From a virus, in the IMG/VR virus record IMGVR_UViG_3300009285_000077, positions 1 through 30,361 of that record: a stretch of 30,361 bases of DNA. The stretch is one strand, 5' to 3'. Shown piece after piece: positions 1-30,361 of the stretch; position 1 is the stretch's first letter, and each line of letters starts with the position of its first letter. Made by a program: the position numbers and the translations under genes. The notes below the pieces were generated by a model. It saw only the letters and a program-made list of their open reading frames with translations, was not told the origin of the DNA and searched no databases.

Positions 1-103
1 GGTCTGCTTTAACCTCAATGCCGCAAACCCAGCATAGTGACAAAATATGCACCGTGACAAAAAAATGGTACTATTTCCATAAGTTCTTGAAAGGTGCGAA
101 AAA

Positions 104-694
104 ATGGAAGTGGTGACGAAAAAATCTAGGGGCAGGCCACCAAAAGAGGTGACCGCGAGCGGCGCAGAGCGGACTCGCAAATACCGCGAGAAAAAGAAGG
201 TCGAGCAAATAGCAAAGGCTAAGGTCACAGCCAAGGAACCCAGGAAGGCTCCGTCCAATTCTGCCGATGCTCTGGTCAAGGCCATGGTGAATGCCGCGCT
301 GCCCAACCTGATGCCGCCGATAGCATACCCGATTACAGATTCAGCCCTGCCAATGTGGGAAGCCATCATCACCGCACGGGCGCGTGACGACTGGACTGAC
401 CCTGATCTAGTCGTTGCCGCACAGCTTGCCCAGGTGCAGGCCGACCTCCGGGCAGAAGAGACTGCCATCCGGCTGGAGGGCAGGATCATTGTGGACTATC
501 TCGGTAAGACCACGAAGAACCCGCGCTTTGATGTTGTCGATATGCTTTCGAAGCGCGCCCTGTCATTGATGCGCGCCTTGCATATGGGCGGGAAATCAGG
601 CGCGGCCCCGCGTGATTTTGTGGGTGCACGGAATATTGAGCGCGAATCCCGCAAGCTGCGCACCGAGATTGAAGACGATGACCTTCTGGCATGA
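104..694 (+). CDS. terS: Terminase small subunit
   Basis: Probable small terminase subunit (P27-like), which recognises phage DNA and hands it to the large subunit for packaging. The 196-residue product has a very basic, disordered-looking N-terminus (about residues 5-50, rich in K, R and E, with RGRPPK near the start) and a helical remainder ending in an acidic tail (EDDDLLA). The length fits small terminases. The main support is position: it directly precedes and overlaps the large subunit by ATGA (691-694), so the two are probably translationally coupled. The ATG at 104 has AAAGGTG about 8 nt upstream. Sequence similarity alone is modest, so the call rests on context plus architecture. Confidence 0.82.
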   Translation: MEVVTKKSRGRPPKEVTASGAERTRKYREKKKVEQIAKAKVTAKEPRKAPSNSADALVKAMVNAALPNLMPPIAYPITDSALPMWEAIITARARDDWTDPDLVVAAQLAQVQADLRAEETAIRLEGRIIVDYLGKTTKNPRFDVVDMLSKRALSLMRALHMGGKSGAAPRDFVGARNIERESRKLRTEIEDDDLLA

Positions 695-2196
695 CAAAAC
701 TGACACGCGGCGAGCGAGTTTGCAAGTTCATCGAGAAATACTGCCTCGCGCCGGAGGGTGATCTTATTGGCCAGCCCATGACACTGGAGCCATTTCAGCG
801 CAAATTCATCCTAGATATTTACGACAACCCGTATTCAACACACACTGCATATTTATCCATCGCTCGGAAAAATGGCAAAACTGCCCTGATAGCTGCCCTG
901 CTGATTTGCCACCTGTGCGGCCCAGAAGCCGTGCAGAATTCCCAGATTGTCAGCGGCGCGCAGTCGAAAGATCAGGCCGCTGTGGTGTTCGAACTGGCAC
1001 GTAAGATGATCGAGATGTCTCCTATTCTCAGCAAGCTGGTACGGATACAGCCATCCGGCAAGCGGCTGATCGGGCTGGCGCGCAACGTGCTGTATCGGGC
1101 ATTGAGCGCAGAGGGCAAGACAGCGCACGGTCTTAGCCCTATTCTGGCCATCTTGGATGAGGTCGGCCAGGTTGTCGGCCCGATTGATAAATTCATCTCG
1201 GCCATAACATCCGCCCAGGGTGCCTATGCCAACCCGCTGCTGATTGCAATCAGCACCCAGGCACCGACTGCTAACGACATGTTCTCAACTTGGATTGATG
1301 CGCAGAAAAACGCGCCAGACCCGCGTGTCGTATCTCACATCTACGCCGCACCGGACGAATGCGCCCTTGATGATCGTAAGGCATGGGCGGCTGCCAATCC
1401 CGCTTTGGGAGTTTTCCGCTCATTGGCAGACGTTGAGAAGCAATGCCGCCAGGCAATCGAGATGCCGGCCAATGAGCCAGAGTTCCGCAACCTCATCCTG
1501 AATCAGCGCGTCGAGGCTGATGCGCCGTTTATACCCCGTTCAACATGGGAAGCCAATGGTGCGCATCCAGGCGACGGGCCGACCGGTAGGGTCTGGTGCG
1601 GGCTTGACCTATCGGCTGTAGCTGACCTGACTGCATTTGTTGCGGTTGACGAATTCGGCGGCGTGTTCCCAACGTTCTGGCTGCCGAAGGATGGGCTGGT
1701 AGAGAAGGGAAAGAAGGAGAAAGTGCCGTATGATCTATGGGAGCGGCAAGGGTTTCTACAGACCACGCCTGGCAAGGCTATTCAATACGAGCATGTGGCC
1801 AAATACCTGCGCGTCTTCTTCGACACGTACGACGTGCAGAATGTGGGCTTCGACCGGGCGCTGATGAACTTCCTGATCCCGTGGCTGGTGAAGGAAGGAT
1901 TTTCTGATGACGAGTTGGAGCGGTTCATCCCGTTTGGCCAGGGCACATTGAGCATGACTCCGGCGCTCAGGGAGCTGGAGGTAAAGCTGGTGAACCACGA
2001 GCTGAAGCACGGCAACCATCCAGTGTTGAATATGTGCTGCGCGAATGCACGCGTTGTTGGTGATTCAGGCGCAAGAAAATTCGACAAGAAGCGCGCCCGT
2101 GGTAGAATTGACGGCATGTCAGCACTTGCGAACGCCATCGGCGTCATGCCGCACGAGACGATTGGCGGGAAGTCATTCTGGGAAACTCAAACATAA
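691..2196 (+). CDS. terL: Terminase large subunit
   Basis: Large terminase: an ATPase motor that pumps DNA into the prohead and a nuclease that cuts the concatemer. The 501 residues show both domains. The Walker A-like stretch ARKNGKT is at residues 58-64 and Walker B LAILDE ends with D156-E157. A motif III-like LIAISTQAP lies at about 184-192. The C-terminal RNase H-like nuclease shows three spaced acidic residues: D306 (CGLDLS), D388 (VGFDRA) and D474 (GRIDGM). This matches the Terminase_1 family in length and motif order. The start overlaps the terS stop. The gene is intact and all key residues are present. Confidence 0.97.
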   Translation: MTKLTRGERVCKFIEKYCLAPEGDLIGQPMTLEPFQRKFILDIYDNPYSTHTAYLSIARKNGKTALIAALLICHLCGPEAVQNSQIVSGAQSKDQAAVVFELARKMIEMSPILSKLVRIQPSGKRLIGLARNVLYRALSAEGKTAHGLSPILAILDEVGQVVGPIDKFISAITSAQGAYANPLLIAISTQAPTANDMFSTWIDAQKNAPDPRVVSHIYAAPDECALDDRKAWAAANPALGVFRSLADVEKQCRQAIEMPANEPEFRNLILNQRVEADAPFIPRSTWEANGAHPGDGPTGRVWCGLDLSAVADLTAFVAVDEFGGVFPTFWLPKDGLVEKGKKEKVPYDLWERQGFLQTTPGKAIQYEHVAKYLRVFFDTYDVQNVGFDRALMNFLIPWLVKEGFSDDELERFIPFGQGTLSMTPALRELEVKLVNHELKHGNHPVLNMCCANARVVGDSGARKFDKKRARGRIDGMSALANAIGVMPHETIGGKSFWETQT

Positions 2197-2205
2197 GGAG
2201 GTTGC

Positions 2206-2343
2206 ATGCTTGCTGATACTATGGTAATTATTGGCGCGGTGCTGATCACAATCGGCGCAGGTCTTGCATGGCTTCCGCTCGGCTTCGTTGTGGGGGGTGC
2301 GTGCTTGGTATACGCTGGTATCAATCTTGCTGGGGGTGACTGA
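2206..2343 (+). CDS. Small hydrophobic membrane protein between terL and portal
   Basis: A 45-residue ORF that fits between terL and the portal gene. It has a strong ribosome binding site (AAGGAGG at 2194-2200, 5 nt before the ATG) and its TGA overlaps the portal ATG (TGATG at 2341-2345). The protein is almost wholly hydrophobic: a first segment MVIIGAVLITIGAGLAW, a turn with proline, then a second segment to about residue 40, ending in GGD. It would form one or two membrane helices. The product is not recognised. Similar short hydrophobic ORFs occur at this place in other HK97-like phages, but no function can be given. The good ribosome site and exact fit argue that it is translated. Confidence 0.7.
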   Translation: MLADTMVIIGAVLITIGAGLAWLPLGFVVGGACLVYAGINLAGGD

Positions 2344-3944
2344 TGGGTTTTTTATCGAGGGCATTGCAAAAAAAATCCAGCACCAGCGACCTGCTTCGCT
2401 CCGCGCTCTACGGTTCAGTGTCAGCCTCCGGCAAGAGCGTAACCACAAAGACAGCCGTTCAAGTTCCAGCCGTCTATGGCTGCTGCCGAGTCATCGGCGA
2501 GGGCGTTGCGCAAGTCCCACTCAAGCTGATGCTTGAAGCCAACGGTAAACGCCTTCCAGCAAAAGACCATCCACTCTACAACATCCTGGCCATCAAGCCG
2601 AACGACTGGCAGACGAGTTTCGAATACCGAGAGACGATCATCTGGCACCTCGTGCTGACTGGAGATCACTTCTCGTTCATCAATCGCAGCCGGGGAAAAA
2701 TCCTTGAGCTGATCCCGTTCGAGCCTGGTCAAGTCACCGTCAAGCGCAATAAGGATTACTCGCTGACCTATGAAATCAGGGCCGACAATGGAGAGAAGCA
2801 AGACTTCCCGGCATCGGCGATATGGCACATCAAAGGCCCATCCATGAACGGATGGCTCGGACTCAAGCCTGTCGAGCTGGCGCGTGATGCCATCGGACTG
2901 TCCATGGCTGCCGAAGAATCAGCATCGCGCTTGCAAAAGAATGGCGCGCGGCCGTCTGGCGTGTACTCCGTCGAGGGCACGCTCAAGGATGATGCCTATC
3001 AAGCATTATCGAAGTGGATCGAATCGAATATCATGGGGTCTGAGAATGCCGGCAAGCCGCTTATCCTAGACCGCGCCGCGAAGTGGACGAATACCCAGAT
3101 GAGTGGTATTGATGCGCAGTCACTTGAGACTCGAAAATTCCAGATTGAAGAGATTTGTCGCTTTGCCCGTGTGATGCCGATTATGATCGGATATTCAGAC
3201 AAGGCGGCCACATATGCCAGCGCAGAGCAGATGTTCCTGGCACACCTGCTCCACACCTTGGCACCGTGGTATCAGCGCATTGAGCAGTCGATTGATGCCA
3301 ACCTGCTGACCGAATCAGAGCGCGATGCCGGCCTATATTCCGCATTCATCGAGGAAGGATTACTGCGCGGGTCTGCTGTTGATACGAAGGACACCATCCT
3401 CGGCTACGTCAACGGCGGCCTCATGACGCCGAACGAAGGGCGCGCAAAGTTGGACATGAACCCAATGGATGACGGAGATTCAGACAAGCTGCGAGTGCCG
3501 GCGAATATAGTCGGTGAACCAGCTCCTGTCGAAGAGCCGAAGAAAGACGAAGACACCGCAAAAGCTCTCGATGCCATGAACTTTGAAATCAGGAGTTTGC
3601 GCGATAGGCCGCAACCTCAGCCGAATATCACAGTGACCACACCGGAGATGAAATCACCAGACATATCTATGAGCGCGCCCGTGATCACTATCAACATGGC
3701 CGAACAGAAAGCTGGTGACGTAACCGTTCATCCGCCGGCAGTCACTGTTCAGCCGGCAGATGTGAAGGCAGGTGATGTGATTGTAAACGTGCCACCTCAA
3801 CCACCGGCCACTGTGACAGTAAATACGCCAAGCCAGATGACCATGGACATTACTTCAATGCCATCGCGGAAAACTTTATCCGAGGTTTCAAGGAATGCGG
3901 CGGGTGAAATAATCAACACTGCACAGATCGAGAGGGACGCATAA
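2343..3944 (+). CDS. Portal protein, HK97-type, with repetitive C-terminal extension
   Basis: Portal protein, the dodecameric ring at the capsid vertex through which DNA passes and to which the tail attaches. Residues 1 to about 385 match the HK97-type portal family: an N-terminal GFLSRALQKK start, the VYGCCRVI segment, DHPLYNIL, a stem and wing region, and ARVMPIMIGYSDKATYAS-like text near residues 275-290. From about residue 395 the protein changes into a Pro/Val/Thr-rich tail with loose repeats of the type AGDVTVHPPAVTV and AGDVIVNVPPQPPATVTV, which most members of the family lack. The start overlaps the preceding small ORF, and the stop overlaps the next gene as TAATG. Confidence 0.95.
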   Translation: MGFLSRALQKKSSTSDLLRSALYGSVSASGKSVTTKTAVQVPAVYGCCRVIGEGVAQVPLKLMLEANGKRLPAKDHPLYNILAIKPNDWQTSFEYRETIIWHLVLTGDHFSFINRSRGKILELIPFEPGQVTVKRNKDYSLTYEIRADNGEKQDFPASAIWHIKGPSMNGWLGLKPVELARDAIGLSMAAEESASRLQKNGARPSGVYSVEGTLKDDAYQALSKWIESNIMGSENAGKPLILDRAAKWTNTQMSGIDAQSLETRKFQIEEICRFARVMPIMIGYSDKAATYASAEQMFLAHLLHTLAPWYQRIEQSIDANLLTESERDAGLYSAFIEEGLLRGSAVDTKDTILGYVNGGLMTPNEGRAKLDMNPMDDGDSDKLRVPANIVGEPAPVEEPKKDEDTAKALDAMNFEIRSLRDRPQPQPNITVTTPEMKSPDISMSAPVITINMAEQKAGDVTVHPPAVTVQPADVKAGDVIVNVPPQPPATVTVNTPSQMTMDITSMPSRKTLSEVSRNAAGEIINTAQIERDA

Positions 3945-4405
3945 TGGCATCCAGTGCTTTAATATTTTATTCAAAGAATAAAGACGATCTGCGGGTCAAC
4001 GATTTGACCGGCGCGGTGGTCAAGGTGGCGCTTGTTGCGTCAACGTATACCCCGAACACCGACAGCTCGACGGGCCACAGCCTTTACTCCGACGTATCTG
4101 CACACTCGCTCGCAACCGGGTTCGGATACACGGCGGGCGGCCAGGCGCTCACGACCGATGTGGCCACGGCGATTTCAGGCGGATTCAAATATTCCAGCGA
4201 TAATCCGACATGGACGGCCACTGGCGGATCAATTCCTGCGTGGCGCTATGCGGTATTTTATGTCGAGGGTACGCTGTGGGGCATGACCAATCCGCTTATC
4301 GGTTACTTCCTCGGTGACACAACGCCAGCCGATATTCCGGCAACGACCGATACCAACACGCTGACTATCGCTTGCCCCGCTGGCGGATGGTTTGACATTA
4401 CTTGA
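3944..4405 (+). CDS. Putative virion structural protein (beta-rich, 153 aa)
   Basis: A 153-residue protein rich in Ser, Thr, Gly and Ala. It resembles a widespread group of small phage virion proteins that begin with a line about lifetime values such as VKVALVASTYTPNTDSS, followed by a DVSAHSLATGFGYTAGG segment. That pattern (VAL...TYTP...H...SDVS...GTGYTAGG) recurs in tail and head accessory proteins of many phages. No signal peptide or membrane segment is seen. The start is fixed by the TAATG overlap with the portal gene. It heads a run of five unusual genes inserted between portal and protease. A head decoration or fibre role is an inference from composition and position. Confidence 0.7.
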   Translation: MASSALIFYSKNKDDLRVNDLTGAVVKVALVASTYTPNTDSSTGHSLYSDVSAHSLATGFGYTAGGQALTTDVATAISGGFKYSSDNPTWTATGGSIPAWRYAVFYVEGTLWGMTNPLIGYFLGDTTPADIPATTDTNTLTIACPAGGWFDIT

Positions 4406-4416
4406 TGAGGTGACCT

Positions 4417-5709
4417 GTGGCTGATAACACTCCCCTAAACCCAGGAACAGGTGGCGACGTAATCGCATCAGACGATATTGCCGGCGTTAAACACCAGCGC
4501 GTGAAAATTCAGTTCGGCGCGGATGGGTCGGCTACCGATGTGAGTTCCGCCAACCCATTGCCGGTATCAGTAACGGCGATCACGAACACGTCCGACACCA
4601 CAAGCACGCCTCTCGGTATTGGCGCGACATGGACATCGACTGCGTTTGATACCTCCACGGGCGGGTGTTTCTTCACGTCATTCTTGCTGTCTGACCAGGC
4701 TGGTATCCACTACATCGACGAGTCTGTGGATAACGTAACGTGGTCGGAGATTCACGGCACGGCTACGATTGCGAACGAGGTGCATCTTGATCAGCACACC
4801 GTGCATGCGCGCTACGTGCGCTCGCGGCATACTAACGGCGGAGTCGCGCAGACGACGTTCAAAACGATCTGTTACCTGCGCCAGCAAGGCTCGACAGATA
4901 CCGTCGGGATTGATGCACGGTACAACGCAGTGCATGGTGAGAGCCAGCACAATACCGTCACACCGGGCGAAGAGGCATTTCAGGTTATAGGCGCGATAGC
5001 AAAAGCCGCCGCGCCAACTTACACAGAGGGCTACGCGGTGATGCCGCGTGTCACGCTCTCAGGCGATACAGCGATCACACTTGACGGCGAAGTGGTATCA
5101 GCGAATCTGGCGCAGTACACACCGGTGAGCGGACGGCTACCGGTTGATGGGTCTGGTGTAACGCAGCCGGTATCTGGGACGTTCTGGCAGGCCACGCAGC
5201 CGGTCAGCGGCACAGTCACTGCATCTAATACAGCCGGAGACGTAGCGCATGATGGGGTTGATTCAGGGAACCCTGTGAAAGTCGGCGGTATTGCGCGCAC
5301 AGCGAACCCGACCGCAGCGGCGGCACTTGATCGTGTGGCCGCGTTTTATGACACAGAGGGTCGGCAAATAGTTCAGCCGCACGCGCCCAGGGCGCTGACG
5401 GTTCACAACAATATCACGCTGACTACCACAGCAGAGACGACGCTGATTGCGGCAGCTGCGGGTATTTACCATGATCTGCTCGGCATTACGGTAGCGAACT
5501 CGTCGGCCACGGGAACACTGGTCACGGTCAAGGACGGCACGGCAGGCACGACCCGGTTCATTCTCTATGTACCGGCAGGGCAAACTGTCGGTTTTATGCC
5601 GCCCATACCGGTCACTCAGTCGGCGACAAACGCGAACTGGACGGCGACGCTTGGCACAGGCGTGACCTCGGTTTACATCTTCGCAATCGCCGCCAAGAAA
5701 ACTGGTTAA
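4417..5709 (+). CDS. Putative virion structural protein (430 aa)
   Basis: A 430-residue structural-type protein with a GTG start (GAGGTGA lies 4 nt upstream). The N-terminus GDVIASDDIAGVKHQRVKI followed by DVSSANPLPV is a signature seen in many phage virion proteins of otherwise diverse length. The central region carries TQPVSGT twice (VTQPVSGTFW and ATQPVSGTVTA) within a Gly/Thr/Val-rich linker. The C-terminal third (from about residue 330) looks like a compact beta domain (TTTAETTLIAAAAGIYHDLLGI..). There is no membrane segment. It lies 11 nt after the previous gene and 2 nt before the next, so it belongs to one transcript. A surface-exposed head or fibre protein is plausible but not shown. 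Confidence 0.7.
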   Translation: MADNTPLNPGTGGDVIASDDIAGVKHQRVKIQFGADGSATDVSSANPLPVSVTAITNTSDTTSTPLGIGATWTSTAFDTSTGGCFFTSFLLSDQAGIHYIDESVDNVTWSEIHGTATIANEVHLDQHTVHARYVRSRHTNGGVAQTTFKTICYLRQQGSTDTVGIDARYNAVHGESQHNTVTPGEEAFQVIGAIAKAAAPTYTEGYAVMPRVTLSGDTAITLDGEVVSANLAQYTPVSGRLPVDGSGVTQPVSGTFWQATQPVSGTVTASNTAGDVAHDGVDSGNPVKVGGIARTANPTAAAALDRVAAFYDTEGRQIVQPHAPRALTVHNNITLTTTAETTLIAAAAGIYHDLLGITVANSSATGTLVTVKDGTAGTTRFILYVPAGQTVGFMPPIPVTQSATNANWTATLGTGVTSVYIFAIAAKKTG

Positions 5710-5711
5710 TC

Positions 5712-6458
5712 ATGGCCATCAGCTATGTCGGCGGGCGTGGTGCTGGACGGGCTGGAGCAACCTCCACGGTCAACGTACCCATCAGCTCCGGCCTGACTGG
5801 GGGGAGCGGATCGACAGCGATTGCCAACGACCTGTGTATCGTTACTGTATCTGTTGGTACAGCCGCACGTGCTCCGGCGTGCGACATCACAGCCCCGGCA
5901 GGATTCACAGCGCTCACAGTTCAACGAACCACAGCGACAACCTACGACACAAACGTTCAGACCTGTTACAAAATCCTGACTGCAAGCGATATCACCGCCG
6001 GCATCACGATACCTTCAACAGGTAACACGGCTGACGGCCAGGCTTACACAGTCCAGGTTTTCAGGGGGGTTGACCTTACAACCCCGATGGATGCGACAGC
6101 CACATACGCGACGGGAAGCGGCGTGGGCAACCAGCCAAACCCAGCAGCAATCACACCGGTTACCACGGGTGCATGGATCGTCTGCTGCGGCGGTGGCGCG
6201 GCTGGCACGGGCACAACACTGTACACGGCGGCATACCTGACGAACTTCCTGACGTACAACGGCGCGGACACGAACGATGGAACGGTCGGCTCAGGGTATT
6301 ACACCGGCTGGACATCGGGGGCGTATGACCCAGCAGCATTCGGCGGCGGATCAACAAACGCAGCAAACTCATGGGGCGCGACAACAATAGCCCTGAAGCC
6401 AGCGGCCACCGTGTCGTTCGTGTTTAACAACACGCTCTGCCTGATGGGTGCCGGGTAA
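5712..6458 (+). CDS. Putative virion structural protein (248 aa, jelly-roll-like)
   Basis: A 248-residue protein dominated by Ala, Gly, Thr and Ser, with alternating hydrophobic strands typical of a beta sandwich. It begins MAISYVGGRGAGRAG. Proteins of this style, with an early LTGGSGSTAIANDLCIVTV pattern and a later FRGVD segment, are common in phage structural regions, usually as tail-tip or head appendage proteins. Two cysteines sit together (VCCGGG, about residue 155). No catalytic motif is visible. Its stop overlaps the ATG of the next gene (TAATG). The role is unknown. Membership of the virion is inferred from the run of structural genes on either side. Confidence 0.65.
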   Translation: MAISYVGGRGAGRAGATSTVNVPISSGLTGGSGSTAIANDLCIVTVSVGTAARAPACDITAPAGFTALTVQRTTATTYDTNVQTCYKILTASDITAGITIPSTGNTADGQAYTVQVFRGVDLTTPMDATATYATGSGVGNQPNPAAITPVTTGAWIVCCGGGAAGTGTTLYTAAYLTNFLTYNGADTNDGTVGSGYYTGWTSGAYDPAAFGGGSTNAANSWGATTIALKPAATVSFVFNNTLCLMGAG

Positions 6459-7039
6459 TGTTACTCACCACGCTACAACTCAATCTTGCCGGAGCAACGG
6501 GGACAGTAGTCAGCCCGCTCGCCGGACATTTGACGCTCACCGGATATGCGCCGACAGTCACGCGCACGGTGAACAACTACATCACGCCGGGCGTTGGACA
6601 TTTGGCTTTGACTGGCTACACCACAACTGTGGCGCGTACAGAGCATCAAACTATAGCCCCGTCAGTTGGTCACATGGTATTGACAGGGCGCATCCCTGTG
6701 GTTTCTCAATCGTACAGCTTAACGATTACTGTTCAGCAAGCGCAAAGGCTAGATGCGATTTTCCGCCGGCATGGACTGATTGATCCGCTCGTGATTACTC
6801 CGACATCAATCGGGGACGGGACATTTACGCAAACCAGGGTATGGGACGGAACAACCGAGACGGATACCACAACAGCATTGCCAGCCATCGGAAGCCCAAC
6901 CGGTGATTTGATAGACAAGCTAGCGCGGTATTATGGCATCATTGATCCAGTGCAAGTAACTGCAACAGGTAGAACAGACGGGACGATGACGCAGACATTT
7001 GATCAGGTCGGCACTGATATCATGGTGACTACACTATGA
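6458..7039 (+). CDS. Repeat-built putative structural protein (193 aa)
   Basis: A 193-residue protein built almost entirely from internal repeats. Residues about 19-83 hold three copies of a 22-residue unit with the core GHLTLTGYAPTV: SPLAGHLTLTGY, TPGVGHLALTGY and APSVGHMVLTG. Residues 98-193 hold two copies of a 40-residue unit: RHGLIDPLVITPTSIGDGT then YYGIIDPVQVTATGRTDGT, each followed by TQT. No membrane segment or enzyme motif is seen. It overlaps both neighbours (TAATG before, ATGA after). The N-terminal repeat type occurs in other phage virion proteins. The two-tier repeat layout suggests a beta-stranded appendage, which is an inference. Confidence 0.65.
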   Translation: MLLTTLQLNLAGATGTVVSPLAGHLTLTGYAPTVTRTVNNYITPGVGHLALTGYTTTVARTEHQTIAPSVGHMVLTGRIPVVSQSYSLTITVQQAQRLDAIFRRHGLIDPLVITPTSIGDGTFTQTRVWDGTTETDTTTALPAIGSPTGDLIDKLARYYGIIDPVQVTATGRTDGTMTQTFDQVGTDIMVTTL

Positions 7040-7227
7040 GTCTAAATGCGCAGGCGATTGCGGTGTCTGGGTATGGCTTTGGCGCGCAGATGATCGCTGT
7101 TTCTGGATACGGCGAATATGTGATAACCGAACAGGTCTATAAGCACGCTGCGCGTGTTACGCGAAAACCGAAGAAAAAGCGCAAGAGCGAGAATGAAGAA
7201 GCACTTTTAATGTGCAATCTGCTATGA
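7036..7227 (+). CDS. Small basic protein with duplicated IAVSGYG motif
   Basis: A 63-residue protein starting in the ATGA overlap with the previous gene. Its first 26 residues are a near-exact tandem duplication: AQAIAVSGYGFG then AQMIAVSGYGEY. The second half is strongly basic (RVTRKPKKKRKSENEE) and ends in a short hydrophobic tail. The product is not recognised. It is the last gene before the promoter at 7230, and its stop codon ends 3 nt before the -35 box. A small structural or DNA-associated protein is possible because of the basic stretch, but nothing in the sequence decides this. Confidence 0.6.
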   Translation: MSLNAQAIAVSGYGFGAQMIAVSGYGEYVITEQVYKHAARVTRKPKKKRKSENEEALLMCNLL

Positions 7228-7229
7228 TC

Positions 7230-7257
7230 TTGACAATCAGAAAAAACGGCGTATAAC
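7230..7257 (+). promoter_or_regulatory. Putative sigma70 promoter for protease and capsid genes
   Basis: The -35 box TTGACA (7230-7235) is a perfect match to consensus. It is followed by a 16-nt spacer and the -10 box TATAAC (7252-7257, five of six). Transcription would start near 7264, about 13 nt before the protease ATG, just leaving the AGGGG ribosome site in the leader. It falls in one of the few true gaps of the late region (7228-7277). Confidence 0.6.
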
Positions 7258-7277
7258 GCGCAAGAAAAGGGGCAACC

Positions 7278-7919
7278 ATGAATATCAAGACGATGGATTT
7301 CGGATTTCAGATCAAGTCAGTTTCCGAAGCCGGCACTTTCACGGGGTATGGCAGCGTATTCGGGGTAAAGGATTCGTATGATGAGATCGTCGCTCCTGGC
7401 GCCTTCGCTGAATCTCTGACGAATCATAAGACAAAAGGCACCATGCCAGCCCTGCTGTGGCAACATCGATCAGGTGAGCCAATCGGCGTCTACACAAAAA
7501 TGGAAGAGGACAGCATCGGCCTGATGGTTGAAGGCCAGTTGGCGCTCAAGACAAGCCGAGGCGCTGAGGCATACGAGCTGCTCAAGATGGGCGCTATCAG
7601 CGGCCTGTCCATTGGCTTTGTCCCTCGCGAAGACAAGTACGACAAGGTGACCGGCATCCGCACGCTGAATAAGGTTGATCTCTGGGAGACTTCGCTTGTC
7701 ACTTTCCCGGCGAATGATTCAGCCCGCGTGCAGGGCGTGAAAAGTATCGAAGAATTGCAAGACCTTAAAAGCGCCGAGCAATGCTTGCGTGATGCAGGCT
7801 TTTCGAGGCGCGAAGCTGTTGTTTTTATCTCTCGCATAAAAGCATTGTCGCAGGGTGATCCTGAAACTGACTTGAGCGAAATCATGGCGGCATTGAAACG
7901 CCGCGAGTCAATTTTTTAA
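7278..7919 (+). CDS. Prohead maturation protease (HK97 gp4-like, S78/U35)
   Basis: Serine protease that cleaves the capsid protein delta domain during prohead maturation and then degrades itself. The 213 residues show the family layout: an N-terminal FTGYGSVFGVKDSYDEIVAPGAF-type start, then LLWQHRSGEPIG with the catalytic histidine H63, then GAISGLSIGF with the serine S111, and DLWETSLVTFPAN with the acidic residue E137. The spacing closely follows the His65-Ser114-Glu140 triad of HK97 gp4. The gene lies immediately upstream of the major capsid gene, as usual, and is preceded by its own likely promoter and by AGGGG at 7 nt. Confidence 0.96.
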   Translation: MNIKTMDFGFQIKSVSEAGTFTGYGSVFGVKDSYDEIVAPGAFAESLTNHKTKGTMPALLWQHRSGEPIGVYTKMEEDSIGLMVEGQLALKTSRGAEAYELLKMGAISGLSIGFVPREDKYDKVTGIRTLNKVDLWETSLVTFPANDSARVQGVKSIEELQDLKSAEQCLRDAGFSRREAVVFISRIKALSQGDPETDLSEIMAALKRRESIF

Positions 7920-7934
7920 CTGAAAGGAATCATC

Positions 7935-9146
7935 ATGAGCGATACCAAAGAAATCACGGACTTGATCGAAAAACAAGGCCGCGCATGGGAAGAATTCAAG
8001 AAGACCAACGATGCCATGCTGCAGGCCAAGGCCGACGGCAAATCTGTTGTCGAGTTCCAGGAATCTCTGGCCAAGATGCAGGGTGACATGACCGACGTGC
8101 GCAAATCTCTGTCCGAGATCGAGAAGAAAGCAGGCCGTCCAGGTGCAGCCTCTGAAAAGAGCGAAGACGAAATCGCCCACAAGCAGGCGTTCAACAAATA
8201 CCTGCGCAAAGGCATCGATACTGGCCTGAATGAACTGCAGCAAAAGGCCATGAACACCGGCTCCGATCCTGATGGCGGCTTCCTGGTGCTGCCTGAAATG
8301 GACATGACAATCGACCGCGTGGCGCCGACTGTAAGCGCTATGTTCCGTCTGGCCAATGTTGTGACCATCGGCTCCGCCAAGTACGAGAAGCTGGTCAAGA
8401 CTTCCGGCCTGTCTATGCGTCGTGTTGATGACGGCGAAGGCGGCGGCGAGACTACAAACCCGAAATACGCAAAGCTGCAGATCAATGTGCACACAGCCGA
8501 AGTCGAGCCTTGGGTATACAACGAAACTCTGGAGGATGCGTTTATCAACCTGGAAGGTGACCTGGCAATGGAAGCTGCGATTGGCTTTGCTGAGGGTGCT
8601 GGCGCCGAGTTCATCACCGGCAACGGCGTGGGTAAAGCTCGTGGTATCACTGCCTACGCCAACATCGCGAATGCGTCTTATACATGGGGCAGCGTGGGCT
8701 ACATCGCCACAGGCAAGTCTGCGGCTTTCGCATCCGTGGCTCCCGCCGACAAGGTGATCAGCCTGCAGCATGCTCTCAAGTCGCAGTATCGTCCTGGTGC
8801 AGTATGGCTGACCAACGACTCCACACTGGCAACCATGCGCCAGCTGAAGGACGGCTCCGGTTCGTACTACCTGTGGCAGCCTGATCCAGCCGCTGCTTTC
8901 GGTGGCCGCTTCTTGGGTCACCCTGTCGAGATCGATGACAACCTGGCTGACATCGCTGCCGGTTCGTATTCGCTGGCGTTCGGTAACTTCCTGCGCGCTT
9001 ACACCATCGTGAATCGCGCAGGAACTACCATCATCCGCGACAACATCACGACCAAGGGCACCACGAAGTTCAACTTCCGTCGTCGGTTCGGCGGCGGAAT
9101 TACGAACTATGAAGCGGTCAAACTTATGAAGTTCGCAACCAGCTGA
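7935..9146 (+). CDS. Major capsid protein, HK97 fold
   Basis: Major capsid protein forming the icosahedral shell. The 403 residues begin with a charged coiled-coil delta (scaffold) domain at about 1-65 and a linker, then the family hallmark KAMNTGSDPDGGFLVLPE at about residues 104-121, where the mature protein usually starts. The protease would therefore cut near residue 104, by analogy with HK97 gp5 (cut after 103). The body contains VVTIGSAKYEKLV, EVEPWVYNETLEDA, GAEFITGNGVGKARGI and WLTNDSTLATMRQLKD, all typical of this fold. The C-terminus has the usual RRRFGGGITNYEAVKLMKF. The ribosome site is AAAGGA. Codon use is strong and even, as expected for a highly expressed gene. Confidence 0.97.
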   Translation: MSDTKEITDLIEKQGRAWEEFKKTNDAMLQAKADGKSVVEFQESLAKMQGDMTDVRKSLSEIEKKAGRPGAASEKSEDEIAHKQAFNKYLRKGIDTGLNELQQKAMNTGSDPDGGFLVLPEMDMTIDRVAPTVSAMFRLANVVTIGSAKYEKLVKTSGLSMRRVDDGEGGGETTNPKYAKLQINVHTAEVEPWVYNETLEDAFINLEGDLAMEAAIGFAEGAGAEFITGNGVGKARGITAYANIANASYTWGSVGYIATGKSAAFASVAPADKVISLQHALKSQYRPGAVWLTNDSTLATMRQLKDGSGSYYLWQPDPAAAFGGRFLGHPVEIDDNLADIAAGSYSLAFGNFLRAYTIVNRAGTTIIRDNITTKGTTKFNFRRRFGGGITNYEAVKLMKFATS

Positions 9147-9169
9147 TCAGCTTCCGAAAGTAAAATTGC

Positions 9170-9190
9170 ACGGCGGCAATCTTCCGCCGT
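9170..9190 (+). terminator. Hairpin after the capsid gene
   Basis: Perfect 7-bp inverted repeat ACGGCGG / CCGCCGT with a 7-nt loop, in the 67-nt gap between the capsid gene and the next gene. No T-run follows, so it is not a classical intrinsic terminator. Attenuation or 3'-end protection of the capsid message is as likely. Confidence 0.4.
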
Positions 9191-9213
9191 AACCTGAAGA
9201 GAAAGGAAACATC

Positions 9214-9642
9214 ATGAACGATTTGCACAACAGCACTCGCACCAAGACAGTTATTTCACCGCTGGCTATTGGCGCAAATGCAACCAAGACCGGCCTGGTT
9301 GTTGATCGTCAAGGCTACGGCGGCGTGGAGTTCATCGCTGCCTATGGCGCTGTGACAACTACCGGCACCGTCGTGACTCTGGTCGTAAAGGAAGGCGACG
9401 TAACCGGCACCTTGACCAGCGTTGCAGACGCTGATCTGCTGGGCACCGAAGCTTTGTCCAGCCTGGCTGCTGGCGCACGTGTAGCAGGCACTGGCAAGGA
9501 GGTGACAAAACGTGTCGGCTACAAAGGCAACAAGCGTTACGTATCTGTTGATGCAGTACAGACGGGCACCACATCTGTTGGCGTGGTAGCGGTTGCAGCG
9601 ATGCTGCATTCCCCTAACAATGCGCCTACGGCCAACCCGTAA
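9214..9642 (+). CDS. Putative capsid decoration or accessory protein
   Basis: A 142-residue protein with no membrane segment, rich in Thr, Val, Gly and Ala. Text such as VVDRQGYGGVEFIAAYGAV and VGYKGNKRYVSVDAVQTGTTSVG resembles small phage proteins commonly found right after the capsid gene. The SKEVTKRVGYKGNKRYV-style region (here GKEVTKRVGYKGNKRYVSV) is the best-recognised part. It has the same ribosome-site style as the capsid gene (GAAAGGAAAC before the ATG). Hairpins lie on both sides, so it may form its own mRNA unit. A decoration role is inferred from position and size, not from a known domain. Confidence 0.65.
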   Translation: MNDLHNSTRTKTVISPLAIGANATKTGLVVDRQGYGGVEFIAAYGAVTTTGTVVTLVVKEGDVTGTLTSVADADLLGTEALSSLAAGARVAGTGKEVTKRVGYKGNKRYVSVDAVQTGTTSVGVVAVAAMLHSPNNAPTANP

Positions 9643-9652
9643 TGTAGATACG

Positions 9653-9674
9653 GCTGGCAGCTCACTCTGCCAGC
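9653..9674 (+). terminator. Hairpin after the putative decoration gene
   Basis: Perfect 8-bp inverted repeat GCTGGCAG / CTGCCAGC with a 6-nt loop CTCACT, starting 10 nt after the stop codon. It lacks a T-run. Together with the hairpin at 9170-9190 it brackets a single gene. Confidence 0.42.
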
Positions 9675-9723
9675 GCCGGATAACGTAACCGGCCAAAATT
9701 CCAACCTAGTGAGAGGTGATTAA

Positions 9724-9954
9724 ATGAGAAAAATATCCGCAGATGAATTGATTGAAGCTCTTTATAATCAGAAGCCAGTTCAATATTGGGAAATCGGAGA
9801 AGAAATTATCGATTCGATACGAATGGCAAAAGACGAAACAGGAATATACCTTGCGTGCAGTAATGGCACGAATTGCGAAAGTTTGCTTGGGTATAAAATA
9901 AAAATTGTATCAGGCGATGGATATCGTTTTGTTACTGAAGGAGTGACAAAATGA
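9724..9954 (+). CDS. Hypothetical protein (76 aa), AT-rich
   Basis: A 76-residue acidic protein of unknown function: MRKISADELIEALYNQ, then a conserved-looking core of mixed strands and helix ending IVSGDGYRFVTEGVTK. No membrane segment or known motif is seen. The ribosome site is strong (GAGAGGTGA, 5-8 nt before the ATG). Base composition is visibly more AT-rich than the capsid and connector genes. Together with its place after a hairpin this suggests a more recent insertion, of the kind called a moron. It overlaps the next gene by ATGA, so the two are probably made together. Confidence 0.65.
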   Translation: MRKISADELIEALYNQKPVQYWEIGEEIIDSIRMAKDETGIYLACSNGTNCESLLGYKIKIVSGDGYRFVTEGVTK

Positions 9955-11294
9955 GTCTTGAATCAGGAGAACGTCAAGTGTCTGAGACAATCGATGGAAT
10001 TCGGCGTGACCATGTGGCTCGCTACGAGTTTGTGGCAGGATTTATCCCAGAAGGCAGTGACGTGATCGACTTTGCATGTGGCATTGGCTACGGCTCAAAT
10101 ATCATGGCGAATGCTGGCATGAAGGTCGCCGCGTTCGATATTGATGATGAGGCGCTGGAATATGCTGGTCAGCATTACGCGCACCAGAACGTCACATTCA
10201 TGAAGCAGGACGGGAATGCTCCGTCGATTGAAATTGCCGCAGACTACGCAGTATCGTTCGAGACTATTGAGCATGTTGAAGATCCACGCCCGCTGCTGAA
10301 GTATTTGCGATGTGCGAACAAGCTGATTGCCAGCGTGCCGAATGAATCGGTGATGCCGTGGATGCGCGAAGATGGGGCTGTGACTGCGTTCCACTTTCGC
10401 CATTACACGAAGAACGAATTTGCCGAGCTACTGATTTCGTGCGGATGGCACCCGGTAGAATGGTACGGCCAGGAAGGGCCGGAGTCTGAAGTAGAGCCGA
10501 ATGTGCACGGGCGCACGCTCATTGCGGTATGCGAAAAGATCGACATACCAGAAACGACTGATGACGAAGAGCGGCACATTGCGATTCTCGGACTCGGCCC
10601 TTCGCTGGATCAGTACTTGGAAGTGACCAAGCGCCTCGGCGGTAGATCGAAGTTCTGCCACGAGACATGGGCAATAAATGCCCTTGGCAATGTGTTTGAC
10701 TGCGACTTGATTTTCCACATGGATGACATCCGCATCCAGATGATCAGGGCGGAAGCATCGCCACAGTCGAATATTGCCGCGATGGTTGACTGGATGAAGC
10801 ATAGCAAAGTGCCGGTGATTACAAGCAGGCCGCACAAAGACTTTCCGGCGATGGCTGCATTCCCTCTGGAGGATGTGCTTAACGTGCTGGGCCATGACTA
10901 TTTCAACAACACTGCGGCCTATGCTGTGGCGTTCGCGATCTATACCGGGGCCACGAAAATTAGCCTATTCGGGATGGACTACACCTACCCGAACGCGCAT
11001 GATGCGGAAAAGGGCAGGGCGTGTGTTGAATTCTGGCTTGGCCAGGCGCATGCAAGGGGCATCAAGATCAACCTGCCGAAGACCACGACGCTGATGGATT
11101 CTATGTATCCTCGTGCGTCAAGGCTATACGGTTACGACACTCTGGATGTGGATTTCAACATGCAAGAGGATGGCCGTCTCAAGTTGAAGTTCACTGAGCG
11201 CGAGAAACTGCCAACGGCTGCAGAGATCGAGCGCAACTATGACCACTCGGCCCCGATTGCAAAGCAGCATCAATCGACAAAGGAAGCGACATGA
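9951..11294 (+). CDS. Class I methyltransferase fused to DUF115-like Rossmann domain
   Basis: A two-domain protein of 447 residues. Residues about 1-195 form a class I SAM-dependent methyltransferase: motif I DFACGIGYGS (40-49), an acidic motif II region AFDIDD (61-66) and the motif IV-like SFETIEHVEDPRPLL (102-116), as in UbiE/Methyltransf_11 enzymes. Residues about 208-415 form a second Rossmann-like domain: HIAILGLGPSLDQYL (209-223), the WAINALGNVFDCDLIFHMDD segment near 240-259 and TKISLFGMDYTYPNAHD near residue 340. This layout recalls DUF115 / MptE-like and sialyltransferase-like (GT42) domains, which also occur in phage head regions. The substrate is unknown. Modification of a glycan or nucleotide-linked group is an inference. 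The gene overlaps both neighbours by ATGA. Confidence 0.75.
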   Translation: MSLESGERQVSETIDGIRRDHVARYEFVAGFIPEGSDVIDFACGIGYGSNIMANAGMKVAAFDIDDEALEYAGQHYAHQNVTFMKQDGNAPSIEIAADYAVSFETIEHVEDPRPLLKYLRCANKLIASVPNESVMPWMREDGAVTAFHFRHYTKNEFAELLISCGWHPVEWYGQEGPESEVEPNVHGRTLIAVCEKIDIPETTDDEERHIAILGLGPSLDQYLEVTKRLGGRSKFCHETWAINALGNVFDCDLIFHMDDIRIQMIRAEASPQSNIAAMVDWMKHSKVPVITSRPHKDFPAMAAFPLEDVLNVLGHDYFNNTAAYAVAFAIYTGATKISLFGMDYTYPNAHDAEKGRACVEFWLGQAHARGIKINLPKTTTLMDSMYPRASRLYGYDTLDVDFNMQEDGRLKLKFTEREKLPTAAEIERNYDHSAPIAKQHQSTKEAT

Positions 11295-11494
11295 AATACA
11301 AGATCATGAAATCTTTTAAAGGTTCACAGGATGGCCGCTTTGCCGAAGACTTTACGGCTGGCACAGAATGCGAACTGTCTGATTATCTCGTGTCGTGCGT
11401 TCCGGCAGACTGGATCGAACCTGCCGACAAGGCTACAATCGAGATTGACAACAAGGCAATCATCACTGACACACCGAAGCGGAAGGTCAAATGA
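11291..11494 (+). CDS. Small conserved phage protein (67 aa)
   Basis: A 67-residue protein beginning MKYKIMKSFKGSQDGRF, then a stretch TAGTECELSDYLVSCVPADW and a basic C-terminus (PKRKVK). Small proteins that begin KYKxxKSFxGSxDG and precede the first head-tail connector are frequent in phages, but their job is unknown. It overlaps the methyltransferase gene and the connector gene by ATGA on each side, so it belongs to the head-completion block. No catalytic residue or membrane segment is visible. Confidence 0.7.
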   Translation: MKYKIMKSFKGSQDGRFAEDFTAGTECELSDYLVSCVPADWIEPADKATIEIDNKAIITDTPKRKVK

Positions 11495-12417
11495 TCACCG
11501 TCTATTCACAGCCAGCAACAGAGCCGCTCACCATTGCTGAGGTGATGACACACCTGCGCATTGATGAGTCGAATCAGGAGCCGGCGCCAGGTGTAATTAC
11601 GGCGGCGCTGATTTCCCCTGCGGTGGCTGGTAACGTGAATACCGGCGTTCACCGGTACTTATGCACGTTCGTGACCAGTGCCGGCGAGACACAGGCTGGC
11701 GATATTTCCGCTGCTGTGACCGTAGTTGATTCGGCGATCAATGGCAAAGTATCACTTACCGCGATCCCGCTCGGCGGTGGCGCGGTAACAGCTCGCAAGC
11801 TGTATCGAACTGTTGCCGGCGGGTCTCAGTACCTGCTGCTTGCTACGCTGGCAGACAATACGACAACGATCTACACCGACAACATCGCCGATGCTTCGCT
11901 GGGCGCAGAAGCCCCCTCCGTCAACACCACGAGTGACCCGTACCTGTCCATGCTGATCAAGGCCGCGCGCCAAGCTGCCGAGCTTGAGCTGCATCGCTAC
12001 ATGATCACTCAGACAATCGACGCTTACTATGACGACTTCCAGAATGAGTTCCTGCTGCCGCCGATTCAGTCTGTAAGCGCGCTCACCTACATCGATGAGA
12101 ACGAGGCAGAGCAGACGCTTTCGGTAACATACTACGACGTGGACGCGGTGAGCATTCCGGCCCGCGTCAGGCTGGCCGATGGGTACTCATGGCCGACAAC
12201 ATTCGACAAGCCGAACGTCGTCAAGATACGCGCCATCGTCGGGTATGGCGCCGCGGCTGCTGTGCCGGAGTGTATCAAGCACTGGATGTTGGTCAAGATT
12301 TCCACGATGTACGAAACCCGCGAGCAATACATCACCGGCACTATCCTGAGCAGCGTGCCGCAACAGTTCATTGATGCACTGCTTGATCCAGAGCGGGTGC
12401 ATGGCAGGACGGCATAA
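11491..12417 (+). CDS. Head-tail connector (gp6-like) with inserted Ig-like domain
   Basis: Head-tail connector of the HK97 gp6 type, the adaptor ring that sits on the portal. The 308 residues are much longer than the usual 100-200. Residues 1-28 (EPLTIAEVMTHLRIDES) and about 149 onward (DPYLSMLIKAARQAAELELHRYMITQTI, then LLPPIQSVSALTYID and PECIKHWMLVKISTMYE) form the normal helical and beta connector. Between them, residues about 29-148 form an inserted beta domain: GNVNTGVHRYLCTFVTSAGE, VSLTAIPLGG, ARKLYRTVAGG, ADNTTTIYTDNIADASLG. That pattern belongs to an Ig-like fold common in phage structural proteins. The domain is likely exposed at the neck of the particle. Confidence 0.85.
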   Translation: MITVYSQPATEPLTIAEVMTHLRIDESNQEPAPGVITAALISPAVAGNVNTGVHRYLCTFVTSAGETQAGDISAAVTVVDSAINGKVSLTAIPLGGGAVTARKLYRTVAGGSQYLLLATLADNTTTIYTDNIADASLGAEAPSVNTTSDPYLSMLIKAARQAAELELHRYMITQTIDAYYDDFQNEFLLPPIQSVSALTYIDENEAEQTLSVTYYDVDAVSIPARVRLADGYSWPTTFDKPNVVKIRAIVGYGAAAAVPECIKHWMLVKISTMYETREQYITGTILSSVPQQFIDALLDPERVHGRTA

Positions 12418-12728
12418 TGCAGGCCGGCAAACTCAACAAGCGCATCACCATCCAGGCGCAAGTCACGACGCAGAATGCTATCGGTGAACAGCTCACAAGC
12501 TGGACGACTGTCTGTGTTGTGAGCGCATCGGTCAATGACATGACCGGGCGCGAGTTTTTTGCGGCTGGTGCGCCGGTTGAGTCGATCATTACGAAGATTC
12601 AGATTCGGCATATGACAGACATCACTGCCGCGATGCGCGTGCTGTGCGCGGATGACGTGTACAATATCGAAGCCGTGCTGCATGAGAGCAATAAAGCTCT
12701 GACGCTGATGTGCAAGAGGGTGACATGA
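12417..12728 (+). CDS. Head closure / head-tail joining protein (Phage_H_T_join)
   Basis: Head completion protein of the Phage_H_T_join group (SPP1 gp16-like), which closes the connector channel and receives the tail. The 103 residues show the family pattern: MQAGKLNKRITIQAQ at the N-terminus, WTTVCVVSASVNDMTGREFFAAG in the middle, and ITKIQIRHMTDITAAMRV followed by YNIEAVLHES. It overlaps the connector stop by TAATG and the next gene by ATGA, as is usual for this block of small genes. Confidence 0.88.
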   Translation: MQAGKLNKRITIQAQVTTQNAIGEQLTSWTTVCVVSASVNDMTGREFFAAGAPVESIITKIQIRHMTDITAAMRVLCADDVYNIEAVLHESNKALTLMCKRVT

Positions 12729-13114
12729 TCAAGGTCAGTACCAGGCTAAAGGGTGATTTTGCGAATGCTCTCAAGGAAGCGGAGCGGAATATTTCCGAGC
12801 GCGTCCTGGTTGCTGGTGCTGCAGCCATGGCAAAGGTCATTTACGACGACATCCAGAATAATCCATCCTTCCCTGAGAAATCCGGCCTGCTGAAAAGCGC
12901 AATTTACAGGACGTTGTCGAAAGACAATTCAACTGAGAATAAAGCCGTTTATCATGTCGGCGTGAACAAGCGCAAAGCCCCGCACTGGCATTGGCTTGAA
13001 TTCGGCAACAGCAGAATACCTGCGCAGCCGTACATCCGGCCAGCATTCGACAAGATCGGCGAAGCTATTGAGGCAGGGAAGGCGCGCATGGCTGAGAGGT
13101 TGAAAACATTATGA
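12725..13114 (+). CDS. HK97 gp10-like tail completion protein
   Basis: HK97 gp10-family protein, a tail-completion or head-tail component. The 129-residue product begins MIKVSTRLKGDFANALKEAE and ends with the family hallmark HWHWLEFGNSRIPAQPYIRP followed by AF. The start chosen is the ATG at 12725, because it overlaps the previous stop as ATGA and has AGAGGG upstream. A GTG 15 nt earlier would add five residues but lies inside the preceding gene. The gene has the usual order after the head-closure protein and before the tail terminator. Confidence 0.9.
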   Translation: MIKVSTRLKGDFANALKEAERNISERVLVAGAAAMAKVIYDDIQNNPSFPEKSGLLKSAIYRTLSKDNSTENKAVYHVGVNKRKAPHWHWLEFGNSRIPAQPYIRPAFDKIGEAIEAGKARMAERLKTL

Positions 13115-13461
13115 GCGTGGAATCTCTGATCTTCGACACCCTGAAAACGCTTGCATCTAACCGCGTGTATCCAGATATTGCCCCGGCCAATACGACCAGG
13201 CCATATATCACCTACCAGCAGATCGGCGGCAGCGGCGTAAACTTTGTCGACCCGACCGTGCCGAGCAAAAAGAATTCCAGATTCCAGATTAACGTCTGGG
13301 ATGACACGCGCCTGAGCTGTGCTACAATCGCCGGGCAAGTAGAAGATGCGCTCAGGGCTGCAACATCGCTGCACACTACTGTATTGTCGGCACCTGTGGC
13401 ATCATACGAAGTTGAAACCGGGCTGCGCGGTTCGCGGCAAGATTTTGGATTTTGGCAGTAA
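13111..13461 (+). CDS. Tail terminator / tail completion protein (DUF3168)
   Basis: A DUF3168-type protein (lambda gpU / gp17-like), which forms the ring that ends tail polymerisation and meets the head. The 116 residues include VYPDIAPANTTRPYITYQQI and RFQINVWDDTRLSCATIAGQ, the recognisable core (Y..A.....PYI.Y.. then FQIdvW), and an RQDFGFWQ C-terminus. It starts in an ATGA overlap with the gp10-like gene. The size matches the family. Confidence 0.88.
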   Translation: MSVESLIFDTLKTLASNRVYPDIAPANTTRPYITYQQIGGSGVNFVDPTVPSKKNSRFQINVWDDTRLSCATIAGQVEDALRAATSLHTTVLSAPVASYEVETGLRGSRQDFGFWQ

Positions 13462-13482
13462 TTTTTTAGAAAGGGAAATATC

Positions 13483-14133
13483 ATGTCTATCAGTCTTCCT
13501 AACGGTGCGATTGTATCCATCGCTTCCGGCTATGGCGCGTCTAAAGTAATGTCTGTATTGACCAATGCGAATCCGGCTGTTGCAACACTTGAAGCGTCTC
13601 ACGGCGTTGCGACCGGTGACTATATCGAGGTAACCTCTGGCTGGTCGCGCTTGACGGATAAGATCGTCCGAGCCGGCACAGTATCTGTTAATGATGTGCC
13701 TCTTGAGGGTTACAATACAAGCCTGACATCGATTTATCCTGCCGGAACTGGCACCGGCTCTGTGCGAGAGATCACCGGATGGACTCAACTGTCGCAAGTT
13801 CTGTCGAGCACATCCAATGGCGGCGAGCAGCAGTTCCTCGAATACCAGCTGCTGGAATCCGACGCGCAGAAGCGTATCCCGACATTCAAGAGCGCAGCTG
13901 GTCTGACTATGAGCATTGCCGATGATCCGACACTTGCCGGTTACATCCTGGCTTCCACCGCCAACGATGACCGCCTGGCGCGTGCTGTGAAGGTCGTTCT
14001 GCCGAATGGCGCGATCTTGCTGTACAACGCCTACATCTCGCTGAACAAGACCCCATCGCTGACGGTGAACGAGATCATGGCCGTCGAGGTGACGCTGTCG
14101 TTGCTGAACGAGCCAGTGCGCTATGCGTCGTGA
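13483..14133 (+). CDS. Major tail tube protein
   Basis: Major tail tube subunit, stacked as hexamers around the tape measure. The 216 residues have an N-terminal IVSIASGYGASKVMSVLTN, then GDYIEVTSGWSRLTDKIVRA and VPLEGYNT. The core follows: EITGWTQLSQVLSSTSNGGE, RIPTFKSAAGLTMSIADDP, and LPNGAILLYNAYISLNKTPS. The order before the chaperone and tape measure is diagnostic. A good ribosome site (AAAGGGAAA) fits high expression, and unlike its neighbours the gene does not overlap the gene before it. Confidence 0.92.
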   Translation: MSISLPNGAIVSIASGYGASKVMSVLTNANPAVATLEASHGVATGDYIEVTSGWSRLTDKIVRAGTVSVNDVPLEGYNTSLTSIYPAGTGTGSVREITGWTQLSQVLSSTSNGGEQQFLEYQLLESDAQKRIPTFKSAAGLTMSIADDPTLAGYILASTANDDRLARAVKVVLPNGAILLYNAYISLNKTPSLTVNEIMAVEVTLSLLNEPVRYAS

Positions 14134-14146
14134 TCGGTGAAGGCAC

Positions 14147-14458
14147 ATGGCTAAACTCAAACTAGTAGCGAATCCGACATTCAAAGCGAAGGTCGGCATC
14201 CCGGTAGCCGGTGGCGATCCTGTTGATGTTGAGATGACATTCAAGCATCGGACGAAAGCCGACCTTGAAGAGTTCATCAAGACCCGCGCAGGCAAGGACG
14301 ACATCGACTCGTTCATTGAAATGGTCACCGGCTGGGAGCTTGACGATCCATTCTCGAAAGAGAATGCCGAAACACTGCTGCAGAATTACGCCGGTGCAGG
14401 TCTGGCTACATTCAAGACCTACATCGACCAGCTCGTACAGGCGCGCTTAAAAAACTGA
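14147..14458 (+). CDS. Tail assembly chaperone, short (unshifted) form
   Basis: Tail assembly chaperone of the lambda gpG kind, the short form. The 103 residues start MAKLKLVANPTFKAKVGIPV, include VEMTFKHRTKADLEEFIKT and end QARLKN at the TGA at 14456. Helical and acidic, it has the usual size for this family. It binds the tape measure during tail assembly. The last three sense codons before the stop, TTA AAA AAC, carry the slippery heptamer, so a fraction of ribosomes should continue in the -1 frame to make the long form. Confidence 0.9.
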   Translation: MAKLKLVANPTFKAKVGIPVAGGDPVDVEMTFKHRTKADLEEFIKTRAGKDDIDSFIEMVTGWELDDPFSKENAETLLQNYAGAGLATFKTYIDQLVQARLKN

Positions 14459-14769
14459 AAGCCTCCGCCGTCGCGATCTATTCCAAGGGCGCGAACGAAG
14501 CGGAGGCAGCAGCATACGGACTGACACTTGCTGAGGCAGAAGAGGCCAGAGCGATTGACGTTTGGCCTGACAATGCCGAATCGGTGAACGTGTTCATCGC
14601 CATGAGCACTCAATGGCGAATCGGCAACAATGGCGCGACCGGACTGGATTATAATGCACTGAAACCAGTCATGGAATTCGTGAAGGTGCGCGACCAGCAA
14701 CAAGTATTTGAGGACATCCGAATCATGGAAGATGTGGCCTTGTCTGTAATCAGGGAGTCGAAGAAATGA
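14147..14769 (+). CDS. Tail assembly chaperone, long form by -1 frameshift
   Basis: The long chaperone (lambda gpGT-like), made when ribosomes slip back by one base at A AAA AAC (14449-14455). The -1 frame is open from the slip site to the TGA ending at 14769. It adds 104 residues beginning LKASAVAIYSKGANEAEAAA, then DVWPDNAESVNVFIAMSTQW, and GLDYNALKPVMEFVKV. The WP.N...F.....TQWR.G..G..GLDY pattern is that of DUF1799-type chaperone C-termini. The fusion is about 207 residues. The downstream half has no good ribosome site of its own until an internal ATG at 14584, which would split the conserved domain. The ORF ends in an ATGA overlap with the tape measure. Confidence 0.88.
14449..14507 (+). 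promoter_or_regulatory. Programmed -1 frameshift site with stimulatory hairpin
   Basis: Slippery heptamer A AAA AAC (14449-14455) in the frame of the short chaperone, 0 nt before its stop codon. A perfect 8-bp GC-rich stem GCCTCCGC (14461-14468) / GCGGAGGC (14500-14507) starts after a 5-nt spacer, the usual distance for a frameshift stimulator. The 31-nt loop contains two CGCG elements that could pair inside it. Confidence 0.85.
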
Positions 14770-17165
14770 CCGTACTCGGGCAAGGCATTATCGAATTAAG
14801 CGCAGACGGCTCTAAGCTGAATGCCGCCATTGCTGAGGCCAGAAAATCAATAGAAGGCCTTGGCAAGTCGTCCGGCCAGGCTACAAAGTCCGCATCACAA
14901 TCAATCGACCGATACATTCAGAGCCTTGAAACACAGGCCAAAACAATCGGCAAATCCACCCGCGAACAAATCGCCTACAAGCTCGCACTCAGGGGCGCAT
15001 CAGATGAGCAGCTGCGCGCTGCTGATAATGCTCAAAGACTGATCGAGGCGCATAGAGAAGGCGCGAAGGTTGGCGATCAACTACGCACCGGATTTATTGC
15101 GCTTGGTGCTGCTGCAGTTGCTTCACTGGGCGCGCTGGCATATGCATTCGATTCTCTGGTGAAAAAGACCGGAGTCTTCCAAGACCTTGCAGAGTCAATC
15201 GGCGATACAGCGGTCAACGTGGCATCGCTTGCTGTTGCTGCTGGCACTGCAGGACTCAGCATGGAATCAGTTGCCGGGCTGTCGCAGAAGTTGACCAAGA
15301 ACCTTTCCGGCGTTGATGACGAAAGCAAGAGCGCTGGTGCTGCTTTGACAGCGCTCGGAATTGACATTGCAGAGTTTAAGAAGCTGAACCCGACTGACCA
15401 GCTTGAGACTGTCGCGAAGGCGATGTCCAACTTTGAAGATAGTTCTACGAAGTCAGCTGTAGCCATGGCGCTGTTCGGGAAATCTGGCGCCGATGCGATC
15501 CCGTTCATGAAAGAACTTGCGGCAGAAGGTGGCCGTCAAAATATCCTGACCGCAGAGCAAATTCGCCTTGCAGATGAATATTCCGATCGTCAGGCGAAGT
15601 TCCGCACAGAGATCGGATTGCAGGCTCAGGTAATCGCATCAGACTTGATCCCGACGATCAACGCATTCACGGATGCGATCATGGAGATTGCACGAGATCA
15701 GGAATTTGTGGCAACTGCGACGGCATTCTTGAAAGGTGCTATATCAGGCCTTGTTGAGATATTCAAAGTAGTAACCGTGGTCGGGTCAGATGTGATGTTT
15801 GTATTGACATCTATCGGCCGAGAAGCTGGGGCAATAGGCGCGCAACTTGTCGCGCTTGCTACGCTTGATTTGGAAGGCTTCTCAGCGATTGGGGATGCTG
15901 TCAAGAAGGATGCCGCAGAAGCCAGGGCGGAGCTTGATCGTTTTCAGGCGAAGGTAATGTCGATTGGTACTGCTTCTGCAAAAATGGTCGAGCAGGTCAA
16001 AGAGAAGTCAGAAGTCAAACGGCCGGCGCTGAAATTCACCGGCGCAGTGAAAAAAGGCGAGGACGAAAAAGAAGCCAAGGCCGCGCTTGACAGGCAACTA
16101 GCCAGCATCAAAGCGGCTGCTGAAAAAGAAATTGCCGCAAATGCGTACAAGGAAAAAGAACTGGATGCAGTTCGATCTGCCGGGATCATCTCTGAGCAAA
16201 GCTACTACCAGCAGAAGAGAAATCTGCTCGAGTCGAATGCAAACATCCAGAAAAATGCGATCTTTGAAGAGCTGAAAGCCCTCAATGCGCTTGACCTTAA
16301 AGGCGCGGCCAAGGACGAAAACGACAAGAAGATCATCGAGACCCAGGCAAAGCTGAGCAAGCTATATCTCGAGACCGCATCAAGCCTGAACGTACTCAGC
16401 ATTCAGATGGGCAGCATGACTGAGAATGCCAACTTTGCCGATGCGATGGCAATCGGGATTGATAACTTCAAGCTATCTCTGGTCAATTTGTCTTCAGAGG
16501 CAAGCAAGGCCGTCGAGTCTGCGATGAGTTCGGCTGTCGATGGTATTTCTAAGAGCATTTCCCAGGCCATTATCTACGGCAAAGATCTTGAAGATAGCCT
16601 GACGAATGTCGCGCTCAACATAGCTGATGCTTTTATTGCTGCGTTTATCAAGATGCATATTCAGAAGCTCCTGCTAGATAAGACAGCAGCCGCTGGGTAT
16701 GCCGCATCTATGGCCGCAGAAGCCGAAGCGATGGTGGCAATGGCAGGCCTGAATGCGTATGCGTCAACAGCGGCTTTCCCGGTGACAGGCCCGATTGCCG
16801 CACCAGCAGCGGCAGCGGCGGCAGTTGCTGCTGCACAAGGTTTTGCAGCAACAGTCATTGCAGCTTCAGCCGCATCTGTTGGCGCCAGGGCATTGGGTGG
16901 CCCGGTATCCGCTGGCGGAATTTACCAGGTGAACGAGAAAGGCCCTGAGCTGCTGACGGTTGGCGGCAAGGACTTCTTGATGATGGGGCAGAATGGCGGG
17001 ATGGTTACGCCCAATAATAGCCTTGGTTCGCAGGTGATTGATAATACCGTTATAAATATTGACAGCCGCACAGACCGCATGCAGATATTGCGCGATGTCG
17101 AGCGGATGATAGAATCAGGTCACGCAAGATGGACTGACCGTCTCCAACGTAAAGGTCAATTATGA
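14766..17165 (+). CDS. Tape measure protein
   Basis: Tape measure protein, which sets tail length and is ejected at infection. The 799 residues begin MTVLGQGIIELSADGSKLNAA, followed by long helical and Ala-rich segments. Hydrophobic stretches occur near residues 115-135 (GFIALGAAAVASLGALAYAF) and 150-165. Charged coiled-coil regions lie at about 430-530, and an Ala-rich hydrophobic part at about 660-710. The C-terminus ends RKGQL after a DRMQILRDVERMIESG segment. At about 0.15 nm per residue, a known rule of thumb, the tail would be near 120 nm. The start overlaps the chaperone stop by ATGA. Confidence 0.95.
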   Translation: MTVLGQGIIELSADGSKLNAAIAEARKSIEGLGKSSGQATKSASQSIDRYIQSLETQAKTIGKSTREQIAYKLALRGASDEQLRAADNAQRLIEAHREGAKVGDQLRTGFIALGAAAVASLGALAYAFDSLVKKTGVFQDLAESIGDTAVNVASLAVAAGTAGLSMESVAGLSQKLTKNLSGVDDESKSAGAALTALGIDIAEFKKLNPTDQLETVAKAMSNFEDSSTKSAVAMALFGKSGADAIPFMKELAAEGGRQNILTAEQIRLADEYSDRQAKFRTEIGLQAQVIASDLIPTINAFTDAIMEIARDQEFVATATAFLKGAISGLVEIFKVVTVVGSDVMFVLTSIGREAGAIGAQLVALATLDLEGFSAIGDAVKKDAAEARAELDRFQAKVMSIGTASAKMVEQVKEKSEVKRPALKFTGAVKKGEDEKEAKAALDRQLASIKAAAEKEIAANAYKEKELDAVRSAGIISEQSYYQQKRNLLESNANIQKNAIFEELKALNALDLKGAAKDENDKKIIETQAKLSKLYLETASSLNVLSIQMGSMTENANFADAMAIGIDNFKLSLVNLSSEASKAVESAMSSAVDGISKSISQAIIYGKDLEDSLTNVALNIADAFIAAFIKMHIQKLLLDKTAAAGYAASMAAEAEAMVAMAGLNAYASTAAFPVTGPIAAPAAAAAAVAAAQGFAATVIAASAASVGARALGGPVSAGGIYQVNEKGPELLTVGGKDFLMMGQNGGMVTPNNSLGSQVIDNTVINIDSRTDRMQILRDVERMIESGHARWTDRLQRKGQL

Positions 17166-17773
17166 GCGTTATCACATTCCCGTCTGCATTAAAAATAGAT
17201 GCCTCTGTCTGGTCGCAGACGCGGATGGATGTTGCGTTTAATTCTGCTTTTGGCAGTCAGGCGGCAGAGCTTTCGCCGCCGCTCTGGTCTGTTCGGCTTT
17301 CCGCGCCGACGATGTTTGAAACTGAATCCGGAGAGTGGCAAGCGCTGGAAATGAAACTGCGCGGACAGACAAATCAGCTTGAGCTATGGAATCACGCCAG
17401 GACAGCACCACGCGGGACGATGCGCGGAACAATGACGCTCAATACTGCCGCAGCTCAGGGCGACACTACGCTGTCGATCATCGCCGCGACTGAGGCCACG
17501 AAGACGCTCAAGGCTGGTGATCTATTGGGGATTGGCACCGCCACGACTCAGCAAGTCGTGATGGTTGTTGCTGACGCCACAGCGAACGGCTCAGGGGTGA
17601 TCTCAGTGACCGTAGAGCCTCCATTACGTAACAGCCATCTGATTGCTGCAGCTGTCACATGGGACAAGCCGAAGGCGCTATTCCGCCGCCGGCAGTCCGG
17701 ATCGTCTTGGGAATACCGGAATATTATGGCCGGAGGTTTTGAACTTGAGCTGATTGAGGATGTGCGAGCATGA
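17162..17773 (+). CDS. Distal tail / minor tail protein (203 aa)
   Basis: Minor tail protein in the place of lambda gpM or a distal tail protein. The 203 residues begin MSVITFPSALKIDASVWSQT and continue through WSVRLSAPTMFETESGEWQA and LKAGDLLGIG, then VISVTVEPPLRNSH and VTWDKPKALFRRR. The last part (EPPLR ... KPKALFR ... GGFELELIEDVRA) is a familiar layout in phage tail-tip blocks. It overlaps the tape measure and the next gene by ATGA. The function is inferred from order and general family look; no enzyme motif is present. Confidence 0.78.
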   Translation: MSVITFPSALKIDASVWSQTRMDVAFNSAFGSQAAELSPPLWSVRLSAPTMFETESGEWQALEMKLRGQTNQLELWNHARTAPRGTMRGTMTLNTAAAQGDTTLSIIAATEATKTLKAGDLLGIGTATTQQVVMVVADATANGSGVISVTVEPPLRNSHLIAAAVTWDKPKALFRRRQSGSSWEYRNIMAGGFELELIEDVRA

Positions 17774-18360
17774 CTCTGACCGCCGGCCAACAATCTGAGC
17801 TTCAGAAACCCGTTACGCGGATCGTGTACTTTGCCAAGTTCAGTTTTTTGAGCGGGACAGTTTATACCTCCTCGCTAGGTCAGACGATGACTTGGGGCGG
17901 CCATGACTGGGTTGGGCTTGGTGCGATCGGCGATATCAGCGCGGTCAATGAGGAATTAGGTACTACAGCAAACTCACTGACATTCACGCTCAATCTTGTG
18001 CAACCTGAATGGCTGGCGCTTGCCGTCGGTGATGTTGCGGAATACCGTGGTCGCGACGCTAAGCTGTACTTCTGCCCATTGGATGAACAATTCCGCCTGA
18101 TCGATACGCCGGTGGTATGCTGGCGCGGCACAATGGACACGATGGCTGCGAGTATTTCTGGCGGGCCAGGTGAGGCGTCAGGTAGCATCTCGCTCAAGTG
18201 TGAGACATCTGCATACGGGCTGAAGCGCAAGCCGGTACTGAGGCTGAATGCGGCACAGCAGAAACAGAAATACCCTGCCGATACCGGGTTCGATTACCTG
18301 ACCGACCTGCTCGGTAACCCTGACGCGACCGTGTGGCTTTCGAAGAGGTTTCAGGCATGA
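17770..18360 (+). CDS. Tail tip protein, DUF2163-like / gpL-like
   Basis: A 196-residue tail-tip protein resembling the DUF2163 and lambda gpL-position proteins: IVYFAKFSFLSGTVYTSSLG, then TWGGHDWVGLGAIGDISAVNE, then VGDVAEYRGRDAKLYFCPLD and a WRGTMDTM segment. The pattern W.G..W.GLG.I..IS...E...T.....FTL is typical. The C-terminal part carries two cysteines (FCPL and KCET), but no CxxC cluster of the iron-sulfur kind known in lambda gpL is visible. Overlaps on both sides are ATGA. Confidence 0.78.
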   Translation: MTLTAGQQSELQKPVTRIVYFAKFSFLSGTVYTSSLGQTMTWGGHDWVGLGAIGDISAVNEELGTTANSLTFTLNLVQPEWLALAVGDVAEYRGRDAKLYFCPLDEQFRLIDTPVVCWRGTMDTMAASISGGPGEASGSISLKCETSAYGLKRKPVLRLNAAQQKQKYPADTGFDYLTDLLGNPDATVWLSKRFQA

Positions 18361-18719
18361 AGCTGCATGACTACATAATTTCGAAGATGAACGTGCCATT
18401 TGAATACGGCACGAACGACTGCATCCTGTTCACCATCGGATGGGTTGAGATTACCTCAGGGAAAAAATATCTCCCTGCCAAAATCTGGAAAAATGAGAAA
18501 GAAGCTCTGAAGCTGATCAAAAAGAATGGCGGGCTTGAAGCGGTATTTGATAAGCACTTCAATCATGTGCAGCCGAACTATGCCGCCGATGGGGATTTGA
18601 CCATTGTCGATGGGATTTCGTTTTTATTCAGCGGGGCGAACATTGTCACCGTTGGAACAGACGGCCTGAAATATCGCTCGCGCCTGATGGCGCAGAAGGC
18701 TTGGTCATGGGCGAGATAG
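18357..18719 (+). CDS. DUF6950-like tail-tip protein
   Basis: A 120-residue protein of the DUF6950 type, which sits where NlpC/P60-like gpK proteins are found in lambda-like tails. The marker is FEYGTNDCILFTIGWVEITS near residues 13-32: a cysteine after a GTNDC turn, like the catalytic cysteine of NlpC/P60 hydrolases. The histidine expected later is not clear, so activity is not assured. The start at 18357 is chosen for the ATGA overlap with the previous stop. A GTG 24 nt upstream would lie wholly in the previous gene. The end overlaps the tip protein gene by 13 nt. Confidence 0.75.
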   Translation: MKLHDYIISKMNVPFEYGTNDCILFTIGWVEITSGKKYLPAKIWKNEKEALKLIKKNGGLEAVFDKHFNHVQPNYAADGDLTIVDGISFLFSGANIVTVGTDGLKYRSRLMAQKAWSWAR

Positions 18720-21427
18720 TTGAAAAAGCGGGGGACGCTCTTCTCGGTGTAGGCGAATTTGTCTACGGCGTGCAGCTCAAGATTCTTGGAGGGCTATTTC
18801 CAAAAGAGCCGAAGCGAACAACGTCAAGAGACATCCAAGATAGGACAATCACAGCCGTTGATTCTGAGTCCCCTCACACTTATATTTATGGGCGCGCCCG
18901 CGTAGGGTCTGCGGTTGTGGCAGTTCTGACCAGTGGCGCACGAGATGAGTACAAGCACATCGTATGCGTTCATGCCGCGCACGAGTGCCATGAGATCGAA
19001 GAGATATATATTGCAGGCCGTCCGCTGGGTGCGCTTGATGGAAATGGCAATGTGACCACTGGCGATTATTTCATCACATCGAAATCGTTCTACGATTATT
19101 TATTCACGGGGACTTCAGGGACATTGCCGCATACGCCAGATGCTGGATCGGTGCGGGTTTTTGTACTGCCTGAATTTTCTGGGGTGTATGTTGAAATTTT
19201 CACCGGCTTCACGATTGTTGGAACGAGCATTACGACAGTCGATTCTGGTAATTACAAAGTCAACTACAGCACAAGTTCAGGTACTCCATATGTCCGTGTG
19301 AGCAAGCATCTCGGCGCACCTAATCAAGCTGCCGATGCCGGACTGATTGCAGAAATTCCAGCGAAATGGGACGCAAATAGAAAGCTCTCAGGAATGTGCT
19401 ATACGGTTATTCGACTGAATCTGAACTTCAGAGATTTCCAAAGCGGCATGCCTGAAATCGAGGCGCTCATAAAAGGCCGGAAGCTGCACGACGTTCGGTC
19501 TGGTTCATACCCTAATGACGCGCCTGCATGGTCTCAGAATCCTGCTTTGATCATTGCTGACTACCTCACCTCAGAAATGTGCGCTGTGCCGTGGACTGAC
19601 TTGCCATTGGCTGATTTTATCGCGGCTGCGAACGTCTGCGATGAGTCCACAATCTATGGCACGAAGTATCTCGCGAATGGAGTAGTAACCTCTGACGACA
19701 AGCAATCCGAGGTATTGAATCAACTCAGCCAGAGCATGGCTGGGTCTATCGTATCGACCACATGGGGCGTACAGGCAGGCAAATATATTGCACCAGTGCT
19801 AAGCCTTTCTCAGTCTGATATCGTTGGCGAGTTTTCGTACACAGCCGGAGTCCCTGAAAGCGACCTGTTCAATGGTATCAAAGGCCAGTACATCAGCTCC
19901 GCTAATCTGTACGTCGCGACAGACTTCCAGCCGTACACCAATGCCTCATATGTGACTGCAGACGGTCAAGATCTGTGGTCTGATATTGACTTCATGTTTA
20001 CCGATGAAAAGCAGCGCGTGCATAACCTTGCGCGCATATTGATGGAAGATCAGCGCAATGCGTTCACCATAACCGCCGACTTCTCGTATAAAGCATGGGA
20101 CTTGAAAATCGGCCAGCGCGTGACGTTCACATCGTCATTGCTCGGGCAGACGAATAAGGTTTACCGCCTATTGAATAAAACATTCGGGCCGACTTCTGCG
20201 GTGCAGTTGACACTTAAAGAAGATGCAGAATCTATCTGGGACTTGGCCGATGCTGTGCTGGCTGATGAAACGCCGAATACAGATTTGCCGAATCCATTTA
20301 CGGTAGGGGTTCCAGGCAATCTGCAAGTGACCGAACAACTCTATGAAACTACCGGAAGCTCAGGCGTAAAGGTAAAGCTGACCGTATCATGGGACGCGCC
20401 TGCAGATGCTGCCGTTCAGGATTACGAGCTGACTTACAAGAGCTATTTAGATGCTGACTTTGTTTTAAAATATTTCACGATCAATGAGACTGTAGAAATA
20501 CTTGATGTGGCCGATGGCAAATATGATTTCAGAGTCCGCGCACGGAATCACCTGAACCTGTTTAGTGATTGGACAGCAGTCAAGACAGTGACTGTCTATG
20601 GCTTGTACACTCCGCCTGGCAACGTCCTTAACTTCACCGTGAAACCGTTCAACGGCTCTGCTTTGTGTAATTGGACAAGAACTGTTGACCTCGATGTGAA
20701 GATCGGTGGTGATGTTGAGATACGATTCTGCCCGCTCACTATAGGTGCGTCATGGGAGCAGTCGATAATTCTCCCGGATGGTAAGTTCAACGGGGATGCA
20801 ACTAGTGCATTCGTACCATTAGCAACTGGAACTTATTACGCAAAATTCATCGACTCAACAGGTCAATATAGCGCTACTCCAGCATCATTCGTAGCAACAG
20901 AATCGCTTGTTAGAGGATGGTCAACTGTTGCCACATCGACACAGCACACAGCTTTTTCAGGTTCAAAGACTGGCGTTGCTGTTTTAGATGGGAAACTTAA
21001 ACTGGATGGGACATCTCTAGTATCTGAATGGGGATTGATGTCAACTCTTGGGTATATAGGAAGTATTGGCGGTATTACTCAAATAGGCACATATTTATTT
21101 GATGCCACGTTAGATTTATCTACTATATCCACGAGAAGATTTCACACTCATATAAAATCGCTCTCGTACAATGCGGCTGATTTTATTTCACTCAGAGGGC
21201 TTGTAAGCACATGGAATAGTGTAATTGGAGACGTTATTAATGACACCAATGCAACCGTGTGGATAAGCGTTTCTGACGACGACTTGACCTATACAGATTG
21301 GGTTCCGTTCATGGTTTCTGATTTTAATTGCAGGTATGCAAAATTCAAAGCAATATTAGAAAGCTATGATGTAACACATAATATTGACATTAGCGAATTA
21401 TCAATTTCTGTTAAAATTCCTGTATAG
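18707..21427 (+). CDS. Tail tip attachment protein J (central tail fibre/hub)
   Basis: Large tail-tip protein of the lambda gpJ type, forming the hub and central fibre that meets the host receptor. The 906 residues begin near a hydrophobic YGVQLKILGGLF and run through TSRDIQDRTITAVDSESPHT and YIYGRARVGSAVV, AAHECHEIEEIYIAG, and WSQNPALIIADYLTSEMCAV (about residue 270-290). DFSYKAWDLKIGQRVTFTSS (about 460) then leads to fibronectin-like beta domains (about 540-730). From about residue 730 the DNA becomes AT-rich and the protein changes character, ending in a discoidin-like beta segment (WISVSDDDLTYTDWVPFMVS). The ATG at 18707 is preferred over the TTG two codons earlier, with AGAAGG about 7 nt upstream. 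Confidence 0.9.
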   Translation: MGEIVEKAGDALLGVGEFVYGVQLKILGGLFPKEPKRTTSRDIQDRTITAVDSESPHTYIYGRARVGSAVVAVLTSGARDEYKHIVCVHAAHECHEIEEIYIAGRPLGALDGNGNVTTGDYFITSKSFYDYLFTGTSGTLPHTPDAGSVRVFVLPEFSGVYVEIFTGFTIVGTSITTVDSGNYKVNYSTSSGTPYVRVSKHLGAPNQAADAGLIAEIPAKWDANRKLSGMCYTVIRLNLNFRDFQSGMPEIEALIKGRKLHDVRSGSYPNDAPAWSQNPALIIADYLTSEMCAVPWTDLPLADFIAAANVCDESTIYGTKYLANGVVTSDDKQSEVLNQLSQSMAGSIVSTTWGVQAGKYIAPVLSLSQSDIVGEFSYTAGVPESDLFNGIKGQYISSANLYVATDFQPYTNASYVTADGQDLWSDIDFMFTDEKQRVHNLARILMEDQRNAFTITADFSYKAWDLKIGQRVTFTSSLLGQTNKVYRLLNKTFGPTSAVQLTLKEDAESIWDLADAVLADETPNTDLPNPFTVGVPGNLQVTEQLYETTGSSGVKVKLTVSWDAPADAAVQDYELTYKSYLDADFVLKYFTINETVEILDVADGKYDFRVRARNHLNLFSDWTAVKTVTVYGLYTPPGNVLNFTVKPFNGSALCNWTRTVDLDVKIGGDVEIRFCPLTIGASWEQSIILPDGKFNGDATSAFVPLATGTYYAKFIDSTGQYSATPASFVATESLVRGWSTVATSTQHTAFSGSKTGVAVLDGKLKLDGTSLVSEWGLMSTLGYIGSIGGITQIGTYLFDATLDLSTISTRRFHTHIKSLSYNAADFISLRGLVSTWNSVIGDVINDTNATVWISVSDDDLTYTDWVPFMVSDFNCRYAKFKAILESYDVTHNIDISELSISVKIPV

Positions 21428-21435
21428 GGGGTAGT

Positions 21436-22743
21436 ATGTCACAAGAAGATTACATAATTTCAGACCAAGCAGGCGTTGCTTTTTTGGCTGACCTGAACGC
21501 GCACCTTGGCGCGATTGCTACTAATAATAGCGGTGCAACAGAGCCAACAACAAAGTACGCATATATGTTGTGGGCAGATACCACAACCGGCTTGCTCAAG
21601 CAGCGGAACGCAGCAAATACGGACTGGGTGACACTCGGAACGATGGCAGATGCCACACTAGGCCTATTGTCCAGGGCAGGCGGTAACATGACCGGCGCGA
21701 TCAATGAGGCGCGCTCTACCGTTGCCTCTGCAACCACACCTGATATCTGGACTGGCACCGGCAACAACATCAACTACACCGGCACGACTACTGCGACAGG
21801 ATTTGCTGCATCGCCACAAGCTGGTGCAAGCCGCGTACTTGACTGTGCATCGACAGCGGCTTTTACTGCCGGTGCAAATATGCTCATAGATGGGTATTCA
21901 AGCGGACAGACGCTGACAGTTGCGGCAGGTGATCGTATTTCAGTATTCGCACGAACAACTACACAATTTGTTTTGGCTAAAGTCAATAATTTGACAACAA
22001 CAGCAGCGGAAAAGTTACCTACGATTGGATGTACTCAATCTGGTGGCGCGCTTACTTTTTCAGCGTCTGCACAGTACCTTGATTTCAGATCAACAACACT
22101 AACAAGTGGAACAATATCGACTGTTCTAGCTACACCATCTAACCTTGTCCTTCCTTCTGGCGCGACTCTCGGAACAGTCACAACAGTATCCGCACGAATC
22201 GTAGTTGTAGAAATAAATAATGCCGGAACAGCAGAACTTGCTATTGTAAATCTTGCTGGTGGAAATGATCTTTCTGAAACCGGAACAATAAATACGACAG
22301 CAATTGATACAGCGTCTGATTCGGATAACGTGTTCTATTCAACCACAGCTAGAACTGGTGTTGCTTATCGAGTTGTTGGCGTAGTTGACGCAGTTAACAC
22401 CGCAGGCGCTTGGGGTAACCCAACATTGGTACAAGGTGCTGGTGGGCAGGCCGTTACGGTTATGAGTTCATTTGGTTTCGGGGCCACTTTTGTTGATGTA
22501 ACTGGAAGCAGGACTATTGGTGGAACATATTACAACACCTATGGCAAACTTATTGAGGTTTACATAAGCGCATCTCATACCGCTGCATGGGAGGGCGAAA
22601 TGACAATAGGGGGAGAATCATTTAAAGCTCCTTATATGTCAGCAGTGGGAACACAGATGGGGTATACATGGAGGATCCCCGCTTGGAAATCGTACTCGTA
22701 TGCTGGGCCATCAACATTAATCGCATGGAAAGAATTTAGATAA
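21436..22743 (+). CDS. Tail fibre protein
   Basis: Probable tail fibre of 435 residues. The N-terminal 75 residues (FLADLNAHLGAIATNNSGAT, then MLWADTTTGLLKQRNAANTD and WVTLGTM) are a phage fibre anchor seen in many siphoviruses. A collar LSRAGGNMTGAINEARSTVA follows. The middle is a Thr/Ala-rich beta region, and the C-terminus ends with AYRVVGVVDAVN, an aromatic segment (GYTWRIPAWKSYSYAGPSTL) and KEFR. The composition is more AT-rich than the upstream genes, like the C-terminal end of the preceding gene, so both may be a swapped host-range cassette. It starts 8 nt after the previous stop with GGGGGTAGT as ribosome site. Confidence 0.82.
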   Translation: MSQEDYIISDQAGVAFLADLNAHLGAIATNNSGATEPTTKYAYMLWADTTTGLLKQRNAANTDWVTLGTMADATLGLLSRAGGNMTGAINEARSTVASATTPDIWTGTGNNINYTGTTTATGFAASPQAGASRVLDCASTAAFTAGANMLIDGYSSGQTLTVAAGDRISVFARTTTQFVLAKVNNLTTTAAEKLPTIGCTQSGGALTFSASAQYLDFRSTTLTSGTISTVLATPSNLVLPSGATLGTVTTVSARIVVVEINNAGTAELAIVNLAGGNDLSETGTINTTAIDTASDSDNVFYSTTARTGVAYRVVGVVDAVNTAGAWGNPTLVQGAGGQAVTVMSSFGFGATFVDVTGSRTIGGTYYNTYGKLIEVYISASHTAAWEGEMTIGGESFKAPYMSAVGTQMGYTWRIPAWKSYSYAGPSTLIAWKEFR

Positions 22744-22753
22744 AGGGTGACTG

Positions 22754-23146
22754 ATGCAATACTTCAACGTAAATAATACAGTTCACGTGCTAGATGATGG
22801 AATTAACCCTTCCGATTTCATCAAGCAACCATTTATATCAATTACCAAAGGACAGGCAGATGCTATGCTTGCACCACCCCCTCTTACTGCCGAACAGCAA
22901 CTATTAGCCATACAAGGGCAGATTGACACACTTGAAAAAGGATCAATCCTTAATCGGATGATGCGAGAATGGTCAGTTGCAGAACTTGAGAAAGCGGCCA
23001 TTTCCTACGGTGCAGCACAAATCCCTGCCCTCACTGCTGCCCAGTCTTTGGCTTATGCCTACTCGACTAATATCGCGTACAAGAAGGTCAAAGACCTCGA
23101 CGTTCAAATAACCGCTTTGCGTACTCAAATGGATGCCATATTATGA
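22754..23146 (+). CDS. Tail fibre assembly-like protein (130 aa)
   Basis: A 130-residue protein located directly after the fibre, as fibre-assembly chaperones usually are. The N-terminal half (VLDDGINPSDFIKQPFISIT) is mixed; from about residue 40 it is helical (LTAEQQLLAIQGQIDTLEKG, SILNRMMREWSVAELEKAAI) and ends with VKDLDVQITALRTQMDAIL. It resembles proteins annotated as phage tail fibre assembly or DUF4376-related, but the match is not strong. The stop overlaps the next gene (ATGA at 23143), linking fibre and lysis cassettes. Confidence 0.55.
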   Translation: MQYFNVNNTVHVLDDGINPSDFIKQPFISITKGQADAMLAPPPLTAEQQLLAIQGQIDTLEKGSILNRMMREWSVAELEKAAISYGAAQIPALTAAQSLAYAYSTNIAYKKVKDLDVQITALRTQMDAIL

Positions 23147-23535
23147 TCTGCACCATCTACTACCTGCTGGCCATGCTTGCGCTGAATGTCATCACCTACC
23201 AGCTTTACTTGGCGGTGATGCACCTGCAAGAAATGCGTGATGCGGGTAAGTTGAAATTCTGGCCGCATCCATTCAGATGGATGCTGGCTTACTTCACGCT
23301 GATTGTTGGGCTGTTGGCTGACACGCTACTGAACTGGCTATGGTTCAGCGCCATCGGGATACAGTGGCCGCATGAGTTCCTCTCTACCGACAGGTTGAAT
23401 GACTGGTACAATGCGCCTGCCGATGGCCGGCTGATCACAGAATGGCGGCGCAGCATCGCCAGCGGATACGGGGATGAATTCCTGAACGATGCAGACCCTG
23501 ACGGCAAGCATATCAAATTAAAGGGGCAATTATGA
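23143..23535 (+). CDS. Membrane protein of lysis cassette (130 aa)
   Basis: A 130-residue membrane protein starting the lysis cassette. A first hydrophobic segment is at about residues 4-26 (IYYLLAMLALNVITYQLYLA) and a second at about 48-72 (LAYFTLIVGLLADTLLNWLW). A soluble C-terminus follows with RLNDWYNAPADGRLITEWRR and a final DADPDGKHIKLKG. Proteins of this type, ending in a Asp-Pro-x-Gly-x-His tail, sit before the holins in betaproteobacterial phages. The role is unknown; a lysis accessory function is inferred from its place. Overlaps on both sides are ATGA. Confidence 0.7.
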   Translation: MICTIYYLLAMLALNVITYQLYLAVMHLQEMRDAGKLKFWPHPFRWMLAYFTLIVGLLADTLLNWLWFSAIGIQWPHEFLSTDRLNDWYNAPADGRLITEWRRSIASGYGDEFLNDADPDGKHIKLKGQL

Positions 23536-23900
23536 ACGATCCACACGCGCCCATCGCTGGTGCGCTTAGCGGGGCAGGCGCAAGCACTGTGACTCTATTC
23601 CTCGGTGCTCAAGTCGATGCTTTGATCATTGGGTTGATGGCTGCCGTGTTCGTGTCGATCTGGCTTGACACAATCGACAACCGCATCAAGGCCGCTGCCG
23701 CTGTGATGTTCGCCGCGATGATGGCCGGGTACGGAAGCCCTGTTGCCGCACAGTGGGTTGCAACCAATGTCACTTCGATTGGGTCTAATCTGGAATCGTT
23801 GCGACTGCTTCTAGCGTTACTGATTGGCGCACTTTCACCAAGCATCGTTCCTCTGGGCATCAAATACCTCGGCAACAAATTCAAGCGGGGTGATGTATGA
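23532..23900 (+). CDS. Putative holin, larger (122 aa)
   Basis: Putative holin of 122 residues. It has three hydrophobic segments: about residues 26-45 (VDALIIGLMAAVFVSIWL), 52-75 (AAAAVMFAAMMAGYGSPVAA) and 92-108 (LLLALLIGALSPSIVPLGI). The C-terminus is short and charged (KFKRGDV), as in class I holins. Holins form membrane holes that release the endolysin and start lysis at a set time. The location between the accessory membrane protein and the endolysin supports this. No sequence motif is specific for holins, so the call rests on topology and place. Confidence 0.7.
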   Translation: MNDPHAPIAGALSGAGASTVTLFLGAQVDALIIGLMAAVFVSIWLDTIDNRIKAAAAVMFAAMMAGYGSPVAAQWVATNVTSIGSNLESLRLLLALLIGALSPSIVPLGIKYLGNKFKRGDV

Positions 23901-24136
23901 AAATTTTAATTATTCTTGCTGCAATTATTGTGATGGTACATTGCACATTCATGATCGCACATCTCAATCATCGCAATTGGTTCGGGCATAAAATGCAATT
24001 CATTGGCCTGGCTGTCGCCTATTCGTTCATTGCCGGCGGTTCTGTTGGCATTGCGCTGTCATGGTCACCGGCAGCAGGTGTGCTGCTATTCGGGCTTGCG
24101 GGGTGGGCGGTATTTGATCGGAGGAAACGGACATGA
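23897..24136 (+). CDS. Second small membrane protein, putative holin or antiholin
   Basis: A 79-residue protein with an N-terminal hydrophobic stretch (ILIILAAIIVMVHCTFMIA) and two more (FIGLAVAYSFIAGGSVGIAL and AGVLLFGLAGWAVF), ending in RRKRT. It lies between the larger holin and the endolysin, with ATGA overlaps on both sides. The pairing of two small membrane proteins before an endolysin is common in phage lysis, one acting as holin and the other as antiholin or pinholin. Which of the two plays which part cannot be told from the sequence. Confidence 0.65.
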   Translation: MKILIILAAIIVMVHCTFMIAHLNHRNWFGHKMQFIGLAVAYSFIAGGSVGIALSWSPAAGVLLFGLAGWAVFDRRKRT

Positions 24137-24555
24137 TATTGACCGTGAAAGATTATTTCGCAAGGCATCTTGCCGGGCATGAGCAAGAAATAACTGAAGA
24201 GATCAAACGAAACGCAATTGATTTGGTTGCCCGCCAGAATAGGCTCATTGCTGCGATGCAAGACGATGGGGTTCAACTGAAGCCACATCCGCTTACCGGC
24301 ACGATGTATAGCAGCGGCTGGCGGCCTGTGAGCGTGAATGCAGCCACACCTGGCGCCGCTGTATTCAGCAATCACATGCTCGGAAATGCAGGCGACCTAT
24401 ACGACCCGCACGGTGAAATTGATGAATGGTGCATGCTGCACCAGAACTTCCTGTCAAGCATCGGCCTATGGCTTGAACACCCTGCCGCCACAAAGGGTTG
24501 GAGCCACACCCAGCGCGTTGCGCCAAGGTCAGGTAATCGGGTGTTCTACCCATGA
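24133..24555 (+). CDS. Endolysin, M15-type peptidase
   Basis: Endolysin of the M15 (D-Ala-D-Ala carboxypeptidase or L-alanyl-D-glutamate peptidase) kind, cutting the cross-link peptides of the cell wall. The 140 residues include SGWRPVSVN (about 61-69), then SNHMLGNAGDLYD (79-91), which fits the SxHxxGxAxD zinc motif with H81 and D88. GWSHTQRVAP (122-131) gives a third histidine, H125, as ligand; E115 is a likely catalytic residue. The C-terminus SGNRVFYP closes the fold. No secretion signal is seen, so release depends on the holin. The start overlaps the previous gene by ATGA. Confidence 0.85.
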   Translation: MILTVKDYFARHLAGHEQEITEEIKRNAIDLVARQNRLIAAMQDDGVQLKPHPLTGTMYSSGWRPVSVNAATPGAAVFSNHMLGNAGDLYDPHGEIDEWCMLHQNFLSSIGLWLEHPAATKGWSHTQRVAPRSGNRVFYP

Positions 24556-24992
24556 ACGACATCAAGACCATGATCATCATCGTGCTGGCTATTGCCAGTG
24601 CAGGACTGTATTACAGGATGTCATCCGTTCAATCAGAGTTCGAAGAATATAGAGAGGTAATCCATGACCAACTACAGAAGGCAATCATTGAAAAAGAGAC
24701 TATCGAACGGAAATACAAAGCCGATCTTGACGCTGCACGAAATAAGTATTCTGCTGCTCGCAGGGATTTTGATCGTATCCTTGAGCGGCTGCGAAACGCT
24801 CAAGCTGTGCCAGGGAACAGCGCCGTGCAAGTGGCAGGATGTGGCAGAAATTCAGTGCCCTGCACCGAAGCCAATTCCGGTCGAGCTGTTGTCAGACTTG
24901 CCACTTACCAAGGAACTTGCGACGCTGACTTCTACGCCGAAGCAATGAGGCAGACTTTGCAATGCAAAAGCCTGATTGATTATCTGAAATGA
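24552..24992 (+). CDS. Inner membrane spanin (Rz-like)
   Basis: i-spanin (Rz-like), 146 residues. The N-terminal segment MIIIVLAIASAGLYYRM is a signal-anchor helix (about residues 7-22). It is followed by a charged coiled-coil (VQSEFEEYREVIHDQLQKAI through RKYKADLDAARNK) and a C-terminal region with cysteines (GCGRNSVPCTEA). It spans the periplasm together with the nested outer partner to fuse the membranes at the last step of lysis. The gene overlaps the endolysin by ATGA. Its coding DNA carries the o-spanin gene in another frame. Confidence 0.85.
   Translation: MNDIKTMIIIVLAIASAGLYYRMSSVQSEFEEYREVIHDQLQKAIIEKETIERKYKADLDAARNKYSAARRDFDRILERLRNAQAVPGNSAVQVAGCGRNSVPCTEANSGRAVVRLATYQGTCDADFYAEAMRQTLQCKSLIDYLK
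24664..24948 (+). CDS. Outer membrane spanin lipoprotein (Rz1-like), nested in Rz
   Basis: o-spanin (Rz1-like), wholly embedded within the Rz gene in a different reading frame. It is 94 residues with an N-terminal basic stretch (NYRRQSLKKRLS), a hydrophobic signal core (ISILLLAGILIVSL), and the lipobox LSGC with the lipidated cysteine at residue 43, followed by about 51 mature residues. The mature part is short and proline-containing (CPAPKPIPVEL), like known Rz1 proteins. The ATG at 24664 has a strong ribosome site, AGAGAGG, 6 nt upstream, which decides the start. A shorter start in the same frame (TTG within ILTLHE) is possible but less supported. Confidence 0.85.
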   Translation: MTNYRRQSLKKRLSNGNTKPILTLHEISILLLAGILIVSLSGCETLKLCQGTAPCKWQDVAEIQCPAPKPIPVELLSDLPLTKELATLTSTPKQ

Positions 24993-24997
24993 CCGTT

Positions 24998-25088
24998 GCA
25001 CCCGATATCCTACGAGATTAAGAGCATCAGATTTCACGTGCTTTAAGACGTCTAATGACTACGCGGAACGTCTTTCTGTGTCGGGTGC
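24998..25088. repeat. Nested inverted repeats between convergent operons
   Basis: Outer arms GCACCCGA (24998-25005) and TCGGGTGC (25081-25088) are perfect 8-bp complements, extendable by G-T pairs. Inside lies a 7-bp hairpin AAGACGT (25045-25051) / ACGTCTT (25068-25074). The whole falls in the 143-nt gap between the last plus-strand gene and the end of the minus-strand operon, where a bidirectional stop signal would be expected. No T-run is present. A smaller AGAGG/CCTCT pair is at 25100-25116. Confidence 0.45.
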
Positions 25089-25135
25089 CATTGCTATCTA
25101 GAGGTGGTCGGCCTCTGTTCGCTTTCGAGGAGTGC

Positions 25136-25390
25136 TCACCGCATTAATTTTCTGTTCACGCGCATTAACTTCTGGCGCTCACTATAGCACTTAGTACACA
25201 AGGTTGTATAAATTCTGCCGCTGCTCGATCTATGGCGCCCAGGATGGCCACATTTAGAGCATGGCTTTGTTGCATTTTTCTCGATGTTGATCAGCACATT
25301 ATTGGTGTTGAATGCGGTGCGTGCTGATTCTGCGGGCGGAACTATAATGCATTTGTTTAGCAGCATATCTGCTAGTGATGGCACATTCAT
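25136..25390 (-). CDS. Zinc-ribbon protein (84 aa), paralogue 1
   Basis: An 84-residue protein with two cysteine pairs: KPCSKCGHPGRH and then TLCTKCYSER, a small zinc-ribbon with a CxxC-x(n)-CxxC layout near residues 43-68. It is basic towards the C-terminus (RQKLMRVNRKLMR, with the repeated KLMR). The N-terminus SLADMLLNK matches SLADMLMSA in the other zinc-ribbon gene at 27537-27788, and the two ribbons align (KPCSKCG / KPCSRCH, then R...G, then TLCTKC / TMCTAC), so they are related. A nucleic-acid or regulatory role is suggested by the ribbon but not shown. It starts in an ATGA overlap with a 20-codon ORF. Confidence 0.7.
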   Translation of the reverse strand: MNVPSLADMLLNKCIIVPPAESARTAFNTNNVLINIEKNATKPCSKCGHPGRHRSSSGRIYTTLCTKCYSERQKLMRVNRKLMR

Positions 25391-25449
25391 TTAATCCCCC
25401 TGCGTTTGAATTTACGTTTAAGCCAAAGCTCATACAGCCATGCGAGCAT
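25387..25449 (-). CDS. Micro-ORF (20 aa), basic and aromatic
   Basis: A 20-codon ORF, MLAWLYELWLKRKFKRRGIK, that fills the gap between the coiled-coil gene and the zinc-ribbon gene. Its start lies 2 nt after the stop of the coiled-coil gene, and its TGA overlaps the zinc-ribbon ATG by ATGA. The first half is hydrophobic and aromatic, the second half strongly basic, which gives an amphipathic, membrane-touching look. No ribosome site is obvious, so translation would rely on reinitiation. The exact fit is the only real support. Confidence 0.4.
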   Translation of the reverse strand: MLAWLYELWLKRKFKRRGIK

Positions 25450-25451
25450 GG

Positions 25452-26123
25452 TTAGGCTTGACCTGGTGTAGCAATCAACTCTTCTAATTCTTTCCGTATC
25501 CGACCTACAGAGTCAAGATTGCCTGCAACAATATCGTCGTATATGCAGCAAATTCGTGTGCGCATATCATCACGCCAGTCTTGATTTCCTTTATTGTATG
25601 CGTAATCTAATTTATGAGAGATTTCACTAGAAGCATGTTTAAACCCAGAATTAAAATATGCTTCGCGTTCTCCGAACTTAGCATTTTCCACCTTTTTCAG
25701 CTTCTCGGTAAGTTCCGCACTCTCCTCTTCCAGCTTACGCTTTGCTCGATCCTGCTCCAGCGCTTCCATGCTTGGTGGATTGGCGAGGGCTTGTGCAATA
25801 TGGCCTAGATCACTTTTAACGATAGCGTCACCAGTAACGGGTAGATATTCTTCTGCTACAAGCAATGCTTCGCGTACCCGCTGATACGCCTCCTGTGTGG
25901 CGAGGAGTTGCTGCTGTAATTCTGTAATCTGCTCATCTCCATCTGCAACCATTAGCATTACAGTTGCGACTTCTCGTATCAGCGGCTTTCGTGCGGAGTT
26001 GTAAAATGCTTGCAGGTTATCGAGCGAGCATACTTTTACAGGGACAGGCCAATCATCATCAGGGTCGCAAAACCCACATCCCTTCGCCAGCTCCAGTGCT
26101 GCATCTTTGTTATCTTGGATCAT
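25452..26123 (-). CDS. Hypothetical coiled-coil protein (223 aa)
   Basis: A 223-residue hypothetical protein of the early operon. The N-terminus has CGFCDPDDDWPVPVKVCS, with three cysteines, but no clear metal motif. The middle (about residues 60-105) is a glutamine- and leucine-rich coiled coil (EQITELQQQLLATQEAYQRV), and the segment at about 120-145 is another (RAKRKLEEESAELTEKLKKV). The C-terminal part (RDDMRTRICCIYDDIVAGNL) is helical. Proteins of this mixed coiled-coil type occur in phage early regions without a known role. GGAG sits 7 nt before the ATG. Confidence 0.7.
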   Translation of the reverse strand: MIQDNKDAALELAKGCGFCDPDDDWPVPVKVCSLDNLQAFYNSARKPLIREVATVMLMVADGDEQITELQQQLLATQEAYQRVREALLVAEEYLPVTGDAIVKSDLGHIAQALANPPSMEALEQDRAKRKLEEESAELTEKLKKVENAKFGEREAYFNSGFKHASSEISHKLDYAYNKGNQDWRDDMRTRICCIYDDIVAGNLDSVGRIRKELEELIATPGQA

Positions 26124-26170
26124 GTTAAGTCTCCAGTGTTGTTGCGGATGTCATATCGTGTAATAATCAT
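26120..26170 (-). CDS. Possible leader micro-ORF (16 aa)
   Basis: A 16-codon ORF, MIITRYDIRNNTGDLT, whose TGA overlaps the ATG of the coiled-coil gene by ATGA (26120-26123). Only the overlap argues for translation; the GTGAGTG upstream is a weak ribosome site. It could be a coupling leader or a chance reading frame. Confidence 0.25.
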   Translation of the reverse strand: MIITRYDIRNNTGDLT

Positions 26171-26244
26171 AATCACTCACTACTTTTCAATTCCTCAATG
26201 TTTATTAAGGTTAGCGGGTTTTATTGGTGTAAAACTCGGGATTT

Positions 26245-26514
26245 TTAGGGTGTATATTTCACGTTAGAGCGCATCCTTATGGCCTCTGCACACGCCCGTG
26301 ACTCATCTTCTACATCTGTGGTTCCGTGCCGCGCATCTGGCGGAACTCTCGATTCACAAAGTTTTGCGCACGCTTCACGCTCAGAAATTGCAGCGTCGCT
26401 AATAGCTGCAATTATTTCTTCTGGGCTTGCTTTTCTACCATCGTCGTGACGCACTGCCCAGCATGAGAGTGATGGATCGTTTTCTGGATGTTCTTTACAA
26501 TTTGCTAGTTTCAT
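26245..26514 (-). CDS. Small conserved phage protein with EREACAK motif (89 aa)
   Basis: An 89-residue protein carrying ISEREACAKLCESR (about residues 43-57) and, 20 residues on, ACAEAIRMRS. The pair EREACAK.C...ACA.AIR.R is a familiar signature of small phage and prophage proteins. The N-terminus has CKEHPENDPSLSCWAV, with two cysteines and a histidine that might bind a metal. No enzyme motif is seen, and the function is unknown. A ribosome site AGAAAGG is present upstream of the ATG at 26514. A 121-nt non-coding gap separates it from the coiled-coil gene and may hold control sites. Confidence 0.7.
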   Translation of the reverse strand: MKLANCKEHPENDPSLSCWAVRHDDGRKASPEEIIAAISDAAISEREACAKLCESRVPPDARHGTTDVEDESRACAEAIRMRSNVKYTP

Positions 26515-26540
26515 GTTTTGCCTTTCTATTTTAAAATGCG

Positions 26541-26603
26541 CTCTAACCCGGCGTTCAACCCGGACTCCGCAAAGGCGCGGAGCCGGTTAACTCTACGTTG
26601 TGC
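26541..26603 (+). repeat. attC-like imperfect inverted repeat (integron-type element)
   Basis: An inverted repeat laid out like an integron attC site. R''-like CTCTAAC is at 26541-26547 and L''-like GTTCAACCCGG at 26553-26563. An unpaired A at 26564 is in the place of an extrahelical base. Then CTCCGC / GCGGAG (26565-26570 / 26577-26582) encloses the loop AAAGGC. L'-like CCGGTTAACTC is at 26583-26593 and a degenerate R'-like GTTGTGC at 26597-26603. The extra bases lie on the 5' side of the plus strand, as in attC top strands. R' departs from GTTRRRY, so the site may be inactive. Confidence 0.45.
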
Positions 26604-27154
26604 CCCTTGCAGCGTGCTGCCAGCTCTACAAGCCAGCTCGCCAGCTCCGGGGGTGTATGTTCCCGCTCAGCCTTTGTTATGTGCGGCCTGCAGTCGTGCC
26701 GTTTCCGGCTCTGCACTACATGGCTCGCCTCACCAAGGCGCAGCGGCATTTCTGGTAGGTCTCGCGGCTCCGCGCCGCAAATGTACAGCCAGGTCTTTTT
26801 CTCTGCTCGGTGGCCCCACCACATTTGCACTATTGGCAAAGTCCACCCTCCAAATTCGTCGCGCTTCCCTGGCGCGGGTAGTTGCTGGTCTTGCCATAGC
26901 GTCGAGCTGGCCGGGTGTTCCAAAACTCCGCCCCATGCCCGCACTTGCTGCACCGCCCACCGCGCCAAGTCTTTTTCGTCTGCCCGTGGGTTCGCAAAAT
27001 GCCGCAGCCTTCCCCACGCCCGGCAAGGCGGGTGCGCTACTACCGGCTCGCCACCTGGCCAGCGTCTGGCATCTCGCTCGGCGTCCCATACGTCCACGCC
27101 AGGCATCGCCTTGTAGTTGCTATCTTCGCGGGCAAAAAGCACAGCTACCATCAT
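26555..27154 (-). CDS. Conserved phage protein with HPPC motif, GC-rich (199 aa)
   Basis: A 199-residue conserved phage protein: MMVAVLFAREDSNYKAMPGV, WDAERDARRWPGGEPVVAHP, then PCRAWGRLRHFANPRADEKD, GVLEHPASSTLW and DEFGGWTLPIVQMWWGHRAE. The AHPPC...W segment and LEHP recall the PPC motif of cytosine-5 DNA methyltransferases, but no SAM-binding loop is seen, so enzyme activity is not claimed. The DNA is far richer in GC than its neighbours. The start is uncertain: ATG 27154 makes an ATGA overlap with the preceding stop, ATG 27151 has better spacing from GGAGAG, and GTG 27178 is also open. Its last 18 codons lie within the attC-like repeat. Confidence 0.75.
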   Translation of the reverse strand: MMVAVLFAREDSNYKAMPGVDVWDAERDARRWPGGEPVVAHPPCRAWGRLRHFANPRADEKDLARWAVQQVRAWGGVLEHPASSTLWQDQQLPAPGKRDEFGGWTLPIVQMWWGHRAEKKTWLYICGAEPRDLPEMPLRLGEASHVVQSRKRHDCRPHITKAEREHTPPELASWLVELAARCKGHNVELTGSAPLRSPG

Positions 27155-27333
27155 CTCTCCGTAGTTACGGCGGGGCACAACAACACGCTGAAGTCGAGTC
27201 CATTAACATTGAGTATCGTCTCGAGTGGGATAGTGCCCTTGTGATCCCGGCCGACGTGGTTAGCAATGAGGTCGTAGCCTCGTTTACAGGCGTCTGCGGT
27301 ACGGAGGGCGGATAGTGTGGTGGTGTAGGTCAT
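27151..27333 (-). CDS. Small phage protein (60 aa), possibly shortened
   Basis: A 60-residue protein: MTYTTTLSALRTADACKRGY, then DLIANHVGRDHKGTIPLETI and LNVNGLDFSVLLCPAVTTER. The start MTYTTTLxALRxAxACxxGY and the later IPLxTILxxNGLDDALWxLR line are known from many phage early genes. Here the expected DALW.LR after NGLD is replaced by FSVLL, so the C-terminus appears shortened or altered. The ATG at 27333 is chosen (AAAGG upstream); a TTG 6 nt earlier is closer to that site. It ends in an ATGA overlap with the HPPC gene. Confidence 0.65.
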   Translation of the reverse strand: MTYTTTLSALRTADACKRGYDLIANHVGRDHKGTIPLETILNVNGLDFSVLLCPAVTTER

Positions 27334-27381
27334 GATCAAAATACCTTTCTAACTGATATGTTAAGAGTTGTATCACCGAAG

Positions 27382-27447
27382 TTAGGGACAGATTGCTGCT
27401 GCTGATGTCGAAAATATCAAAATGATTAATGCAAATATTTTATTCAT
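27382..27447 (-). CDS. Micro-ORF resembling a bare signal peptide (21 aa)
   Basis: A 21-codon ORF, MNKIFALIILIFSTSAAAIC plus P, preceded by GAGGAG (6 nt). It looks exactly like an export signal (basic start, hydrophobic core, A-A-A cleavage region) but stops two codons after the predicted site. One base out of frame, the DNA continues as PNFGDTTLNISVRKVF for 16 more codons, which suggests a small exported protein broken by a single-base change. Alternatively it is a short membrane peptide. Confidence 0.4.
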   Translation of the reverse strand: MNKIFALIILIFSTSAAAICP

Positions 27448-27450
27448 CAT

Positions 27451-27540
27451 TCACTCCTCGTCGTTTATAAAAAAAATCAAAATTGCAACAACTGCAACCC
27501 AGCAAAGCGCCAATATTAATTGCTGGTGAAGGTATGTCAT
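27451..27540 (-). CDS. Micro-ORF, single membrane helix (29 aa)
   Basis: A 29-codon ORF that starts in an ATGA overlap with the zinc-ribbon stop at 27537-27540. The product begins MTYLHQQLILALCWVAVVAI and ends LIFFINDEE: a single hydrophobic helix with an acidic C-terminus. Its stop is 3 nt before the ATG of the next micro-ORF, and its last codons hold that ORF's GAGGAG ribosome site. The tight packing of the three short ORFs suggests that this small membrane peptide is made. The function is unknown. Confidence 0.5.
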   Translation of the reverse strand: MTYLHQQLILALCWVAVVAILIFFINDEE

Positions 27541-27788
27541 TTCCGCCACTTCTTCCTGTATGCTGCATCGCAGGCGGTACACATTGTTGATATTGCCACG
27601 CCTCTTTTGTTGATCCGGCGCGGTTCAGTATGGCAACGTGAGCATGGCTTGTGACCATTCTTCGCGTAGTTATCCTGGGTTTGTCGCGACACAGATTTCG
27701 TCGGTATTTCAGTCAGCGGCGGCGCAGATGTTGCACTCATCAGCATATCTGCCAGAGATTGAGCTTGAGGGATTTTGATTTCGCTCAT
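27537..27788 (-). CDS. Zinc-ribbon protein (83 aa), paralogue 2
   Basis: An 83-residue protein with SLADMLMSATSAPP near residue 11 and a zinc ribbon GHKPCSRCHTEPRRINKRGV, then STMCTACDAAYRKKWRK. The cysteine pairs are CxxC at about 49-52 and about 70-73. It is clearly related to the 84-residue protein at 25136-25390 in both the leading SLADML box and the ribbon, yet the two genes stand at opposite ends of the minus-strand operon block. A small DNA- or RNA-binding factor is a fair guess. It starts in an ATGA overlap with the exonuclease stop. Confidence 0.75.
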   Translation of the reverse strand: MSEIKIPQAQSLADMLMSATSAPPLTEIPTKSVSRQTQDNYAKNGHKPCSRCHTEPRRINKRGVAISTMCTACDAAYRKKWRK

Positions 27789-29395
27789 GCCTTAGCCTTC
27801 ATCCTTTCTGCAGTTTCCATCACCCAACTGAATGCGGTATCGTAGGTGACGTTGAAGATGGCTGCGATGCTGGTGATAAGTACGGCGTCACTTGGGCGCG
27901 GTTGCTTAATATCGACGATGCCAATTACGTAAGCAGTCTCATCAACAGTTTTCGGATTGCTTTCCGATATTGTTCCCAGTATCTTTTCGGCAATATCTGC
28001 TTTCTTAAAAGATTCAGCTCGCTGATCTGCTTCAACCTTTGCGCGGGCCTTCCACTCTTCCTCTGCCTGAATGCGTGCGCGCTCAGATTCAAGTCGCGCA
28101 GCCTCATCAGCTTTCTGATTCTCGATCCGGCTGGTGATGGTCAAGGTGAAGTATTCCATCGGCTTCGATATGAGATTTTGCAGGTCGGGGAATAGTGCGC
28201 TTTGACCGGCAGCGTTTTCCCTGCACCATGCCAGCTTGGCGCGGGTATCCTTGGCAGATGCATCCGCTTCAATCTTGCCATGCGCCAATGCTGTATCCAG
28301 AGCATCCTGCATTGATGCCAGCGATTTCAGCCCTTTGATTGCGCCGCTAAAGTCTGGGTGCTGAACAACGAGGCGTACGCCAGTTATCTCAGCCTGCAGT
28401 GCGGTATAGTGGGCATTAAAAGCAATGCGCGCCTTGTCGCACATCGCCAGCTTGCGCGATTCCTTCTCCGACTTCACCAGCTTGTCAAGCTTCAAGCGCA
28501 CATCGGCCAGCTTCTGCTTGTAAAAGTCCATCGTGCGCATCACTTCGTCGATGCTTGTTGCCTGGGCGGTGATGGCCTTCTTGGTTTGCTCGATACCATC
28601 CTCTGCAGATTTGCAGGCCTTGACATTTGCCTCTGCGTCTGCAAAATCTTGATCTGTTTCCAGTTCGGTCTTGATGCCGGCTAGGAATTGATCTGCAGCC
28701 GATACGAATACCGGCAGGTTGCTGGTGGTTACTTCACCCTTGATCGTCACCGCCAGCGATGGCAGGGCCATGATTGCGGTGGCTGTTGGCTTTTCAACTT
28801 CAGCCTCTGGCACATAGGCAGCAACATCCTTCTCGAATTGCACCCAGCCAGCAACAAGACGGGCGCGCAGTTCAAAGTCTGGGTAGCAGGTAAAATGCAC
28901 CTCCTCAACCAGCTTGTCGTCCTTGCCGAATTTCGTCGCCATGAACAAGCACTCTTTGGCGTCAGAAATCATAAACTGCTGCTCGATTTGCACTTTGTAT
29001 TGGTCGTCAAGATCGTCTGCGCATGTATATGATCGAATTTCATCATTTAATGACTTGTGTTCGAAAATGGTTTTTTTGTCGAATGTTATCCCGTCAAAGC
29101 TGGCGCTATATTTCTCATATACGCTATTAACGCCGGTCACAGGAGACAAATCCTCACCGATTATCGCTTCTGCCAGTGGTCTCGCAAGCGCCTCAAATCG
29201 GTGGCCGTCATTAAAACGGCGCTGGGTTGCATCATCCACCTCCGGCACGATGCCGGTGGCGCGCTCTTTGATGAGCTGTGCGCGGGTCTTGTATTTGCTC
29301 AAGCCCATCATCGCAGGGGCATCGCTGGCGTTCAATGATGTGGCGCGGTGAGCGTGCCATTCAGGGCTTCCTTGTACAAGTGTGAGAATCTTCAT
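27785..29395 (-). CDS. YqaJ / lambda-exo-type recombination exonuclease with C-terminal extension
   Basis: Exonuclease of the YqaJ / lambda-exo kind, which resects double-strand ends for the RecT partner. Of its 536 residues the first 215 or so are the nuclease: LVQGSPEWHAHRATSLNASD, GHRFEALARP with E68, SASFDGITF with D101, and FEHKSL with E112 and K114, as in the D...ExK core of lambda exo; VQIEQQFMIS follows. Residues about 220-536 form an extra charged coiled-coil part (FADAEANVKACKSAEDGIEQ; RLESERARIQAEEEWKARAK), reminiscent of DUF1351-type phage proteins. The ATG at 29395 is chosen because it overlaps the RecT stop as TAATG; an upstream start would reach into recT. Confidence 0.88.
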   Translation of the reverse strand: MKILTLVQGSPEWHAHRATSLNASDAPAMMGLSKYKTRAQLIKERATGIVPEVDDATQRRFNDGHRFEALARPLAEAIIGEDLSPVTGVNSVYEKYSASFDGITFDKKTIFEHKSLNDEIRSYTCADDLDDQYKVQIEQQFMISDAKECLFMATKFGKDDKLVEEVHFTCYPDFELRARLVAGWVQFEKDVAAYVPEAEVEKPTATAIMALPSLAVTIKGEVTTSNLPVFVSAADQFLAGIKTELETDQDFADAEANVKACKSAEDGIEQTKKAITAQATSIDEVMRTMDFYKQKLADVRLKLDKLVKSEKESRKLAMCDKARIAFNAHYTALQAEITGVRLVVQHPDFSGAIKGLKSLASMQDALDTALAHGKIEADASAKDTRAKLAWCRENAAGQSALFPDLQNLISKPMEYFTLTITSRIENQKADEAARLESERARIQAEEEWKARAKVEADQRAESFKKADIAEKILGTISESNPKTVDETAYVIGIVDIKQPRPSDAVLITSIAAIFNVTYDTAFSWVMETAERMKAKA

Positions 29396-30261
29396 TACGC
29401 ATAACCTTTCGTCCAAGAGTTAATTTCATCAATCACATCAGGCGGCAAGTTGTATTTTGCCGATAAGAAGTCGATCAGGTTCTTGGCAGTTTCATCGCCC
29501 TGCTCAATCAGCGATTTCGGGCAGAACTTCGTCACCACGCCTTCATCGTCGATCTTGTCTTTGCCGAACTTCGCAAGCAGCTCGTCCTTTGTGAGCGGTT
29601 TCAGTTCTGTCTTGATCTCGCGGATGACCGCATCAACTGTCTGCGCGCTGTCAAATTCCTTGCCTTCCATTTCGTCGGCAGTCGGGGCCGACCCCAATTC
29701 AGGGAATGCTTTACGCAGAGCCTGTGCTTCTGCGCACTTGGCAAGCTGTGCATATGGGCGCTTTGTCCACATCGCATTAGGTGCTACGCTTTTTTCCTTG
29801 CCGCCCTTCATGGCGTAGTTTTCTTTCCATCGCTCTGTGGCGGCGTATTCTGCGATCTGGCCACTAGCCAGGATACGCTTAACGATCACCTTGCAGCTGA
29901 CCGGGTACGTGATTTCAACGCCGCCGATGGTTTCTATTTTATCCGACCCGAATTCAGGTTCGGTAACACCAGCGCACTCGCCAGTGCGCGCCATCTGCGT
30001 GCGATACAGGCCGATACCTGGCATCACTACATCGCGCATTTCGCCAAGTTTGCTATCGTAGATTGGCACAATATGCACAGGCTTCTGCATCGGGTCTAGC
30101 CCAGACGCTTGGCAATATCCAAGCACCATCTTGATCGAATCAGTCTGCGCGCCTGGATACAAACTGTTGCGCAGAATGTTTATTAGGTCGGCTTCGCTCA
30201 TGGCGGACATGGTAGTGCTTTTGGTTTGTGCTGCGAGTCCAGTTCCTTTTTTTTCGTTCAT
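29395..30261 (-). CDS. bet: RecT/Bet-type single-strand annealing protein
   Basis: Single-strand annealing protein of the RecT/Bet superfamily, which pairs the strands left by the exonuclease. The 288 residues include CQASGLDPMQKPVHIVPIYD (about 50-69), VVMPGIGLYRTQMARTGECA, the YPVSCKVIVKR segment and MWTKRPYAQLAKCAEAQALR plus KAFPE, all hallmarks of phage Bet proteins. The C-terminal third is acidic and variable. The ATG at 30261 has TGGGGAT 6 nt upstream and is preferred over an upstream TTG at 30273. It overlaps the exonuclease start by TAATG, so the pair is co-translated. Confidence 0.93.
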   Translation of the reverse strand: MNEKKGTGLAAQTKSTTMSAMSEADLINILRNSLYPGAQTDSIKMVLGYCQASGLDPMQKPVHIVPIYDSKLGEMRDVVMPGIGLYRTQMARTGECAGVTEPEFGSDKIETIGGVEITYPVSCKVIVKRILASGQIAEYAATERWKENYAMKGGKEKSVAPNAMWTKRPYAQLAKCAEAQALRKAFPELGSAPTADEMEGKEFDSAQTVDAVIREIKTELKPLTKDELLAKFGKDKIDDEGVVTKFCPKSLIEQGDETAKNLIDFLSAKYNLPPDVIDEINSWTKGYA

Positions 30262-30273
30262 TTTTATCCCCAA

Positions 30274-30361
30274 TTATTTTGAATCGCCGGTCTGCCCGGT
30301 GCTGTTCAGCGTGCTGCTACCGAGGCTCCAGCAATCACCGCCGGTCTGCCCGGTGCTGTTC
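30274..30361 (-). CDS. Partial C-terminal end of an upstream gene with 18-residue tandem repeat
   Basis: Open frame entering from the right edge on the minus strand and ending in TAA 12 nt before the recT ATG. The last residues, read towards the stop, are NSTGQTGGDCWSLGSSTL then NSTGQTGDSK. The NSTGQTG unit recurs after 18 codons, matching the 54-nt spacing of the DNA repeat. It is too short to identify. As the first visible gene of the recombination operon it may be part of the same transcript. Confidence 0.5.
   Translation of the reverse strand, partial: NSTGQTGGDCWSLGSSTLNSTGQTGDSK
30285..30361. repeat. 23-bp direct repeat at the right edge
   Basis: CGCCGGTCTGCCCGGTGCTG plus TTC occurs at 30285-30307 and again at 30339-30361, exactly 54 nt apart, with the second copy ending at the last base of the window. 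The spacing is a multiple of three and keeps the minus-strand frame open, so it is a coding tandem repeat. Confidence 0.8.

Follow-up and report, generated by a model that had tools for sequence, protein, structure and literature searches.

A conserved AAC-type slippery heptamer directly followed by a stop codon in the tail chaperone genes of a tailed phage: a probable programmed −1 frameshift joining TAC_4 and DUF1799

The window, i.e., the whole 30,361-nt stretch of IMG/VR record IMGVR_UViG_3300009285_000077 analyzed here, carries on its plus strand two overlapping small ORFs located between the genes for the tail tube and tail tape measure proteins. The tail tube gene (13483..14133) encodes a Phage_tail_3 protein (PF08813, E 1.8e-53) and is followed by an ORF (14147..14458) for a 103-aa short tail assembly chaperone of the Phage_TAC_4 family (PF08748, E 2.7e-26; 92.7 bits against a Pfam gathering cut-off of 21.1), which also matches PHROG 569 and 17368 and is assigned a putative role like that of lambda gpG. 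The second small ORF lies in the −1 frame. Its extension beyond the first (14455..14769) adds 104 residues up to a stop codon at 14767-14769 and encodes a DUF1799 domain (PF08809, E 1.3e-21; 77.1 bits against a gathering cut-off of 26; PHROG 680, E 2.5e-32), putatively with a lambda gpT-like role. The ATG of the tape measure gene (14766..17165; PHROG 2854 and 1538) overlaps this stop, and the order of tail tube, TAC_4, DUF1799 and tape measure genes is thus that of lambda V-G-GT-H. The presumed partner of the TAC_4 part is the tape measure protein, and that of the DUF1799 part the tail tube protein.

The remainder of the window represents a tailed-phage structural module (terminase, portal, protease, major head protein). 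A gene pair for a RecE-like exonuclease and a RecT-like annealing protein (27785-30273) is found on the minus strand, opposite to the structural module. Between the head and connector genes, a 447-aa ORF (9951-11294) matches a family of phage tRNA methyltransferases only weakly (E 3.9e-05). In the tail fibre region (19501-23000), the G+C content drops from ~0.54 to 0.45, which suggests exchange of a tail fibre segment. A search for near-identical phage records found none, no solved structure matched the TAC_4 or the DUF1799 part at E up to 0.1, and scanning the window for Rfam families and for tRNA/tmRNA genes gave no match. As for annotation, PHROG 569, 680 and 17368 give both parts of the chaperone the label "tail length tape measure protein", which recurs in RefSeq phage records; this looks like a propagated misannotation.

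Inspection of the sequence showed that the zero-frame chaperone ORF terminates with CGC TTA AAA AAC TGA, in which the heptamer A AAA AAC (14449-14455) is in X XXY YYZ phase with respect to the zero frame and is adjoined by the TGA stop (14456-14458). The −1 frame is free of stop codons from 14344 to its terminator at 14767-14769, and passage into it at the heptamer would yield a fusion product of ~207 aa with the junction RLKN-LKASAV. The AAAAAAC string alone is unremarkable, occurring six times in the window against 3.65 expected by chance. In-phase X_XXY_YYZ heptamers are rare (17 per 7085 codons in 23 ORFs), and the one at 14449-14455 is the only one of the 17 with a stop codon directly 3' of it. 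The preliminary description, made from the letters of the window, had placed a −1 frameshift of a tail chaperone at this heptamer, with the −1 frame open to 14769 and encoding a DUF1799-like tail, and its coordinates proved exact and its interpretation is supported in substance.

When viral and genome contigs were searched with profiles, 133 unique homologous junctions were obtained, and in 132 of them the second domain lies in the −1 frame. The only zero-frame junction (L004, 3001-3573, on a contig shared with L104) is a natural in-frame TAC_4-DUF1799 fusion, devoid of the slippery site and of ~15 hinge residues; it shows directly that TAC_4 and DUF1799 are able to form one chain, with the reservation that it is a single metagenomic contig, for which an assembly error is possible. 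An in-phase heptamer was found at the same residue in 131 junctions, reading GGGAAAC (73), AAAAAAC (53), TTTAAAC (3) or GGGAAAT (2). The remaining −1 junction, L026, likewise reads AAAAAAC TGA and was absent from the count of 131 on account of a stop further upstream in its zero frame, so that an XXXAAAC/T slippery site is kept in 132/132 non-fused junctions. That earlier stop is a TAG (~1364) in the zero-frame chaperone ORF of L026, with the downstream heptamer and −1 frame intact. Among 15 named phages, 13 possess AAAAAAC or GGGAAAC, and the other two, Klebsiella phage JVSB2 and Escherichia phage phiEB49, an A_AAG-type site. The latter two read CAA AAG CCT TAA (L194, ~1072-1084) and GCA AAG GTC TAA (L196, ~992-1003), respectively, with the stop one codon later. 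An upstream Shine-Dalgarno-like stimulator was also considered and rejected, as none is present in the window and only 16/131 homologues have one.

The spread of heptamers bears on whether the fused frame could be made by transcriptional slippage on the A run. The six A residues at the site are compatible with such an origin, yet about half of the homologues use GGGAAAC, which offers no long homopolymer, at the same place and in the same phase; moreover, the X XXY YYZ phase of the heptamer is constant, and the sequence just after it is enriched in structure. We therefore consider slippage of the polymerase extremely improbable. Nearly as improbable is the arrangement annotated in many GenBank records, in which DUF1799 is made as a separate protein via re-initiation or internal initiation. 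Several related phages are indeed annotated with two separate CDSs, and in 70/131 homologues an ATG of the −1 frame lies no more than 30 codons from the site. In the window, however, the −1 frame contains no ATG, GTG or TTG from 14344 until a GTG at 14584 (residue 44 of the extension), and a start at that codon would lose the N-terminal fifth of the DUF1799 match together with the conserved WP. With no such codon before the domain interior, separate initiation is unlikely in the window. Thirteen homologues also lack a conventional start before codon 30, and in the alignment unbroken homology extends as far as the heptamer and takes in an invariant Leu and an invariant Ala; both points argue against a separate start.

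The best-conserved extra feature of the junction is the immediate zero-frame stop, which the preliminary description quoted without interpretation. It follows the heptamer with no gap in 128/131 homologous sites and in 53 of the 56 lines left after thinning, where it is TGA in 34, TAA in 15 and TAG in four. The −1 codon lying over the stop position specifies Leu in 56/56 thinned lines and is CTG or CTA in 52 of them and CTC in three, whereas elsewhere in the same ORFs CTA accounts for 37/530 Leu codons and CTC together with CTT for 194/530. The next −1 codon begins with A in 50/56 lines. The stop is more frequent than Leu codon usage would predict, and this pattern points to selection acting on the nucleotides for a stop at that place, beyond the amino acid alone.

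Downstream of the heptamer, we confirmed the perfect 8-bp stem reported in the preliminary description, GCCTCCGC (14461-14468) pairing with GCGGAGGC (14500-14507) after a 5-nt spacer. This outer stem is part of a larger stimulator-like hairpin (14461..14507), with inner pairs 14469-14471/14495-14497, 14472-14475/14490-14493 and 14478-14479/14486-14487; over 60 nt, the minimum free energy is −27.8 kcal/mol. No dinucleotide shuffle out of 200 was as stable (z −4.07), and only 0.4% of protein-preserving synonymous-codon shuffles folded as well (z −3.2, p ~0.004). The 60 nt after the heptamer also show excess structure in the family: for 60 loci thinned to ≤80% identity, the mean synonymous z was −1.02 (t −5.2), while at seven other positions in the same gene it ranged from −0.04 to −0.38, so that the enrichment is confined to the site. 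Of nine tested members of the close clade, the window included, seven gave z < −1.8.

The exact pairs are another matter. Among 14 near relatives, the register of the window's own stem is paired in 65% of cells, a value reached by 29/500 shuffles, while a neighbouring register is paired in 74% of cells in the near clade, matched by 0/500 shuffles; the neighbouring register shifted by three columns obtains a similar covariation score. As the stem register moves between the 14 near relatives, RNAalifold assigns them almost no consensus energy (−2.5 kcal/mol). A clear hairpin is missing from many distant GGGAAAC relatives. The preliminary description had proposed checking the stem by covariation and had named, as what would refute it, related phages lacking both heptamer and stem. 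This check favours the proposal as regards the heptamer, which is retained; for the stem, a hairpin in general is supported at that place, but not the exact register, and in many distant relatives no clear hairpin is seen. The hairpin could be fortuitous, arising where alanine-rich codon runs (GCC..GGC) flanking the loop pair by chance, in which case the site would work without it. This would touch the stimulator only and is compatible with the frameshift itself. It would fit the poor sharing of the window's register, the shifting of stems by a codon among relatives and the frequent lack of special structure in distant GGGAAAC relatives, but it accounts badly for the rarity of equally stable folds among shuffles preserving protein and codon usage, for the low z of most close-clade members and the restriction of the family enrichment to this place, and for the neighbouring register supported across the close clade. 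On balance we regard chance pairing as unlikely. Alanine-rich coding may nevertheless contribute part of the hairpin signal; the synonymous control is directed at this effect but may not remove it entirely. Judging by these comparisons, a strong hairpin after the site is conserved in near relatives, with the exact stem register private to this phage, and a stable hairpin just after the site appears to be selected in the near clade while its pairs drift in codon steps.

Homologues of the lambda gpG/gpGT frameshift were reportedly surveyed by Xu, Hendrix and Duda in 2004. The lambda heptamer is G_GGA_AAG, with AAG as the A-site codon in contrast to AAC in the window, and the protein families differ as well (lambda G/T versus TAC_4/DUF1799). 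In lambda, the site lies between the genes for tail tube and tape measure, and a −1 shift shortly before the first ORF ends fuses a second small domain to the first (PMC5009743). The window shares this layout of two overlapping small ORFs between the same two genes: the first has an in-phase heptamer close to its end, the second is in the −1 frame and, as in the lambda class, the slippery site is conserved. A downstream structural stimulator is optional in that class; here a stimulator-like hairpin is present, although its exact register is not conserved.

Taken together, the directly observed site, phase, domains, gene order and conservation leave little doubt that programmed −1 ribosomal frameshifting yields a minor tail-chaperone fusion; from them we infer the slippage itself, its efficiency and the bound partners. 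Most ribosomes would decode TTA AAA AAC TGA and terminate there, giving the 103-aa TAC_4 chaperone, while a minority, with the help of the hairpin, would slip by −1 on A AAA AAC and continue through DUF1799 to give the fusion. In lambda, the first chaperone part binds the tape measure protein and the second the tail tube protein, at a need of ~30:1 for short form to fusion (PMC5009743). By analogy, abundant short copies may coat the tape measure protein, the C-terminal part of the fusion may recruit the tail tube protein, and the ratio of the two would matter for tail assembly. Certain points speak against this reading, namely that A_AAA_AAC is rated poor in E. coli, that the exact stem pairs are not conserved and that several distant relatives have no clear hairpin. 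As for the first, the motif reportedly works with low efficiency in E. coli and is used by bacterial IS elements (PMC4066793); since a low ratio of fusion to short form suffices in lambda, and given the use by IS elements, the motif fits.

Among the closest counterparts are the "tape measure chaperone" pairs of Drexlerviridae and HK639-like phages (TfmA/TfmS; Smarc2), which share the Pfam families, heptamers and immediate stop, but whose chaperone part is ~35% identical to that of the window and which are mostly annotated as two separate genes. Serratia phage Smarc2 is the only one among the named phages examined whose record gives a joined "pre-tape measure frameshift protein". A tail chaperone of archaeal viruses resembles that of the window in heptamer type, possessing "mammalian-like" AAC heptamers (PMC5009743). 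A stop immediately 3' of the slippery heptamer is also known from unrelated viruses and proteins (PMC4373837), a likeness in mechanism only. In other phage chaperone sets, the distance from site to stop averages 26-36 nt (PMC10885494), unlike the window, where the stop directly follows the heptamer. A limited literature search found no paper naming both DUF1799 and frameshifting, no relevant paper on TfmA/TfmS and no description of a family-wide AAC-plus-stop site.

The tightly kept stop allows a further, tentative reading, in which XXX-AAA-C and the immediate stop form one cassette: with the stop in the A site after translocation, slippage would compete with the release factor, mostly RF2 because TGA dominates, and the speed of termination, more than the variable hairpin, would set the ratio of short form to fusion. 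We hold this to be possible, though it is rather less probable than not. Alternatively, the stop could simply serve to terminate the short form at the earliest point. If the cassette reading were true, the family would represent a natural E/P-site −1 slippage system in bacteria.

The window is an additional member of the known tail-chaperone frameshift class, a device found in many tailed phages; it is ordinary in kind and has a consistent AAC-plus-stop site. It supplies a complete gene model for a tail-chaperone pair that is widespread and that is often entered in databases as if the two small genes were unrelated. The AAC heptamer with its immediate stop, present in dozens of diverged phages, constitutes a natural series for testing bacterial −1 slippage with a stop in the A site, and the same series bears on why phages retain a site rated poor in E. 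coli.
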